The notes under the pieces: model-generated
Seen by the model: only the letters and a program-made list of their open reading frames with translations
What the model was told of the DNA's origin: nothing
Databases searched by the model: none
Program-made: the position numbers and the translations under genes
In this document: positions 1 to 64,000 of the stretch, one piece after another
Numbering within the stretch: position 1 is the first letter of the stretch
Layout of the letters: every line of letters begins with the position of its first letter
NCBI RefSeq assembly: GCF_004310425.1
Contig: NZ_SIUB01000001.1
Span: forward strand, 1 to 64,000
Source of the DNA: Hansschlegelia quercus
Lineage (GTDB): Bacteria; Pseudomonadota; Alphaproteobacteria; Rhizobiales; Methylopilaceae
Length of the DNA stretch: 64,000 bases
Direction: 5' to 3'

Positions 1-13
1 GGACGGCCGTCAG

Positions 14-99
14 GCCGAGCCGGGATCGTCGTCAAAAAGGGGCGCTTCATCCTGAAGACGATCCCGGCTCTCGGCTGCCGCCTCGGCCGGGATGACAGG
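14..99. repeat. Intergenic palindromic repeat (family C)
   Basis: The arm GAGCCGGGATCGTC at 17-30 is matched by its exact reverse complement at 57-70, and a related copy (CGGCCGGGATGAC) lies at about 87-99. The 17-mer at 14-30 occurs again at 29850-29866. It lies beyond the clpX terminator. This looks like a REP-like dispersed intergenic palindrome; the left neighbour is outside the window. Confidence 0.6.
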
Positions 100-140
100 C
101 TGGCCATAACGAAGACATTTGAATCGCTGAGGCCAAAAAC

Positions 141-173
141 GAAAAACGCCCGCGGCTTTCGCCGCGGGCGTTT
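141..173 (-). terminator. Rho-independent terminator of clpX
   Basis: A perfect 13-bp stem (144-156 with 161-173) closes on a 4-base loop. Read on the minus strand it is followed by a T-rich run (TTTTTCGTTTTT). It begins 22 bases past the clpX stop codon, so it should end the clpX transcript. Confidence 0.85.
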
Positions 174-195
174 CGATCACAGCCGGTAAGCGACG

Positions 196-1461
<1,266 letters not shown>

Positions 1462-1627
1462 CTCACTATCCCTTTCGGGTCGAAGCGCCGCACGATCGCG
1501 TCGCTCCACCGTAGCGTCTTAAGCCGCTGGTCGTTAACCAATCGGCGCCGTCAGGTGGGCACGCGGCGCTGCCGACGCAACGCCTCTGGTCGATGATAGG
1601 CAATTGTGCGTCCGCAGCAACAGCCCG

Positions 1628-1651
1628 GGAGCGGCGTATCGCCGCCGCTCC
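1628..1651. other. Hairpin in the clpP-clpX intergenic region
   Basis: A perfect 9-bp inverted repeat (1628-1636 with 1643-1651) with a 6-base loop lies between clpP and clpX. No T-run follows on either strand, so it is more likely an mRNA-stabilising or attenuating hairpin than a full terminator. Nothing else was recognised in this 241-base spacer. Confidence 0.35.
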
Positions 1652-1702
1652 GCGATTCGCGACCTTTTCGTCACGTAATCGTCGCCCGAGTGAAGGTTCG
1701 CG

Positions 1703-2341
1703 TCACGCGGCCTTCTGCTCGCCCTCGTCGCCCGGGCGCTTCTCGATCACCTGATCGATCAGGCCGAACTCCTTGGCGACCTCGGCCGACATGAAGGTGT
1801 CGCGGTCGAGCGTGCGGTCGATCTCCTCGTAGGAGCGGCCGCAGTGCCTGACGTAGATCTCGTTCAGGCGTCGCTTGATCTTGCCGATGTCCTCGGCGTG
1901 GCGCTCGATGTCGGAGGCCTGGCCCTGGAAGCCGCCGGAGGGCTGGTGGACCATGATGCGCGCGTTCGGCAGAGCGTGGCGCATGCCCTTCTCGCCGGCG
2001 GTCAGCAGCAGCGAGCCCATCGAGGCGGCCTGGCCCATGCAGAGCGTCGCCACCGGCGGGCGGATGTACTGCATAGTGTCGTAGATCGCGAGGCCCGACG
2101 TCACCACGCCTCCCGGCGAGTTGATGTAGAGCGAGATCTCCTTCTTCGGGTTCTCCGACTCGAGGAAGAGCAGCTGCGCGCAGATCACCGACGCCATGTC
2201 GTCCTGCACCGGGCCGGACAGGAAGATGATTCGCTCCTTGAGGAGCCGCGAATAAATGTCGAACGAGCGCTCGCCGCGGTTGGTCTGCTCGATGACCATC
2301 GGGATGAGGAAGTTCGTCGCCTGGTCGTACATGTCGCGCAT
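1703..2341 (-). CDS. clpP: ATP-dependent Clp protease proteolytic subunit ClpP
   Basis: Serine peptidase that forms the two-ring proteolytic chamber partnered by ClpX or ClpA. The catalytic triad is visible as Ser107 (GQAASMGS), His132 (MVHQPSGG) and Asp181 (LDRDTFM) in the 212-residue form. The oligomerisation and handle region ([15 protein letters not shown]) is intact. An ATG nine bases upstream (2350) abuts a GAAGGG element, whereas the ATG at 2341 sits at ideal spacing from it and gives the usual N-terminus MRDMYD, so I prefer 2341. It lies between tig and clpX on the same strand, the standard alphaproteobacterial arrangement. No oddities were seen. Confidence 0.97.
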
Positions 2342-2411
2342 CGCGTTCATCCCTTCACGTGAGCATTAGAGGCGGCGACGCCGTGGCGCGCCGCCCGCCC
2401 GAATCCCGTTC

Positions 2412-3794
2412 TCACGAAGAGGATTTGTCGTCCTCCTCGTCCTCGCGCGCAAGCAGCTCCTCCTTGGGCACCGAACGCTCGGTGACGCTCGCGCCGGCGA
2501 GGATCTGGTCGACGACCTTCTCCTCGAAGATCGGCGCGCGGAGCTCGGCCAGAGCCTCAGGGGTCTTGGAGTAGTACTCCCAGACCTGACGCTCCTGCCC
2601 CGGGAACTGGCGCGCACGCTCCATCAGCGCGTCGCGGACCTCATCCTCGGAGATCTTCACTTCGTGCTTGTCGCCGAACTCCGCAAGGACGAGGCCGAGC
2701 CGCACGCGGCGCTCGGCGATCTTGCGGTAGTCGGCCTTGGCGGCGTCCTCAGTCGTGCCTTCCGAATCGAACGTCTTACCGGACTGGGCGAGGTCGCCCT
2801 GGACCTGGCGCCACACGTTCTCGAACTCCTGCTCGACGAGCGTCGGCGGCAGGTCGAAAGCGTATTGGGCGTCGAGCGCGTCGAGCACCTGGCGCTTCAC
2901 CTTCTGGCGCGAGACGCGGTCGTATTCCTTGGTGATCTGCTCGCGCGCGGCGTTCTTCAGCGCCGGCAGGTCGGCCATCCCCAGGCTGCGGGCGAGCGCG
3001 TCGTCGACCTTGAGGTCTTCGGGCGTCTCGACGCCCTTCACGGTGATGTCGAAGGCCGCTTCCTTCCCCGCGAGATGCGGCGCCTGATATTCATCGGGGA
3101 ACTTCACGGTAATGGTCTTCTCGTCGCCGACCTTCACGCCGACAAGCTGCTCTTCGAAGCCGGGGATGAAGGTGTTGGAGCCGAGCTCCAGCGGCTGGTC
3201 CTCGGCCGCGCCGCCCTCGAAGGGCTCGCCGTCGATCTTTCCGAGGAAGTCGATGGTGACGCGGTCGCCGTCGGACGCCGCCTCGCCCTCGGCCTTCGCC
3301 GAAAAGCCGCGGTTCTGCTTGGCGACGCGTTCAACGGCCTCGTCGACCTCCTGGTCGGAGACCTCGGTGACCAGCTTCTCGATCTTGAGGTCCGACAGGT
3401 CCTTGAGCTCGACCTTCGGCAGGATCTCCATCGCGACCGAGAGCGCGAGGTCGTGCTTGCCGGCGATGACGCCCTCGACAGCCTTCTCCTCGTCCGCCTC
3501 GTCCTCGGCCGTCACTTTTACGCGCGGCTGCATCGCGAGCTTCAGGCCGTTCTCGTCGACGATCTTGCGGTTGGCGTCCGCCACCACCTGCTCGACCACT
3601 TCGGCCATCACGGAGCGGCCATAGAGCTTCTTGAGGTGCGCGAGCGGCACCTTGCCCTTGCGGAAGCCGTTGATGTTGACGCGGTCCTTGAGCGTGTTCA
3701 GCCGCTCCACCAGCCGGCTCTCGAGATCCGCCGCGGGAACGACGATCTTGAACTCGCGCTTGAGCCCTTCGTCGAGGGTCTGCGTCACCTGCAT
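2412..3794 (-). CDS. tig: Trigger factor, ribosome-bound chaperone and prolyl isomerase
   Basis: Trigger factor binds ribosomal protein L23 at the exit tunnel and shields nascent chains. The 460-residue protein shows the ribosome-docking signature GFRKGKVP at 43-50, a central FKBP-type PPIase domain (about 165-255, containing GDRVTIDFLGKIDGEPFEGG), and a long helical C-terminal chaperone region. It ends in an acidic, serine-rich tail (REDEEDDKSSS), common in this family. Length is typical for Alphaproteobacteria. It heads the tig-clpP-clpX cluster and has a tRNA-Leu gene 108 bases upstream on the same strand. A hairpin in its leader at 3835-3857 may affect expression. Confidence 0.97.
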   Translation of the reverse strand: MQVTQTLDEGLKREFKIVVPAADLESRLVERLNTLKDRVNINGFRKGKVPLAHLKKLYGRSVMAEVVEQVVADANRKIVDENGLKLAMQPRVKVTAEDEADEEKAVEGVIAGKHDLALSVAMEILPKVELKDLSDLKIEKLVTEVSDQEVDEAVERVAKQNRGFSAKAEGEAASDGDRVTIDFLGKIDGEPFEGGAAEDQPLELGSNTFIPGFEEQLVGVKVGDEKTITVKFPDEYQAPHLAGKEAAFDITVKGVETPEDLKVDDALARSLGMADLPALKNAAREQITKEYDRVSRQKVKRQVLDALDAQYAFDLPPTLVEQEFENVWRQVQGDLAQSGKTFDSEGTTEDAAKADYRKIAERRVRLGLVLAEFGDKHEVKISEDEVRDALMERARQFPGQERQVWEYYSKTPEALAELRAPIFEEKVVDQILAGASVTERSVPKEELLAREDEEDDKSSS

Positions 3795-3834
3795 GGCGTC
3801 GATCTCTTAGCTGTTCGAATCTCTCGCGGCCGCA

Positions 3835-3857
3835 GCGTTCTCCATCGGAGAGAACGC
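3835..3857. other. Inverted repeat between tRNA-Leu and tig
   Basis: A perfect 8-bp stem (GCGTTCTC with GAGAACGC) has a 7-base loop and lies in the spacer between tRNA-Leu and tig. There is no T-run after it on the minus strand. It could be a processing hairpin, a weak terminator or part of the tig leader; the sequence does not decide. Confidence 0.35.
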
Positions 3858-3902
3858 ACGCCCGCGTTCCGAGCGGAAAATGGATGGCGTCGGGGTCTGG
3901 CC

Positions 3903-3987
3903 TGGTGCGGGCGGAGGGGCTCGAACCCCCACGGCTTGCGCCACGGGAACCTAAATCCCGCGTGTCTACCAGTTCCACCACGCCCGC
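3903..3987 (-). tRNA. tRNA-Leu (anticodon UAG)
   Basis: Read on the minus strand, a 7-bp acceptor stem (GCGGGCG with CGCCCGC) and encoded CCA end enclose a D arm (GTGGAACTGGTAGACAC), an anticodon stem-loop CGGGA-TTTAGGT-TCCCG with anticodon TAG, a long variable arm (TGGCGCAAGCCGT) and a T arm GGGGGTTCGAGCCCC. The long variable arm is the class II form expected of leucine tRNA. It reads CUN codons, chiefly CUA. It lies just upstream of tig, so co-transcription is possible. Confidence 0.96.
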
Positions 3988-4082
3988 GCCGGGCGCACGC
4001 GCTCCACCAAGGCAAGCCCGGTGAAACGCGCGGCGTCTATACCATGACGACCGCATGTCGCACGAAAAAAGTGCGGGAGCCT

Positions 4083-4111
4083 TTATCCCTCCTTGCGCCT
4101 GAGAGGGATAA
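4083..4111. other. Inverted repeat upstream of mazG
   Basis: A perfect 9-bp inverted repeat (TTATCCCTC with GAGGGATAA) is separated by 11 bases and lies between the divergent tRNA-Leu and mazG genes, 42 bases before the mazG start. The symmetric arms could bind a dimeric regulator or form a hairpin. No T-run marks it as a terminator. Function is unknown. Confidence 0.35.
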
Positions 4112-4152
4112 CAGCGCTTGACCCTCCTCCGCCCTCAAGGCCACCTCCGCCC

Positions 4153-4980
4153 ATGACGCCCTCATCCGACATCGCTCGCCTGATCGAGATCATGGCCGCC
4201 CTCCGCACGCCGGTGACCGGCTGCCCATGGGACCTCGAGCAGACCTTCGCCTCGATCGCGCCCTTCACCATCGAGGAGGCCTATGAGGTCGCGGACGCGA
4301 TCGCCCGCGGCGACCTTGTCGACCTCAGGGAAGAACTCGGCGATCTCCTACTGCAGGTCGTGTTCCACGCCCGCATGGCGGAGGAGCAGGGCGCCTTCGC
4401 GTTTCCGGACGTGGTCGAGGCGATCAACGCCAAGCTGATACGCCGCCACCCTCACATCTTCGGCGAGGCCCGCGATCTCGGGCCGGACGAGGTCAAGGCT
4501 CTGTGGGGAGCGATCAAGGCGCAGGAGAAGGCCGAGCGCGCCGCGGCCCGCGGGCTTCCAGCGGACGCGCCCAAAAGCCTGCTCGACGGGATCACGCCCG
4601 CCCTCCCCGGCCTGACGCGAGCCATCAAACTGCAGGAGAAGGCGGCGACCGTCGGCTTCGACTGGGACGACGTGGCGCTCGTCGTCGGAAAGATCCGCGA
4701 GGAGACCGACGAGGTCGCCGAAGCCGTGGAGAGCGGCGATCGCGACAAGATCGAGGACGAGATCGGCGATCTGCTCTGCGCGGTGGCGAACCTCGCACGC
4801 CATGTAGGCGTCGACCCTGAGGCCGCGATCAGGCGGTCGAACGCCAAGTTCGAGCGCCGCTTCAGGTTCATCGAGCAGGCGCTGCGCTCGCAGGGGAAAA
4901 CGCCAGCTGACAGCGACCTCGAAGAGATGGACGGGTTGTGGAACGAGGCGAAGGCGGCGGAGCGTCGGGCGGCGGAGTGA
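4153..4980 (+). CDS. mazG: Nucleoside triphosphate pyrophosphohydrolase MazG
   Basis: MazG hydrolyses NTPs and dNTPs to the monophosphate and pyrophosphate, clearing abnormal nucleotides and, in E. coli, influencing ppGpp. The 275-residue protein has the expected tandem MazG domains. The N-terminal one carries EEAYEVADAI and LREELGDLLLQVVFHA. The C-terminal one carries EETDEVAEAVE and IEDEIGDLLCAVANLARH; these acidic motifs bind Mg2+. I chose the ATG at 4153 because the family starts with a short stretch before LIEIMAALR; an upstream ATG at 4093 would add a proline-rich leader without family support. The gene stands alone and is followed by a palindromic repeat. Confidence 0.95.
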   Translation: MTPSSDIARLIEIMAALRTPVTGCPWDLEQTFASIAPFTIEEAYEVADAIARGDLVDLREELGDLLLQVVFHARMAEEQGAFAFPDVVEAINAKLIRRHPHIFGEARDLGPDEVKALWGAIKAQEKAERAAARGLPADAPKSLLDGITPALPGLTRAIKLQEKAATVGFDWDDVALVVGKIREETDEVAEAVESGDRDKIEDEIGDLLCAVANLARHVGVDPEAAIRRSNAKFERRFRFIEQALRSQGKTPADSDLEEMDGLWNEAKAAERRAAE

Positions 4981-4999
4981 CGTGCTCGGCAACGTCCTA

Positions 5000-5103
5000 C
5001 GTGCTTCGAGACGCCCGCAATGCGGGTGCCGCAGCATGAGGAGCGTTTGGGTTGCTCAACCGTCCTCATGCTGAGGAGCGCCAAAGGCGCGTCTTGAAGC
5101 ACG
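5000..5103. repeat. Dispersed ~105-bp palindromic repeat (family A), copy 1
   Basis: The outer arm CGTGCTTCGAGACGC (5000-5014) recurs inverted at 5089-5103 with one mismatch, and an inner arm around CAGCATGAGGA/TCCTCATGCTG nests inside, so the whole unit can fold on itself. A second full copy lies at 29355-29461 and the outer arm recurs at 13948-13963. It fills most of the gap between the convergent mazG and the hydrolase gene. Confidence 0.75.
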
Positions 5104-5120
5104 CAGAGCCGTCCCACCCC

Positions 5121-6044
5121 TCACCCCAGACGCGCCGCCAAAAACCGCGCGATCCGCTCAATCGCGACCGACGCCTCGGGGATCAGCCGCGCGAACGCCT
5201 GCCAGACGTGCGGCATGCGGTTCCAGACCTCGAGCTCGACCGTGACGCCAACCGCCTCCAGCGCAGCCTTCATCCGCACGGCGTCGTCGAGGAGGATCTC
5301 GTCGCTGCCGCACTGGATGAAACAAGGCGGCAGGCCGGCAAGGTCGCCGAACAGCGGCGAGAGCAGCGGGTCGCGGAGATCGCGGCCCTCGGCATAGGCG
5401 CCGACGACCGAGGGCAGGCCGTCGATATGGAGCAGCGGATCGAGCTCGGCGTTGGTCTTCATGCTCTCGCCGCTCCCCGTCATGTCCACGAAGGGCGACA
5501 TCGCGACGGCCGCGGCCGGCATCGGGAGGTCTTCCTGCTTCAGCTTCAGAAGCAGCGCGAAGACGAGGTTTCCGCCCGCGGAATCGCCCGCGACGGCCAG
5601 ACGATCCGGGCGCACGCCGGATTCGATCATTGCGCGGTAGACGGCCGTCGCGTCCTCCAGTCCCGCCGGGAATGGATGCTCGGGCGCGAGACGGTAGTCC
5701 GGCGTCACGATCCGCGCTCCGGCGCCGCGGGCGATCCTGCCGACGATACCCCGATGGGTGCGCGGCGAACCGGAGACGAATGCGCCGCCATGGAGGTAGA
5801 GCACGTGGCGTTCGGTCGTGAGGCCGGTCGGCGCGCTCCACTCCACGTCCACGCCTGCGATGACGTCCTTGCGGACGGCGACGCCGCGCGGCTTGTCCGG
5901 CGCGAATCGCGCGACGCGCTCCATCGAGCGACGAATCTTGGGGATGTCCGGCTTGGCGTGGACGCGCGCCTTCACCGCATGGCGCATGAAGAGGCGCAGC
6001 AGCATCGCCTGCGCGCTCGCGCCGGCGTCGATTCCGAGGTTCAT
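5121..6044 (-). CDS. Alpha/beta hydrolase, hormone-sensitive-lipase (HSL) type esterase
   Basis: A 307-residue alpha/beta-hydrolase of the HSL (family IV) carboxylesterase group, predicted to cleave short-chain esters. The oxyanion-hole motif LHGGAF is at 84-89, the nucleophile elbow GDSAGG places Ser155, and the acid and histidine are probably Asp248 (GSDEILLDD) and His279 (MPHVWQ). No signal peptide is evident, so it should be cytoplasmic. It is transcribed away from parE and convergent with mazG across a palindromic repeat. The natural substrate cannot be read from the sequence. A strong Shine-Dalgarno is lacking, so the exact start is less certain. Confidence 0.88.
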   Translation of the reverse strand: MNLGIDAGASAQAMLLRLFMRHAVKARVHAKPDIPKIRRSMERVARFAPDKPRGVAVRKDVIAGVDVEWSAPTGLTTERHVLYLHGGAFVSGSPRTHRGIVGRIARGAGARIVTPDYRLAPEHPFPAGLEDATAVYRAMIESGVRPDRLAVAGDSAGGNLVFALLLKLKQEDLPMPAAAVAMSPFVDMTGSGESMKTNAELDPLLHIDGLPSVVGAYAEGRDLRDPLLSPLFGDLAGLPPCFIQCGSDEILLDDAVRMKAALEAVGVTVELEVWNRMPHVWQAFARLIPEASVAIERIARFLAARLG

Positions 6045-6186
6045 GATCGCCGTTTCCGATCGTCATCTTCGGCCACGCGAGAGAGCGGGCCGCCTGTAGC
6101 GTCTTCGCAACGCCGCAAGGCGGGTTCGCATATGCAAGAATGACGTCGATCTCATGTCGGCCGAATCACGACAGACTGAAAGCTCT

Positions 6187-8226
6187 ATGGCCAAACCCGA
6201 AGCCAAGCCCGAAGTGACCGTCGGTTTTCTGGACGGTCTGACGCCGGAGCAGCCCCGCAGACGGGCGGCCGAGCCCCGGCTTGCGCCCGCGACGCCGGAG
6301 GCCGGGTACACCGCGGCCGACATCGAGGTGCTCGAAGGGCTGGAGCCGGTCCGCCGGCGGCCGGGCATGTATATCGGCGGAACCGACGAGAAGGCGCTGC
6401 ACCACCTCTTCGCCGAGGTCATCGACAACGCGATGGACGAAGCGGTCGCGGGCCACGCGACCTTCATCGCCGTCGACGCGCTCGCCGACGGCTCGGTGGT
6501 CGTCACCGATAACGGCCGCGGCGTGCCGATCGACCCGCACCCGAAATTTCCGGGCAAGTCCGCGCTCGAGGTCATCATGACCACGCTGCATTCAGGCGGG
6601 AAGTTCGATTCGAAGGTCTACGAGACCTCCGGCGGCCTGCACGGCGTCGGCGTCTCGGTGGTCAATGCGTTGTCCGAACGGCTGGAAGTCGAGGTCGCGC
6701 GCAACCAGAAGCTCTACCGTCAGGCGTTTTCGCGGGGGCATCCGCTGGGGCCGCTCGAAGAGGTCGGGCCGGTGCACAACCGGCGCGGCACCAAGGTTCG
6801 CTTCCTGCCGGACGACCAGATCTTCGGCGCCGGCGCCCGGCTCAAGCCCGCGCGCCTGTTCGCGATGGCGCGCTCCAAGGCCTACCTGTTCTCCGGCGTC
6901 GAAATCCGCTGGAGCTGCGCCGCCGAGATCGCCTCCGAGGACGCGCCCGAGCGGGCCACTCTGCACTTCCCCGGCGGGCTCAAAGACTATCTGTCGGCGA
7001 ACGTTTCGGGCCGCGAATTAGCCGCGGAGATTTTCGCGGGGTCGCACAAGAAAGCCGGCGGCCATGGCTCGGTCGAATGGGCGATCGCCTGGACTGACGA
7101 CAATGACGACGGCTTCACCCGCTCCTACTGCAACACGATCCCGACGCCTGAGGGCGGCACCCACGAGCAAGGCCTCAGGGTCGCGCTGCTGCGCGGGCTG
7201 AAGGACTACGCCGAGCGCGTCAGCAATAAGCGCGCCGCGATCATGACCGGCGACGACGTGATGTCCGGCGCGGCGGCGATGCTCTCCGCCTTCATCCGCG
7301 AGCCGGAGTTCCAGGGCCAGACCAAGGAGCGGCTGGCGACGGCGGAAGCCTCGCGCATCGTCGAACAGGCGGTGAAGGACGCGTTCGACCACTGGCTGGC
7401 GGCTTCACCCCAGCAGGCCAACAAGCTGCTCGAAGTCGTCGTGCTGCGCGCCGAAGACCGGCTGCGCCGCCGCGCGGAGAAGGACGTCGCCCGCAAGACG
7501 GCGACCCGCAAGCTTCGGCTGCCGGGCAAGCTCGCCGATTGCAGCCAGGCCGGCTCGAAGGGCTCCGAGCTCTTCATCGTCGAGGGCGACTCGGCCGGCG
7601 GATCAGCCAAGCAGGCGCGCGATCGCGCGACGCAGGCGGTGCTGCCCTTGCGGGGCAAGATTCTGAACGTCGCGAGCGCGAGCGGCGACAAGCTCGCCCA
7701 GAACCAGCAGCTCGCCGATCTCATGCTGGCGCTCGGCTGCGGGACGCGGGCGCGCTACTCGGAAGCCGACCTCCGCTACGACCGTGTGATCGTGATGACC
7801 GACGCCGACGTCGACGGCGCGCATATCGCCTCATTGCTGATGACGTTCTTCTTCCGCGAGCTGCCGGAGCTGATCCGCAACGGGCACCTCTTCCTCGCCG
7901 TGCCGCCGCTCTACCGCATCACGGTCGGGGCGGAGACCGTCTATGCCCGCGACGACGCGCACAAGGACGAGCTGCTGGCGAAGAAGTTCAAGGGCAAGAA
8001 AGCCGACATCGGCCGCTTCAAGGGCCTTGGCGAGATGATGCCGGCGCAGCTGCGCGACACCACCATGGCGCCAGCCAAGCGCACGCTGCTGCGTGTTGGC
8101 GTTCTGGAGGCGGAGGCTGAGGGCACGCGCGACGCGGTCGACCGGTTGATGGGCGTGAAGCCCGAAGCGCGCTTCCGCTTCATCCAGGAGAACGCGGCGT
8201 TCGCGGGCGACCTGATCGACGTGTGA
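6187..8226 (+). CDS. parE: DNA topoisomerase IV subunit B
   Basis: ParE supplies the ATPase and part of the cleavage core of topoisomerase IV, which decatenates daughter chromosomes. The 679-residue protein has a GHKL ATPase domain (EVIDNAMDEAVAG at 77-89, DNGRGVP at 108-114, GGLHGVGVSVVNAL), a transducer region, and a TOPRIM domain with EGDSAGGSA and DADVDGAH. Near 680 residues and without the insertions of many gyrases, it resembles alphaproteobacterial ParE rather than GyrB (about 800 residues). The start at 6187 gives MAKPE; an ATG at 6154 is possible but has no ribosome-binding site. A variable proline-rich N-terminal extension of about 40 residues precedes the ATPase. Confidence 0.92.
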   Translation: MAKPEAKPEVTVGFLDGLTPEQPRRRAAEPRLAPATPEAGYTAADIEVLEGLEPVRRRPGMYIGGTDEKALHHLFAEVIDNAMDEAVAGHATFIAVDALADGSVVVTDNGRGVPIDPHPKFPGKSALEVIMTTLHSGGKFDSKVYETSGGLHGVGVSVVNALSERLEVEVARNQKLYRQAFSRGHPLGPLEEVGPVHNRRGTKVRFLPDDQIFGAGARLKPARLFAMARSKAYLFSGVEIRWSCAAEIASEDAPERATLHFPGGLKDYLSANVSGRELAAEIFAGSHKKAGGHGSVEWAIAWTDDNDDGFTRSYCNTIPTPEGGTHEQGLRVALLRGLKDYAERVSNKRAAIMTGDDVMSGAAAMLSAFIREPEFQGQTKERLATAEASRIVEQAVKDAFDHWLAASPQQANKLLEVVVLRAEDRLRRRAEKDVARKTATRKLRLPGKLADCSQAGSKGSELFIVEGDSAGGSAKQARDRATQAVLPLRGKILNVASASGDKLAQNQQLADLMLALGCGTRARYSEADLRYDRVIVMTDADVDGAHIASLLMTFFFRELPELIRNGHLFLAVPPLYRITVGAETVYARDDAHKDELLAKKFKGKKADIGRFKGLGEMMPAQLRDTTMAPAKRTLLRVGVLEAEAEGTRDAVDRLMGVKPEARFRFIQENAAFAGDLIDV

Positions 8227-8288
8227 GCCTTCGCCTTCTCAGGCGTCGGCTCTATATCGCGGCGATGCGCAACGCATCGGAGCCGCTC

Positions 8289-8783
8289 ATGCGACGTCGC
8301 AGCAGTCTGATCCTCGCCCTGTCGCTTCTCGCCTTGCCCGCCTTCGCGCAGGCGCCGTCCGAGACCACTCCGCCCGACAAGATCGATCCGGGCCCGATCA
8401 AGCCCGACGTCTCGACGCCGCCCTCGCGGGCGGAGGACGCGACATCAGGCGTGCCATCCTCGGTATTCGCGGTCCGCCGCGCGGGAGACTGGCAAAGCGA
8501 TTCCGGCAAAGGCTTTTCGCGGGTCATTGGGGTGCTCGACGCGGGCAAGCAGCGTCTTTACGCCCAGTGGATCGCGGGGGATGACGGCCATGTCGTCGCG
8601 ACCAAGGAGGTTGTCGACGAAGAAGCCGCCAAGCTGACCTTCGGCGACATCCGGGCGGAGCCGGGAGACGAGGGCGTCACCGTCTTCCTCGACACGGAGC
8701 CGGACAAAGACGGGATGCGCGACACCTGGGTGATGGTGCTCGGCGCGCCGGGCGACGTGCGTTTCGGCCCCGCCACCAACTGA
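8289..8783 (+). CDS. Small secreted protein of unknown function
   Basis: I do not recognise a family. The 164-residue product begins with a clear Sec signal peptide (basic MRRRSS, a leucine-rich core, then AFAQA for cleavage near residue 22), followed by a proline-rich linker and a compact domain of about 100 residues containing DWQSDSGKGFSRVIGV and a C-terminal WVMVLGAPGDVRFGP. It should be periplasmic. The ATG at 8289 is chosen because CGGAG lies six bases upstream and the signal peptide starts there; in-frame upstream starts at 8265 and 8223 lack this. It follows parE by 62 bases and may share its transcript. Confidence 0.75.
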   Translation: MRRRSSLILALSLLALPAFAQAPSETTPPDKIDPGPIKPDVSTPPSRAEDATSGVPSSVFAVRRAGDWQSDSGKGFSRVIGVLDAGKQRLYAQWIAGDDGHVVATKEVVDEEAAKLTFGDIRAEPGDEGVTVFLDTEPDKDGMRDTWVMVLGAPGDVRFGPATN

Positions 8784-8844
8784 ACCCGCTACCTCTCGGA
8801 GGGTCTCTCCGGTTCTGGAATGGCTGCGCCGCCCGGCCGCGCGA

Positions 8845-8873
8845 TTGACAAACTGCGGCTAAAGCCTCATTTC
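8845..8873 (+). promoter_or_regulatory. Possible promoter of the DEAD-box helicase gene
   Basis: A consensus -35 hexamer TTGACA (8845-8850) is followed at 17-base spacing by a poor -10 element, CATTTC (8868-8873). This would give a 5' leader of roughly 95 bases before the helicase start. Only the -35 is convincing. Confidence 0.3.
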
Positions 8874-8974
8874 CCACGGAGTTCCCTGGCCCTGGCGACG
8901 CTCGTCGCCTCGCGCCCTGCGGGTGACGGCTCAGTCCGACGCGGACGGCCGCCCGCCACGAACCCAAGGACGAC

Positions 8975-10465
8975 ATGAGCTTTTCCGAACTTGGACTGAG
9001 TCCGAAGGTGCTGGCCGCCGTCGAGGCCTCCGGATACACGCAGCCGACGCCGATCCAGGCGGCGGCGATCCCGCACGTGCTCGACAAGCGGGATGTGCTC
9101 GGCATCGCCCAGACCGGCACGGGCAAGACCGCGTCCTTCACGCTGCCGATGCTGACCCGCCTCGAGCAGGGCCGCGCACGGGCGCGCATGCCGCGGACGT
9201 TGATCCTCGAGCCGACGCGCGAGCTCGCGGCGCAGGTCGAGGAAAGCTTCGTCAAGTACGGCGTGAACCACAAGCTTTCGGTCGCGCTGCTGATCGGCGG
9301 CGTGTCCTTCGGCGATCAGGACGCCAAGCTGACCCGCGGCGTCGACGTTCTGATCGCCACTCCGGGCCGCCTGCTCGACCATTTCGAGCGCGGCCGGCTG
9401 CTGCTCACCGGCATCGAGATCCTCGTGATCGACGAGGCCGACCGGATGCTCGACATGGGCTTCATCCCGGACATCGAGCGCATCTGCAAGCTCATCCCAC
9501 CGAAGCGCCAGACGCTGTTCTTCTCGGCCACGATGCCGCCGGAGATCACGCGCCTCACCCAGCAGTTCCTGAAGAACCCGGAGCGCATCGAGGTCCAGCG
9601 CGCGTCCTCCACAAACGCGGCGATCACCCAGCTTCTGGTCGCGACCAGCGACGACGCGTCCGAAAAGCGCGACGTGCTTCGCCGCGTCATCCAGGACGCC
9701 AAGGACTTCAAGAACGCGATCGTGTTCTGCAACCGCAAACGCGACATCGCGGTGGTTCACAAATCGCTGGAGAAGCACGGCTTCAAGGTCGCCGCGCTTC
9801 ATGGCGACATGGACCAGCGCGCCCGCATGGCGGCTCTCGACAGCTTCAAGACCGGCGAGGTCGACCTGCTGGTGGCGAGCGACGTCGCGGCCCGCGGCCT
9901 CGACATCCCGGCTGTGAGCCATGTCGTGAACTACGATGTGCCGATTCACGCGGAAGACTACGTCCACCGCATCGGCCGCACCGGCCGCGCCGGACTGACC
10001 GGCGTCGCCCTCACTCTAGTCGCGCCGTCCGACAGCAAGAACCTCTCCGCGATCGAGACCCTGCAGAAGTCCGCGATCACCTGGGCCGGCGCTCCGCTCG
10101 ATGCGGAAGCGCTTTCCGAGGCGCGTCCCCGCGGCCGTTCGCGCGGCGGCAAGAGCGGCGCTGCGAAGGAGCCGGCCGCGCCCGCCCGCGGGCCTCGCCG
10201 GTCGAAGGGCCGCTCCACGGCTCCGGAGGAGACTGCGCCGACGCCCGTCGCCGAGATCCCCGCCGCCGTCGCGGCGCCTCCCGCCCCGACTCGGGAGCGC
10301 GCGCCGCACGCAGCCTCGAGGCCGGATGAGCGCCGTCCCGCCCCCAGGCAGGACGAACGCCGTCCCGCCGACCGCCGTCCGGCCGCTCAGTCTCCTGACG
10401 ACAAGGTGGTCGGCTTGGGCGACCACGTGCCGGCCTTTCTGCTCAGGCCGGTCAGGGCCGGTTAG
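8975..10465 (+). CDS. DEAD-box ATP-dependent RNA helicase (RhlE-like)
   Basis: A 496-residue DEAD-box RNA helicase, expected to unwind structured RNA in ribosome assembly or mRNA turnover. Motifs appear in order: Q motif (YTQPTPIQ near 21-28), motif I AQTGTGKT at 45-52, PTRELA, TPGR, motif II DEAD at 153-156, motif III SAT, and motif VI HRIGRTGR at 331-338. The core ends near 375. The remaining 120 residues are low-complexity, rich in Arg, Pro and Ala with repeated DERRPA/DRRPA units, resembling the basic tails of RhlE-type proteins that add RNA binding. AAGGA precedes the ATG. The specific paralogue (RhlE or another) is not certain. Confidence 0.93.
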   Translation: MSFSELGLSPKVLAAVEASGYTQPTPIQAAAIPHVLDKRDVLGIAQTGTGKTASFTLPMLTRLEQGRARARMPRTLILEPTRELAAQVEESFVKYGVNHKLSVALLIGGVSFGDQDAKLTRGVDVLIATPGRLLDHFERGRLLLTGIEILVIDEADRMLDMGFIPDIERICKLIPPKRQTLFFSATMPPEITRLTQQFLKNPERIEVQRASSTNAAITQLLVATSDDASEKRDVLRRVIQDAKDFKNAIVFCNRKRDIAVVHKSLEKHGFKVAALHGDMDQRARMAALDSFKTGEVDLLVASDVAARGLDIPAVSHVVNYDVPIHAEDYVHRIGRTGRAGLTGVALTLVAPSDSKNLSAIETLQKSAITWAGAPLDAEALSEARPRGRSRGGKSGAAKEPAAPARGPRRSKGRSTAPEETAPTPVAEIPAAVAAPPAPTRERAPHAASRPDERRPAPRQDERRPADRRPAAQSPDDKVVGLGDHVPAFLLRPVRAG

Positions 10466-10563
10466 CCGAATACCCTTTTAACGCGACCTTTACCAAGAAG
10501 ACGCAACTTACGGCTATGAGGCGAGGACGATGAGTCCCGTCGCTCGCCGGGGGGCGAAAGGCG

Positions 10564-11664
10564 ATGACGGGCTCTTCAAGCGATTTCAGTCGCACGATGG
10601 CTTTTTGCAGCGCCGCCCTAGAGCGCATCAAGGCGCACCGGCATCCCGCTTACCCCCGGAACTACGAGTTCTGGTACACCTACGCCACGGGCTACAATCA
10701 GGCCCTCAACCGCGCGGTGAACGAGGCGCTCCAGCGCGACAGCGTGCTGTCCGAGCCGGACCTCGACCTCCTTTATGAGACCTATCTGTCGCCGCTGCGC
10801 CTCTCGGAGCGCGTGGACCACGTCGGCGCGCGGATCATGGCGGAGCTCGCCGAGGTCGCCGTCGTCCTGAAGACGGCGCACGGTTCGAGCGTGCATTACA
10901 CCGAGACGATCCAGCGCCTCGCGGGCGAAGCCGACGCGCTCGGCGAGGGCGGCCTCGAACTCAAGTCGATCGCGCTCAAGCTGATCGACGCGACGAGCGC
11001 CATGGCCGAGCGCACGCGGGTGCTCGAGGAGCAGCTGCTCTCGTCGCATCACGAGATGCACGAACTCCAGAGCATGCTGGAGATCATCCGCGCGGAATCG
11101 CTGACCGATCCCCTGACCGGCCTCGCCAACCGCAAGTTCCTGCAGGGCACGCTCGAGCAGGCGTTGAACGACGCGCTGAACGGCCAGCGTTTCTCGCTGC
11201 TCGTCATCGACATCGACCATTTCAAGACGTTCAACGACCGCTACGGCCATCTGACCGGCGATCAGGTCCTACGACTCGTCGCGATGGCCCTGAAGCAGAA
11301 CGTCAAGGGTCAGGACCTCGCCGCTCGTTTCGGCGGCGAGGAGTTCGCGATCATGCTGCCCGACACCGCTCTCGGCGGGGCGACGGCGGTGGCGGAGCGC
11401 GTGCGCCGCGCCGTCATGACCAAGGATCTCGTCAAACGGTCCACCGGCGAGCATCTCGGTCGCGTCACCGTTTCGATCGGCGTCGCGACCTGGCGGCGTG
11501 GCGACAGCGCTCAGACGATCCTCGATCGCGCCGACCGCTGCATGTACATGGCGAAGCGTAGCGGCCGGAACGTCGTGGTCTCCGAGGACGATTCCCGGAT
11601 GATCGAGGATTCCGGCCGCAGGTTCGCCCCTGACGGCGGCGACGGCGACGTCCAGGTCGCCTGA
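10564..11664 (+). CDS. Diguanylate cyclase (GGDEF domain)
   Basis: A 366-residue protein predicted to make cyclic di-GMP from GTP. The C-terminal GGDEF domain starts at LTDPLTGLANR and has the active-site motif as GGEEF (257-261). The RxxD product-inhibition site is altered to KGQD (248-251), so allosteric feedback may be weakened. The N-terminal 170 residues contain the conserved segment PRNYEFWYTYATGYN and helical stretches but no transmembrane segment, so the enzyme should be cytoplasmic with an unknown input signal. AAGG lies just before the ATG. It is convergent with the Old Yellow Enzyme gene with only 7 bases between stops. Confidence 0.92.
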   Translation: MTGSSSDFSRTMAFCSAALERIKAHRHPAYPRNYEFWYTYATGYNQALNRAVNEALQRDSVLSEPDLDLLYETYLSPLRLSERVDHVGARIMAELAEVAVVLKTAHGSSVHYTETIQRLAGEADALGEGGLELKSIALKLIDATSAMAERTRVLEEQLLSSHHEMHELQSMLEIIRAESLTDPLTGLANRKFLQGTLEQALNDALNGQRFSLLVIDIDHFKTFNDRYGHLTGDQVLRLVAMALKQNVKGQDLAARFGGEEFAIMLPDTALGGATAVAERVRRAVMTKDLVKRSTGEHLGRVTVSIGVATWRRGDSAQTILDRADRCMYMAKRSGRNVVVSEDDSRMIEDSGRRFAPDGGDGDVQVA

Positions 11665-11671
11665 GCCGAAC

Positions 11672-12775
11672 TCAGGCCGCTTCCGCTTCCTCGTAGCGCG
11701 GATAGTCGGTGTAGCCGGCCTCCGCCCCGCCGTAGAACGTGTCCTTGTTCGGCGTGGCGAGCGGCTGGCCGGCGCGCATCCGCTCGACGAGATCGGGGTT
11801 AGCGATGAACGGCCGCCCGAAGGCGACGAGGTCGACCGCGCCGGACGCAACGCGCTCGGCAGCTAGCGCCGGATCGTAATTGTTGTTTCCGATGAAGGCG
11901 CCCTTGAAGGCCTGCCGCAGGACGGCGAGATCGAAGCCGCCTTCGGGCGCGCGCGAACCCTGCGTCTCACCCTCGATCACGTGGATATAGGCCGCGCCGA
12001 GACCTGAAAGCTGCTCGACCGCATAGGTGAAGAGCGGCTCGGGGTTCGAGTCCGAGATGTCGTTGAAGGGGCTGAGCGGAGACAGGCGAATGCCGACGCG
12101 ATCCGCGCCGATCGCATTGGCGGCCGCCCCGGTCGCCTCGATCAGGAAGCGCGCCCGGTTCTCGATCGAGCCGCCGTAACGGTCCGTGCGCTTGTTCGTC
12201 TTGTCGCGCAGGAACTGGTCGAGCAGGTAGCCGTTCGCGGCATGGACCTCGACGCCGTCGAACCCGGCCGCGACGGCGTTCTTCGCGGCGACGCCATATT
12301 GCGCGACGATACCGGGAATCTCGTCGGTCTCCAGCGCGCGAGGCGTTACGTGCGGCTTGAAGCCGGACTCCGTGAACGCCATCCCCTCGGGCTTGATCGC
12401 GGACGGCGCGACGGGAAGGACGTTGCCCGGCTGCAGATCGGGATGCGAGATGCGCCCGACGTGCCAGAGCTGCAGCACGATCTTGCCGCCCTTCGCGTGG
12501 ACGGCGTCGGTGACGAGCTTCCAGCCCGCGATCTGCTCGTCGGAGTAGATGCCGGGCGTCCAGGCGTAACCCTGCCCCTCGGGCATGATCTGCGTGGCTT
12601 CGGCGATGATCAGGCCGGCTGACGCGCGTTGCCCGTAATATTCCGCGTTCATCGGCCCTTGTGCGAGCGTCTTGTGGTCGGCGCGCGAGCGGGTCAGCGG
12701 CGCCATGACGACGCGGTTCTTGAGGTCGAGGGCGCCGACTTTCAGCGGCGAGAACAGGGCGTCGACGTCAGACAT
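11672..12775 (-). CDS. Alkene reductase, Old Yellow Enzyme family
   Basis: An FMN-dependent NAD(P)H oxidoreductase of the OYE/NemA type, reducing activated C=C bonds (enones, maleimides) and often nitro-compounds. The 367-residue TIM barrel shows the FMN-binding start (LKNRVVMAPLTRSRA), the substrate-anion pair His178/Asn181 with the proton-donor Tyr183 (VEVHAANGYLLDQFL), and C-terminal DLVAFGRPFIANPDL. The start at 12775 is the family start (MSDVDALFSPLKVG) with CGGAG about 10 bases upstream; the reading frame stays open further upstream without coding support. The quinone-reductase gene lies upstream on the same strand 143 bases away; both are typical electrophile-detoxifying enzymes. Confidence 0.93.
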   Translation of the reverse strand: MSDVDALFSPLKVGALDLKNRVVMAPLTRSRADHKTLAQGPMNAEYYGQRASAGLIIAEATQIMPEGQGYAWTPGIYSDEQIAGWKLVTDAVHAKGGKIVLQLWHVGRISHPDLQPGNVLPVAPSAIKPEGMAFTESGFKPHVTPRALETDEIPGIVAQYGVAAKNAVAAGFDGVEVHAANGYLLDQFLRDKTNKRTDRYGGSIENRARFLIEATGAAANAIGADRVGIRLSPLSPFNDISDSNPEPLFTYAVEQLSGLGAAYIHVIEGETQGSRAPEGGFDLAVLRQAFKGAFIGNNNYDPALAAERVASGAVDLVAFGRPFIANPDLVERMRAGQPLATPNKDTFYGGAEAGYTDYPRYEEAEAA

Positions 12776-12918
12776 GAGAAGCGATCTCCGGGCGTTGCAG
12801 GAGCCGGCATGGAGCCGGCGCGTCGCAGCCGGAGATAGGGTTCCCTTGTTGCGCTGCAAACCCGGCGCGACGCCCTCCCGACGCAAGGCGCGCTTGCGCG
12901 GGAAGGCCGTTCCGGCCG

Positions 12919-13893
12919 TTACGGCAGCAGGATTGTCGAGCCCGTCGTCTCGCGCCCTTCGAGCGCCTTGTGAGCCTCGGCGGCTTGGCTGAGCGGCACG
13001 CGGCGGCCAATGTCGATGATCACCGCCCCGGAAGCGATGACGTCGAACAGGTCCTCCGCGGTCGCGAGGAGTTCGGGCCGTGTCGCAGTGTAATGAGGCA
13101 GGCCGGCGCGGGTCGCGTAGAGCGAGCCCTTCTGGCTCAGCAGGCCAATCGAAAAGTCCGGCACGACGCCGGAGGATTGGCCGAAGCTGGCCCAAAGGCC
13201 GCGCGGCTTCAGGCAGTCCAGCGAGCCGGGGAAGGCGTCCTTGCCGACGCTGTCATAGACGACGTCGACGCCTTTTCCCTCGGTGATCTCGCGAACCTTC
13301 GCGACGAAATCCTCGCTCCGATAATCGATCACGTGGGAGCAGCCCTTGGTCTTCGCGAGCGCGACCTTCTCCGGACCGCCGGCGGTGCCGATCACTGTCG
13401 CGCCGAGATGGGCGGCCCACTGGCAGGCGATCTGCCCGACGCCGCCCGCCGCCGCGTGAAACAGGATCGTGTGCTCCGGCCCGACCTTGAACGTGCGCCG
13501 CAGCAGATACTGCGCCGTCATGCCCTTCAGCATCGCGGCCGCGGCGATCTCGTCGGAGACGCCTGCGGGGATCTTCACGAGCTTGTCGGCCGGAATCACG
13601 CGTTCGGTGGCGTAGGCGCCGAGCGGACCGCCCGCATAGGCCACGCGGTCGCCGACGGCCACGTCCGTCACGGCCTCGCCGACTGCCGTGACGACGCCGG
13701 CGCCTTCGGAGCCCAGCGTGAAGGGCGTCGCCTGCGGATAAAGGCCGGTGCGGTGGTAGACGTCGATGAAGTTGACGCCGATCGCCGTGTGCCTGATCGC
13801 CGCCTCGCCCTTGGCCGGCGCTGGGATGTCGACGTCCTCGAACTTGAGGGCGTCAACCCCGCCGGTCTGGTGGATCCGGATCGCCTTGGCCAT
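12919..13893 (-). CDS. NADPH:quinone oxidoreductase, zinc-independent MDR family
   Basis: A 324-residue medium-chain reductase of the quinone oxidoreductase (QOR/zeta-crystallin) group, reducing quinones or enones with NADPH. The GroES-like N-terminal half has GVNFIDVYHRTGLYP and GSEGAGVV. The Rossmann half has AAAGGVGQIACQWA near 144-157. The cysteine/histidine zinc ligands of alcohol dehydrogenases are absent, as expected for this branch. The ATG at 13893 has GAGGAG nine bases upstream, which decides it over an in-frame start at 13944. It probably pairs functionally with the downstream alkene reductase. Confidence 0.93.
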   Translation of the reverse strand: MAKAIRIHQTGGVDALKFEDVDIPAPAKGEAAIRHTAIGVNFIDVYHRTGLYPQATPFTLGSEGAGVVTAVGEAVTDVAVGDRVAYAGGPLGAYATERVIPADKLVKIPAGVSDEIAAAAMLKGMTAQYLLRRTFKVGPEHTILFHAAAGGVGQIACQWAAHLGATVIGTAGGPEKVALAKTKGCSHVIDYRSEDFVAKVREITEGKGVDVVYDSVGKDAFPGSLDCLKPRGLWASFGQSSGVVPDFSIGLLSQKGSLYATRAGLPHYTATRPELLATAEDLFDVIASGAVIIDIGRRVPLSQAAEAHKALEGRETTGSTILLP

Positions 13894-13947
13894 GCGGCTC
13901 GCTCCTCGTGCATTGGTCCGGAGACCTATCTGGGGCGTCGGCATGCA

Positions 13948-13963
13948 TGCTTCGAGACGCCCG
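13948..13963. repeat. Partial copy of family A repeat arm
   Basis: The 16-base string TGCTTCGAGACGCCCG matches the outer arm of the family A palindrome at 5000-5103 exactly, but the rest of the element is not present. It lies between the quinone reductase start and the 3' end of the next gene. It is either a decayed remnant or a solo arm. Confidence 0.4.
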
Positions 13964-14002
13964 TTGGCGCGGCTTTTCGGCGCGACGACCGGCCTGGGCT
14001 CC

Positions 14003-14965
14003 TCAGGGCCGCAGCGCCGGCCCGAAGTTCTTGAAGGTCACGTCAGGCGCGCTGGTGTTGTGCTTCGAGAGCTCGATGCGATCGAACCGGACTTCCCGGG
14101 CGTCGGCGCCTTTGAAGTCCATGATCGGCTCGTTGTAGAGCCCCGTCGCCGTCCGCCAGTTGACGCGCGCGGCGTCGGCGTTGGTCGGCGTGACGAACAT
14201 GGACCGGATCGCGGCGAAGGGAAGCTGCGGCTCGGTCTTCGGCATGTCGGCGAAGGTCACCGTCATCGCGATCTTGTTCTGGTCCGCGACGTCGACCTTG
14301 AGCTCCGCCCTTCCCCCCTTGGCGAAAGTCATGCGGAAGGTCCGCTGCTTGGGATCGATGGCGAGCGTCGTCATGTCGACGATGGGGCGATGCTGCTCCT
14401 CGACCGGGCCGACCAGAAAGGACGTGCCATAGGCCGCGTTCGGGAATTTCTCGGTGGGAATCGGCTTCGCCCGCCAGTAGCCGTCGAAGGGATAGACCAC
14501 GAGATATTCGACGAACTTGCCGTCGATCTTCTCGAACAGCTGGACGAGGTGGAGGTCGTTCTCCGACGTCTCGCCGACCGTCACCTGCGCTCCGTGGGGG
14601 CGCCAGGATTCAGCGTAGGTATGGCCGACGATGCGGGTCTGCCCATCGTCGTAGAGCGTCGCCTGCTTGGGCGTGAACTTGTTCTTCGGGTCGTCCTTCA
14701 TCGCCTCGCAATCGGCGAAGTTGGGCGCGGTGTCGTCGACCTTGAGGTCGGGAAGGTAGACCGGCGCCGAGACCTCAAGGCTGAAGCGCCCGACATCCTG
14801 GCCGGTCAGCGTGTAATAGACATTGTCGAACTCGGCGCAGCTCGTCGGGTGGCTGCGGTTCTCGACCCATGCCGCGCCGGGCGCGTCCCCCGCGGCGAAA
14901 GCGGAAGCGGCGATGAGGCAGGCGAGAAGCGCGCCTGCGGCGCCGCGGCTGAGAAGGGTCGTCAC
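14003..14965 (-). CDS. Secreted protein of unknown function
   Basis: No family was recognised. The 320-residue product has a Sec signal peptide (leucine/alanine core, cleavage probably after ASAFA near residue 24), so it should be periplasmic or exported. The mature part holds two early cysteines (CAEFDNVYYTL and ADCEAMKDD) that could form a disulphide, many beta-prone segments and no transmembrane helix. The start is a GTG at 14965 with AGGAG six bases upstream, a good ribosome-binding site. The gene stands alone between the quinone reductase and the TerC gene. Its codon use resembles its neighbours, so it looks native. Confidence 0.75.
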   Translation of the reverse strand: MTTLLSRGAAGALLACLIAASAFAAGDAPGAAWVENRSHPTSCAEFDNVYYTLTGQDVGRFSLEVSAPVYLPDLKVDDTAPNFADCEAMKDDPKNKFTPKQATLYDDGQTRIVGHTYAESWRPHGAQVTVGETSENDLHLVQLFEKIDGKFVEYLVVYPFDGYWRAKPIPTEKFPNAAYGTSFLVGPVEEQHRPIVDMTTLAIDPKQRTFRMTFAKGGRAELKVDVADQNKIAMTVTFADMPKTEPQLPFAAIRSMFVTPTNADAARVNWRTATGLYNEPIMDFKGADAREVRFDRIELSKHNTSAPDVTFKNFGPALRP

Positions 14966-15023
14966 GGTCGTCTCCTGGGCCGAGCGATGGACGGCCGCTC
15001 ATAGCGCGGCGGCCCTGCCCCCG

Positions 15024-15797
15024 TCACCCCGTGACGCGCTGATGCGGTTTCTCCGGCGCGTCGGCGACGCCCGCCGCCTCGCTCAGCTTCAGCTTCTTGT
15101 TCTTCGCGATGACGTTGAGGATCTCGACCGCGAGCGAGAACGCCATCGCCGCGTAGATGTAGCCCTTCGGCACATGGAAGCCGAAGCCGTCGGCGACCAG
15201 CACCATGCCGATCAGCAGCAGGAAGGCGAGCGCCAGCACCTTGGTGGTCGGATGCTTCGCGACGAAGTCGGAGATCGGGCCGGAGGATATGTACATCACC
15301 GCGACCGCGATGATGACGGCGACGATCATGACCTCGATGTCCTCGGCCATGCCGATGGCCGTGATGATCGAGTCGACCGAGAACACGAGGTCGATGACGA
15401 TGATCTGGGCGATGATGATGGCGAAGGCCTTCTGCACGCCGCCGCCGGCGCCGTGCTCCGCGCCCTCGATCGAATTGTGGAGCTCCAGCGTCGCCTTGAC
15501 GATCAGGAAGCCGCCGCCGGCGATCAGGATGATGTCGCGCCACGAGAAGCCGTGCCCGAACAGCGAGAACACCGGCTCCTTTAGCCCGATCAGCCAGCTC
15601 AGCACGAACAGCAGCGCGATGCGGAAACCGAGCGCGAGGCCAAGGCCGATCTGCCGGGCGCGCTTGGCCTGCGCCTCGGGCAGCTTCGCGACCAGCACCG
15701 AGATGAAGACGACGTTGTCGATGCCGAGGACGATCTCCATCGCGGTCAGCGTGAGCAGCGCGGCCCACGCCTCGGGAGTCGAAAACACCTCGAGCAT
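15024..15797 (-). CDS. TerC-family integral membrane protein
   Basis: A 257-residue polytopic membrane protein with about seven hydrophobic helices and the two TerC signature segments carrying membrane-embedded acids: EIVLGIDNVVFI (about 21-32) and DLVFSVDSIITAIGMAED. TerC relatives are named for tellurium resistance; characterised members in other bacteria export manganese or help metalate exported proteins. A charged C-terminal tail faces the cytoplasm or periplasm. No tellurite operon genes (terB, terD, terZ) are nearby, so a housekeeping metal role is more likely than tellurite resistance. No manganese-riboswitch-like leader was seen in the 144-base divergent region upstream. Confidence 0.9.
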   Translation of the reverse strand: MLEVFSTPEAWAALLTLTAMEIVLGIDNVVFISVLVAKLPEAQAKRARQIGLGLALGFRIALLFVLSWLIGLKEPVFSLFGHGFSWRDIILIAGGGFLIVKATLELHNSIEGAEHGAGGGVQKAFAIIIAQIIVIDLVFSVDSIITAIGMAEDIEVMIVAVIIAVAVMYISSGPISDFVAKHPTTKVLALAFLLLIGMVLVADGFGFHVPKGYIYAAMAFSLAVEILNVIAKNKKLKLSEAAGVADAPEKPHQRVTG

Positions 15798-15941
15798 CGC
15801 TTTTCAGTTCCCAGTCGTTACGTCATGGCGCGAGATAGCCACGCGCGCTTCCGGCGCAAGCGGTCGGCGGGGGCGCGGCCGATCACGAACGTATCAGCAG
15901 GCGGGCTTTCATACGCCGGACAACGAGACTAAGGCAGCGTC

Positions 15942-17126
15942 ATGAACTCCAGACCCGATCGACGCAACGATGTCGCGATCGTCGGCGGCGGCCCGGCCGG
16001 CCTGCTTGCGGCGCTGCTGGTCGCCCGCGTCGGCGCGGCCGTGACGCTGATCGCCCCGCCGCCGCGCGAGGACGCGCGCACCACGGCGCTGCTCGAAGGC
16101 TCTGTCGAGATCCTCCGGAAGGCCGGGATCTGGAGCGCCATCAGCGACGGCGCGGCGCCGTTGCAAAAGCTCCGCATCGCTGACGGCAGCCGCCGCCTGT
16201 TCCGTGCGCCGGAGGTGACATTCGCCGCCGCCGAGATCGGCGTCGAGGCCTTTGGTTGGAACGTCGCCAACGCCGCGCTGACCGCAGCGCTTGGCCAGGC
16301 GCTGGCCCGCGAGCCCGCCGTCCGCATCGTCGCCGAGGAGGCGCGCTCCTACGAGCCCCGGGAGGACGGCGTCTCGGTCGTCGCAGCGAGCGGCGAGAGG
16401 ATCGACGCTGCGCTCGCGATCGCCGCAGACGGCAGGAACTCGTTGTTGCGCGATGCGGCGGGCATCGGCTTCCGCAGCCACAAGCCGGCGCAGACGGCGC
16501 TCGCCTTCTCGACCGCGCACGAGCGGCCGCATGACGGCGTCTCGACGGAGATCCAGTCCGAGGAAGGGCCTTTCACGCTGGTCCCGCTCCCCGGCCGCCG
16601 TTCGAGCGTGGTCTGGGTCGCCAAGCCGGACGAGGCCGAGCGTTTGCTGGCGCTGCCGCGCGAGGCGCTCGGCGCTGCTGCGACCGAAAAGAGCGGGCGG
16701 CTGCTCGGCGCGATGACGATCGACAGCCGCGTCGGATCGTTTCCGATCACCGTCGGGGTCGCTACGCGCTTCGCCGCCAACCGCACGCTGCTCGTGGGCG
16801 AGGCCGGCCATGCCCTGCCGCCGATCGGCGCGCAGGGGCTGAACCTCGGCGTCCGGGACGCCGCCCGCGCAGGTCTCGTCATTGCCGAGGCGCTGGCGGC
16901 CGGTCGCGACCTGGGCGACCAGACCACGATGCGCGCCTACGCCCGCGCGCGCGCCGCCGACGTGCTGACACGCACGGCTGCGACCGACCTGTTGAACCGA
17001 TCGCTGCTCACCAGCTTTGCCCCGGCGCACATCGCGCGGGGTCTGGGGCTGGGCCTGCTGGCCCATGTCGGCCCGCTGCGGCGTCTAGTGATGCGCGAAG
17101 GCCTCTCCGGCGCGCCGTCGTTCTGA
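15942..17126 (+). CDS. FAD-dependent monooxygenase, UbiH/UbiF family
   Basis: A 394-residue class A flavoprotein hydroxylase similar to the ubiquinone-ring hydroxylases. It has the dinucleotide-binding GGGPAG motif (near 15-20), the DG motif as AIAADGRNSLLR, and the flavin-ribityl motif VGEAGHALPPIGAQGLNLGVRDAA. This set is characteristic of UbiH/UbiF/VisC proteins that act in ubiquinone synthesis at the inner membrane. Which ring position it hydroxylates cannot be read from the sequence, so no symbol is given. AAGG precedes the ATG. It is divergent from terC and convergent with the AEC transporter with 6 bases between stops. Confidence 0.9.
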   Translation: MNSRPDRRNDVAIVGGGPAGLLAALLVARVGAAVTLIAPPPREDARTTALLEGSVEILRKAGIWSAISDGAAPLQKLRIADGSRRLFRAPEVTFAAAEIGVEAFGWNVANAALTAALGQALAREPAVRIVAEEARSYEPREDGVSVVAASGERIDAALAIAADGRNSLLRDAAGIGFRSHKPAQTALAFSTAHERPHDGVSTEIQSEEGPFTLVPLPGRRSSVVWVAKPDEAERLLALPREALGAAATEKSGRLLGAMTIDSRVGSFPITVGVATRFAANRTLLVGEAGHALPPIGAQGLNLGVRDAARAGLVIAEALAAGRDLGDQTTMRAYARARAADVLTRTAATDLLNRSLLTSFAPAHIARGLGLGLLAHVGPLRRLVMREGLSGAPSF

Positions 17127-17132
17127 AGTCCT

Positions 17133-18080
17133 CTACCCGATCCCGCCGTGCAGGATCAGCGCGAGCAGCCCCGTCACCGTCAGAACCGAGACCGCCGTGC
17201 CGAGCAGCACCACGCTGGAGGCGCGCTCGACATAGGCGCCGTACTGGCTCGCGATGATGAAGACGTTGAGGGCCGGCGGCAGTGAGGCCATCAGCACGGC
17301 GGTCGCGACCCAGAGCGGATCAAAGCCGCCGACCGCGTGCAGGATCGTCCAAGCGAGCAGCGGGTGGAGCAGCAGCTTCACGGCGAGCAGCGCCGGCAGC
17401 TCAGCGGGCACGCGCTTCAGCGGCCGTAGCGCCACTGTCACGCCCATTACGAACAGCGCGCAGGGCGCGGCCGAGCCCGACAGCAGCGTCGCCATCTGCA
17501 TGACCGGGGCCGGCGGCAGCCAGTGAAAATAGGCGGCGAGGCCGCCGACCACCGTCGCGATGTTGAACGGATGGAGCGCGATGCGCTTCACGACCAGCAG
17601 CGCAGTCGCGCCGAGATGGCGCTCGCCTGGCTCCGCGAGCGACATCAGGAAGGGCGCGAGCGTGAACAGCAGCGCGCAGTCGAAGACGAAGATCAGCGCG
17701 GTCGGCGCCGCGGCGGCGGGGCCCATCGCAGCGAGCGTCAGGCCCGGGCCCATATAGCCGACATTGGAGTAGCTGCCGGCGACCCCCTGCATCGTCGCCT
17801 CGCGCAAGTTCCCCTTCGAGGCCAGCCAACCGATTCCCAACGCGACCAGAAAAGCGATGAACGTCGCCGTCGTGGTGGAGGCGACGAAGCCGACATTCGC
17901 GAGCTCCTCGAACGGCGTGCGCGAGATCAGCACGAAATAGAGCGCCGGCACGGCGACATAGAGGATGTAGAGGTTGAACCAGGCGAGGCCGGCGGCGTCG
18001 GCCCTGATCAGTCTTCCGCAGAGATAGCCGAGCCCGATCAGGCCGAAGAATGGGAATGTCAGGCCGGCGACCTGAGCCAT
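17133..18080 (-). CDS. AEC-family (auxin efflux carrier-like) transporter
   Basis: A 315-residue inner-membrane protein with about ten hydrophobic helices in two halves, matching the AEC (Mem_trans) family, whose bacterial members move malonate, malate or similar carboxylates. The conserved segment SYSNVGYMGPGLTLAAMGP in the first half and SLPPALNVFIIASQYGAYVERAS in the second are family hallmarks. The substrate is unknown. The gene is single, and no carboxylate-metabolism partner is adjacent except the CoA-ester lyase about 400 bases away in divergent orientation, which may be coincidence. Confidence 0.9.
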   Translation of the reverse strand: MAQVAGLTFPFFGLIGLGYLCGRLIRADAAGLAWFNLYILYVAVPALYFVLISRTPFEELANVGFVASTTTATFIAFLVALGIGWLASKGNLREATMQGVAGSYSNVGYMGPGLTLAAMGPAAAAPTALIFVFDCALLFTLAPFLMSLAEPGERHLGATALLVVKRIALHPFNIATVVGGLAAYFHWLPPAPVMQMATLLSGSAAPCALFVMGVTVALRPLKRVPAELPALLAVKLLLHPLLAWTILHAVGGFDPLWVATAVLMASLPPALNVFIIASQYGAYVERASSVVLLGTAVSVLTVTGLLALILHGGIG

Positions 18081-18211
18081 GCGGAAAACCCTGAAGGACG
18101 GGAGTGGGGGTGGTTAAGCTGCGGGTAACCCTACTGCGTTGTTGTCTCAACCCCTCGGAACGCGGGGACTGACGGACCCGTTTTGCATGCGATCGCCAAA
18201 AGGAGGCGCGC

Positions 18212-18391
18212 ATGAAGGACCTTGCTCCCGAAGAACAGTTCACGCTCGAACTCGTTGCTGCAGGCGGCGAACACACGGTGGTCGACCACGTCGCTCTGCA
18301 GCGTCTGGAGACGATCGGCCTTGTCGAGCTGTCGAACGAGGGATGGGACGTGACCCCGCTCGGGGCCTGCGTGGTCGACCGCGCGGCCTGA
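18212..18391 (+). CDS. Small 59-residue protein, possible winged-helix fold
   Basis: A short reading frame starting at the ATG at 18212, six bases after a near-consensus AAGGAGG, among the strongest ribosome-binding sites in the window. The product is acidic and uninterrupted (begins MKDLAPEEQFTLEL, ends GACVVDRAA). The pattern of a helix, then VVDHVALQRLETIGLVEL, then a strand-turn-strand (WDVTPLGACVVD) resembles the recognition half of a small winged-helix domain. This is only a shape argument; no family was recognised. It sits in the divergent region between the AEC transporter and the CoA-ester lyase, 100 bases before the latter, and could be co-transcribed with it. Confidence 0.65.
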   Translation: MKDLAPEEQFTLELVAAGGEHTVVDHVALQRLETIGLVELSNEGWDVTPLGACVVDRAA

Positions 18392-18491
18392 GCGCGCATC
18401 GCGGGCTTTTGCGACGAAAGGCGTCTTGCGCTGCAGCATCGGCCCGCGGCCTTAATCGCCGCCATCCAGATCTCTTCCGGAAGGCAGCGCA

Positions 18492-19532
18492 ATGATCGTC
18501 CCGAGCGCCTATTACCGCCCGCTCGCCCTCGGCGCGCCCGCGCCCTTCCGCGAGCCGCCGGTGAAGGTGGAGCGGATGATCCACTTCGTGCCGCCGCATG
18601 TGGAGAAGATCCGCGCCCGCGCCGGTCAGCTCGCGGCCGAAGTCGACGTCGTACTCGGCAATCTCGAAGACGCCGTTCCGGCGGACGCCAAGGAGGCGGC
18701 GCGCTCCGGCTTCATCGAGATGGCCAAGGCCAATCATTTCGGCGCCGCCGGCCTGTGGATCCGTATGAATGCGCTCGACAGCCCGTGGGCGCTTGACGAC
18801 GTGATCGAGATCGTCGGCGCCGTCGGTCACAAGCTCGACGTCATCATGCTGCCGAAGGTCGAAGGCTCGTGGGACGTCCATTATCTCGACCGTCTGCTCG
18901 CCCAGCTCGAGGCGCGTCACAAGATCGAGCGGCCGATCATGATCCACGCCATCCTCGAGACGGCGCAGGGCGTCATGAACGTCGAGGAGATCGCGAAGGC
19001 GAGCCCCCGCATGCACGGCATGAGTCTCGGCCCCGCTGACCTCGCCGCCTCGCGTCGCATGAAGACCACCCGCGTCGGCGGCGGTCACCCTGGCTATGGC
19101 GTCCTCACCGACAAGGAGGGCGACGCGCCCCGCGCCTTCTACCAGCAGGATCTCTGGCACTACACGATCGCCAAGATGGTCGACGCGTGCGCGGCGAACG
19201 GCATCAAGCCATTCTATGGACCATTCGGCGACTTCTCGGACGGACCGGCCTGCGAGGCCCAGTTCCGCAACGCTTTCCTGCTCGGCTGCGTCGGCGCCTG
19301 GACGCTGCACCCGAGCCAGATCGCGATCGCCAAGTCCGTGTTCTCGCCCGATGTCGAGGAGGTGAAGTTCGCCAAGCGCATCGTCGACGCGATGCCGGAC
19401 GGCACCGGCGCTGTGATGCTCGACGGCAAGATGCAGGACGACGCCACCTGGAAGCAGGCCAAGGTCATCGTCGACCTCGCCCGCCAGATCGCGGAGCGCG
19501 AGCCGGAAGCCGCCGAGCGCTACGGCCTGTGA
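18492..19532 (+). CDS. HpcH/HpaI-CitE family CoA-ester lyase (malyl-CoA-lyase-like)
   Basis: A 346-residue TIM-barrel lyase of the CitE/malyl-CoA lyase superfamily, which cleaves or forms 3-hydroxyacyl-CoA thioesters such as malyl-, citramalyl- or beta-methylmalyl-CoA. Visible family features are LEDAVP (E59, D60), Mg2+ ligands probably Glu156 (AILETAQG) and Asp183 ([11 protein letters not shown]), a GPFGDFSD segment and a [11 protein letters not shown] motif that in the family contacts CoA. It is about 20-30 residues longer at the N-terminus than malyl-CoA lyases of Rhodobacter and Methylobacterium and differs from them through the first strand. The precise substrate is therefore open. GGAAGG lies seven bases before the start. 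Confidence 0.87.
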
Positions 19533-19613
19533 CGATCGGGTTTGTGACGGCCGATTGACGGCCGGGCGCGGTTCAGATCATCTCGCGCGCCCAAAAGGCC
19601 GGATGGATCAGGC

Positions 19614-19952
19614 ATGTACGCGGGTCGACGCAGGGACGCGAAATTCACGCTTGGGGACGTGGTGCGCCACCGGCTGCACCCTTTCCGCGGCGTGATCTTC
19701 GACGTCGATCCGAGCTTCGCGAACACCGAGGAATGGTGGGAGTCGATCCCCGCCGAGACGCGTCCCGACCGCGATCAGCCGTTCTACCACCTGCTCGCCG
19801 AGAACGCGGATTCGCAGTACGTCGCTTACGTCTCCGAGCAGAACCTCGTGCATGACGAAAGCGGCGAACCGGTGCTCCATCCGCAGATCGACGCGATGTT
19901 CGACCGTGAGGCCGACGGCTCCTATCGCTTTCGCCGCACGCTGGTGAACTGA
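19614..19952 (+). CDS. hspQ: Heat-shock protein HspQ
   Basis: A 112-residue protein of the HspQ (YccV) family. It has the hemimethylated-DNA-binding fold features KFTLGDVVRHRLHPFRGVIFDVDP near the start and FYHLLAENADSQYVAYVSEQNLV in the middle. In enterobacteria HspQ is a heat-inducible specificity factor for Lon and influences DnaA turnover. The ATG at 19614 comes 13 bases after an AAAAGG-containing stretch, so the ribosome-binding site is only moderate. No clear heat-shock sigma promoter was seen upstream. A strong bidirectional terminator follows. Confidence 0.93.
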   Translation: MYAGRRRDAKFTLGDVVRHRLHPFRGVIFDVDPSFANTEEWWESIPAETRPDRDQPFYHLLAENADSQYVAYVSEQNLVHDESGEPVLHPQIDAMFDREADGSYRFRRTLVN

Positions 19953-19996
19953 GGGCGGCTTGATCCCCTTCCTCTGCGCGAAGGGATAAGAAACAA

Positions 19997-20026
19997 AAAC
20001 GCCCGGACCTCGCGGTCCGGGCGTTT
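19997..20026. terminator. Bidirectional rho-independent terminator between hspQ and the IalB-like gene
   Basis: A perfect 13-bp stem (19997-20009 with 20014-20026, core GCCCGGACC) closes on a 4-base TCGC loop. An A-run precedes it and T-rich sequence follows, so it can stop transcription from hspQ on the plus strand and from the IalB-like gene on the minus strand, which converge here. Confidence 0.9.
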
Positions 20027-20052
20027 GGCGTTTCAGTCGACCAAGTCCGAGA

Positions 20053-20766
20053 TTACTGACCCTTCACCGGAGCGCGGTCGCCCATCTGCGGGCCGCCGTC
20101 GCTCGGGGGCACGGCCGAACCCGGCGCCTGCAGCTTGTCGCGGCGCTCCTGGGCGAGGCGGTTCATGCCCTCGTTCATCTCCTTCTTGTACTCCTCGATC
20201 GCCTTCGGGTCCGCAGCCGGACCTTCGAACGCCTTCGAGAAGCCGCCGAGGCCGACGGGGAAGTTCAGCGTCTTGGCCTGCTGGTTCATCGCCTGGATGA
20301 TGAGATTGCTGCCCTTCTGCATGTTCTTGAAGAAGGCGTCGTTGATCTCGAGCTCGGCGTAGCAGGCGTTCGGGAAGCAGATCGAGTACTTGCCGTTCGC
20401 GGGCGCGTTCTGATCGACCGCGACGCGCACGCCCGGCTGGATCAGCAGCCCGGGAGGCACGGCCGCAAGGATGAACTTCTTCGGCTCGCCGGTAATGGTG
20501 CGGACCGCCACGGAGGCGACGGTCTGGCCGGTCTCGGCGCGCAGGTCGCGCGAGACGAGGCAGACTTCCTTCTTGGCGTTCGGATCGGTGTTGCAGATCT
20601 TGACCCAGTTCGGCTGCGGCGGCGCCGGCGGGGTCGCAGACATCGGGCCGGGACCCGGAACGTCAGCCGGCGCGGCCGCGGGCTTGTCCTGTGCGTAGGC
20701 GGGGCTCGCCACGGCACCGAGTCCGGCGGCGAGCGCTGCGAGGCGGGCGAACTTACCCAGTTCCAT
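20053..20766 (-). CDS. Invasion-associated locus B (IalB) family periplasmic protein
   Basis: A 237-residue exported protein of the IalB family, named from Bartonella but widespread and mostly uncharacterised in Alphaproteobacteria. It has a signal peptide (cleavage probably after SPAYA, near residue 25), a Pro/Ala linker, then the IalB core with WVKICNTDPNAKKEVCLVSRDL, GVRVAVDQ and YSICFPNACYAELEI. The four cysteines of the family are present and probably form two disulphides. A charged C-terminal extension of about 60 residues (EEYKKEMNEGMNRLAQERRDK and a Pro/Gly end) lies beyond the core. AGGAAGGA eight bases before the ATG at 20766 decides the start. Confidence 0.9.
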   Translation of the reverse strand: MELGKFARLAALAAGLGAVASPAYAQDKPAAAPADVPGPGPMSATPPAPPQPNWVKICNTDPNAKKEVCLVSRDLRAETGQTVASVAVRTITGEPKKFILAAVPPGLLIQPGVRVAVDQNAPANGKYSICFPNACYAELEINDAFFKNMQKGSNLIIQAMNQQAKTLNFPVGLGGFSKAFEGPAADPKAIEEYKKEMNEGMNRLAQERRDKLQAPGSAVPPSDGGPQMGDRAPVKGQ

Positions 20767-21026
20767 GCGACGTTCCTTCCTGTCGGTCGGGACGACCGGT
20801 TTGGCCTTAAGCTGCCTCCGCGCCGGTGAGATGGCGCGGAACATGAGGTCGCCGGCGACGACCGACGTGGCGTAGGCGAAGACCGGCTGTCTGTCGAGCA
20901 AATGCGGCGACAGAGTGACAGACCTTGGTCGAGGCCGACGTCGCGGGGCCGTCAGGGCTCCGAGGAGCTGGTTGTGTTAACCTTCTCCTAACCAAAAGCG
21001 AATCGCGAAAGGCGCGCTGGCCGGGA

Positions 21027-22889
21027 ATGGCGATCGGGCGACAAGGGCAAGCGGGCTTCGCCCGGCGGGACGTGCTGGGCCTGCTGCCCGGCTGCGCGCT
21101 TGCATTCGCCCTTCCGGCGCGCGCTACGGCGCAGGTGCGCGAGGACGGACTGACGCCGCGCCACGGCGTCGCGATGCATGGCGAGCCCACTCTGCCGGTC
21201 GGCTTCAGGAACTTCGATTATGCCCGCCCGGACGCGCCGAAGGGCGGCCGTCTTGTGAACGGCTGGCTCGGCGGCTTCGATACGCTCAACCCTTACGCCT
21301 ACAAGGGCCACCAGGCGCAGGGGCTGAAGGGCTTCGTCTACGAGAGCCTGATGGCGCGCAACTACGACGAGCCGTTTTCACTCTACGGCCTCGTCGCCGA
21401 AAGCGTGGAGCTGCCGGACGAGCGCGACTTCATCGTCTTTCACATCGACGAGCGCGCGCGCTTCTCCGACGGCGAGCCCGTCACGGCGGAAGACGTGGTC
21501 TTCACCTTCGAGCTGCTGCGCGACCGCGGCCACCCGACCTTTCGCTCGAACTACCGGCGCGTCAAGGCGGCCACGATCGAGGGCGAGCGTTCGGTGCGCT
21601 TCGACCTCTCCGGCGCGGACGACCGAGAACTGCCGCTGATCCTCGGCCTCATGCCGGTGCTCGCCGCGCACGCGACCGACGCGGCGACCTTCGAGTCGAC
21701 GACCTTCAAGCCGCTGCTTGGCACGGGCCCGTACATCATATCAGCCGTCGACCCCGGCCGCTCGATCACCTTCCGCCGCGATCCGGACTACTGGGGAGCG
21801 GAGCTCGCGGTGAACCGCGGCATGAACAATTTCGACGAGATCCGCTTCGACTACTACCGCGACGACAACGTCATGTTCGAGGCCTTCAAGAAGGGCCTGG
21901 TCGACGTCCGCCCAGAGGGCGACCCCACGCGCTGGGCGACGGGCTACGACACGCCCGCCGTACGCCGCGGCGAAGTCGCGCTCGAAAGCTTCACCTCCGG
22001 CCTGCCCTGGGGAATGAACGCCTTCGTCTTCAACACGCGAAAACCGATCTTCTCCGACCCTCGCGTGCGTGAGGCGCTCGGCCGGCTGTTCGACTTCGAA
22101 TGGATCGATCGCAATCTGTTCGCGGGCGCGACGGTCCGCACCCAGAGCTATTACGAGGGCTCGGAGCTCTCCTCCCACGGGCGGCCGGCGGATGCGCGCG
22201 AGCGGGCGCTGCTGGCGCCGTTCCCGAGCGTCGTCCGTGAGGACGTCATGGAAGGGCGCTGGAGCGCGCCGTCCACAGACGGCTCAGGCCGCGACCGCGA
22301 GCAGGCCCGCCAGGCGCTCGATGCGCTGGCCGAGGCCGGCTGGGCGGTGAAGGACGGCGAGCTCCGCCGGACGAGCGACGGCGAACCGTTCCGCTTCGAG
22401 ATCATGGTCTCGACCAAGGATCACGAGCGCCTGTCGCTCGCCTTCGCCCGTGGACTGGAGCGCATCGGCGTCCGCGCGACGGTGCGGCTCGCCGATTCCG
22501 TTCAGGCGTTCCGGCGGCTGCAGACCTACGATTTCGACATGGTCGTCTACAATTGGGTGTCGTCGCTCTCGCCCGGAACCGAGCAGAAGAAATACTGGTC
22601 GGTCGCCGCCGCCGACACGCCGGGCGAGCGGAACTACATGGGCGTCCGCGAGCCCGCGGTGGACGCGATGATCGCGGCGCTTCTTGCGGCCCGCGAAAGG
22701 CCGGACTTCGTCTCCGCAGTCCGCGCGCTCGACCGCGTGCTGCTCTCGGGCTTCTACGTCGTGCCGCTGTTCCACGTGAAGGAGCAGTGGATCGCGCGGT
22801 GGAAGACGATCGAGCGGCCGGAAAAGACTTCGCTCTACGGACCGACCCCCGAAACGTGGTGGCGCGCGCCATCCGCCACCGCCGGCTGA
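21027..22889 (+). CDS. ABC transporter substrate-binding protein, family 5 (oligopeptide/YejA-like)
   Basis: A 620-residue periplasmic binding protein of the SBP_bac_5 family, used for peptides, opines or nickel. The N-terminus carries a twin-arginine signal (FARRDVLGLL with Arg13-Arg14, hydrophobic core, ARATA cleavage), so export is probably by Tat. Family motifs include NGWLGGFDTLNPYAYKG, YESLMARNYDEPFSLYGLVAES and FSDGEPVTAEDVVFTFELL. The size and FDTLNPY variant are close to YejA-type proteins. No permease or ATPase genes are adjacent, which is unusual. The ATG at 21027 is inferred from the Tat signal; the frame is open from 20925. The degraded adenylate-enzyme homologue follows after 15 bases. 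Confidence 0.87.
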   Translation: MAIGRQGQAGFARRDVLGLLPGCALAFALPARATAQVREDGLTPRHGVAMHGEPTLPVGFRNFDYARPDAPKGGRLVNGWLGGFDTLNPYAYKGHQAQGLKGFVYESLMARNYDEPFSLYGLVAESVELPDERDFIVFHIDERARFSDGEPVTAEDVVFTFELLRDRGHPTFRSNYRRVKAATIEGERSVRFDLSGADDRELPLILGLMPVLAAHATDAATFESTTFKPLLGTGPYIISAVDPGRSITFRRDPDYWGAELAVNRGMNNFDEIRFDYYRDDNVMFEAFKKGLVDVRPEGDPTRWATGYDTPAVRRGEVALESFTSGLPWGMNAFVFNTRKPIFSDPRVREALGRLFDFEWIDRNLFAGATVRTQSYYEGSELSSHGRPADARERALLAPFPSVVREDVMEGRWSAPSTDGSGRDREQARQALDALAEAGWAVKDGELRRTSDGEPFRFEIMVSTKDHERLSLAFARGLERIGVRATVRLADSVQAFRRLQTYDFDMVVYNWVSSLSPGTEQKKYWSVAAADTPGERNYMGVREPAVDAMIAALLAARERPDFVSAVRALDRVLLSGFYVVPLFHVKEQWIARWKTIERPEKTSLYGPTPETWWRAPSATAG

Positions 22890-22904
22890 GGAAAGCTTAC
22901 CCCC

Positions 22905-24410
22905 ATGCGCCTCGAACCGTTCTCGCAGGACACGATGCCAAACCCGGTGGCCGGCGGCGCGACGCTCGACAGCGTGCTGTCGCTGAACGCCCGCAGGCGA
23001 CCGCGCGCGGATGCGCTGATCGACTCCCGCCTGCCCTTCCCCAGCACGTGGGCCGAGGTCGACAGGGCGGTGTCCGCGCTCGCAAGCGTCTTCGCGTCGT
23101 GGAAGCTCGGCGAGGACGCTGTGGTCGGCGTGCAGCTCGGATCGAGCTTCGAGGGCGCGCTGACCTGCCTCGCGCTGTGGCGCGCGGGCCTGATCGCCGC
23201 GATGCTGCCGACCGCGTGGCGGCGACGCGAGACGGCGCGCGCGCTCGCAGCGGTCAAGGCGGCCGCCATCGTCACCCTCTCCGAGGGCGGCGGCGCACGG
23301 CTCGCCGAGATCGCCTGCGAGGTCGCGGCCGGACTGGAGACGATGCGCTATGTCGGCTGCTTCGGCGCGGCGCCGGACGGCGCGACGCGGCTCGACGATT
23401 ATCTGCTGAAGCGCGCCGACGCCTCCTATGCGCGCCGGCCGGGCGCGGCCGACCATGTCGCGATCATCACCTTTGAGGTCGGCGGCGCGCCCGCGCCTCG
23501 GAGCCACAACGATCTGGTGGCGGCCGGCGTCGGGCCGCTGCTCGTCGCCGAGGTGACGGAGAAGGCCCGGCTGTTCTCGACGCTCGATCTCGCAAGCCTC
23601 GCGGGTCTCTGCACCGGGCTCGCGCCCTGGCTCACGACGGGCGCCGTCGCCTGCTTCCACGAGCCGACGACCACCGCAGCCTTTGCGGCGGCTGCGGCGG
23701 CGCTCGGCGCAACGCATGTCGTGCTGCCCGGCCGGATCGCCGACCGGCTGGCCGCCGACGGCGCTCTCGATCGCGCCGCCCCCTCGACCGTGCTCGCGGT
23801 CTGGCGCGCTCCTGAAGGCCGCGGCGTCGCAAGGCCCGTGCCCCTCGAAGGCGCGACAGTGGTCGACGTGCTGCTGATCGGCGAGCTCGCCGTGCTGGCG
23901 TCACCGCGGCCCGCGCCGAACCGCCACGCGCCGCTGCCGCTCGGCCCCCACGCGGTCGGCGGCCTCGATCCGCTGGTTGATCTGAGGGTGCTCCAGGACG
24001 GGCGGCTATTCGTCCGCGGTCCCGCCTGTCCGCAGGCGGCTTATCCTGCCGAGCCCGGCGAACCGTCCCTGCCCTTCTCGGCGGACGGCTATATCGAGAC
24101 AGGCCTCGCGGGCATCGCTGACCGGGCGGCGGGCCGGACGGCGCTCGGCGGATTGCGGCGCGGCGTCGCGATGGTCGGCGGGCTCGCGATCTCGATGGCC
24201 GACGCCACCGCCGCCGCGCGAGGAACAGGCCTTCGCGGCGCGCTCGTCGTCGAGGACGACCCCGTCTTCGGACTGCGGTTCGCGCTCAAGGCCGCCGACG
24301 GCGCCGACGCTTCGGTCGAGGCCGCAGCGCTCGCGCTCGATCTCGCCGGCTTCGGGCCGGCGCTCGCGCCCGTCGCCATCCGCGCCGAAAGCGCGCGGCG
24401 CACCGCCTGA
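22905..24410 (+). CDS. Degraded AMP-binding (ANL superfamily) homologue
   Basis: A 501-residue Ala-rich protein whose overall plan resembles acyl-CoA synthetases: an N-terminal RRPRADALID/TWAEVDRAVSALA/ALTCLALWRAGLIAAMLPTAW pattern is the start of the ANL fold. The ATP-gripping loop (normally YTSGTTGxPK) is replaced by ITFEVGGAPAPRSHND at 188-203, the later Y-TGD motif by YIETGLAG, and no convincing C-terminal catalytic lysine region is seen. It therefore probably lacks adenylation activity, or has a changed one. The frame is intact with neighbour-like composition, so it is not an evident pseudogene. It begins 15 bases after the substrate-binding protein, suggesting co-transcription. Confidence 0.7.
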   Translation: MRLEPFSQDTMPNPVAGGATLDSVLSLNARRRPRADALIDSRLPFPSTWAEVDRAVSALASVFASWKLGEDAVVGVQLGSSFEGALTCLALWRAGLIAAMLPTAWRRRETARALAAVKAAAIVTLSEGGGARLAEIACEVAAGLETMRYVGCFGAAPDGATRLDDYLLKRADASYARRPGAADHVAIITFEVGGAPAPRSHNDLVAAGVGPLLVAEVTEKARLFSTLDLASLAGLCTGLAPWLTTGAVACFHEPTTTAAFAAAAAALGATHVVLPGRIADRLAADGALDRAAPSTVLAVWRAPEGRGVARPVPLEGATVVDVLLIGELAVLASPRPAPNRHAPLPLGPHAVGGLDPLVDLRVLQDGRLFVRGPACPQAAYPAEPGEPSLPFSADGYIETGLAGIADRAAGRTALGGLRRGVAMVGGLAISMADATAAARGTGLRGALVVEDDPVFGLRFALKAADGADASVEAAALALDLAGFGPALAPVAIRAESARRTA

Positions 24411-24478
24411 GGGGTTCCGTCCCGGCCTGTCCGGCGCCATATCGGCGGCTTCGTTCCTCAGACGAGGTTTGCCAGCTG

Positions 24479-25141
24479 ATGTCCGCGCCGCTCCAGATCG
24501 AAATCTTCGCGGACCCCGTCTGCCCATGGTGCTGGATCGGCAAGCGCCGTCTCGAGGCCGCGCTGGCCGCCCGGCCCGATGTCGACGCCACGATCAGCTG
24601 GCGGCCCTACCAGCTCGATCCGACCATTCCGCCCGAAGGCCTCGATCGCGCGGAATATCTCGAGACCAAGTTCGACGATCCCGCCCGGGTGCGGGCGACG
24701 CATGACCAGCTCGCCGCGATCGGGCGTGACGAGGGCATCGCCTTCCTGTTCGGCGACATAGAGCGCGCGCCCAATACGCTCGACGCCCACCGCGCCATCC
24801 GGATCGCCGCCGAGGAAGGCCCGATCGCGCAGGGCGCGCTGATGGAGCGACTGTTCGAGGCCTATTTCACGGAAGGCGAGGACATCTCCGACCACGACGT
24901 CATCGCGCGCGCCGCCGAGGAAGCCGGCCTCGATTGGGAGACCCTGCGCGACCGGCTCGAAGGCGACGAGCAGGCCGAGGAGATCCGCGAGGAAATCGAC
25001 CAGGCCCGCGCCATCGGCGTCGAGGGCGTGCCGTGCTTCATCTTCGCCGGCAAGCTGGTCGTGATGGGCGCCCATCCGCCGGAGGTGCTGGTCGAAGCCA
25101 TGGATCGCGCGCTGGGCGACGAGGACGACGTGGAGGAGTAA
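24479..25141 (+). CDS. DsbA-family oxidoreductase, FrnE-like
   Basis: A 220-residue thioredoxin-fold protein of the DSBA/FrnE (2-hydroxychromene-2-carboxylate isomerase-like) group. The redox motif is CPWC at Cys15-Cys18 directly after the first strand (IEIFADPVCPWCWIGKRRLE), the helical insertion is present, and the cis-proline loop is GVEGVPCF. There is no signal peptide, so it acts in the cytoplasm. FrnE relatives are linked to oxidative-stress tolerance and disulphide reduction. GAGG lies about 11 bases before the ATG. The C-terminus is acidic (GDEDDVEE). A palindromic repeat begins 27 bases after the stop. Confidence 0.9.
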   Translation: MSAPLQIEIFADPVCPWCWIGKRRLEAALAARPDVDATISWRPYQLDPTIPPEGLDRAEYLETKFDDPARVRATHDQLAAIGRDEGIAFLFGDIERAPNTLDAHRAIRIAAEEGPIAQGALMERLFEAYFTEGEDISDHDVIARAAEEAGLDWETLRDRLEGDEQAEEIREEIDQARAIGVEGVPCFIFAGKLVVMGAHPPEVLVEAMDRALGDEDDVEE

Positions 25142-25168
25142 GGGCTGAGGACGGAGGCTGTTGAAGCG

Positions 25169-25293
25169 CCCTCATCCTTACCTTCTCCCGCATGCGGGAG
25201 AAGGGGGCGTCTACGTCGCTCTATCGGCTTCTGAGATCGCGCGTCCGCTGCCGCCCCCCTCTCCCGCGTGCGGGAGAGGGTAAGGGTGAGGGT
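25169..25293. repeat. 125-bp palindromic repeat (family B), copy 1, downstream of DUF559
   Basis: The outer arms CCCTCATCCTTACC and GGTAAGGGTGAGGG are inverted and almost perfectly complementary. Each side has its own small hairpin (CTCCCGCATGCGGGAG and CTCCCGCGTGCGGGAG). A non-palindromic centre contains CTGAGATCGCG. The copy at 25660-25786 has the same orientation and is nearly identical outside a short central stretch. Its last base coincides with the first base of the stop codon of the DUF559 gene. Confidence 0.85.
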
Positions 25294-25640
25294 CAGTCGA
25301 ACATGACCCCGGCGGCCGCCGCGATCTTCAAGAGCACGCCTTCCGGGTTCTCGAACGCCTCGTTGTTCCAGAAGCGCAGCACGATCCAGCCTTCTCGCGC
25401 GAGATAGGCGTCTCTCCGCCTGTCGGCGTCGGATTCGGCATGTTGCCCGCCGTCGATCTCGACGATCAGCCGCTTCGAGACGCAGGCGAAATCCGCGACA
25501 TACGGCCCGATCGGCGTCTGCCGGCGGAACTTGAGCGAGGCGAGACGCCGGTTGCGCAACAGCCGCCACATCGCGCGTTCCGCATCCGTGGCGTCTCTTC
25601 TGAACACGCGTGCGACGTCGCGTTTCTGTTGGTCACGCAT
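25293..25640 (-). CDS. DUF559 endonuclease-like protein
   Basis: A 115-residue protein of the DUF559 family, related to very-short-patch-repair (Vsr)-like and PD-(D/E)xK nucleases. The nuclease core is visible: LRNRRLASLKFRRQ, then YVADFACVSKRLIVEIDGGQH, giving likely catalytic or metal residues Asp50, Glu61, Asp63 and His67, followed by GWIVLRFWNNEAF. The frame is complete. Members are common in Alphaproteobacteria but have no settled role. The gene is bracketed by two direct copies of a 125-bp palindrome, with the stop codon touching copy 1 and the start 20 bases from copy 2. This suggests a repeat-nuclease cassette. No cognate methylase is nearby, which argues against a restriction system. 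Confidence 0.88.
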   Translation of the reverse strand: MRDQQKRDVARVFRRDATDAERAMWRLLRNRRLASLKFRRQTPIGPYVADFACVSKRLIVEIDGGQHAESDADRRRDAYLAREGWIVLRFWNNEAFENPEGVLLKIAAAAGVMFD

Positions 25641-25659
25641 TCAGAGGGCTCCGGACGCA

Positions 25660-25786
25660 CCCTCATCCTTACCTTCTCCCGCATGCGGGAGAAGGGGGCT
25701 TCGACGTCCGGGCTCCATCTGCCTCTGAGATCGCGCCGCCGCTGCCGGCCCCCTCTCCCGCTTGCGGGAGAGGGTAAGGGTGAGGG
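25660..25786. repeat. 127-bp palindromic repeat (family B), copy 2, upstream of DUF559
   Basis: Second copy of the family B element, in the same orientation as the one at 25169-25293. It shares the outer arms, both internal hairpins and the CTGAGATCGCG centre; differences cluster in the stretch just after GAAGGGGGC. It lies between the DUF559 start and the mfd stop, so it may also act as an mRNA 3' hairpin for mfd. Confidence 0.85.
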
Positions 25787-25812
25787 CCTGTAACCGCCAC
25801 CGCCCTGCCGCC

Positions 25813-28800
25813 TCAAGCCGCCTTCTTCGTCGCCTCTGCGATCTTCACTAATTCCCGCAGCAGCTTGGCCGCCCCCTTCAGCCGCGCGTTCACGCTCGCC
25901 CACTCCCGCCGGAACACGATCTTCATATCCGGCCGCACCTTGGCGTTAGGCCCCTCTTCGCGGGCAATGTGCATCACCAACCCATCCGGGTTCGCGAAGG
26001 AATTGTCGCGGAACGACAGCACGACCCCCTTCGGGCCGGCGTCAATCTTCTCGACGTTGGCCCGGCGGCAGAGCGCCTTGATGGCGGCGATCTCGAGCAA
26101 CTGCTTCACCTCCGACGGCATCGGCCCGAAGCGGTCGGCGAGTTCGGCCGCGAACTGGTCGAGCGCCTCGTCGGTGTCGATCTCGGCGAGGCGGCGGTAG
26201 AGCGACAGGCGGATCGCGAGGTCGCCGACATACTCCTCCGGGATCATCACCGGCGCGCCGAGCGTGATCTGCGGCGACCACTGGTCGGCGACGACCACCG
26301 CGCCGCCCTCCTTCAGCGCCTCGACGGCGTCGGCCAGCATCTGCTGGTAGAGCTCGTAGCCGACCTCGCGGATATGGCCGGACTGCTCCTCTCCGAGCAG
26401 ATTGCCCGCGCCGCGGATGTCGAGGTCGTGACTCGCCAGCTGGAAGCCGGCGCCCAGTCCCTCAAGCGACTGCAGCACCTTGAGGCGGCGCTCGGCGTTC
26501 GCGGTCGGCGTCTTGTTCGCGGGAATGGTGAACAGCGCATAGGCGCGCGTCTTCGCCCGGCCGACGCGGCCACGAAGCTGGTAGAGCGCCGCGAGGCCGA
26601 ACATGTCGGCGCGATAGACGATCAGCGTGTTGGCGTTCGGGATGTCGAGACCGCTCTCGACGATCGCGGTCGAGAGCAGCACGTCGAAGCGGCCCTCGTA
26701 AAAGTCGGTCATCACCTGCTCTAGCTCGGTCGCGGCCATCTGCCCGTGGGCGACGGCGACTTTCACCTCCGGCACCTCCGCATCGAGGAAACGCCGCGCG
26801 TCGGCGATGTCCTCGATACGCGGGCAGACGAAGAAGGACTGACCGGAGCGGTAGCGCTCGCGCAGCAGCGCCTCGCGCACGATCAGCGGATCGAACGGCG
26901 CGACGAAGCTCCGCACCGCCAGACGATCGACCGGCGGCGTCGCGATCATCGACAGCTCGCGCACGCCCGTCATGGCGAGCTGCAGCGTGCGCGGGATCGG
27001 CGTGGCGGAAAGCGTCAGCACGTGCACCTCGGCGCGCAGCTGCTTCATCTTCTCCTTGTGGCCGACGCCGAAGTGCTGCTCCTCGTCGACGATGACGAGG
27101 CCGAGATCCTTAAACTCGATGGTCTTGCCGAGCAGCGCGTGGGTGCCGACGACGATGTCGACGTCGCCGGAGGCGAGCCCCTTCTTGGTCTCGCTCATCT
27201 CCTTCGACGAGACGAAGCGCGAGGCGTGCCCAACCTTGAGCGGCAGGCCGCGGAAGCGCTCGGCGAAAGTCCTGTAGTGCTGGCGGGACAGCAGCGTGGT
27301 CGGCACGATGACGGCGACCTGCCGCCCCGTCATCGCGACCACGAAGGCCGCGCGGAGCGCCACCTCCGTCTTGCCGAAGCCGACGTCGCCGCACACAAGC
27401 CGGTCCATCGGACGGCCGGCGGCGAGATCGTCCAGCACGGCGTCGATCGCGGCCTGTTGGTCCTCGGTCTCGTCGAAGGCGAAGCGCGCGGCGAACTCGT
27501 CGTAGAGTCCCTCGGCGGGAATGGCGCGCGGGGCCTCCTTGGTCATCCGCGCGGCGGCGATCTTGATCAGCTCGCCCGCCATCTCGCGGATGCGGTTCTT
27601 CAGCCGCGCCTTCCGGCCCTGCCAGCCGGAGCCGCCGAGCTTGTCGAGCTGGGCTTCGGTGTCCTCCGAGCCGTAGCGCGTCAGAAGCTCGATGTTCTCG
27701 ACGGGCAGGAAGAGCTTAGCCTTGTCGGCGTAGTGCAGCTCCAGGCAGTCGTGCGGCGCGCCTGCGGCCTCGATCGACTTGAGGCCGACGAAGCGGCCGA
27801 TGCCGTGATCGACGTGCACCACGAGATCGCCCGGCGCGAGGCCGGCGGCCTCGGTCAGGTAGTTCTGCGCGCGCTTGCGCTTGGCCTTGCCCCGGACCAG
27901 CCGGTCGCCAATCACGTCCTGCTCGGCGATGACCACGACGTCGTCGGTCTCGAAGCCCTGCTCCAGCCCGAACACGCCGAGCGGCACGGCGTCGGACGGC
28001 GACGCCATCGCGTCGCGCCAGCTCGGCACATTACGGGTCGCGACGAGGCCGTGGTCGTTCAGCACGGTCTGCATGCGGTCGCGCGCGCCGTCGGTCCAGG
28101 CGACGATGACGACCCGCTTGCCCTCTTCGCGCTTGGCGCGGACGTGAGCGACGACGGCGTCGAACACGTTGGCGTTCTCGTCGGCGCGCTCGGCCGCGAA
28201 GCTGCGCCCGGCATGGACTCCGGCGTCCAGCACCAGGCCGCCCTGTCCCGCCGGCAGCGCGAAGGGCGCAAAACGGATCGGCGCCGCGCCGGCCAGCCGG
28301 TCGCGCCATTCCTCGGGCGCGAGGTAGAGCGCGTCCGGCGGCAGCGGCTTGTAGGCGCCGCCGGTCTTGTCCTGCGCGAGGTTGGTCTTCCGCGCGTCAA
28401 AGTAGTCCGCGATCAGCGCCAGCCGCTCGCCGGCGGCGTCCTCGACCTGGGGGTCGAGCGTCACCCGCGCGTCGGGGAGGTGGTCAAACAGTGTCGCGAG
28501 CCCGTCGTGGAACAGCGGGAGCCAATGCTCCATGCCGGGATAGCGCCGCCCTTCGCTGGTCGCGGCGTAGAGCTGGTCGTCGCGTCCGGGCGCGCCGAAC
28601 GCCGCGGCGTAGGACTGGCGGAAGCGGCGGATGGTCTCCGAGGTCAGCTGGACCTCGCTCATCGGCACGAGGTCGAGCGACCGGTGCTGCCCCGTCGAGC
28701 GCTGCGTCTCAGGGTCGAACGGCCGGATCGTTTCGAGAATGTCGCCGAAGAAGTCGAGCCGGATCGGCTCGGCGTGGCCGGCCGGGAACAGATCCACGAT

Positions 28801-29325
28801 GCCGCCGCGGATGGCGTATTCGCCATAGTCCCGGACGGTCGAGGACCGCATGAAGCCGTTGACCTCGAGCCACTCGGCGAGCTGCTTGAGGTCGACGACG
28901 TTGCCGGGCGCGGCCGAAAAGCTCTGCCGCGCGACATAAGCCGGAGTCGCCACGCGCTGGAGGGCGGCGTTCACGGTGGTGAGCGTGATGCGCGGCTTCT
29001 CGCCGCCGCGCGACGCCGCAAGGCGGGCGAGCGTCGTGGTGCGCTGCGCGACGATCGCGGCGTTCGGCGAGACGCGGTCATAGGGCTGGCAATCCCAGCC
29101 CGGAAAGACCAGAAGCTCGACGTCCGGCGCCATGAAGCCGAGCGCCCGCTCCATCGCGGCGAGCCGCCGCGTGTCGCGCGCGATGTGCAGCACGCCGCCG
29201 GAATCGTGTCGCTGGCCCGCGAGGCCGCGCGCGAGATCGGCGATGACGAGCGCGTCGAACCCTTCCGGCGCGGATGCGACGGTGACAGGCTTTGCGTCGA
29301 GCAGAGTCTTGAGGTTCAGGGTCAT
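25813..29325 (-). CDS. mfd: Transcription-repair coupling factor Mfd
   Basis: Mfd displaces RNA polymerase stalled at DNA lesions and recruits UvrA. The 1170-residue protein has the full plan: a UvrB-like N-terminal module (FPGWDCQPYDRVSPN and GIVDLFPAGHAEPIRLDFFGD), the CarD-like RNA-polymerase-interacting domain (LAPGDLVVHVDHGIGRFVGL), the RecG-like translocase with Walker A GDVGFGKT near residue 647 and DEEQHFG near 745, the TRG motif region, and the C-terminal TRCF domain. Length is standard. No clear Shine-Dalgarno precedes the ATG at 29325, but the family N-terminus fits. It lies downstream of sdhE, with a 107-bp palindromic repeat between them. Confidence 0.97.
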   Translation of the reverse strand: MTLNLKTLLDAKPVTVASAPEGFDALVIADLARGLAGQRHDSGGVLHIARDTRRLAAMERALGFMAPDVELLVFPGWDCQPYDRVSPNAAIVAQRTTTLARLAASRGGEKPRITLTTVNAALQRVATPAYVARQSFSAAPGNVVDLKQLAEWLEVNGFMRSSTVRDYGEYAIRGGIVDLFPAGHAEPIRLDFFGDILETIRPFDPETQRSTGQHRSLDLVPMSEVQLTSETIRRFRQSYAAAFGAPGRDDQLYAATSEGRRYPGMEHWLPLFHDGLATLFDHLPDARVTLDPQVEDAAGERLALIADYFDARKTNLAQDKTGGAYKPLPPDALYLAPEEWRDRLAGAAPIRFAPFALPAGQGGLVLDAGVHAGRSFAAERADENANVFDAVVAHVRAKREEGKRVVIVAWTDGARDRMQTVLNDHGLVATRNVPSWRDAMASPSDAVPLGVFGLEQGFETDDVVVIAEQDVIGDRLVRGKAKRKRAQNYLTEAAGLAPGDLVVHVDHGIGRFVGLKSIEAAGAPHDCLELHYADKAKLFLPVENIELLTRYGSEDTEAQLDKLGGSGWQGRKARLKNRIREMAGELIKIAAARMTKEAPRAIPAEGLYDEFAARFAFDETEDQQAAIDAVLDDLAAGRPMDRLVCGDVGFGKTEVALRAAFVVAMTGRQVAVIVPTTLLSRQHYRTFAERFRGLPLKVGHASRFVSSKEMSETKKGLASGDVDIVVGTHALLGKTIEFKDLGLVIVDEEQHFGVGHKEKMKQLRAEVHVLTLSATPIPRTLQLAMTGVRELSMIATPPVDRLAVRSFVAPFDPLIVREALLRERYRSGQSFFVCPRIEDIADARRFLDAEVPEVKVAVAHGQMAATELEQVMTDFYEGRFDVLLSTAIVESGLDIPNANTLIVYRADMFGLAALYQLRGRVGRAKTRAYALFTIPANKTPTANAERRLKVLQSLEGLGAGFQLASHDLDIRGAGNLLGEEQSGHIREVGYELYQQMLADAVEALKEGGAVVVADQWSPQITLGAPVMIPEEYVGDLAIRLSLYRRLAEIDTDEALDQFAAELADRFGPMPSEVKQLLEIAAIKALCRRANVEKIDAGPKGVVLSFRDNSFANPDGLVMHIAREEGPNAKVRPDMKIVFRREWASVNARLKGAAKLLRELVKIAEATKKAA

Positions 29326-29354
29326 GGGGTCGGAAGGCGTACGGGAAAGTCCTG

Positions 29355-29461
29355 CGTGCTTCGAGACGCTCGCTAACGCGAGCTCCTCAGCATGAGGATC
29401 GTTTGAGCTGCTCGACGGTCGTCATGGCTCGAGGAGCGCCACAGGCGCGTCTCGAAACACG
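29355..29461. repeat. Dispersed ~107-bp palindromic repeat (family A), copy 2
   Basis: This copy aligns along its whole length with 5000-5103. The outer arms are CGTGCTTCGAGACGC and GCGTCTCGAAACACG, with inner CAGCATGAGGA and the shared string GGAGCGCCA. It lies between sdhE and mfd, two genes transcribed in the same direction, so it would be transcribed and could form a long hairpin in that mRNA. Confidence 0.75.
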
Positions 29462-29475
29462 CAGAAGCGCGCCGT

Positions 29476-29778
29476 TCAACCGAGATGTTCCGTAGTCGGA
29501 AAGGCTTCGTGGAACGCCCGGAGGCGGCGAAAGACTGAGGTGTCGTAATTGGCGGGCGTCGGCTCCTTGTCCGCGATCCAGGCGAACAGGTCGCGGTCGG
29601 GAACCTCGATCAGCGCCTCGAAAGTCGCGAACTCGGCACTGTCGAAACGGTCGATCTCGGCGTCGGCGAAGCGGCCCATCAGCAGGTCCATCTCGCGCGT
29701 GCCCCGCCGCCAGGACCGATAGAGCGCGCGGCGGCGGGCGGGCGAAAGGCCCTCGGTGGTGCGGGTCGTTCCTGTCAT
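29476..29778 (-). CDS. sdhE: FAD assembly factor SdhE
   Basis: A 100-residue member of the SdhE (YgfY/DUF339) family, which promotes covalent attachment of FAD to the succinate dehydrogenase flavoprotein subunit. The essential RGxxE motif is present as RGTREMD near residues 25-31, with the rest of the five-helix bundle (MDLLMGRFADAEID, FEALIEVPDRDLFAWI) as expected. Length is usual for Alphaproteobacteria. It is divergent from recG and upstream of mfd, a recurring neighbourhood in Hyphomicrobiales. No strong ribosome-binding site is seen before the ATG. Confidence 0.95.
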   Translation of the reverse strand: MTGTTRTTEGLSPARRRALYRSWRRGTREMDLLMGRFADAEIDRFDSAEFATFEALIEVPDRDLFAWIADKEPTPANYDTSVFRRLRAFHEAFPTTEHLG

Positions 29779-29848
29779 GGGCTCGGATATGAGGGGTTTT
29801 GCGGTCTCCTACCAGCCCGCAAGCCCTGCGTCATCCCGCACGGCCGCG

Positions 29849-29880
29849 GGCCGAGCCGGGATCGTCACCAGGATGAGGCG
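29849..29880. repeat. Family C repeat fragment between sdhE and recG
   Basis: The 17-mer GCCGAGCCGGGATCGTC at 29850-29866 is identical to that at 14-30, and ATGAGGCGTCATG follows. The segment lies in the 160-base divergent region between sdhE and recG, about 60 bases before the recG start. It probably derives from the same dispersed palindrome as the element at 14-99. Confidence 0.45.
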
Positions 29881-29938
29881 TCATGGTCCCACTTGAACCT
29901 CTTGCCTCAATCCCCGCGCTCCCCTCCCTTAAGCCGCG

Positions 29939-32041
29939 ATGCGCGACTCGCGGCTCGATCCCCTTTTCGCGGAAGCGACCGTTCTGCCCGGCGTCGGCCC
30001 CAAGGTCGCGAAGGCGCTGGCGCGGCTGCTCGGCGCGGGGCCTGCGGGCGGGCCGCCGAGGGTGGTCGACCTGCTGTTCCATGCGCCGACCGGGGCGATC
30101 GACAGGCGGTCGCGACCCAAGATCGCCGACCTCGTCGCGGGCGAGGTGGCGACCGTCGAGGTCGAGGTCGAGCGCCACCAGCCGCCGCGCAGCGCGCGCG
30201 GGCCGCACCGCGTGGTGGTCGCCGACGAGACCGGCGCGATGTCGCTGGTCTTCTTCAAGGCGCACGGGCCTTACATCGAACGGCTGCTGCCGGTCGGCGA
30301 AAAGCGCTGGGTGTCGGGCATGCCGGAGCTATTCGACGGCTCATTTCAGATCGTGCACCCGCCCCATGTCGTCGACGCCGAGGGTCTCGCCAAGCTGCCG
30401 CCGGTCGAGCCGACTTATCCGCTGGTCGAGGGGCTGTCGCATCATCTGGTCGCGAAGTTCGCGCGCGCCGCGCTGGAGCGCCTCGCAGAGCTGCCGGAGT
30501 GGCAGGACGACGCGTTCCGCGAACAGCGGCGCTTTCCCGGCTTCGCAGCGGCGCTGGCCGCGCTGCACTTCCCGCAATCGCCGCTGGACGTCTCGTCCGA
30601 AGGCGTCGCGCTCACCCGCCTCGCTTATGACGAGTTGCTCGCAAACCAGCTCGCGCTGCAGCTCGTGCGCGCGCATATGCGCCGCGGCTCGGGCCGCGCC
30701 GTCGTGGGCGACGGACGCCTGTCGCGGAAGATCGAGGCGGCCCTGCCCTTTTCGCTGACCGGGGCGCAGACCCGCGCGGTGGCGGCGATCCGTGAAGACC
30801 TCGCCGCGCCCCGCCGCATGCTGCGCCTGCTGCAGGGCGACGTCGGCTCGGGAAAGACGGTCGTCGCGCTGCTCGCGAGCGCGACCGCGATCGAAGCCGG
30901 ACGGCAGGCGGCCCTGATGGCGCCGACCGAGATTCTCGCGCGCCAGCACCTCGCGACGCTTCAGCCGCTCGCCGAAGCGGCGGGCATCCGCCTCGCCGTG
31001 CTCACCGGCCGCGAGAAGGGGCGCGAGCGAGTGGCCCTGCTCGAACGACTGGCGGCGGGGGACGTCGACCTCCTCGTCGGCACCCACGCGCTGTTCTCCG
31101 ACGACGTGGTCTTCCACGACCTCGCGCTCGCCATCGTCGACGAGCAGCACAAGTTCGGCGTCCGCCAGCGGCTGGCGCTCGCCTCAAAGGGCGCCGCAGT
31201 GGACGTGATGGTGATGACCGCGACGCCGATCCCCCGCACGCTCGTGCTCACCGCCTTCGGCGACATGGATTCTTCCGCCCTCGACGAGAAGCCGCCCGGC
31301 CGCACGCCGATCGACACGCGGCTGGTCGGGCTGGAGCGGCTGGACGAGACGATCGCCGCCATTGGCCGCGCGGTGGCGTCGGGCGCACGGGTCTACTGGG
31401 TCTGTCCGCTGGTCGAGCAGTCCGAGACGCTGGACGTCGCGGCCGCCGAGGACCGGTTCGGGGCTCTGGCCGAGGTGTTTCCCGGCAAGGTCGGGCTGGT
31501 TCACGGCAGGATGAAGGGCGCCGACAAGGACGCGGCGGTGGCGCAATTTGTCTCCGGCGAGACGCCGATCCTGGTCGCGACCACGGTGATCGAGGTCGGC
31601 GTCAACGTGCCGGAAGCGACGATCATGGTGATCGAGCACGCCGAGCGCTTCGGCCTCGCCCAGCTCCATCAACTCCGGGGCCGCGTCGGCCGCGGCGCCG
31701 GACGCTCGACCTGCCTGCTGCTCTGGAAGGGCCCGCTCGGCGACACCGCCAAGGCGAGGCTGGAGACGCTGCGCGACACCGAGGACGGCTTCGTTATCGC
31801 CGAGAAGGATCTCGAGCTTCGCGGCGAGGGCGAGGTTCTGGGCTCAAGGCAGAGCGGCGCCGCGGTTTTCCGGCTGGCGCGCATCGAGGCGCATGGCGAC
31901 CTCGTTCGCGCCGCGCATGACGACGCCGGGCTGATCCTCGCGCGCGATCCGAACCTGACGAGCCCGCGCGGAGAGGCGCTGAGGCTGCTGTTGCATCTGT
32001 TCGAGCGCGACGCCGCGGTGCGGCTGCTGCGGGCTGGGTGA
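29939..32041 (+). CDS. recG: ATP-dependent DNA helicase RecG
   Basis: RecG remodels stalled replication forks and branch-migrates recombination intermediates. The 700-residue protein has an N-terminal wedge/OB domain (LDPLFAEATVLPGVGPKVAKALARLLG, then GEVATVEVEVERHQPP), helicase motif I QGDVGSGKT near residue 300, motif II DEQHKFG near 400, motif III TATPIPRT, and motif VI QLHQLRGRVGRG, followed by the C-terminal TRG region. Length fits the family. The ATG at 29939 has only a weak upstream purine stretch. Its stop is 12 bases from that of the convergent DUF502 gene. Confidence 0.97.
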   Translation: MRDSRLDPLFAEATVLPGVGPKVAKALARLLGAGPAGGPPRVVDLLFHAPTGAIDRRSRPKIADLVAGEVATVEVEVERHQPPRSARGPHRVVVADETGAMSLVFFKAHGPYIERLLPVGEKRWVSGMPELFDGSFQIVHPPHVVDAEGLAKLPPVEPTYPLVEGLSHHLVAKFARAALERLAELPEWQDDAFREQRRFPGFAAALAALHFPQSPLDVSSEGVALTRLAYDELLANQLALQLVRAHMRRGSGRAVVGDGRLSRKIEAALPFSLTGAQTRAVAAIREDLAAPRRMLRLLQGDVGSGKTVVALLASATAIEAGRQAALMAPTEILARQHLATLQPLAEAAGIRLAVLTGREKGRERVALLERLAAGDVDLLVGTHALFSDDVVFHDLALAIVDEQHKFGVRQRLALASKGAAVDVMVMTATPIPRTLVLTAFGDMDSSALDEKPPGRTPIDTRLVGLERLDETIAAIGRAVASGARVYWVCPLVEQSETLDVAAAEDRFGALAEVFPGKVGLVHGRMKGADKDAAVAQFVSGETPILVATTVIEVGVNVPEATIMVIEHAERFGLAQLHQLRGRVGRGAGRSTCLLLWKGPLGDTAKARLETLRDTEDGFVIAEKDLELRGEGEVLGSRQSGAAVFRLARIEAHGDLVRAAHDDAGLILARDPNLTSPRGEALRLLLHLFERDAAVRLLRAG

Positions 32042-32053
32042 AGCGTTTCGCGC

Positions 32054-32806
32054 CTACTCCGCCGGAACCGGCGACCGCCTGCCCGGCGGCGACGTTTCGG
32101 TCGGCGGCTCGAGCGTCGCGGGCGAGGCGAGCTCCGGCGGCTGGATGATGCCCATCGACATGATCAGCTTGAACGCCTCGTCCGTGGTGACGCCGATCTC
32201 CGTCACCTTGGAGGCCTCCATCATCACGAGATAGCCGGTCGTCGGGTTCGGCGTGCAGGGCACGAACAGGCAGACATGATCGGGGCCCGGCAGACCGGCC
32301 GCTAGTGCGCCGCGGGCCGGCTCGGTGATGAAGCACAGCGACCACAGGCCTGGTCCCGGCCATTCGATCAGGCCGACGCGGCGGAAGCTCGTGCCGTCCT
32401 GCTTGAATACGGTCTCGAAGATCTGCTTCACGCCCTTGTAGAGCGAGCGCACGATCGGCATGCGGTCGAGCACCTGCTCGCCGGACTGCACCACCGAGCG
32501 GCCGACCAGGTTCGCGGTCAGCGCGCCGAGGATGGTGAGGCCGAGCACCGCGGCCAGCACGCCGACGCCCGGAACCGCCACAGGCAGATAGCTGTTCGGG
32601 TTCCATGCGGGCGGGATCAGCGGCTTGACCCAGCCGTCGATGAGGTTGATGAGCCACATCGTCAGCCAGATCGTGATCGCCACCGGGCCCGCGACGACGA
32701 GACCGGTGAGGAAATAGGTGCGCAGGCGCGCCATCCCGCGGGGTTTCGCCGCCGGAAGCGGAGGTTCGCCGCGGGGGCCGATCGGTCCGGGAATGGGTTG
32801 CTTCAT
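32054..32806 (-). CDS. DUF502 family inner-membrane protein
   Basis: A 250-residue DUF502 protein. After a Pro-rich cytoplasmic N-terminus come two transmembrane helices (about 31-57, YFLTGLVVAGPVAITIWLTM onward, and 77-100), then a soluble domain with the family signatures PIVRSLYKGVKQIFETVF, RRVGLIEWPGPGLW and FVPCTPNPTTGYLVMM. The function of the family is not established. The start at 32806 (MKQPIPGPIG) is preferred to an in-frame ATG at 32851, which adds an Arg-rich leader that would overlap the promoter region of the divergent DUF454 gene. The acidic/Pro-rich tail is variable. Confidence 0.88.
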   Translation of the reverse strand: MKQPIPGPIGPRGEPPLPAAKPRGMARLRTYFLTGLVVAGPVAITIWLTMWLINLIDGWVKPLIPPAWNPNSYLPVAVPGVGVLAAVLGLTILGALTANLVGRSVVQSGEQVLDRMPIVRSLYKGVKQIFETVFKQDGTSFRRVGLIEWPGPGLWSLCFITEPARGALAAGLPGPDHVCLFVPCTPNPTTGYLVMMEASKVTEIGVTTDEAFKLIMSMGIIQPPELASPATLEPPTETSPPGRRSPVPAE

Positions 32807-32877
32807 GTGTCGTCGCCTGCCCGGCCGCTCGCAGCGGCGCGTCCATCTCAAAGATAGCGCATAAATTCGGGACGAGG

Positions 32878-33300
32878 ATGCGACGGGACGACAACCCTCA
32901 GACAGAAGACGCGGAGATCGCCGCGGCAGCGCGCGGGCCGCGGCGCTGGCTGTGGCTCGCCGCGGGAATGGTCTGCGTCGGCCTTGGGATCGTCGGGCTG
33001 ATCCTGCCGGTGATGCCTGGAACCGTGTTCCTGATCATGGCCGCCGCCTGCTTCGCCCGCGGCTCCCCGCGGCTCGAATCGTGGCTGCTGAACCATCCGA
33101 GGCTCGGCCCTTCCGTCGTCGCGTGGCGACGCGACGGCGCGATCCCTCCCCGCGCCAAGCTCATGGCCTCTGCCGGCATGGCGCTGTCGCTCGTTATCGT
33201 GTCCGTCTCCGGCGCTCCGCCGATCGCAATCTTCTCATCGGCGGTGCTGATTGGCGCAGGGGCAATCTACGTCGCGACGCGTCCGTCACGCGCTTCATGA
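32878..33300 (+). CDS. YbaN family (DUF454) small membrane protein
   Basis: A 140-residue DUF454/YbaN protein with two hydrophobic regions: one around 22-62 (WLAAGMVCVGLGIVGLILPVMPGTVFLIMAAACFA) and one near 94-132. The diagnostic GLIGxxLPVxPGTVF-like segment and CFARGSPRLESWLLNHPRLGP are present. Family function is unknown. It is divergent from the DUF502 gene and 59 bases upstream of the YbdK-type ligase, and may share its transcript. Confidence 0.88.
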   Translation: MRRDDNPQTEDAEIAAAARGPRRWLWLAAGMVCVGLGIVGLILPVMPGTVFLIMAAACFARGSPRLESWLLNHPRLGPSVVAWRRDGAIPPRAKLMASAGMALSLVIVSVSGAPPIAIFSSAVLIGAGAIYVATRPSRAS

Positions 33301-33359
33301 ACGAAGCTGTTCCTCCAGTCGTTGTCCCGTGTGATCTGCGCGGACGACCAGGGGGATTG

Positions 33360-34481
33360 ATGGACGACGGCTTCCAGTTCGGCATCGAGGAGGAGTTCTT
33401 CCTCGCAGACGTCAGCACCGGCGCGTCGCCGGACGGCGCGACCGCCGACCGCTTCCATGCCCGCGCCGAGAAGCGGGTCGAGGCCTCTTCGCATGAGCTG
33501 CTGAAGGGTCAGATCGAGATCCAGACCGAGCCCGGGACCGACTTCGATGCGGCCTGCGCCGAGCTGCGGCGGATGCGCCAGACGCTCGCGAAGACAGCGG
33601 AGGCGGAAGGCTTGCTGCTGTTCGCCGCCGGCAGCCATCCGCTGGCGCAAGCGCGAAGCCAGGAGATCACCGAGGCCGAGCGCTACGAGAAGCTGCAGGC
33701 GGAGCTCCGCATCATCGCCGAGCGCTCGATGGTCTGCGCGACGCACATCCACGTCTCCGCGCCGGAGCCGGACGCGCGCATTCAGCTGATGAACCGGCTG
33801 ATCCCCTTTCTCCCGCTGTTCTATGCGCTCTCCGTCGCGTCGCCGTTCTGGCAGGGGCAGGACACGGGACTGAAGGGATTCCGCCCTTCGGCGTTCTCGG
33901 AGTGGCCGCGGATGGGCGTCCCGGAGCTGTTCGCCGATCAGGACGAGTACCGTCACTACGTGACGCTGATGGTCGACGCCGGCGTCATCCGGGATTCCAG
34001 CTTTCTCTGGTGGCACATCAGGCCGTCCGAGCATTATCCGACCATCGAGCTCCGCATCTGCGACGCAGCTCCGCGCGTCGAGGACGGGGTCGCCATCGCA
34101 GCGCTCTATCAGGCGCTACTGCGTTGCGCGTCCCGGATGCCGGGCCTCAACGGCGGCGTCGGGCCTGTCGATCGCGCGGTCTGCACGTCGAATATCTGGC
34201 AGGTCCAGCAATTCGGCCGCGACGCCAAGCTGATCGATCCGGCGCGTGGCGGCACGATCTCGGTGGTCGAGAAGCTCGAGGCGACGCTCGACCTTGTTGC
34301 GGAAGACGTCGATGCGCTCGGCTCCGCCTCGTGGGTTGCGCGAACGCGCGAGATGGTCGCGCGGCCCTCGGCCGCCGAGCGCCAGCTGGAGACCTATCGG
34401 CAAGCGCGCGCCGCCGGGACGAGGGACCGCGACGCCATGCTCGCCGTGGTCACTATGCTCGCGGACGAAACCAAGGCCTGA
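33360..34481 (+). CDS. YbdK-type carboxylate-amine ligase (glutamate-cysteine ligase family 2)
   Basis: A 373-residue GCS2-family ATP-dependent ligase. E. coli YbdK, of almost the same length (372), has weak gamma-glutamylcysteine ligase activity; true physiological substrates of the group are unclear. Family motifs seen are FGIEEEFFL at the N-terminus, LKGQIEIQTEPG, ATHIHVSAPEPDARI (metal and substrate histidines), LSVASPFWQGQDTGLKGFR and WWHIRPSEHYPTIELRICD. The ATG at 33360 follows AGGGGGA at good spacing and gives the family N-terminus; the frame is open well upstream without support. A MAPEG glutathione-linked membrane protein gene follows 39 bases later, which fits a thiol-related role. 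Confidence 0.9.
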   Translation: MDDGFQFGIEEEFFLADVSTGASPDGATADRFHARAEKRVEASSHELLKGQIEIQTEPGTDFDAACAELRRMRQTLAKTAEAEGLLLFAAGSHPLAQARSQEITEAERYEKLQAELRIIAERSMVCATHIHVSAPEPDARIQLMNRLIPFLPLFYALSVASPFWQGQDTGLKGFRPSAFSEWPRMGVPELFADQDEYRHYVTLMVDAGVIRDSSFLWWHIRPSEHYPTIELRICDAAPRVEDGVAIAALYQALLRCASRMPGLNGGVGPVDRAVCTSNIWQVQQFGRDAKLIDPARGGTISVVEKLEATLDLVAEDVDALGSASWVARTREMVARPSAAERQLETYRQARAAGTRDRDAMLAVVTMLADETKA

Positions 34482-34520
34482 CGCAACGCCGCCGACGCCG
34501 TTCCCCACATGGAGATGAGC

Positions 34521-34919
34521 ATGACCTTCCCAGCGATTACAGCCGCTTACGCGTCCATTCTCGCGTTGTTCTACGTCGGTCTGGCGGGCTGGGTGATCGC
34601 CGGGCGCGTCGGTCACGACACGCTCTTCGGCGACGGCGGCGATCAGGGCCTTTCGAAGCGCATCCGCAGCCACGGCAACTTTCAGGAGTATGTGCCGTTC
34701 GCGCTGATCGTTGTCGCGCTTTACGAAGCGAGCGGCGGAAGTCACGCCCTCGTTCACGGCTTGCTGGTCGTTCTCCTGATCGCGCGCGCTCTGCATCCTA
34801 TCGGGATGTTCGCGCCGGTGAACTCGCCCCGCCAGTTCGCCTGCCGTGGCGGCGGCATCCTCGCGACGTTGCTCGTCCTCGCGGTCGGCGCGATTGCGCT
34901 GCTGATCCGGCTGACCTGA
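34521..34919 (+). CDS. MAPEG family membrane protein
   Basis: A 132-residue integral membrane protein with four helices of the MAPEG superfamily (membrane-associated proteins in eicosanoid and glutathione metabolism), YecN-like. Family features are the helix-1 segment ending GWVIAGRVGHDTLFGDGG, the motif RSHGNFQEYVPFALI with the conserved Asn-x-x-Glu, and RALHPIGMF. Some members are glutathione transferases; the activity here is unproven. The ATG at 34521 has GGAG six bases upstream, which beats the ATG at 34509. The stop codons of this gene and the convergent glmS are separated by a single base. Confidence 0.9.
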   Translation: MTFPAITAAYASILALFYVGLAGWVIAGRVGHDTLFGDGGDQGLSKRIRSHGNFQEYVPFALIVVALYEASGGSHALVHGLLVVLLIARALHPIGMFAPVNSPRQFACRGGGILATLLVLAVGAIALLIRLT

Positions 34920-34920
34920 G

Positions 34921-36744
34921 CTACTCGACGGTCACGGACTTTGCGAGATTGCGCGGCTGGTCGACGTCGGTGCCCATAAAAACCGCGGTGTGATAGGCGA
35001 GCAGCTGGATCGGCACGGCGTAGATCAGCGGCGACACGAAGGCGTATGCCTTCGGCACGACGAGCGTCGCGAAGGTCTCACCGGCATGGGCCGCGCCTTC
35101 TGCGTCGGTGATCAGCACGATCTTGCCGCCGCGCGCCGCGACCTCCTGCATGTTGGACGCCGTCTTCTCGAACAGTACGTCGAACGGCGCGAGCACTACG
35201 ACCGGCACGTTCTCGTCGACCAGCGCGATCGGCCCGTGCTTGAGCTCGCCCGCGGCGTAGCCCTCGGCGTGGATGTAGGAGATTTCCTTGAGCTTCAGCG
35301 CGCCTTCAAGCGCGATCGGGTAGCTGGTGCCGCGGCCGAGATAGAGCACGTCCTGCGCCTTCGCGAAGGCGGAGGCGAGCTTCTCGATCTCGGGCTCGAG
35401 ATGCAGCGTCTCCGCCATCAGCCGGGGCACTTCGATCAGCGACGCGACGAGCCTGGCCTCGTCGGCCTCCGATAGCACCTTGCGGTCGCGCCCGGCCTTG
35501 ATGGCGAGCGCAGCGAGCACGGCGAGCTGGCAGGTGAAGGCCTTGGTCGAGGCGACGCCGACTTCAACGCCTGCGGTCGTCGGGAACACGACGTCCGCCT
35601 CTCGGGCGATGGTCGAGGTTGGCACATTGACGACCGCGCCGATCTTCATGCCCTGCGCGCGGCAGTGCCTGAGCGTCGCAAGCGTGTCCGCGGTCTCGCC
35701 GGACTGCGAGATCATCAGCGCCAGCCCGCCGGGGGTGAGCGGCGGCTCGCGGTAGCGGAACTCCGAGGCGATATCGATGTCCACCGGCAGCCGCGCGAAC
35801 TTCTCGAACCAGTAGCGCGCGACGAGGCCGGCGTAATAGGCCGTGCCGCAGGCCGAGATCGCCAGGCGGTCGAGGCGTGAAAAGTCGAAGTCGGCGCCGG
35901 CCGGCAGGCTGATGCGGCCCGACGTCATGTCGACGAAGCGCGTCAGCGTATGGCCGACGACCTCCGGCTGCTCGGCGATCTCCTTCGCCATGAAGTGGCG
36001 GTACTGGCCCTTGTCGACCACGACGGAGGCCACCGCGGAGCGCACCGTTGGGCGGGCGACGGGAGCGTCGTTCTCGTCGAAGATCTCGACGTTCGACCGC
36101 GTGAGCGCAGCCCAGTCGCCGTCCTCGAGATAGGTGATCTCGTCCGTAAAGGGCGCGAGCGCGACGGCGTCGGAGCCGAGATAGACCTCGCCGTCGCCAT
36201 GACCGATCGCAAGCGGGCTGCCGCGACGCGCGCCGATGATCAGGTCCTCTTCGCCCGCGAACAGGAAGGCGAGCGCGAAGGCGCCGCGCAGCCGCTTCAG
36301 CGCCTCGGCGACCGCGAGCCGCGGCGCCGCCCCGGCCTCGAGCAGGCTGGAGACGAGATGCGCTATGACTTCGGTGTCGGTCTGGCTGGTGAAGACCGCC
36401 CCCTCGGCGGTCAGCTCCTCGCGCAGCTCGCGGAAATTCTCGATAATGCCGTTATGGACGACGGCGACGCGCTCGGTCGCATGCGGATGGGCGTTGGCCT
36501 CCGTCGGCGCGCCATGCGTCGCCCAGCGCGTGTGTCCGACGCCGGCGCGCCCAGACAGCGGCTCGGCGGCGAGCTTCGCCTCGAGGTTGCGGAGCTTGCC
36601 TTCGGCGCGGCGGCGAACGATGCGGCCGCCCTCCAGCGTGGCGACGCCCGCGGAATCGTAGCCGCGATATTCGAGCCGCTTCAGCCCATCGACGAGCTGT
36701 GGAGCGGCCGCGTCGCGCGACAGGATTCCGACAATTCCGCACAT
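34921..36744 (-). CDS. glmS: Glutamine-fructose-6-phosphate aminotransferase
   Basis: GlmS makes glucosamine-6-phosphate from fructose-6-phosphate and glutamine, the entry to peptidoglycan and LPS amino sugars. The 607-residue protein starts MCGIVGIL, so Cys2 becomes the N-terminal nucleophile of the glutaminase domain (HTRWATHG, VHNGIIENF). Two SIS domains follow (ACGTAYYAG, SQSGETADTLATL, GRGTSYPIALEGALKLKEISY), and it ends with the invariant-type PRNLAKSVTVE. Length is exactly typical. The stop is TAG at 34921. gltX lies upstream on the same strand 51 bases away. No glmS ribozyme is expected or seen. Confidence 0.98.
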   Translation of the reverse strand: MCGIVGILSRDAAAPQLVDGLKRLEYRGYDSAGVATLEGGRIVRRRAEGKLRNLEAKLAAEPLSGRAGVGHTRWATHGAPTEANAHPHATERVAVVHNGIIENFRELREELTAEGAVFTSQTDTEVIAHLVSSLLEAGAAPRLAVAEALKRLRGAFALAFLFAGEEDLIIGARRGSPLAIGHGDGEVYLGSDAVALAPFTDEITYLEDGDWAALTRSNVEIFDENDAPVARPTVRSAVASVVVDKGQYRHFMAKEIAEQPEVVGHTLTRFVDMTSGRISLPAGADFDFSRLDRLAISACGTAYYAGLVARYWFEKFARLPVDIDIASEFRYREPPLTPGGLALMISQSGETADTLATLRHCRAQGMKIGAVVNVPTSTIAREADVVFPTTAGVEVGVASTKAFTCQLAVLAALAIKAGRDRKVLSEADEARLVASLIEVPRLMAETLHLEPEIEKLASAFAKAQDVLYLGRGTSYPIALEGALKLKEISYIHAEGYAAGELKHGPIALVDENVPVVVLAPFDVLFEKTASNMQEVAARGGKIVLITDAEGAAHAGETFATLVVPKAYAFVSPLIYAVPIQLLAYHTAVFMGTDVDQPRNLAKSVTVE

Positions 36745-36795
36745 GAAGTGGCGCCCGTTCGTGTCGTTACGTGAGACGTCGTAGCACGACAGGCC

Positions 36796-38178
36796 TTAGC
36801 GTGAAGTTGCGGGTGCAGGTTCGCCACCTACCCCTTTAAGCCTCTCGAGCGAGCGCTCCCGTCCGATGAACGGCAGCAGCTTGGCGAGCTCCGGTCCGTG
36901 CGGCCAGCCGGTCAGCGCGAGGCGCAGCGGCTGGAACAGCGCGCGGCCCTTCGCGCCCGTCGCCGCGGAAACCGCCGAGCTCCAGGCTTTCCACGTCGTC
37001 TCGTCCCATGGCTCCAGCGGAGCCAAGCGAGCCGCCTCGGCGATCAACGCCGCGCTGTCGGGGTCGGGCCGCTCCGCATTCTCTTTGAGCGCGACGGTCG
37101 CGATCCGCCACCACTCGGCGGCTTCGCCGAGCGTCGCGAGATTGCCGCGCACCATCTCCCAGAACGCTTCCCCGCCTCCGACGCCTAGCGCCTCCAGGCG
37201 CGATGAGACGGCCTCGAAGGGTAGTCCGTGCAGCGTCTTGGCCGACAAGGCCGCAAGTTCGACGGAATCGATCCGGGCCGGCGCGCGGGAGGGTCGCTCC
37301 TCGGCGACGATCGCGGCCAGCGCGTCGAGGCTCGCGACCGGTCGCACCGCCTCCGACGAGCCGATCAGCGAAGCATAGGCCGCGACCGCGAGCGGCTCTA
37401 CACCTTCCTCTCTCAGCGATCTCAGCGAGAGGCTGCCCTGCCGCTTCGACAGACCCTCCCCGTCTGCCGTCGTCAGCAGATTGTGGTGGGCGAAGGCCGG
37501 CGGCCTACTTCGGAGCGCGGCGAACAGGTCGAGCTGCACGGCGGTGTTCGTGACGTGATCCTCGCCGCGGATAACGCGGGTGACGCCGAGATCGGCATCG
37601 TCGACCACGCTCGTGAAGACGTAGAGAAACGCGCCGTCGTCGCGCACCAGAATGGGGTCGGACAGGCTCGCGAGATCGATCTCCTGCGCGCCGCGAAACC
37701 CGTCTTCCCAGCCGATCCGACCGTCCGACAGGCGGAACCGCCAGTGCGGCCGGCGGCCTTCGGCCTCAAGCGCAGCGCGATCGGCCTCCGTCAGCTTCAG
37801 CGCGCGACGGTCATAGACCGGGGGCCGACCGGAAGCGCGCGCCAGACGCCGCGCGCGGTCAAGCTCCTCGGGCGTCTCGTAAGCAGGATAGATGCGGCCT
37901 TCCGCCCTCAGACGCTCGAATGCGGACTGATAAATCGCCGTGCGCTCGGACTGGCTGTGCTCCTCGTCCGGGACGATCCCGAACCAATCGAGGTCTTCGC
38001 GGATCCCCTCGACAAATTCCGGCCGCACCCGCGCGGCGTCGGTGTCGTCGAGCCTCAGGATGAAGCGGCCGCCCTGCCGCGCCGGCAGCGCGTTCAGCAG
38101 CAGCGTGCGGGCGTTGCCGAGATGCAGATAGCCGGTCGGCGACGGCGCGAAGCGGTAGACGTCTGGGCGGGCGGACAT
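36796..38178 (-). CDS. gltX: Glutamate-tRNA ligase
   Basis: A class I glutamyl-tRNA synthetase of 460 residues. The HIGH-type motif is HLGN ([11 protein letters not shown] near 18-28) and the KMSKS-type motif is LSKRQG ([17 protein letters not shown] near 245-260). RFAPSPTG at the start and [10 protein letters not shown] are family hallmarks. Many Alphaproteobacteria carry two gltX copies, one often charging tRNA-Gln for GatCAB amidation; this copy's [18 protein letters not shown] sequence matches one of these paralogue groups, but which tRNA it prefers cannot be told. The gene is upstream of glmS on the same strand. Confidence 0.95.
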
Positions 38179-38232
38179 GCCCGTCGTCTAGCGGTCCCAG
38201 GCGCCTCCGGCAATCGACCGCCCTCGAAAGAA

Positions 38233-38257
38233 AAGCCCCGCGACATGCGCGGAGCTT
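38233..38257 (-). terminator. Rho-independent terminator of the Spy/CpxP-like gene
   Basis: Arms at 38233-38242 and 38248-38257 pair over 10 positions with one mismatch around a 5-base loop. Read on the minus strand a TTTTCTTTC tract follows. It lies 12 bases past the stop of the Spy/CpxP-like gene. Confidence 0.75.
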
Positions 38258-38269
38258 CAACTCAGGTGA

Positions 38270-38863
38270 TCAGAGACGCTGGCGATCCGGGCCCTGCGGA
38301 GCGTCCGGGCCCGGCCTCGGTCCGCGCTCTCCCCAGCCATGCCCGCCGCCGTGGCGGCTCATGAAGCGGTCGCGCATCTCGGCCTCGACCGTCTTCACAC
38401 GCTCAAGCTGCTCCGGCGTCAGCTTCTGCCGAAGCGCGGCCGTCGCTTCCTTCAGCGCCTTGGCCTTCTCGGCGCGGGCGATGGCCATGTCCGCGATGCG
38501 GTCCGCCATGCCGAAGGCTTCCGGCTCAGGCTTCTTGTCCGGGCGCGGCGGGCGGCTGACCATGTCGACCGATGCGGCGGTGAACGCGCGCCACGCGTCG
38601 AGCTGGTCGGAACGGATCCCGATCAGCGTCTCCATGGCGGAGAGGCGCTTGGCGAGCCGCATCGCGGGATCGCCCTGCATGCCATGCCCGCGCATGCCGT
38701 GACGGTCCATGCCGCCTCGGGGACCCATGCCGTCTCCGCCATTCCAATCGTGATGTGGCGGCGGAGGCGGAGCCGTCGGACTCGACTGAGCCAGCGCGAC
38801 GCCGGCGGTTGCGACGCCGGCGGCGACGACGAGAGCCGACGGCAGAATCAAAAGCTTGCGCAT
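38270..38863 (-). CDS. Periplasmic Spy/CpxP (LTxxQ motif) family protein
   Basis: A 197-residue exported protein with a signal peptide (MRKLLILPSALVVAAG, cleavage after GVALA near residue 25). A Pro/His/Gly/Met-rich linker follows (HHDWNGGDGMGPRGGMDRHG and further HGM repeats), then a helical domain with the LTPEQLERV motif typical of Spy/CpxP/LTxxQ proteins, which act as periplasmic chaperones or envelope-stress and metal sensors. The His/Met-rich linker and HGGGHGWGERG tail could bind copper or zinc; this is inference. The ATG at 38863 follows GAGAG at good spacing, better than the ATG 12 bases upstream. No two-component genes are adjacent. Confidence 0.85.
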   Translation of the reverse strand: MRKLLILPSALVVAAGVATAGVALAQSSPTAPPPPPHHDWNGGDGMGPRGGMDRHGMRGHGMQGDPAMRLAKRLSAMETLIGIRSDQLDAWRAFTAASVDMVSRPPRPDKKPEPEAFGMADRIADMAIARAEKAKALKEATAALRQKLTPEQLERVKTVEAEMRDRFMSRHGGGHGWGERGPRPGPDAPQGPDRQRL

Positions 38864-38989
38864 GTTTTCTCTCATACGTGTTGAGGACGGCGCTTTAGCC
38901 CGGAGGATCTCGGCGCCTTTCCCTTTCTCACGCAGCGAGAGCGCGTACCCTGCTATCGGACCCGCATTGCGCCCATCACGCCCGCGCGA

Positions 38990-40375
38990 TCACTCGGCCG
39001 CGATCACCTGACGGGGACCGCGAGCGAGCCGCTCCTTCTTCACCTCTTCGGCGACGAGGAAGGCGAGTTCGATCGCCTGCTCCGCGTTGAGGCGCGGGTC
39101 GCAATGCGTGTGATAGCGGTCCCGCAGGTCCGCGTCGGAGATCGCGCGGGCGCCGCCGGTGCACTCGGTGACGTTGTTGCCCGTCATCTCGACATGCACG
39201 CCGCCGGCGTAGGAGCCTTCCGCCCGGTGGACGTCGAAGAAGGCGCGCACCTCCTGCAGGATGCGGTCGAACGGCCGCGTCTTGTAGCCGGACTGCGACT
39301 TGATCGTGTTGCCGTGCATCGGATCGCACGACCACACGACGTGGCGCCCTTCCGTCTTCACCGCGCGGATCAGTCCCGGCAGGTGGTCGAACACCTTGTC
39401 CGCGCCAAAGCGGGCGATCAGCGTCAGCCGGCCGGGCTCATTCTCCGGGTCCAGCAACTCGATCAGGCGCATCAGCTCGTCGGGCTTCAGCGATGGGCCG
39501 CACTTCAGACCGATCGGGTTCTTCACGCCGCGGCAATATTCGATGTGGGCGTGATCGGGCTGGCGGGTGCGATCGCCGATCCAGATCATGTGTCCGGAGG
39601 TCGCGTACCAGTCGCCCGTCGTGGAATCGACGCGCGTCAGCGCCTGCTCGTAGCCGAGCAGCAGCGCCTCGTGGCTCGTGAAGAACTCCGTCGACTTGAG
39701 CTCGGGGTGGCGTTCCGGATCGATGCCGCAGGCGCGCATGAAGTCGAGCGCGTCGGCGATGCGGTCGGCGACCTCTCGGTAGCGGCCGGATTGCGGGCTC
39801 TCCTTCACGAAGCCGAGCATCCACTGATGCACGAAGTCGAGATTGGCGTAGCCGCCGTTCGCGAACGCGCGCAGCAGGTTCAGCGTCGCCGCCGACTGGC
39901 GATACGCCTCGAGCTGACGGCGCGGATCGGGGATCCGCTGCTCCGGGGTCGCCTCCGTGCCGTTGATGATGTCGCCGCGATAGATCGGCAGCTCGACGCC
40001 GTCGACGATCTCCGTCGGCGAGGAGCGCGGCTTGGCGAACTGGCCGGCGATGCGGCCGACCTTCACCACGGGCGACGCCGCGGCGTAGGTCAGCACGACC
40101 GCCATCTGCAGGAAGACACGGAAGAAGTCGCGGATGTTGTCGGCCGAATGCTCTGCGAAGCTCTCCGCGCAATCGCCTCCCTGCAGCAGGAACGCCTCGC
40201 CGCGCGAGACCTGCGCCAGGTGGCGCTTCAGCTTGCGCGCTTCGCCTGCGAACACCAGAGGCGGAAATGTCGAAAGCTGAGCCTCGGCCGCCTTCAGGGC
40301 GGCCGCATCCGGATAGACCGGCGACTGCTCGATCGGCCTGTCACGCCAGCTGGATGGGCTCCAACGCTCCGTCAT
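38990..40375 (-). CDS. Class II 3-deoxy-7-phosphoheptulonate (DAHP) synthase
   Basis: Catalyses phosphoenolpyruvate plus erythrose-4-phosphate to DAHP, the first step of the shikimate pathway. The 461-residue protein is of the class II (plant-like) type. It has [11 protein letters not shown] with the metal-binding cysteine, [11 protein letters not shown], the [10 protein letters not shown] segment, [12 protein letters not shown] with the metal histidine, and [18 protein letters not shown] near the end. Class II enzymes are the usual form in Alphaproteobacteria. I take the ATG at 40375 ([11 protein letters not shown]) with GGAG nine bases upstream; a TTG at 40390 is the alternative. It follows the DHA2 exporter on the same strand. 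Confidence 0.96.
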
Positions 40376-40494
40376 GTCCTCAAGCTCCAAAACCGTCCAC
40401 GAAGCGGACGAAAGGCGACGGCGATGCGTCGCCCGGCCGCAGCCGGCCGCTCGTGCGGGCGCCTTCTAGCACCGCAAGAGATAGGAAGGAACCT

Positions 40495-41910
40495 TCAGGA
40501 TTCTGAGAGGAGAGGCTCGGGCGCGTCGCGAAGCGGCCGCTCCGGCATCGCGACCACCAGGAGGAACGCGCCGGCCGCGGAGCAGAGCGCCGCGGTGAAG
40601 GCCAGCCGGAAGGTGGCTGGATCGAAGCTCAGCGTCCCATGCTGAGCGCCCTCCCCGCCTGCGCCGAAGACGATCGCGCCGAGGATCGCGACGCCAAAGG
40701 CGGAGCCGAGCGAACGCATGAAGGCGAGCAGACCGGTCGCCGCGCCGAGATCCTTTGGACCGGCGGCGTTCTGAACGCTGACCGTGACCGTCGGGAATAT
40801 GGGCCCGAGGCCGAGGCCGTAGAGGAAGAACAGGATCTGCGTGGCGAGCAGAGGCCGCGCGCCCTCGCTCGCGACGATCGCGCCAAGCGCGATGGTCGAG
40901 ATCGCGAGGCCCGCAATCGCGGGCATCCGGTAGCGCTCCAGCCGAGGGATCAGCCGGCCGGTGATAAGCGAGCCGACCACGGTGCCGCCCGCCATCACGA
41001 TCAGGCCGAGCGCCGCGACATCCGGTGAGACGCCGTTGGTCGCCTGCAAATAGACCGGCACGACCGCCGAGAGCCCGACGAAGCCGCCCATGCCGCACGC
41101 GACCGCAAGGGTCCCCCGAAGCACGACGGGGTCGCGCAGCACGCGGAGCGGGATCAGCGGCTCCTCGAACGTCTTCAGCCGCAACAGGAAGAGGATCGTC
41201 GCCACCACGGACGCGGCTGCGAGGCCGAGCACCGGGGTCGAGAGCCAAACGCCCGTCATGCGGCCGATGGAGAGCGCGAGCATCGCGAGCGACGCCCCGG
41301 CCATCACGAGCGCTGCGCCGGGGATGTCGAGCCGCCGCCGACGGGGAACGAAGGGCAGGTCCTTTAGCGGCCCCCACATCACGAGCAGCGCGGCGAAGCC
41401 GAGCGGCAGGTTGATCCAGAACACCAGCGACCAGTGCAGGTGCTCCGCGAAAACGCCGCCGACCAGAGGGCCCGCCACGCTCGCGGTCGCCCACACGGCG
41501 GAGATGTGCGCGGCATAAAGCCCGCGCTGCTTCGGCGGCACAAGATCGCCCATCACGGTCTGCGCGAGCGCGATAAGCCCGCCGCCGCCAAGGCCCTGGA
41601 GCGCACGCGCGCCGATCAGCATCCAGAGGTTCTGCGCGAGCCCGCAGAGGATCGACGCCGCGACGAACAGCGAGACCGAGGCGAAGATGACGCTGCGCCG
41701 GCCGTAGAGGTCGGCGAGCTTGCCGTAAAGCGGCGTGACGGCCGTGGCCGTGACGAGATAGGCGGAGATGACCCAGGGCAGATGTTCGGCGTCGCCGAGG
41801 CTCCGCCCGATCGTCGCCATGGCCGGCGCGACGATCGTCTGGTCAAGCGCCGCGAGCAGCATCGCGGCCAGGACGCCGACGATGATCTGCCGCTTGCGGA
41901 CTTCGGTCAT
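40495..41910 (-). CDS. MFS drug/proton antiporter, DHA2 (EmrB/QacA-like)
   Basis: A 471-residue major facilitator with about 14 predicted helices, as in the DHA2 subfamily. Motif D1 is at the N-terminus (LLAALDQTIVAPAMATIGRSLG), motif A is GKLADLYGRRSVIF, and motif C-like sequence is WATASVAGPLVGGVFAEHLHW. Expected to export hydrophobic drugs or dyes by proton antiport. The ATG at 41910 lies 17 bases after the gor stop, so the two are probably co-transcribed; the frame is open far upstream across gor but without coding support. No adjacent membrane-fusion (EmrA) or TetR gene is present, so it may act alone. Confidence 0.92.
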   Translation of the reverse strand: MTEVRKRQIIVGVLAAMLLAALDQTIVAPAMATIGRSLGDAEHLPWVISAYLVTATAVTPLYGKLADLYGRRSVIFASVSLFVAASILCGLAQNLWMLIGARALQGLGGGGLIALAQTVMGDLVPPKQRGLYAAHISAVWATASVAGPLVGGVFAEHLHWSLVFWINLPLGFAALLVMWGPLKDLPFVPRRRRLDIPGAALVMAGASLAMLALSIGRMTGVWLSTPVLGLAAASVVATILFLLRLKTFEEPLIPLRVLRDPVVLRGTLAVACGMGGFVGLSAVVPVYLQATNGVSPDVAALGLIVMAGGTVVGSLITGRLIPRLERYRMPAIAGLAISTIALGAIVASEGARPLLATQILFFLYGLGLGPIFPTVTVSVQNAAGPKDLGAATGLLAFMRSLGSAFGVAILGAIVFGAGGEGAQHGTLSFDPATFRLAFTAALCSAAGAFLLVVAMPERPLRDAPEPLLSES

Positions 41911-41927
41911 CGCGCCCGGCTGCCGCG

Positions 41928-43289
41928 TCAGCCCGTCCATTTCGTCCGGAGCGTCACGAGCTCTTCGGCCGCGCTCGGATGGAGGGCGACGGTGTCGTCG
42001 AAATCGGCCTTCGTCGCGCCCATCTTCACCGCGATCGCAGCGGCCTGGACGATCTCGGCGGCGTCCTCGCCGACGACGTGGACACCCAGAACCTTCTGGC
42101 TCCCCGCATCCACCACGAGCTTGATCAGCATCCGCTCGTCGCGGCCCGACAGAGTCGCTTTCATCGGGCGAAAGCGGGTCTTGTAGATGTCGACCTCGTG
42201 GCCGTCTTCGCGGGCGACCTCCTCCGTCATGCCGACCGAAGCGGCCTCCGGCGTCGTGAACACTGCCGTCGGCACGCTTTGATACGACACCGCGGTCCGG
42301 CGGCCGCCGAATACGGTGTCGGCGAAGGCGTGGCCTTCCCGGATCGCGATCGGCGTCAGGTTCAGCCGGTCGGTGACGTCGCCGACGGCGTAGACCGACG
42401 GCGCCGAGCTCTGCGACGTGTCGTCGACGATGATCGCGCCCTTGTGGTCGCACTCAACTCCGGCGCCCTCGAGACCGATCTCAGGGGTGAGCGGACGCCG
42501 GCCGATCGCGAGCATGACCTCGTCGGCCGCGATCGTCTCGCCGCACTTCGTGCGGACCGTCTTGCCGTCTGCGCCGTCTTCGACCGAGACGATGTGATCG
42601 CTCAGTACGAAGCGGACGCCGCGGGCGGCCAGCCCGGCATGGACGTCGTCGCGGACGTCCTCGTCGAAGCCGCGCAGCACCTTCGCGCCGCGATGGATCA
42701 CCGTCGTCTCGACGCCGAGGCTGGCGAAGATCGACGCGAATTCGAGCGCGATATAGCCGCCGCCGGCGACGACGATGCGACGCGGCAACTCCGCGAGGTC
42801 GAGAGCCTCGTTCGACGAGATCGTCAGCTTGCAGCCGGGGAAATCGTCGTGAACGGGCCGGCCGCCCACCGCGATGAGGATCGTCTTCGCGGTGACCCGC
42901 GTGCCGTCCGCGAGACGCACGGCGTTGGGCCCGTCCAGCACGGCGCGCTGGCGGTGGATGGCGACGCCGGAGCGGGTCAGATTCTGCTCATAGAGCCCGG
43001 AGAGCCGGGCGATCTCCTTGTCCTTGGCCGCGATCAGATCGGGCCAGGAAAAGGTTGGCTCGGCCGGCAGGCTCCAGCCGAACCCGGCAGAATCCTCGAA
43101 CACGTCAGCGAAACGGCTGGCATAGACCAGCAGCTTCTTCGGAACGCAGCCGCGGATCACGCATGTCCCGCCGATGCGGTACTCCTCGGCGATCGCGACC
43201 CGCGCGCCATGGCCGGCCGCGATCCTCGCGGCGCGAACGCCGCCCGACCCCGCCCCGATGACGAAGAGATCGACCTCGTAATCGCTCAC
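41928..43289 (-). CDS. gor: Glutathione-disulfide reductase
   Basis: An FAD enzyme that regenerates reduced glutathione with NADPH. The 453-residue protein has the FAD-binding VIGAGSGGVRAARIAA, the redox-active disulphide in GGTCVIRGCVPKK (Cys43 and Cys48), a second Rossmann motif VVAGGGYIALEFASIFASLG, the YAVGDVTDRLNLTPIAIREG segment and the C-terminal catalytic pair His437-Glu442 (HPSAAEE). The GGTCVIRGCVPKK wording is characteristic of glutathione reductase rather than lipoamide dehydrogenase. It lies 22 bases after the DUF2059 gene and upstream of the DHA2 exporter in one probable operon with rpiA. Confidence 0.96.
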   Translation of the reverse strand: MSDYEVDLFVIGAGSGGVRAARIAAGHGARVAIAEEYRIGGTCVIRGCVPKKLLVYASRFADVFEDSAGFGWSLPAEPTFSWPDLIAAKDKEIARLSGLYEQNLTRSGVAIHRQRAVLDGPNAVRLADGTRVTAKTILIAVGGRPVHDDFPGCKLTISSNEALDLAELPRRIVVAGGGYIALEFASIFASLGVETTVIHRGAKVLRGFDEDVRDDVHAGLAARGVRFVLSDHIVSVEDGADGKTVRTKCGETIAADEVMLAIGRRPLTPEIGLEGAGVECDHKGAIIVDDTSQSSAPSVYAVGDVTDRLNLTPIAIREGHAFADTVFGGRRTAVSYQSVPTAVFTTPEAASVGMTEEVAREDGHEVDIYKTRFRPMKATLSGRDERMLIKLVVDAGSQKVLGVHVVGEDAAEIVQAAAIAVKMGATKADFDDTVALHPSAAEELVTLRTKWTG

Positions 43290-43311
43290 GCCGGAACCGC
43301 CTCCGCCACGA

Positions 43312-43815
43312 TCAGATGTCGTGGCCCCTCTTCTTCATCTCGGCGCGAAGGCGCGTGATAACTTCCTGGCTCATCTGGTCGCTCCATTCGCGGAAGCTCT
43401 GGAAGGCCTCGCGCTGGGCGACCGGCTGGTTCTCGCGGAACTTCCTGCCGACGGGCGTCTTGTAGAACGCCGCGACCTGCTGAAGCTCCTCGGCGGTGAA
43501 CCGGCGCGCATAGGCCTGCGCGATCGCGCCCATCAGTTCGTCCTGACGCGCCTTGAGCTGCGGAAGCAGCGCGTCTCCGGCGGCGTCCAGATCCTTGGCG
43601 AGGCCCGGATTGGTCGTCAGGAAGGTGCGCTTGCCCTCGTCGATGAAGACGCGGACCGTATCGCCCATCGTGTCGGCGACGCCGGTGCTCTCGACGACGT
43701 CGCGGGCGGCTGCGATCTGCGCGGCGCTCGGCGTCTGGGCCGACGCGGAAGAGACCATGGCGCAGGCGAGCGCGGCGGCGAAGCCGAGGCTGCGGATGGA
43801 GACGACGCGCGTCAT
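43312..43815 (-). CDS. DUF2059 secreted protein
   Basis: A 167-residue exported protein of the DUF2059 family. It has a signal peptide ([14 protein letters not shown], cleavage near residue 26) and a helical C-terminal domain with the family segment [26 protein letters not shown]. Function is unknown. The ATG at 43815 has AAGGA seven bases upstream and overlaps the rpiA stop codon (ATGA), so translation is probably coupled to rpiA; the longer open frame upstream is inside rpiA and not real. It is followed after 22 bases by gor. Its place between a pentose-phosphate enzyme and glutathione reductase is notable. Confidence 0.9.
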
Positions 43816-44546
43816 GCGATTTTCCTTGCGGTGTCGGCGAAGGAGCGGCCGCGCGGCTCGAGCGTCTGGACGCCGTTCGGCCCGGCGATGATCGCAAGGC
43901 CCGCGAGGTCGAGGAACAGGCCGTGTTCGACGACTCCCGGAATGCCGACCAGCGTCGCGGCGAGCGCCTTTGGGTTGTGGATCTTGCGGAAATGGCCGTC
44001 GAGGATGACGTGGCCGCTGTCGGTCACGACAGGGCATCCATCCTCGGCGCGGCGCAGCACGACGTCGCCTTCGACGCCGAGTTCGCCGATGAGTTCGCGG
44101 ATGGCGCGCAGCGTCGGCTCCTTGCCGAAGGGCACGACCTCGATCGGCAGCGGGAAGGCGCCGAGCGTGTCGACCAGCTTGCTCTGGTCGGCGATGACGA
44201 TCATCCGCTTCGAGGCGAATGCGACGATCTTCTCGCGCAGCAGCGCTCCGCCGCCGCCCTTGATGAGATTGAGATCTGGGTCGATCTCATCGGCGCCGTC
44301 GACTGTCAGATCGAGCGCCGGCGTATCCTTGAGCGTCGTCAGCGGGATGTTGTGGCGCTCCGCTATCTCGCGAGTGGCCTCGGAGGTCGGGACGCCGACC
44401 ACGTCGAGGCCCTGCGCGACCTTCTCGCCAAGTAACTCGATGAAGATCGAGGCGGTGCTGCCGGTGCCAAGCCCAAGCTTCATGCCGGGCTCGACATGCG
44501 CGAGCGCGGCCTCCGCGGCTACGCGTTTAAAGTCTTCAGTGGTCAA
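43812..44546 (-). CDS. rpiA: Ribose-5-phosphate isomerase A
   Basis: Interconverts ribose-5-phosphate and ribulose-5-phosphate in the pentose phosphate pathway. The 244-residue protein shows the phosphate-binding [18 protein letters not shown] (near 25-42), [15 protein letters not shown] with catalytic acids, and [15 protein letters not shown] with the conserved lysine. Length is typical (220-245). The stop overlaps the DUF2059 start by four bases. gabD ends 14 bases upstream on the same strand, so a gabD-rpiA-DUF2059-gor-exporter operon is likely. Confidence 0.97.
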
Positions 44547-44560
44547 GACGTCCCGTCCTT

Positions 44561-46015
44561 TCAGCCGGCGAGACCGGCGACGAGCAGATATTTGATATCG
44601 ACGAATTCGTCGACGCCGCGCTGCGAACCTTCACGGCCGTGGCCGCTTTCCTTTACGCCGCCAAACGGCGCCAGCTCGGTCGAGATCAAGCCTGAGTTGA
44701 TGCCAACCATGCCGTATTCAAGAGCTTCTCCAACCCGGAATATCCGCCCAACGTCGCGCGCATAGAAGTAAGCGGCGAGACCGAATTCAGTGTCGTTGGC
44801 GTATCCGACCGCTTCGTCTTCCGTCTCGAAGCGGAAGATCGGGGCCATCGGCCCGAACGTCTCCTCGCGCGCCACCGCCATATCTTGCGTGACGCCCGAT
44901 AGCACCGTCGGTTCGAAGAACGTGCCGCCGAGCGCATGGCGCTTGCCGCCGAGCACGACCTTGGCGCCCTTCGCGGTGGCGTCGGCGATGTGGCGCTCGA
45001 CCTTCTCGATGGCGTCCGGGGCGATAAGCGGCCCCTGCGTCACGCCTTCCTCAGTCCCGCGTCCGACCTTGAGCTTGCCGACGGCCGCCGTCAGCTTGTC
45101 GACGAAGGCGTCGTAGACCGAGGACTGCACGTAGATGCGGTTCGCGCAGACGCAGGTCTGGCCCATGTTGCGATATTTGGAGACCATTGCGCCTTCGACC
45201 GCCGCGTCGAGATCGGCGTCGTCGAACACGATGAAGGGCGCATTGCCGCCGAGTTCGAGCGCGACGCGCTTCACGCCGGAGGCGGCCTGCCGCATCAGGA
45301 TCTTGCCGACCTCGGTCGACCCGGTGAACGAGACCACGCGCACCGCCGGATGCGAGGTGAAGACCTCGCCGATCGCCGGCGCGTCCTCGCCGGTCACGAC
45401 GTTCAGCACGCCCTTCGGGATTCCGGCCTCATGCGCGAGACGTGCGAGCGCCAGAGCGGTGAGCGGCGTCTCCATCGCCGGCTTCACCACGAAGGTGCAG
45501 CCGACTGCGAGAGCCGGCGCGCATTTGCGGGTGATCATCGCCGCCGGGAAGTTCCACGGCGTAATGGCGGCCACGACGCCGACGGGCTGGCGCAGCACGA
45601 GGATGCGCGCGTCGGTCCTGTGGGTCGGCAGGGTGTCGCCGGAGACGCGCTTGGCCTCCTCGGCGTAGAACTCGACGAAAGAGGCGGCGTAATCGATCTC
45701 GCCCTTGGCCTCGGCCAGCGGCTTGCCCTGCTCGCGGGTCATGACGAGCGCGAGCTCGTCCTTGTTCGCGATGATGAGGTCGAACCAGCGCCGCAGGATC
45801 GCGGCGCGCTCCTTCGGGAGCTTCGCGGCCCAAGGCTTGAACGCCCGCTGCGCCGCCTCGACGGCGGACCTGGCCTCGGCGGCGCCGAGGTCCGGCACGC
45901 GGCCGACGACTTCGCCGGTCGCGGGATCAAGGACGTCGACGGTCGGCGAGCCGACGAAGGCGCCGTCGATATAAGCCTGGGCGTCGATGAGCCCGGTCAT
46001 TGGAAAGCCGTCCAT
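44561..46015 (-). CDS. gabD: NAD(P)-dependent succinate-semialdehyde dehydrogenase
   Basis: An aldehyde dehydrogenase of 484 residues, most like GabD, which oxidises succinate semialdehyde to succinate. Family motifs are [24 protein letters not shown] in part, [11 protein letters not shown], the catalytic Glu in [16 protein letters not shown], and the nucleophile in [13 protein letters not shown]. The CxC-like arrangement TCVCANR is typical of GabD-type enzymes and can form a regulatory disulphide in E. coli. Starts at 46015 (MDGFPMTGL) or 46000 (MTGLIDAQ) are both reasonable; neither has a strong ribosome-binding site. Substrate preference among related semialdehydes is not certain. Confidence 0.9.
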
Positions 46016-46100
46016 CTTCAGGACCGATCGGCTGATTGCGGGAGCCGCGCGGTCTAGCACGACGAAAGGCGAGGCCGCCACCCCCGCCGGCGCTTGGGCT

Positions 46101-46286
46101 TCAGCCGCGCACCACCCAGACGATCACGACGCCCAGCAGGGCCGACAACACGCCGACCCATCTGAGCGCCTGATCCGGCGTCGCGACGATGTTCGCGCTC
46201 GCCTTCTTCGCGGCCGCGGGAAAACCTGCAAACAGCAGGCCTTCGATCGCGAGCACCAATCCAAGCGCCGCGAAGAAGTCGCTCAT
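46101..46286 (-). CDS. DUF2065 small membrane protein
   Basis: A 61-residue protein of the DUF2065 (YjeT-like) family with two hydrophobic helices: LGLVLAIEGLLFAGFP near the start and WVGVLSALLGVVIVWVV at the end. It starts two bases before the hflC stop ends, effectively continuous with hflC. It is regularly found just after hflKC in Proteobacteria. Function is unknown; a role with the HflKC-FtsH complex is suggested only by its position. Confidence 0.92.
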   Translation of the reverse strand: MSDFFAALGLVLAIEGLLFAGFPAAAKKASANIVATPDQALRWVGVLSALLGVVIVWVVRG

Positions 46287-46288
46287 GC

Positions 46289-47191
46289 CTATCGCGCCGC
46301 CGGAGCGGCGGCAGCGGCGGCCGGGACGCCGTTCGGCTGCTCGAAAAAGCGGAAGAAAGGGCTGTCGGGCGAGAGCACCAGACGCGTCTGGCTCTTCAGA
46401 GCCGTGTCATAGGCCTGCATGGAACGGTAGAAGGCGAAGAACTCCCGGTCGGCGCCATAGGCGTCTGCGAGCACGCGCGTCTTCTCGGCCTCGCCCTGGC
46501 CGCGGACGACTTCCGCGTCGCGGTTGGCTTCGGCGACGATCACCTGAGCGTCGCGATCCGCACGAGCGCGCATGCCCTGCGCCTGCTCGGCGCCCCGGGC
46601 GCGGATCTGCGCCGCCTCCTGCGCCCGCTCCGACGACATCCGGTCAAACACGGCCTTGGAGTTCTGCTCCGGCAGGTCGGCGCGGCGGATGCGGACGTCG
46701 ACGATCTGCAGGCCAAAACGGTCGGCCTCGCGGTTCGCCTGGTCTCGGATGCGGGCCATGATCTGATCGCGCCGATCGCGGACGATCTGCTCGAAGCTGT
46801 TGGAGCGGATCGCCTCGAGCAGCGCGTCGTTCAGAACGAAGGTCAGACGCTGGTTCGCCTGCTCGACGGTGCCGACCGCCTGACGGAAGCGCAGCGGGTT
46901 GACGATCTTGTAGCGCGCAAAGGCGTCGACCACGAGCCGCTGGCTGTCGTTAGCGGTGGCTTCCTTCTCGGGCATGTCGAGATCGAGGATGCGCTTGTCG
47001 ATGCGCGTCACGCTCTCGATGAACGGCACCTTGGCGTGAAGCCCGGGCTCGGTGACGGTCGCGACCGGCTGGCCGAGGCGCAGCACGATGACCTGCTCGG
47101 TCTGGTGGACGACGTAGAGCGCGCTGTAGATCGCGACGAAGGCGAGCACGGCGATGGCGGCGAGAAAACCGCCGAGGATGCTGCGGTTCAC
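46289..47191 (-). CDS. hflC: FtsH protease modulator HflC
   Basis: An SPFH/prohibitin-domain protein of 300 residues that forms the HflKC cage around FtsH in the inner membrane. It has an N-terminal transmembrane helix (FLAAIAVLAFVAIYSALYVV near 8-28), then the SPFH domain (QTEQVIVLRLGQPV, EPGLHAKVPFIESVTRIDKR), long helices (IRARGAEQAQGMRARADRDA) and an Ala-rich tail. The start is GTG at 47191, overlapping the hflK stop codon by three bases, so translation is coupled. It is followed by DUF2065. Confidence 0.96.
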   Translation of the reverse strand: MNRSILGGFLAAIAVLAFVAIYSALYVVHQTEQVIVLRLGQPVATVTEPGLHAKVPFIESVTRIDKRILDLDMPEKEATANDSQRLVVDAFARYKIVNPLRFRQAVGTVEQANQRLTFVLNDALLEAIRSNSFEQIVRDRRDQIMARIRDQANREADRFGLQIVDVRIRRADLPEQNSKAVFDRMSSERAQEAAQIRARGAEQAQGMRARADRDAQVIVAEANRDAEVVRGQGEAEKTRVLADAYGADREFFAFYRSMQAYDTALKSQTRLVLSPDSPFFRFFEQPNGVPAAAAAAPAAR

Positions 47192-48444
47192 TGGCCTGCT
47201 CCCGTGCCTGCGCGCTGTTGCTGCTGCCGGGCGCCCTGCTGGACCTGATCGAGCGGCAGGAAGGGCACGACGCCCTGACCGCTCGCCTTCGGGTCGATGA
47301 TCACCTTGTCGACGCTCTGGAAGATCCGCTCCATCGTCTCGAGGAACAGGCGCTCGCGGGTCACGTCGGGCGCGACCTTGTAGGCGGCGGTGACCTGCTC
47401 GAAGCGGGACGCCTGGCCCTGGGCTTCGGCGACGGTCGCGGCCTTGTAGCCCTCGGCCGCCTGCATGGTCTGCGCGGCGCGGCCGCGCGCTTCGGGAACC
47501 ACGCGGTTGGCGTAGGCCTGCGCCTCGTTGGTGAGGCGGATGCGGTCGGCCTGCGCGACCTGAACCTCGCGGAACGCGCTGATCACCTCGCCCGGAGGCG
47601 CGATCTTCTGGAGCTGAACGGAGGAGATATCGACGCCGGACTGGTAGCTGTCGAGCGTCTTCTGCATCAGCTCCCGGACCGCCGCGGCGGTGACGTCGGG
47701 ATTCTGCGTCTCGGCCTTGGGCAGGACCGGATCAACGGGAGCGGGAGCGCCGGCCAACGGCGGCGCCTGGGTCGCCGCATCCGTCGCGGGCGTGCCTTCG
47801 GTCAGAATCTGCTGGAGCTTGGACCGGCCCACGACCTCGCGCATGGCGCTCTCGGCGACCGCCTTGATCGTGCCTTCGGGGTTCTCGAGGTTGAAGAGAT
47901 AGTCGGCCGCACCGCTCGGGCGGCCGGCGGCGCCGTCGGCGGGCTTGATCACCCACACGACCGAGAAGTTGACGTCGACGATGTTGCCGTCGCCGGTCAG
48001 CATCAGGCTTTCCTGCGTGACCTCGCGGGACGAAACGTTGCGCGCGCCGCCGACGCTGGTGCGCATGCCGACTTCGATCGAGTTCTGCGTCGTCACCTTC
48101 GGGGTGAGCACGGTCTCGATCGGATAGGGAAGGTGGTAGTTCAAGCCCGCCTGCGTGGTGCGAACATATTCGCCGAACCGGAGGACGATGCCCTCTTCGT
48201 CCGCTTCGACGCGGTAGAAGCCCGAGAGCCCCCAGCCGATCAGGCCGACGACGACGAGCGCGAAGATGCCCTTGCTGCTTCCGCCGCCGGGAATGAAGCC
48301 GCGGACCCTGTCCTGCGCCCTGCGCAGGAAGTCCTCGAGATCAGGCGGGTTCGGCCCCTGGTTCTGCGGGCCCTGGCCCCACGGTCCGCCCTGATTGCCG
48401 CGCCAGGGTCCACCGCCGCCGCCACTCTGGTTGCTCCAGGGCAT
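47188..48444 (-). CDS. hflK: FtsH protease modulator HflK
   Basis: Partner of HflC in the SPFH complex controlling FtsH. The 418-residue protein has a Gly/Pro/Gln-rich N-terminus (GGGGGPWRGNQGGPWGQGPQ), a transmembrane helix (IFALVVVGLIGWGLSGF near 60-77), the SPFH domain (EEGIVLRFGEYVRTTQAGLNYHLPYPIE) and long coiled helices with QKIAPPGEVISAFREVQ. An insertion of about 35 residues rich in Thr/Pro/Ala (EGTPATDAATQAPPLAGAPA and on) interrupts the domain near residue 220. GAGGAG six bases before the ATG is a strong ribosome-binding site. A 172-base gap to folA may hold its own promoter. Confidence 0.96.
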   Translation of the reverse strand: MPWSNQSGGGGGPWRGNQGGPWGQGPQNQGPNPPDLEDFLRRAQDRVRGFIPGGGSSKGIFALVVVGLIGWGLSGFYRVEADEEGIVLRFGEYVRTTQAGLNYHLPYPIETVLTPKVTTQNSIEVGMRTSVGGARNVSSREVTQESLMLTGDGNIVDVNFSVVWVIKPADGAAGRPSGAADYLFNLENPEGTIKAVAESAMREVVGRSKLQQILTEGTPATDAATQAPPLAGAPAPVDPVLPKAETQNPDVTAAAVRELMQKTLDSYQSGVDISSVQLQKIAPPGEVISAFREVQVAQADRIRLTNEAQAYANRVVPEARGRAAQTMQAAEGYKAATVAEAQGQASRFEQVTAAYKVAPDVTRERLFLETMERIFQSVDKVIIDPKASGQGVVPFLPLDQVQQGARQQQQRAGTGAGQ

Positions 48445-48616
48445 CTATGCTCCTCGCCGCTCGGGCGTACGCGAAACCCAGGGCGGGCCGCTCGACTGTC
48501 ACGCGCCAGATATAGATGGCGCAACCGCGCGTTCCAACGGATGCGCGGCCGGTGACGCAGTGCGGCGCCGGATTTCGGGCGTCAACGTAAATAACCGTGT
48601 GCGGCGATCACGAGTC

Positions 48617-49135
48617 TCACGAGCGACGGACGCGCACGAAATCGCGGTACGTGAATGGGTACTCGTTGCGCGCGCCGGCCTCGTGACGCTCGCTGAACGT
48701 CTCCTTCCAGAGCGACGGATCGTACTCGGGGAACAGCACGTCGCCCTTGGGTTCGGCGTCGATCTCGGTGAGGTGCATGACGCTCGCGAGCGGCATGGTC
48801 AGCGTGTAGATCTCGCCGCCCCCGACGCTGATGATCTCGCTCGCGTCCATCTCCTCCGCGAGCGCCTCGGCGAGGCCGAGGGCGTCCGCGAGCTCGTGCG
48901 CGACATGGACGCCCTCCTCCCGAAAAGCCCGGTCGCGGGTCAGCACGATGGTCTCGCGCCCCGGCAGCGGCCGTCCGATGGCGGCGTGGCTACGCCGCCC
49001 GACGATCAACGGCTTGCCCCAGGTCAGCGCCTTGAAACGCTTGAGGTCGCTCGACAGCCGCCAGGGCATTCCGTTGTGGTGGCCGATGACCCGGTTGCGG
49101 GCGACGGCCGCGACGATCGCGATCGGTACCCTCAC
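48617..49135 (-). CDS. folA: Dihydrofolate reductase
   Basis: Reduces dihydrofolate to tetrahydrofolate with NADPH, restoring folate oxidised by ThyA. The 172-residue protein contains AAVARNRVIGHHNGMPWRLSSDLKRFK with the catalytic acid Asp30, GRRSHAAIGRPLPGRETIVLTRD, and ISVGGGEIYTLTMPLA. I take GTG at 49135 as start because it gives the family N-terminus and overlaps the upstream gene's stop codon (GTGA); a longer frame to 49171 would lie inside that gene. It forms a thyA-secreted protein-folA group, so the thymidylate cycle genes are probably co-transcribed. Confidence 0.95.
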   Translation of the reverse strand: MRVPIAIVAAVARNRVIGHHNGMPWRLSSDLKRFKALTWGKPLIVGRRSHAAIGRPLPGRETIVLTRDRAFREEGVHVAHELADALGLAEALAEEMDASEIISVGGGEIYTLTMPLASVMHLTEIDAEPKGDVLFPEYDPSLWKETFSERHEAGARNEYPFTYRDFVRVRRS

Positions 49136-49503
49136 TCGATGACCCGTCCACGCAGGCAGAGCGTCTGCCAAAGTTTCTGCACCGTCGCGGTCTCGCCCGC
49201 GTTCAGCGTCTCGATGGCGGCGTCGCCCGAGTTGTAGCGGTAGACGAAGCGCACCAGGCTCGGCTTCTCACGGCCGATATAGATCGTGGCCTGCCCGCAG
49301 ACCGCCTCGTCCTTGCCGTTGCTGCGGCGCTTGAAGTTCTCGAAGCCGAACCGGGCCGGCTGGCCGGCATAGGCCGACTTGAGCTTCGCCCTCAGGGCCT
49401 GCTCGGTCTGCGCGTAAACCGTGGGGGTGTCCTGCGCGAGCGCCGCGCCCATCGCGCCCGCAATCATCACGGCCGCCAGCGCCGCCGCCTTGCTCGAAAC
49501 CAT
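49132..49503 (-). CDS. Small secreted protein between thyA and folA
   Basis: A 123-residue protein with no recognised family. It has a signal peptide (ALAAVMIAGAMGAALAQ, cleavage near residue 21) and a short mature domain with two cysteines (VCGQATIYIGREKPSLVRFVYRY and LWQTLCLRG) that may pair. It should be periplasmic. GAGGA eight bases before the ATG at 49503 decides the start; the frame is open further upstream. Its stop overlaps the folA GTG, and thyA ends 119 bases before it. A periplasmic protein inside a folate/dTMP operon is unexpected. Confidence 0.78.
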   Translation of the reverse strand: MVSSKAAALAAVMIAGAMGAALAQDTPTVYAQTEQALRAKLKSAYAGQPARFGFENFKRRSNGKDEAVCGQATIYIGREKPSLVRFVYRYNSGDAAIETLNAGETATVQKLWQTLCLRGRVIE

Positions 49504-49621
49504 CGTCTGTCCTCGTCCCCGAACGCGTCTGAATGACGCGAGCCTCAACCCGTCTTGAGTCGCGCCCCGCAACCCAAGATGCCGATACACCGTCTAAGGT
49601 CCGCTCGCTACGGGGTCTCGC

Positions 49622-50470
49622 TTACACGGCGACCGCGGCGGCGATCGCCGGGTGCGGATCGTAGCCGGCCAGCGAGAAATCCTCATAGGCGTAGGAGAAC
49701 AGGTCCGCCGGCCGCCGCAGCAGATCGAGGCGGGGGAACTGGCGCGGCGCGCGCTCCAGCTGCTGGCGGGCCTGATCGACATGATTGGCGTAGAGGTGGA
49801 CGTCGCCGCCCATCCACACGAGCTCTCCCACGTCGAGATCGCACTGCTGCGCCAGCATGTGGATGAGGAGCGCGGCCTCCGCGACGTTCCAGCCGAGCCC
49901 GAGGAAAACGTCGGCCGAGCGCTGGAAGACGAGGCCGGACAACCGGCCGTCGGCGACATGGAACTGATAGGTCATGTGGCAGGGCGGCAGCGCCATCCGG
50001 TCGAGTTCGCCGACGTTCCAGCCGGTGAACAGAAGCCGCCGGCTCGCGGGATTCTCGCGGATGCCCTTCACCAGCTCGCCCATCTGGTCGTGCGTCCGGC
50101 CGTCGGGGCCCGTCCAAGCGCGCCATTGCTTGCCGTAGACCGGGCCGAGCTCGCCGTTCTCGTCCGCCCATTCGTCCCAGATCGTGACGCCGTTGTCGCG
50201 GAGATAGCCGACATTGGTGTCGCCGCTGAGGAACCAGATCATCTCGTGGACGGCCCCGCGGAAGAAGATCCGCTTGGTCGTGAGCAGGGGAAAACCCTGG
50301 GCCAGATCGAACCGCATCTGACGGCCGAAGAGCGAATAGGCGCCGACGCCCGTCCGGTCGGCGCGGTAGTCGCCGTTCGCCAGCAGCTCGCCGAGCAAGT
50401 CGAGATATTGCCGCTCAGGATGCTCGCCGGTCAGATCCGACGCCTTCTGAAGGGGCGCGCCGCTCGCCAT
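49622..50470 (-). CDS. thyA: Thymidylate synthase
   Basis: Methylates dUMP to dTMP with methylene-tetrahydrofolate. The 282-residue protein has RTGVGAYSLFGRQMRFDL near 39-56, LTTKRIFFRGAVHEMIWFLSGDTN, the nucleophile Cys164 in ALPPCHMTYQF, and QRSADVFLGLGWNVAEAALLIHM, and ends IAAAVAV. It carries about 18 extra residues at the N-terminus compared with E. coli (264). The ATG at 50470 has GAGGA nine bases upstream; the frame is open to 50605 but that stretch lies in the divergent promoter region. It heads the folate group. Confidence 0.97.
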   Translation of the reverse strand: MASGAPLQKASDLTGEHPERQYLDLLGELLANGDYRADRTGVGAYSLFGRQMRFDLAQGFPLLTTKRIFFRGAVHEMIWFLSGDTNVGYLRDNGVTIWDEWADENGELGPVYGKQWRAWTGPDGRTHDQMGELVKGIRENPASRRLLFTGWNVGELDRMALPPCHMTYQFHVADGRLSGLVFQRSADVFLGLGWNVAEAALLIHMLAQQCDLDVGELVWMGGDVHLYANHVDQARQQLERAPRQFPRLDLLRRPADLFSYAYEDFSLAGYDPHPAIAAAVAV

Positions 50471-50666
50471 CGTTCTCGTCCTCGACCTTGCCCCGGAGCT
50501 CCAGGACCTCGTCCGATCATACGCCTCGGCGCGCCAAGCCGCGAGACGCGCGCAGCGCTCGTACACAGAAGGCCGATGGCATAGCGGCGATGCGACGCGG
50601 TGCATTGCAACATCGATCGTGGCTCCTCAGTTTGCCGGCCTCAGACCAGTACGCGGGGACCGCACC

Positions 50667-51905
50667 ATGTCGACGCTCGATGTCGTCGCCGACGGCGACG
50701 ATCCACACATTCCGACCGAAGCCCTTCCCGCAGCGCCGGTCGCGAGCCCCTATGGCCCCGGACCCGCGCAGTTCGCGCTCGCCGTCGGCGGTCTGGCGAT
50801 CGGCACCGGCGAGTTCGCCTCCATGGGCATTCTGCCCTCGGTCGCAACCGACGTCGGCGTCACGATCCCCGAAGCCGGCCATATGATCAGCGCCTACGCG
50901 CTCGGCGTGGTAATCGGCGCGCCCATCCTGACGATCTTGTTCGCAAGAGCTCCCCGCCGGGTGCTGCTGATCGCGCTGATGGCGGTGTTCGCGCTCGGCA
51001 ACCTCTTCAGCGCGCTTGCCGGCTCCTATGTCTCGGTGGTCGCGGCCCGCTTCGTCGCGGGCCTGCCGCACGGAGCCTATTTCGGCGTGGCGATGCTCAC
51101 CGCCGCCTCGCTCGTGCCGCGGAATCGGCGCGCGCAGGCGGCGGGCAACGTGCTGCTCGGCCTCAGCATCGCGAACGTCGTCGGCGTGCCGCTCGCGACC
51201 TGGCTCGGACAGGCGCTTGGCTGGCGCGCGACGTTCTTCACGGTCGCCGGCCTCGCCGTCCTTACGGCGATCCTGGTGCGCGTGTTCACTCCCGAGATCG
51301 AGCCGGAGGAGGGCGCGAGCGCCAAGCGCGAACTCGGCGCGTTCCGCAGCGCGCAGGTTTGGCTGACGCTCGGCGTCGCCGCGATCGGCTTCGGCGGCAT
51401 GTTCGCGGTCTACAGCTACGTGACGCCCACCTTGACGGAGGTGACCGGTCTCAACTTGTCGCTGGTCCCCGTGATGCTCGGATTCCTCGGCGTCGGCATG
51501 ATCGTCGGCAACATAGTCGGGGGCCGGCTCGCCGACCGCGCGTTGAAGGCGACGCTCGTCGGCGCGCTGGTGTGGAACGGCGCGACGCTCGCGGCCTTCG
51601 CCTTCACGTCGGCGGTCCCACTGCTCGCGGCGATCAACCTGTTCCTGATCGGCGGCTGCATCGCCATGGGCCCTGCCCTGCAGACCCGCCTGATGGATGT
51701 CGCAGGCGACGCTCAGACGCTGGCCGCGGCGCTGAACCACTCCGCGTTCAATCTCGCCAACGCGCTCGGCGCCTGGCTTGGAGGCGTCGCCATTGCGGCG
51801 GGTCTCGGCTGGACCTCGCCGGGCCTCGTCGGCGCCGTGCTCGCCTGCGGCGGGCTGGTGGTCCTGCTGATCTCGTTCAGGCTGGAGGCGAAGGCGGGAC
51901 GCTAA
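50667..51905 (+). CDS. MFS transporter, DHA1 (AraJ/YdhP-like)
   Basis: A 412-residue major facilitator with about 12 helices after a 45-residue soluble N-terminus. Segments GTGEFASMGILPSVATDVGVTIPEAGHMISAYALGVVIGAP and RFVAGLPHGAYFGVAMLTAASLV are characteristic of DHA1 sugar/drug or purine efflux proteins such as AraJ, YdhP and PbuE. The substrate is unknown. The ATG at 50667 gives MSTLDVVADG; upstream frame to 50619 is in the divergent region with thyA (197 bases apart). No regulator gene is adjacent. Confidence 0.9.
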   Translation: MSTLDVVADGDDPHIPTEALPAAPVASPYGPGPAQFALAVGGLAIGTGEFASMGILPSVATDVGVTIPEAGHMISAYALGVVIGAPILTILFARAPRRVLLIALMAVFALGNLFSALAGSYVSVVAARFVAGLPHGAYFGVAMLTAASLVPRNRRAQAAGNVLLGLSIANVVGVPLATWLGQALGWRATFFTVAGLAVLTAILVRVFTPEIEPEEGASAKRELGAFRSAQVWLTLGVAAIGFGGMFAVYSYVTPTLTEVTGLNLSLVPVMLGFLGVGMIVGNIVGGRLADRALKATLVGALVWNGATLAAFAFTSAVPLLAAINLFLIGGCIAMGPALQTRLMDVAGDAQTLAAALNHSAFNLANALGAWLGGVAIAAGLGWTSPGLVGAVLACGGLVVLLISFRLEAKAGR

Positions 51906-51929
51906 GGCCCCGCCCTCCCCGTTCTGTCG

Positions 51930-53600
51930 TCAGGCCGCGCGGACGCCGGCGAGGAAGCCGTCGAGTTCGCGGGCGAGCCGGGTCGACTGCCGGGCCAGTT
52001 CGCCCGCGGCGGCATTCACGTCCGACGCTCCGGCGCCGGCATGGTTCGCAGCGATCTGCATGTCCGACATGTCGTTCGTCACCTTCACGGTGCCGTCCGC
52101 CGCCTGACTGACGTTGCGGGCGATCTCGCTCGTCGCCGCCTGCTGCTCCTCGACCGCGGCGGAGACATCGGTCGCGATCTGATTGACCTCGTCGATGATG
52201 TTCGCGATTTCCTTGATCGCCGAGACCGTTTCGCCCGTCGCTCCCTGGATCGCGCTGATCTGGGCGGTGATCTCCTCGGTCGCCTTGGCAGTCTGGCCCG
52301 CAAGGCTCTTCACCTCAGAGGCGACGACGGCGAAACCGCGGCCGGCCTCACCCGCCCGCGCCGCCTCGATCGTGGCGTTCAGCGCGAGAAGGTTGGTCTG
52401 CTCGGCGATGTCCTGGATGAGCGAGACGATCTCGCCGATCTTGCGCGAACCCGCGACGAGCTGGTCGACGCGCTCCTGCGCCTGACGCACGTTCTCGACG
52501 GCGCTCGACGCCGCGCGGGAGGTGACGGCGACCTGTTTGCCGACTTCCTGCGCGCTCGCGGCGAGCTGTTCGGTCGCGGCGGCGCAGGCCTGCATGTTGC
52601 CGGAAGTGTCCTTGGCGGTCGACATCGCGGCTTCGGACTGGCGGCTGGTCTGCTCCGAATTGGCGGCGAGCCCGCGCGAGGTCGCCTCCATCTCCTGGGC
52701 AGCGGCTGCGAGGCTCTGCACGAGCTCGCCGACGCTGCCTTCGAACTGGGAGGCGAGCGCGTTCATCTCCTGGCGGCGCAGCGCGGCGCGCTCGCCGTCC
52801 GACGCAGCCTGTCGGGCGCGCATCTCGTCGGCTTCCGCCATCGCGGCGGCGAACACGCGCATGCCGGACCAGATCTCGCCGATTTCGTCTTTTCGCGCCT
52901 TGACGTCCGGGAGCTTGTGGTCGCCGGCGGCGAGCCGCGCGATTGCGGAGGTGACGCCGGCGAGCGGCTGGGTGATGTGGCGTCGGGCGACCAGGACGGA
53001 GGCGACGAGCGCGACCGCCGTGCCGCCGAGCGCCAGAATCGCCAGCATCATCAGCGTCTTCTCATAGACCGCGTCCTGCTCCTGGTTGACCGCCTCCTTC
53101 TCCTCCAGGCTGCGCTTGACCAGGGCGTCGATGCTCGTCTGGAAGGCCTTGCGGTTGGCGCGGTTGCCTTCGTTGTTGCCCTGCTCGTTGGCTGCGGCGG
53201 GCGAAACCTCGGCTGCAAGCCGCACGGTCTCGGTGCGGAACTGGCGGAACCGCCCGGCGTCCGCCACGACCGCGTCGAACAGCGCGCGGTCGGCGTCCGG
53301 CACCAAAGGCTGCCAAGTCTTCAGCAGCGTGTCGATGCCGTCGAGCGCCGTCATGACGCCTTCGCCGAATTTCTTGGCGCTGGCGGAGGTGTCGGCCGCA
53401 TAGATGCCGCGAGCATCCATCACCGCCGCGGTTACGAGCCTGTTCAGCTTCTCGCCATAGATCGCACGGCTGTAAGCGGCCTCCGTCTCGTCGGCTGCAG
53501 CGTCATAGGAGTGCAGACCCCAGAGGCCGATTCCAGCGATGGTGAGCGCGACCGCGCCCAGAGATCCGACCAGGGCGAAGATTTTGGCGCTGATGCGCAT
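51930..53600 (-). CDS. Methyl-accepting chemotaxis protein
   Basis: A 556-residue transmembrane chemoreceptor. TM1 is about 7-29, a periplasmic helical sensor (probably a four-helix bundle, 31-182) follows, TM2 is about 183-205, then a HAMP domain ([36 protein letters not shown] in part) and a cytoplasmic signalling domain with the hairpin tip [33 protein letters not shown]. No CheR-binding pentapeptide is seen at the C-terminus. The ligand is unknown. The ATG at 53600 matches the usual N-terminus, but the only strong AGGAGG lies more than 20 bases upstream, which is odd. No chemotaxis genes adjoin it. Confidence 0.93.
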
Positions 53601-53756
53601 GGCGAACTGCTCGCGTTGATTGTTGCCTCCTGTAAGTACCCTCCACTCCGTTGACCGAGCATTAACGCTAACGGCGTGGACTGGACTTTGGCGCGTCACC
53701 CCTTCCGTCCGGCGGCCGGGCGCCCTATATTCCTCGGCGTCGGAGATATCCGGCTA

Positions 53757-54080
53757 TGGTGATAAACGGCCGCTGTAATAAACCCTTCGGACCCGGGGGC
53801 AGTACCCGGCGCCTCCACCCAAGCCCTTGATATTAAGGGTTTCGGCGGGGGCGAAACAGGATCGACGGGGGCGTAAAGAGCGGGCTTTTGCCCGGCATGG
53901 CTCCACCGTTATCGGGCCATTCTATAGTTGCCAACGACAACTATGCTCCGGTTGCTCTGGCCGCGTGAGCGGTCCGGGAAACCGAACCTAAAGTCCTGAT
54001 GGTCTAGCAGCTATTGGGCGGGGCCCGGAGGCGCCTGGCAACAGAAGCCTCCACTTCTCTCCCCATCTGCGGCGACGACG
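53757..54080 (+). ncRNA. ssrA: Transfer-messenger RNA (tmRNA), circularly permuted two-piece form
   Basis: Gene order is reversed relative to one-piece tmRNA. The acceptor half comes first: T-arm-like CCGGGGGCAGTACCCGG and 3' acceptor strand CGCCTCC then ACC, ending near 53819. A spacer of about 27 bases follows, then the coding half starting GGGGGCGAAACAGGATCGAC at 53847. The two acceptor strands pair over 7 bp with one G-U. The tag frame at 53930-53968 reads ANDNYAPVALAA then stop. Ends are approximate (5' end 53755-53770, 3' end about 54080). With SmpB it rescues stalled ribosomes and marks proteins for ClpXP, whose genes are at 0.2-2.3 kb. Confidence 0.93.
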
Positions 54081-54152
54081 AAACAAGGCGGCTCCGCCGT
54101 TGCGCGTGAATGGTCGCGTTCGTTCGAGATCGCCAAAGATCGCGAGCAACGA

Positions 54153-54189
54153 AAAAGGGCCCTCCCGCTCTCGCGGAAAGGCCCTTTTG
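54153..54189. terminator. Bidirectional terminator after ssrA
   Basis: AAAAGGGCC at 54153-54161 pairs with GGCCCTTTT at 54180-54188, enclosing a second small hairpin (CCGCTCTCGCGG). T-runs follow in both directions, so it can end ssrA on the plus strand and the small secreted-protein gene (ending at 54228) on the minus strand. Confidence 0.8.
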
Positions 54190-54227
54190 TAGTCTGAGAC
54201 GTCAGCGACGCGAGGCGCCCCGAAGCG

Positions 54228-54524
54228 TTATTCGCAGACTTCGATGCGCTTGAAGTAGGTGCGGCCGTACTGGTCGACGTAGCGGCGGCGCTCCAGGACG
54301 CACTCGTCGTCGTCGCGATAGTGACGGGCGTTGTTGTTCGCGATCGCGGTGCCGGCGATCAGGCCGAGCGCACCGACGCCGACAACGGCCGCGGCGGTTC
54401 CGTTGCCATTGTGATGATGATGCCAGCGATCGGCCTTGGCGGCAGTCGGCGCGATGATCGCTGCCGTCATCGCCGCAGCTATCAGGCCGCTGATGATGCG
54501 CTTCTTCGAATAAGTCGAGGTCAT
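54228..54524 (-). CDS. Small secreted protein with glycine-zipper-like segment
   Basis: A 98-residue product. A signal peptide (KKRIISGLIAAAMTAAIIAP, cleavage after AAKA near residue 31) is followed by a His-rich start (DRWHHHHNGNG), a Gly/Ala segment (AAAVVGVGALGLIAGTAIA) resembling a glycine zipper or short membrane helix, and a charged C-terminal module with two cysteines (DDECVLERRRYVDQYG and IEVCE). Similar small proteins are common in Hyphomicrobiales and unassigned. GGGAG lies about 10 bases before the ATG. The His cluster may bind metal. It is convergent with ssrA. Confidence 0.78.
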   Translation of the reverse strand: MTSTYSKKRIISGLIAAAMTAAIIAPTAAKADRWHHHHNGNGTAAAVVGVGALGLIAGTAIANNNARHYRDDDECVLERRRYVDQYGRTYFKRIEVCE

Positions 54525-54819
54525 TTCAAGTTGCTCCCGTCGGCGCGGTCTTCACTGCCGCGCGGATGATTGTGAATTCAGACTATCAAACGCGGGCGGC
54601 TGCCGGAATGTTTCCATCTCATCGCTGAACTCATAATGAACGGAAGGTGGACCGTCGGTTCGTCGCCCGAGCCTTTGAGCCTTACCACGCCTGTTCTTGG
54701 CCTTCCCTGCGGACTGGCCGTCACCGGCGCGACGCGCCGGCTTTCCGCCAGCGGCATCGCCTCTTGAACTCGGGCGCGAAGCCGGCCATGTCCCCCGCCG
54801 CAATCGTCGAGGGGCCATC

Positions 54820-56709
54820 ATGACCGAAACAGCCGAAAAACCCGTCGAGAACCGCGCGTTCGAAGCCGACGTCGCCAAGCTGCTGCACCTGATGGTGCAC
54901 TCCGTCTATTCCGACAAAGACGTCTTCCTGCGCGAGCTCGTCTCGAACGCGGCAGACGCCTGCGAGAAGCTGCGTTTCGAGGCGATCGAGAACCCGTCGC
55001 TGCTCGGCGACGACCCGAAGCCGCACATCACTATCTCCGCCGACGAGGAGTCGCGCCGCCTCACCATCGAGGACAACGGCGTCGGCATGAGCCGCGACGA
55101 GATGATTGAAGCGCTCGGCACGATCGCGCGCTCGGGCACCAAAGCGTTCATGGACCGGCTGGAGGCCGCCCAAGGCAAGGAGGGCGCGCAGCTCATCGGC
55201 CAGTTCGGCGTCGGCTTCTACTCCGCCTTCATGGTCGCCGACCGCGTCCAGGTCTTCTCGCGCCGGGCGGGCGCCGACGGGGCGTGGGTCTGGTCCTCGG
55301 ACGGCAAGGGCGAATATTCGGTCGCCCCTGCGGCCACGGATGAGGCGCCGACGCGCGGCGCCAAGGTCGTCTTGCACCTGATGGAGGACGCCAAGTCCTA
55401 CGCCGAGCGCTGGACGCTGGAGCGCATCGTCAAGGCGCAGTCCGGCCATGTGCCGGTGCCGATCTCACTGGTCGAGAAGCCGGGCGCCGAGCCAGTCGAG
55501 ATCGCCGACGGCGCGGCGCTCTGGACCAAGCCGAAGTCCGAGATCTCGAAGGAGGCATACGCCGAATTCTACCGCACTGTCGCCGGCGCCTATGACGATC
55601 CCGCCATGACCGTGCACTACCGCGCGGAAGGCCGCCACGAATACACCGCGCTCGCCTTCGTGCCCTCGGCCGAGCCCTTCGACCTGTTCGACCCCGATCG
55701 AAAAGGCCGGATGAAGCTCTACGTCCGCCGGGTCTTCATCACCGACGATGCCGAGCTGCTACCGCGCTGGCTGCGCTTCGTGCGCGGGCTCGTCGATTCC
55801 AACGACCTGCCGCTCAACGTCTCCCGCGAGATGATCCAGGAAAGCCCGATCCTCGCGGCCATCCGCAAAGGTCTGACCAGCCGCATCCTCGGCGACCTGG
55901 AGAAGCTCGCCGAGAACGACAAGCCGACCTTCGAGACCGTCTGGGAAGCCTTCGGCCCGGTCATCAAGGAAGGCGTTTACGAGGATTACGAGCGCCGCGA
56001 GCAGTTGCTGAAGCTCGCCCGCTTCAAGACGACGACCTCGGGCGCCGAATGGCGCACGCTCTCCGACTATGTCGAGGCGATGAAGGAGAACCAGACGGCG
56101 ATCTATTATCTCGCCGGGGGCAAGGCCGAGCAGTTGCTAGCCTCCCCGCACCTTGAAGGCTTTGCCGCCCGCGGCGTCGAGGTGCTGCTGCTCTCCGATC
56201 CCGTCGACAGCTTCTGGGTGACGGCCGGCGCCGACTTCGGCGGCAAGCCGTTCAAGTCGGTGACGCAAGGGGCGGCGGAGCTTTCGCTGATCGCGAAGCC
56301 CGAGGCCGCGGAGACGCCGGCGCCTGAAGCGCAAGCCTCCGTCGCCGACTTCATCGCCTTTGCGAAGACGACGCTGGGCGACGCCGTTGAGGACGTCCGC
56401 GCCTCCGATCGCCTGACGACCAGCGCCGTCTGCCTCGTCGCGCCCGATTTCGGGCCGGACCGGCAGCTCGAGAAGATCATGGCGAGCTCCGGCCGCGGCG
56501 GCGCCGGCGCAAAACCCATTCTCGAGATCAACCCGGCTCACGCTCTCGTCGTCGCGCTCGCCGCCAAAGGCGCGGAGGACCAGACGTTCCGGGAGGATGC
56601 GGTGTCGCTGCTGTTCGACGAGGCCAAGATCCTCGACGGCGAGCGGGTGGTTGACCCGAAGGCTTTCTCCGGCCGCCTCGCCCGCGTTCTGGAACGCGCA
56701 TCGAAATGA
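54820..56709 (+). CDS. htpG: Molecular chaperone HtpG (Hsp90)
   Basis: Bacterial Hsp90, an ATP-dependent dimeric chaperone. The 629-residue protein has the GHKL ATPase N-domain (FLRELVSNAADACEKLRFEAI with the catalytic Glu and Asn, IEDNGVGMSRDEMIEALGTIA, QFGVGFYSAFMV), the middle domain (LPLNVSREMIQESPILAAIRKGL) and a C-terminal dimerisation domain. The ATG at 54820 has GAGGGG about six bases upstream and the family N-terminus; an ATG at 54697 would add a leader without support. No clear sigma-32 promoter was identified in the 295-base region upstream. The stop overlaps the next gene by four bases. Confidence 0.97.
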   Translation: MTETAEKPVENRAFEADVAKLLHLMVHSVYSDKDVFLRELVSNAADACEKLRFEAIENPSLLGDDPKPHITISADEESRRLTIEDNGVGMSRDEMIEALGTIARSGTKAFMDRLEAAQGKEGAQLIGQFGVGFYSAFMVADRVQVFSRRAGADGAWVWSSDGKGEYSVAPAATDEAPTRGAKVVLHLMEDAKSYAERWTLERIVKAQSGHVPVPISLVEKPGAEPVEIADGAALWTKPKSEISKEAYAEFYRTVAGAYDDPAMTVHYRAEGRHEYTALAFVPSAEPFDLFDPDRKGRMKLYVRRVFITDDAELLPRWLRFVRGLVDSNDLPLNVSREMIQESPILAAIRKGLTSRILGDLEKLAENDKPTFETVWEAFGPVIKEGVYEDYERREQLLKLARFKTTTSGAEWRTLSDYVEAMKENQTAIYYLAGGKAEQLLASPHLEGFAARGVEVLLLSDPVDSFWVTAGADFGGKPFKSVTQGAAELSLIAKPEAAETPAPEAQASVADFIAFAKTTLGDAVEDVRASDRLTTSAVCLVAPDFGPDRQLEKIMASSGRGGAGAKPILEINPAHALVVALAAKGAEDQTFREDAVSLLFDEAKILDGERVVDPKAFSGRLARVLERASK

Positions 56710-57437
56710 GCGATTTCGCCGGCGCGTTGCGCGAGCGGCTGCCGGTCGCGCGGCGGAGCTACGATCTGCCGAAGCGGACAGGCCTCGTCATCGTCGACGC
56801 GGTGAACGGCTTCTGCACGCCGGGCGCGGGCCCGCTGGCGCCGATAGCGCCGGACGCCGCGATCGACGGCATGCTCTCCGAGATCGCGGCGCTCGCCCGC
56901 CGGTTCCTTGACGAACAGCGCCCGGTGCTCGCGCTCTGCGACACGCACGAGCCCGGCCGGCCCGAGCCGCCCTACCCGCCGCACTGCGAACGCGGGACCG
57001 GACAGGAGAAGCTCGCGCCTGCGCTGAGCTTCCTTGAGCGGAAACCCGGCGCGCGGATCGTCGAGAAGGACGTGATCGACGGCTATGTCGGGACGACGCT
57101 CGCCGACGGCTCGAACATCCTGGTCGAGTGGATCCGCGCCGCCGAACTCGAAAGCGTCATGATCACAGGCATCTGCACGGATATCTGTGACCTCGATCTC
57201 GTGTCGACGCTGCTGTCGGCGCGCAATCACTACATGGGCGGGCGGCCGATGCTCGGGCCGCTGAAGGACGTCGTGCTCTACGAGCCGGGCTGCGCGACCT
57301 ACGATTTGGCGGGCGACGTGGCGGCGAAACTCGGCCTCCCGGAGACGGCGGCGCATCCGCAGGCGGAGACGCATCACATCGGGTTGTACGTGATGCAGGC
57401 GCGCGGCGCGGTGATCGCCGACCGCCTGAGGGGGTGA
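56706..57437 (+). CDS. Nicotinamidase-like cysteine hydrolase (isochorismatase family)
   Basis: A 243-residue cysteine hydrolase. The proposed triad is Asp31 (VIVDAVNGFC), Lys121 (EKDVIDGYVG) and Cys161 (GICTDICD). Asp79 and His81 (CDTHEPGRP) with His93 (PPHC) resemble the metal site of nicotinamidase (PncA), which converts nicotinamide to nicotinate in NAD salvage, so a nicotinamidase is favoured over an isochorismatase. PncA proteins are usually shorter (about 190-215), so the match is not exact. The ATG overlaps the htpG stop (ATGA), indicating translational coupling to a chaperone gene, an unusual pairing. Confidence 0.82.
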   Translation: MSDFAGALRERLPVARRSYDLPKRTGLVIVDAVNGFCTPGAGPLAPIAPDAAIDGMLSEIAALARRFLDEQRPVLALCDTHEPGRPEPPYPPHCERGTGQEKLAPALSFLERKPGARIVEKDVIDGYVGTTLADGSNILVEWIRAAELESVMITGICTDICDLDLVSTLLSARNHYMGGRPMLGPLKDVVLYEPGCATYDLAGDVAAKLGLPETAAHPQAETHHIGLYVMQARGAVIADRLRG

Positions 57438-57578
57438 GCAGACGGGCGCTGGGGGCTCCGGACCGTTCCGCTAGACGGAGATCGAAGCGCCTGCGGAACC
57501 TTGGCTGGCGGCAAGCCTTGCCCCTGCCCCGCTCCGGGGCCTAAACCGGCGCAGCCTTATTCTCCCGCCGGAGCAGAC

Positions 57579-60218
57579 ATGCGCGCCGAGGATCCCCGCA
57601 CAATTCGTCTCGACGAGTACCGCCCGTCGGACTTCCTGATCGACACGGTGGAGCTCGACGTCCGGCTCGATCCGACCGCGACGCGGGTGACGGCTCGGCT
57701 GGCGATTCGCCCCAATCCCGAGGGCCGGGCGGACGCGGCGCTGACGTTGGTCGGCGACGGATTGAATCTCGTCGCGGCGTCGATCGACGGGGCGGATCTG
57801 AGGCCGGACGATCTCGACGTCAGCCCCGACCAGCTCAAGCTCGCCAATCCGCCGCGCGGTCCCTTCGAGCTCACGATCACGACGATCGTGGACCCCTCCG
57901 CCAATACGCGGCTGATGGGGCTCTACCGCTCGAACGGCGCCTATTGCACGCAGTGCGAGGCCGAAGGCTTCCGGCGCATCACCTATTTTCTCGACCGGCC
58001 GGACGTTCTCGCCGTCTATACGACGCGGATCGAGGGTTCGAAGGCCGAGAACCCGGTTCTGCTGTCGAACGGCAACCTGGCCGAGACCGGCGACCTTGGC
58101 GACGACCGCCACTTCGCCGTCTGGCATGACCCGCACCCGAAGCCCTCCTACCTGTTCGCGCTGGTCGCGGGCGATCTCGGCGTGGTGGAGGACGAGTTCG
58201 TCACGATGAGCGGCCGCGAGGTCGCGCTCAAGGTGTTCGTCGAGCACGGCAAGGAGGACCGCGCGACCCACGCCATGGAGTCGATCAAGGCCTCGATGCG
58301 TTGGGACGAGCAGGCGTTCGGCCGCGAATACGACCTCGATGTCTTCATGGTCGTCGCCGTGTCCTACTTCAACATGGGCGCGATGGAGAACAAGGGCCTC
58401 AACGTCTTCAACGACAAGTACGTTCTGGCGAGCCCAGAGACCGCGACCGACGGCGACTACGCCAATATCGAGGCGATCATCGCCCACGAATACTTCCACA
58501 ACTGGACCGGCAACCGCATCACCTGCCGCGACTGGTTCCAGCTCTGCCTGAAGGAAGGGCTGACCGTGTTCCGCGATCAGGAGTTCACCTCCGACATGCG
58601 TTCGCGGCCGGTGAAGCGCATCCAGGACGTGCGCAATCTGCGCTCGATCCAGTTCGCGGAGGACGCGGGTCCCCTCGCCCACGCGGTGCGGCCGAACGCC
58701 TATGCCGAGATCAACAACTTCTACACGCCGACGATCTACGAGAAGGGCGCGGAGGTCATCCGCATGCTGAAGACGTGGATCGGCGGCGACGCCTTCCGCG
58801 CCGGCATGGACCTCTACTTCGAGCGGCACGACGGCCAGGCCTGCACAATCGAGCAGTTCATCGCTTGCTTCGCAGAGGTCTCCGGCCGCGACTTCGCTCA
58901 GTTCCTTCGCTGGTACGCGCAGGCCGGCACGCCGGTGGTCACGATCCGCACCACGCATGACGCTGAAGCGAAGACCTTCACCATTGAAGCGACGCAGAAA
59001 ACGCCGGCGACGCCGGGGCAGCCGTCGAAGCAGCCGATGGTCATCCCGCTCGCGCTCGGCCTTGTCGGCCAGGATGGCGACGACCTACCGCTCGTCGTCG
59101 ACGGCGCGCCCGCGGGCCCCGTTTTCGCGCTGACGGACGAGACCACGCGCATCGTATTCGAGGACATCGCCACCCGTCCGGCCGCGTCGCTGTTCCGCAA
59201 CTTCTCCGCGCCGGTGAAGGTGGTCTCCGACGTCACCGACGAGGAGCTGCTGTTCCTCGCGGCCCACGACAGAGATCCGTTCAACCGCTGGCAGGCGACG
59301 CAGACGGTCGCGCTGAGGAAGCTCGTCGCGGACGTCGCGGCCTTCCGCGCAGTCCGGCCGATCTCGCCGGAGCCGAAGCTCGCCGAGGCGATCGGCCGGG
59401 CGTTCGATCCAGCCGAGACGGACTGCGCCTATGCCGCCCAGATTGCAGCGCTTCCCGCCGAAGGCGACGTCGCCCGGGAGATCGGCGAGAACGTCGACCC
59501 CGACGCGATCCACGCCGTGCGGTCCCTGCTGAAGGCCGATATCCGCGACCGGCTTGCAGGCCCGCTGGCGGCCGCTGCCGACCGGCTCGCCGAGACCGGC
59601 CCCTATTCGCCGGACGCCGCATCCGCCGGACGGCGCGCGCTGAAATACGCAGCCCTCGATCTGCTGAGCGCCGGCGGCGCGGCGGAGGGCGTTGAGCGCG
59701 TCTTCGCCCTCTACAAGTCGGCCCGCAACATGACGGACAAGGTCATGGCGCTCCACGCGCTGTCGATCCACGCGACGCCGGAGCGCGAGGAGGCGCTGAC
59801 GGACTTCGCGACGCTCTACAGCCGCGATCCCCTGCTGCTCGACAAGTGGTTCGTGATCCAGGCCTCTGCGCCGCTGCCGGACACGCTCGACCGCGTCGAG
59901 GCGCTGATGGCGGCGCCGGGCTTTGACATGAGGAACCCGAACCGCGTCCGCTCGCTGATCGGCGCGTTCGGCTCGGGCAACCCGACCCAGTTCAACAGGG
60001 CTGACGGGCGCGGCTACGCCTTCATCGCGGGCGTCGTGGCCGAACTGAATACGCTCAACCCGCAGGTGGCCGCGCGGCTGCTCGGCGCCTTCCGCACATG
60101 GCGGTCGCTGGAGCCCGAAAGGCGCGCCCGCGCGGAGACCGCGCTTCGGGCCTTGGCCGCCATGCCCGACCTGTCGCCGGATGTCGCCGACATCGTCAAT
60201 CGCGCGCTTGGCGGATGA
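57579..60218 (+). CDS. pepN: Aminopeptidase N
   Basis: An M1-family zinc aminopeptidase that removes N-terminal residues from peptides in the cytoplasm. The 879-residue protein has the substrate-recognition GAMEN motif at 267-271, the zinc site HEYFH at 303-307 with Glu326 as third ligand (HExxH-18x-E), and the C-terminal Ig-like and HEAT-type helical domains typical of proteobacterial PepN (about 870-890 residues). GGAG six bases before the ATG at 57579 decides the start against an open frame from 57501. The gene is single, with 141 bases of spacer before it. Confidence 0.97.
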   Translation: MRAEDPRTIRLDEYRPSDFLIDTVELDVRLDPTATRVTARLAIRPNPEGRADAALTLVGDGLNLVAASIDGADLRPDDLDVSPDQLKLANPPRGPFELTITTIVDPSANTRLMGLYRSNGAYCTQCEAEGFRRITYFLDRPDVLAVYTTRIEGSKAENPVLLSNGNLAETGDLGDDRHFAVWHDPHPKPSYLFALVAGDLGVVEDEFVTMSGREVALKVFVEHGKEDRATHAMESIKASMRWDEQAFGREYDLDVFMVVAVSYFNMGAMENKGLNVFNDKYVLASPETATDGDYANIEAIIAHEYFHNWTGNRITCRDWFQLCLKEGLTVFRDQEFTSDMRSRPVKRIQDVRNLRSIQFAEDAGPLAHAVRPNAYAEINNFYTPTIYEKGAEVIRMLKTWIGGDAFRAGMDLYFERHDGQACTIEQFIACFAEVSGRDFAQFLRWYAQAGTPVVTIRTTHDAEAKTFTIEATQKTPATPGQPSKQPMVIPLALGLVGQDGDDLPLVVDGAPAGPVFALTDETTRIVFEDIATRPAASLFRNFSAPVKVVSDVTDEELLFLAAHDRDPFNRWQATQTVALRKLVADVAAFRAVRPISPEPKLAEAIGRAFDPAETDCAYAAQIAALPAEGDVAREIGENVDPDAIHAVRSLLKADIRDRLAGPLAAAADRLAETGPYSPDAASAGRRALKYAALDLLSAGGAAEGVERVFALYKSARNMTDKVMALHALSIHATPEREEALTDFATLYSRDPLLLDKWFVIQASAPLPDTLDRVEALMAAPGFDMRNPNRVRSLIGAFGSGNPTQFNRADGRGYAFIAGVVAELNTLNPQVAARLLGAFRTWRSLEPERRARAETALRALAAMPDLSPDVADIVNRALGG

Positions 60219-60387
60219 GAGCCAAGTGATTCTTCCGACTCATGTTTTCGCGGCACGATCGTCCAAGTAATTAACGACCTCTTAATTAGAGCTGGACAGC
60301 ACCCCAGCCTGTTGATTCTAATACAGATGTCGATTCGACGTGGGGTACACGGATCGGCTTCTCCAGTATCGACAGAAGGACGTTGCG

Positions 60388-62697
60388 ATGGCGCGCGCCA
60401 CCGTGGCAGGGATGATTTTGGCTCGACCGGACCAACACCTGTTCGCGAAGCTTCGATCCGTCTCCTACGCACTGAGGCAGATCGCCACCGAGCGGATGCT
60501 CGGGCGGATCGTCCCCTCGGTCATCGTCGCCTTCCTCGTGGTCTTCGGCGTCGTCGTCACGATGGAGTGCCTGGACGCCCGCCAGCGGGCGATCCGAGCC
60601 GCCTCCGACGACATGGCGACCATCGCCGCGATGACCGCCCTGCAACTGCCCCGCGCTCAGCCCAACGAGGCTCAGCCGCCCCGCGAGGCGCTCTCCGTCA
60701 GTCTTCCGACCCAGGCGACGGACCGCGGCCGGCGGATCTACCTCACGGATGACGCCGGCCGGATCATAGCGACCCGTGGCGCGCCCGAGGGCGCAGCCCC
60801 CGCCGATCTCGTCACCCTGCTCGGGCCGGCGCAACCGCTTACGACCTTCGCCGACCGCGCCGGCGTGATGGCGCTGACGCTGCCGGACGGCTCGGCCGCG
60901 CTTGCGACGGTGCGCGCCGTCGATGCGGACCGGGCCGCGCAGGTCGCCTTCGTCCAGACCTTCGACGACATCCTCGAACCGTGGCGCGCCAGGGTCCGCT
61001 CCTCCGTCGCGTTTTATGGATCGACCGGGCTCGTGCTCGTCCTCCTCGGCTTCGCCTTCCGCTGGCAGTCGGGCCGCGGCCGCCGCACCGACGAGATCTA
61101 CGACCGCGTGCAGCTGCGCATCGAGACCGCGCTGTCGCGCGGCCATTGCGGCCTGTTCGACTGGGACATCGCCAAAGGCCGCATCTTCTGGTCGCGCTCG
61201 CTGTTCGAGCTCCTCGGCTATCCCCACCGCGATGACCTTGTCTCCTTCGGCGAATTCAACGCGCTGGTGCATCCCGAGGACGTCGACTTCTACGCCCTCG
61301 CCGATGAGGTCGCCGGCGGGCAGACCCTCAACATCGACCGCGTCTTCCGCGTCCGCGACGCCAAGGGCGACTGGAAGTGGCTGCGAGCCCGCGCCGAGGC
61401 GGTCCGCGCCCGCAACGAGACCGGCGTCCGGCTCGTCGGCATCTGCGTCGACGTCACCGAACACCGGACTTTGGCCGAGCGCACCGCGACCGCGGACATG
61501 CGGCTGCGCGACGCCATCGAGACCATCTCCGAGGCCTTTGTGCTGTGGGACGCCTCGAACCGGCTCGTCACCTGCAATTCGAAGTTCCAGCAGCTCTACG
61601 AGCTGCGCGACGACGACGTGCTGCCGGGCGCCGCCCGCGAGGAGATCATCGCCGCCGGCCGCCAGCCCGCCGTCGTGAACGCCGTGCGCCCGGACGGACG
61701 CGTCGAGGACGGCGCGCGATCCTATGAGGCGCAGATCGAGGACGGCCGCTGGCTGCGCATCAACGAGCGCCGCACCAAGGACGGCGGCTTCGTCTCCGTC
61801 GGCACCGACATCTCCTCGCTGAAGCGGCAGGAGGAGCGCCTGATGGATTCCGAGAAGGCGCTGATGGCGAACGTCGCCGACCTTCGCAAGTCCCGCCAGA
61901 CGCTGGAGGTTCAAGCCCAGCAGCTCGCCGACCTCGCCGAGAAATATGCCGAGCAGAAGAGCCAGGCCGAGTTCGCCAGCCAGGCGAAGTCGGAGTTCCT
62001 GGCCAACATCTCCCACGAGCTCCGCACGCCGCTGAACGCCATTCTCGGCTTCTCCGAGATCATGGAATCCGGCCTGTTCGGCCCGCTCGGCTCCGACAAA
62101 TACGTCGAGTATCTCCGCGACATCCGCGAGAGCGGCGAATACCTGCTCGACGTCATCAACGACGTATTGGACATGGCGAAGATCGAGGCCGGCCGCTTCA
62201 AGCTGTCGCGCGAGGCGATCGACATCGACAAGGTGGTTCTCGACGCCATCCGCGTGATCACGCCGCGCGCCGAAGAAAAATCGATCGCGCTTCGCGCCGA
62301 GGCCGCCTGCGGCGTGACCGTCGAGGTCGATCGGCGCGCCTTGAAGCAGATCCTGCTCAACCTGCTGTCGAACGCGGTGAAGTTCACTCCTGCCGGCGGC
62401 CGCGTGACGATCCGCACCCGCGCGGTCGGCGGCGCGATGAACCTCTATATCGAGGACACCGGCATCGGCATCCCAAAGGACGCGATCGACAAGCTCGGCC
62501 GCCCGTTCGAGCAGGTCGAGAACCAATTCTCCAAGAGTCACAAGGGTTCGGGCCTTGGCCTCGCAATCGCGAAGTCGCTCGCCGAGCTTCATGGCGGCTC
62601 GATGCGCATCCGCTCCACCGTCGGCGTCGGCACGGTCGTGCTGGTCCGCCTGCCGGTGACCGCCGAGGCGGAGATGGCCGAAGAGCTGGTGGCCTGA
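60388..62697 (+). CDS. PAS-domain sensor histidine kinase, PleC/PdhS-like
   Basis: A 769-residue membrane histidine kinase. TM1 is about 41-59 and TM2 about 208-225, enclosing a periplasmic sensor of about 150 residues. Two PAS domains follow (about 245-358 and 375-478), then a coiled coil (480-530), a HisKA domain with phospho-acceptor His543 (ISHELRTPLNAILGFSEIM) and an HATPase domain (LLSNAVKFTPAGGRV, DTGIGIPKDA, GSGLGLAIAKSLAELHGG). The stretch after the His, containing FGPLGSDKYVEYLRDI, is typical of the PleC/DivJ/PdhS kinases that set DivK/PleD state and cell polarity in Alphaproteobacteria. Exact identity within that group is not decided. AGAAGGA seven bases upstream fixes the ATG at 60388. 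Confidence 0.9.
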   Translation: MARATVAGMILARPDQHLFAKLRSVSYALRQIATERMLGRIVPSVIVAFLVVFGVVVTMECLDARQRAIRAASDDMATIAAMTALQLPRAQPNEAQPPREALSVSLPTQATDRGRRIYLTDDAGRIIATRGAPEGAAPADLVTLLGPAQPLTTFADRAGVMALTLPDGSAALATVRAVDADRAAQVAFVQTFDDILEPWRARVRSSVAFYGSTGLVLVLLGFAFRWQSGRGRRTDEIYDRVQLRIETALSRGHCGLFDWDIAKGRIFWSRSLFELLGYPHRDDLVSFGEFNALVHPEDVDFYALADEVAGGQTLNIDRVFRVRDAKGDWKWLRARAEAVRARNETGVRLVGICVDVTEHRTLAERTATADMRLRDAIETISEAFVLWDASNRLVTCNSKFQQLYELRDDDVLPGAAREEIIAAGRQPAVVNAVRPDGRVEDGARSYEAQIEDGRWLRINERRTKDGGFVSVGTDISSLKRQEERLMDSEKALMANVADLRKSRQTLEVQAQQLADLAEKYAEQKSQAEFASQAKSEFLANISHELRTPLNAILGFSEIMESGLFGPLGSDKYVEYLRDIRESGEYLLDVINDVLDMAKIEAGRFKLSREAIDIDKVVLDAIRVITPRAEEKSIALRAEAACGVTVEVDRRALKQILLNLLSNAVKFTPAGGRVTIRTRAVGGAMNLYIEDTGIGIPKDAIDKLGRPFEQVENQFSKSHKGSGLGLAIAKSLAELHGGSMRIRSTVGVGTVVLVRLPVTAEAEMAEELVA

Positions 62698-62783
62698 AGG
62701 CTTCGCGCTGTTGCGCGTCCCCGAAAGCGGCCTTAAGGCAGGCCGAGCCCGGCGGACGCCGCGCGCTTCATTCGGGGTCCCGC

Positions 62784-63566
62784 ATGGCTTTCGGCAAATC
62801 GCTCTCGCGCCTGCTTTCGCCCTCGAAGGGCCCACGACTGAAGCCGTCCGACGCCGCGGTCAGGAAGACCAACATCCAGCGCTACTACGCGCATGCGAAT
62901 GGCGGCGACGCCTATCTCTCGCTCTACGACCGGGCGGCCGAGATCACCGGCTCGCAGAACAAGTTCGTCACTCAGAACCGCTTCTTCACCCTCTACCAGA
63001 TGGTCAACCGCCTGCTCGACCGAGGCGTCGAGGGCGATGTCGCGGAGTGCGGCTGCTGGCACGGCCTGTCCGCTTTCATCACCGCGGAGACGCTGGCCGC
63101 GCGCGGCTGGACGGGCAAGGTCTGGGTCTTCGACAGCTTCGAGGGCGGCCTGTCCAGCAAGGTCGCAGAGGACCGTCGGGGGAGAGCGGCCAAGCGCGAC
63201 AACGCTAGCGAGAAGGCGGAGAAGGACAAGTTCATCTCCAGCTATGACGCGGTGAAGAAGAACTTCGAGCGCTTCCCCTTCGTCTCGATCCACAAAGGCT
63301 GGATCCCGCAGGTTTTCGACGCCGCGCAGGGTCTTGCCGAGCGCCGCTTCGCGCTGGTTCACGTCGATGTCGACCTCTACGAGCCCACCCGCGATTCTCT
63401 GGCCTTCTTCGGTCCTCGCATGAGCCCGGGCGGCGTGATCGTTTTCGACGATTACGGCTCGGCGAACTTTCCCGGAGCGACGCAGGCGATCGACGAGTTT
63501 CGGGCGGCGACCCCGCACAGCTTCTTCCTCGAGACGCACCTGATGGGCGCGGTTCTGGCGCTCTGA
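62784..63566 (+). CDS. TylF/MycF-like methyltransferase
   Basis: A 260-residue SAM-dependent methyltransferase of the TylF/MycF (macrocin O-methyltransferase) family. The SAM-binding motif is VAECGCWHGLSAF (from residue 86), then VWVFDSFEGG, and the metal/catalytic-type segment VHVDVDLYEPTRDSLAFFGPRMSPGGVIVFDDYG. Relatives include antibiotic-sugar and polysaccharide-linked methyltransferases, but no such cluster is present here, so the substrate is unknown. It stands alone, 86 bases after the histidine kinase, and is convergent with glnE with four bases between stops. The family assignment is firm; the role is not. Confidence 0.87.
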   Translation: MAFGKSLSRLLSPSKGPRLKPSDAAVRKTNIQRYYAHANGGDAYLSLYDRAAEITGSQNKFVTQNRFFTLYQMVNRLLDRGVEGDVAECGCWHGLSAFITAETLAARGWTGKVWVFDSFEGGLSSKVAEDRRGRAAKRDNASEKAEKDKFISSYDAVKKNFERFPFVSIHKGWIPQVFDAAQGLAERRFALVHVDVDLYEPTRDSLAFFGPRMSPGGVIVFDDYGSANFPGATQAIDEFRAATPHSFFLETHLMGAVLAL

Positions 63567-63570
63567 AGCG

Positions 63571-64000
63571 TCAGCGCATCTCGGCGATCACGCGGCGGAA
63601 GATCTTGCGCACCGTGCTTTGGGTTTCGGCAAGCGTCGCGGTGAGCGACCCGAAGTCCGGCGCGGCGCCGATGCGCGCCAGGAATCCCTTCAGCCCCTCG
63701 CCCGCCTCGTCGGCGTCGAACGGGCCGTCGAGCGCGAGGCGCAGCGCCTGGGTCAGGTCCTGCTGCAGCCGGCAAGCGGCCGTCAGGGCTGAACAATCCT
63801 CCTCAGACAGAAATCCTGCCGCCTGCGCCCGTTCGAGCGCGGGGATCGTCACGGCGCCGAGCAGGTCCGACTCGCGAGCGGCGTAGGAAAGTTGCAGGCC
63901 CTGCGCGATAAACTCGATGTCCACGAGCCCGCCCGGCGCATGCTTCAGGTTCCAGGGGCCGCCAGCTCCCTTCTCCTTGTCGAGCAGCGCGCGCATCGCC
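63571..64000 (-). CDS. glnE: Bifunctional glutamine synthetase adenylyltransferase GlnE, C-terminal part (cut by window edge)
   Basis: Only the last 143 or so residues are in the window; the gene continues past 64000 toward its start. They carry DIEFIAQGLQLSYA, with MRALLDKEKG and WNLKHAPGGLVDIEF, the conserved segment of the second nucleotidyltransferase domain of GlnE, then the C-terminal helical region ending VRKIFRRVIAEMR. GlnE adds or removes AMP on glutamine synthetase in response to PII signals. The C-terminal half performs adenylylation. The gene is convergent with the TylF-like gene. Apart from truncation by the window it looks intact. Confidence 0.93.
   Translation of the reverse strand, partial: AMRALLDKEKGAGGPWNLKHAPGGLVDIEFIAQGLQLSYAARESDLLGAVTIPALERAQAAGFLSEEDCSALTAACRLQQDLTQALRLALDGPFDADEAGEGLKGFLARIGAAPDFGSLTATLAETQSTVRKIFRRVIAEMR

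Follow-up and report, generated by a model that had tools for sequence, protein, structure and literature searches.

DUF559 nuclease genes and their flanking REP-like palindromes as putative mobile partners in bacteria

Comparison of genomes showed that genes for small DUF559 nucleases and short tagged palindromes behave as partners across phyla and that genomes with the nuclease are rich in palindrome copies lacking a gene. With a probability of roughly two in three, gene and palindromes would constitute one selfish or domesticated unit, a partnership resembling that of REP elements and RAYT transposases that is built on hydrolytic nucleases of the homing type. The earlier note on this DNA had proposed such a REP/RAYT-like unit with an unrelated nuclease, and the proposal appears strongly supported by the association of gene and palindrome, the specificity of the pairs, the families of copies and the existence of empty sites. 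A published report of palindromes paired with DUF559 or GIY-YIG genes was not found in the open-access papers searched.

The DUF559 unit in the window

The window is a stretch of 64,000 nucleotides of Hansschlegelia quercus, located on contig C7 of a 3.58-Mb genome in 17 contigs. A gene for a 115-residue protein (positions 25293-25640, minus strand) of the PD-(D/E)XK fold and the family PF04480 is flanked by two similar palindromic copies of an element in the same orientation. This arrangement, which the earlier note had described, was confirmed by the coordinates, the family assignment, the folding scores and an identity of 91% between the copies over element positions 1-124 (length 124-127 bp). 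Both copies have the architecture tag-hairpin-spacer-hairpin-tag. Copy 1 (25169-25292) consists of a CCCTCATCC tag, a hairpin at 25181-25204, the spacer, a hairpin at 25257-25280 and a GGGTGAGGG tag (25284-25292), and copy 2 (25660-25786) of the same tags, with hairpins at 25672-25695 and 25751-25774 and the GGGTGAGGG tag at 25778-25786. The stop codon of the gene (TCA on the plus strand, 25293-25295) adjoins copy 1 directly, and 19 bases separate the ATG (25638-25640) from copy 2. Both copies fold far better than shuffled sequences (z -9.7 for copy 1 and -7.4 for copy 2; 0 of 200 shuffles each fold as well), and all eight matches to the hairpin pattern in the window (four palindromes on both strands; 0.01 expected) lie inside them. 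The portions that recur across phyla are the inner half-elements, both read on the minus strand: directly 3' of the gene (25252-25292) the gene strand reads CCCTCACCC-TTACC-hairpin, and on its 5' side (25660-25699) it reads hairpin-GGTAAGGATGAGGG, followed by the 19 bases and the ATG. Elsewhere in the genome the element was detected at only approximately nine places, as halves or inward-facing dimers and not as a complete 125-bp copy. Rfam matches were all below threshold, mostly to eukaryotic miRNA families, and were taken as palindrome artefacts. The unit is flanked by what we take to be a DsbA/FrnE-like gene (24479-25141, plus strand) and mfd (25813-29325, minus strand).

The window protein matches PF04480 with 132.9 bits (cut-off 20.6; E 5e-39). 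Its D/E/D/H motif is intact: when the protein was aligned with 42 relatives (43 sequences), residues D50, E61, D63 and H67 did not vary. Among the structural neighbours listed, the nearest fold is that of the homing endonuclease I-Bth0305I.

Association of gene and palindromes across phyla

The conserved signature is an inverted pair of half-elements, each composed of a hairpin and its tag, that face the gene in the order hairpin-GGGTGAGGG-gene-CCCTCACCC-hairpin. Hairpin-GGGTGAGGG faces the start codon and CCCTCACCC-hairpin the stop codon, an arrangement recurring in the DUF559 flanks that were read. Bracketing by direct copies is seen in the window but is the exception; two or more hairpins at both flanks were found at only 2 of 75 named loci and 2 of 55 loci from relatives.

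The named-genome set comprised the best 80 of 271 confirmed loci, picked by similarity to the window protein, and 42 flanks were read by eye. Record titles place these loci in Alpha-, Beta- and Gammaproteobacteria, Desulfobacterales, Dehalococcoidia and other Chloroflexota, Gemmataceae, Verrucomicrobia, Nitrospinota and others, with many MAGs among them. A strict detector identified a hairpin or an inward-pointing tag within 200 bp in 68 of the 75 loci of this best 80 that have full flanks, 38 of which were positive on both sides. Control windows more than 1 kb away (n = 2482) contained a hairpin in 19 cases and a tag in 19 cases. Where a tag was present, the nearest one pointed in the expected direction at 35 of 37 upstream and 27 of 32 downstream flanks of the named loci. 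Because the named loci had been picked by similarity, the association was retested on the DUF559 matches from 61 relatives of the window's genome, where 46 of 55 full-flank loci were positive; in one of these (L039) the tag falls in a coding-looking stretch. The nine negative loci, sorted post hoc after their flanks had been viewed, consist of five long or motif-degenerate proteins and four members of one clade (L180a, L180b, L198 and L208), in which a variant palindrome (CCATGC...GCATGGTGGAGGGGG), missed by the detector, can be seen. With a hairpin or tag in only 33 of 2769 background windows, DUF559 genes are not randomly placed relative to the element in either set, as had been anticipated.

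A motif-blind test, in which the upstream flank was aligned with the reverse-complemented downstream flank, gave medians of 45 (named loci) and 48 (relatives) against 19 in shifted controls; the 99% control level was surpassed at 53 of 77 loci of the first set and at 36 of 56 of the second. The flanks start where the protein match ends, which was adopted because reading frames often extend through the palindrome; a first bracket test, with genes run to the in-frame stop, had placed 24 of 76 loci above all controls and was superseded. Control loci of Y1_Tnp, frnE and ddl carried DUF559-type palindromes in 0 of 11, 1 of 13 and 1 of 18 cases, respectively, and no palindrome family of any kind was two-sided at any of them.

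Two observations concern the placement of individual units. One locus (L180, G012 C1:198915-201722) holds two DUF559 matches with the same protein sequence, 490 bp apart and each with palindromes, a recent tandem duplication. Units at L104, L181 and L209, and likewise at L130, L179 and L189, occupy the same two junctions in different genomes, adjoining what we take to be the starts of pheT and glyS. Such shared junctions, either old vertical positions or preferred sites, are as expected of old vertical inheritance.

Palindrome copies and nuclease genes in whole genomes

Among the 61 relatives, the median number of hairpin copies per genome is 12 in the 31 with DUF559 and 0 in the 30 without (p = 5e-6). 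A phylum-wide sample of 200 Pseudomonadota genomes, in which a strong DUF559 match was defined by a best E of 1e-14 or lower, gave at least five palindromes in 36 of 47 genomes with a strong match and in 9 of 153 others (Fisher p = 1e-21, uncorrected for kinship). Besides these nine exceptions, one of which (G110) also yields nine matches to the reversed control pattern, 11 of the 47 genomes with a strong match carry fewer than five. The 21 genomes with weak matches only, mostly to long reading frames, resemble match-free genomes. The claim that the element is commoner where DUF559 is present therefore held across families, but not inside the window's own genus, where ten genomes with the gene and three without it do not differ in copy number; the three DUF559-less congeners hold 34, 43 and 1 copies.

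Transposases of the RAYT type showed no such relation. The window's genome has no match to Y1_Tnp (PF01797), and RAYT-type Y1_Tnp genes, found in 11 of the 61 relatives and 5 of the 28 element-rich ones, are not associated with the elements. None of the three palindrome families was detected at the 11 full-flank Y1_Tnp loci (of 14 returned).

Gene-less dimers and insertion polymorphism

Inward-facing dimers without a gene (GGTGAGGG N10-40 CCCTCAYC) reach 52 per genome, and the reversed control pattern gave none in 60 of 61 genomes. In a gene-bearing unit, the DUF559 gene occupies the place of the short spacer (N10-40) between the facing halves. Many dimers of genome G014 group into families with similar spacers and, judged by their alignment, were shown to share their ends with specific DUF559 units. 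All 20 dimers read (of 28) align better with the ends of G014's own units than with the same number of foreign ends (medians 80.5 versus 45.9) and were assigned to L182, L185 and L183. Only 9 of 20 dimers of G012 align better with units of their own genome, and a minority matches L178. The dominant G012 family looks orphan, since it matches no own unit and only units of the congeners G003, G005 and G006. In the five genomes scored, matching by spacer ends on its own yielded no more than a modest excess.

Comparison of alleles showed that some palindrome copies can be regarded as insertion polymorphisms, and the empty sites envisaged by the earlier note exist at two junctions. At murB-ddl, G014 carries a dimer at the place where, in its three congeners, the stop codon overlaps the next start codon. 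Of 5375 matching Escherichia coli genomes, 2089 carry a copy (L358) at pstA-pstB, counted at a match to at least 80% of the 190-bp query. Two aligned strains lack exactly 92 bp there and retain a single AACCGTGT versus both ends in K-12, a third strain has 98 bp in place of 190 bp, and the filled and empty alleles, the latter read in these three strains, thereby display an 8-bp duplication. Insertion is the simpler reading because in Enterobacter hormaechei and Klebsiella pneumoniae the intergenic stretch measures 47 bp and lacks the element. The inserted segment itself contains AACCGTGT once more, however, and with this third occurrence of the 8-bp repeat the difference may also be a deletion by slippage. 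No empty allele was found at the second E. coli site, zntA-tusA, where 13 of the 14 rows listed hold part of the element together with tusA. Nor was a clean one found at frnE-mfd, a junction resolved in 2 of 12 congeners, which hold a GIY-YIG unit (G002) and another ORF (G005). The murB-ddl junction (L307-L324) is also a place where different palindrome families are found in different species of the family.

Palindrome variety and a second nuclease family

Palindrome variety was shown, in pairwise comparisons, to tend to follow the nuclease clade. DUF559 paralogues of one genome bear different varieties, and palindrome similarity tracks protein similarity across genomes to a degree matched by 0 of 1000 within-genome permutations. 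Once 18 neighbourhood-sharing pairs and four loci are left out, a weak correlation can still be seen (rho 0.13), a value reached by 5 of 2000 within-genome and 64 of 2000 free permutations. Strongly similar palindromes were present in 78% of pairs with a relative protein score above 0.65 (9 pairs), in 42% of those between 0.55 and 0.65 (33 pairs) and in 8-18% of those below.

Standalone GIY-YIG nucleases seem to form comparable partnerships, each with a different family of palindromes. At the frnE-mfd junction of the sister genome G002 (L163), a GIY-YIG gene (PF01541) is bracketed by an unrelated palindrome. The GIY-YIG set comprised 26 of 30 loci returned for the relatives of the window's genome, a clade of 11 and 15 others, and 15 of the 26 passed the motif-blind flank test. 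In the first clade, a CTCATGCTGAGGAG...GTCTCGAAG palindrome was found on at least one side of 9 of 11 loci. CGTC-type palindromes occur on at least one side of 8 of the other 15 loci with a loose detector and of 7 with a strict one (background 7 of 140 windows). These two families rarely occur at DUF559 loci, with 0 and 1 of 75 among the named loci and 2 and 2 of 55 among the relatives. As a counter-control, the palindrome-rich ddl junction carried them in 4 and 4 of 18 loci, always one-sided. Eight named plasmid loci were read from 35 GIY-YIG plasmid records, and seven showed CGTC-like inverted palindromes by eye, the exception being Rhizobium tumorigenes. The strict CGTC detector was positive on at least one side of six of the eight, with a non-negligible background in such short loci (4 of 31). 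At genome level, at least three copies of the clade-1 palindrome are present in 8 of 11 genomes with clade-1 GIY-YIG genes versus 9 of 50 others (p = 0.0008). The window's genome contains 14-18 matches to this palindrome and no strong match to the protein of that clade, and one copy (CTCATGCTGAGGAG...GTCTCGAA) lies in the window just upstream of mfd (29360-29396).

Proposed mode of spread and alternative explanations

The best inference from these comparisons is that the nuclease would act on the palindrome and drive its spread. DUF559 would recognise and cut its cognate hairpin and tag, perhaps as a hairpin or cruciform in replication, and host repair would then copy the released or broken element to new intergenic sites. 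Host repair must be assumed because PD-(D/E)XK enzymes are known as hydrolases. Gene-bearing units would be autonomous and gene-less dimers non-autonomous, and the 8-bp duplication at pstA-pstB points to a staggered cut of the target that is then filled in. Speaking against this mode of spread are the genomes in which palindrome number and DUF559 disagree, the E. coli repeat that outlasts ycjD, the orphan-like family of G012, the modest spacer-end excess, the weak correlation of palindromes with proteins once shared neighbourhoods are dropped, the shared junctions and the possible slippage at pstA-pstB. The Caulobacter DUF559 protein VsrA, moreover, is tied to cytosine methylation (PMC12907096).

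Several other explanations were weighed against this mode of spread. If another agent spreads the palindromes, the nuclease gene could be a parasite that cuts dimers and is copied between their halves by homing. The location of the gene between inward halves, where gene-less dimers have only a short spacer, is as such homing would have it, and both folds, that of DUF559 with I-Bth0305I as its nearest neighbour and GIY-YIG, are homing folds. This explanation is nevertheless considered unlikely, given that palindrome abundance depends strongly on the nuclease in the phylum-wide sample, that no association with RAYT genes supplies another agent and that the G014 dimers share ends with specific nuclease units. 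A regulatory or immune role, in which the hairpins set how much of a toxic nuclease is made or the enzyme serves in Vsr-like repair or against phages and the palindromes are incidental, is quite improbable. Such a role leaves the gene-less copies, their co-occurrence with the gene and the insertion polymorphism unexplained, and neither NCBIfam nor PADLOC assigned the small window protein to defence, the PADLOC hits being weak partial matches to large proteins only. Still harder to credit is a passive cassette or hotspot, in which palindromes gather as terminators or at tolerated sites because both are frequent between genes. Many of the copies read are indeed intergenic, and the variety of families at murB-ddl and the one-sided GIY-type and CGTC-type palindromes at ddl loci would fit; yet DUF559-type palindromes are rare and no family is two-sided at the control loci, families seldom cross between nuclease types and the tags are oriented, and the association and the genome-level co-occurrence already disfavour it. 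Excision of the window cassette by recombination between its two same-orientation copies, as the earlier note had offered, is very improbable, for most loci lack direct copies or double hairpins at both flanks and neither of the two congeners resolved at frnE-mfd holds a single-copy scar.

Short tagged dispersed palindromes, inverted dimers and a bracketed enzyme gene also characterise REP/REPIN elements and their RAYT (TnpA-REP) in Di Nocera 2013 (PMC3733652), and all three are present for the DUF559 units. The bracketed enzyme differs, since RAYT is a HUH/Y1 transposase (PF01797) and the genes here encode PD-(D/E)XK (PF04480) or GIY-YIG proteins. The same source describes CGTC REPs by a CGTC tag, a stem beginning with AT, a loop of 4-5 nt and a CCA tail, reports no transposase dedicated to them and nowhere uses the term 'GIY'. 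The palindromes of the second GIY-YIG group fit this printed description, for example in S. meliloti and A. lipoferum, both of which it lists; the features were found at the loci that pass the strict detector and not at the remainder of the group. The window palindrome, with its CCCTCACCC tag, belongs to a different family. Free-standing homing endonucleases (I-Bth0305I and GIY-YIG types) share the folds and the small standalone genes, but the genes described here have on both sides a dispersed repeat, of which numerous copies without a gene occupy unrelated loci. Vsr mismatch endonucleases differ in that they are described as partners of a cytosine methyltransferase.

Rhizobial RIME and E. 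coli BoxC are GC-rich palindromic intergenic repeats that, by description, resemble the elements studied here. We know of no partner gene for either, nor, to our knowledge, has an enzyme been assigned to REP-like palindromes outside the RAYT-linked families. The present comparisons suggest that DUF559 and GIY-YIG nucleases may be the missing partners of repeat families long known as orphans. A wider claim can be put forward only tentatively, at slightly less than even odds: a new class of mobile element, based on a single hydrolytic nuclease of the homing type (PD-(D/E)XK DUF559 or, as a separate case, GIY-YIG) that would cut the REP palindrome cognate to it and spread its own unit and gene-less copies via host repair, would account for the mobilisation of orphan REPs, including CGTC REPs and a repeat adjacent to ycjD in E. 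coli. If true, DUF559 would gain a role, the pairing of palindrome and enzyme would have arisen with at least three unrelated enzyme folds, and mobility without a classical transposase would be suggested.

The ycjD gene of Escherichia coli

A candidate enzyme for several REP-like families makes the question open to bench work in E. coli K-12, where ycjD is a DUF559 gene. In two reports, YcjD is treated as a PD-(D/E)XK member (PMC1189080) and ycjD is noted where eefRABCD is absent (PMC12817139). DUF559-type palindromes are found only downstream of the K-12 gene. The adjacent repeat is present in 5093 of 5426 E. coli genomes, at a median of three places per genome, whereas most of the ycjD query is matched in only 3359, which means that the repeat is retained where the gene is lacking. 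Directly upstream of K-12 ycjD (L302) lies a different, AT-rich palindrome (CACCTCATTCTGACA...TGTCAGAATGAGGTG). In E. coli strain 167 (L306), the C-terminal end of ycjD and the adjacent palindrome are lost, and the distance to fabI is 106 bp less than in K-12.
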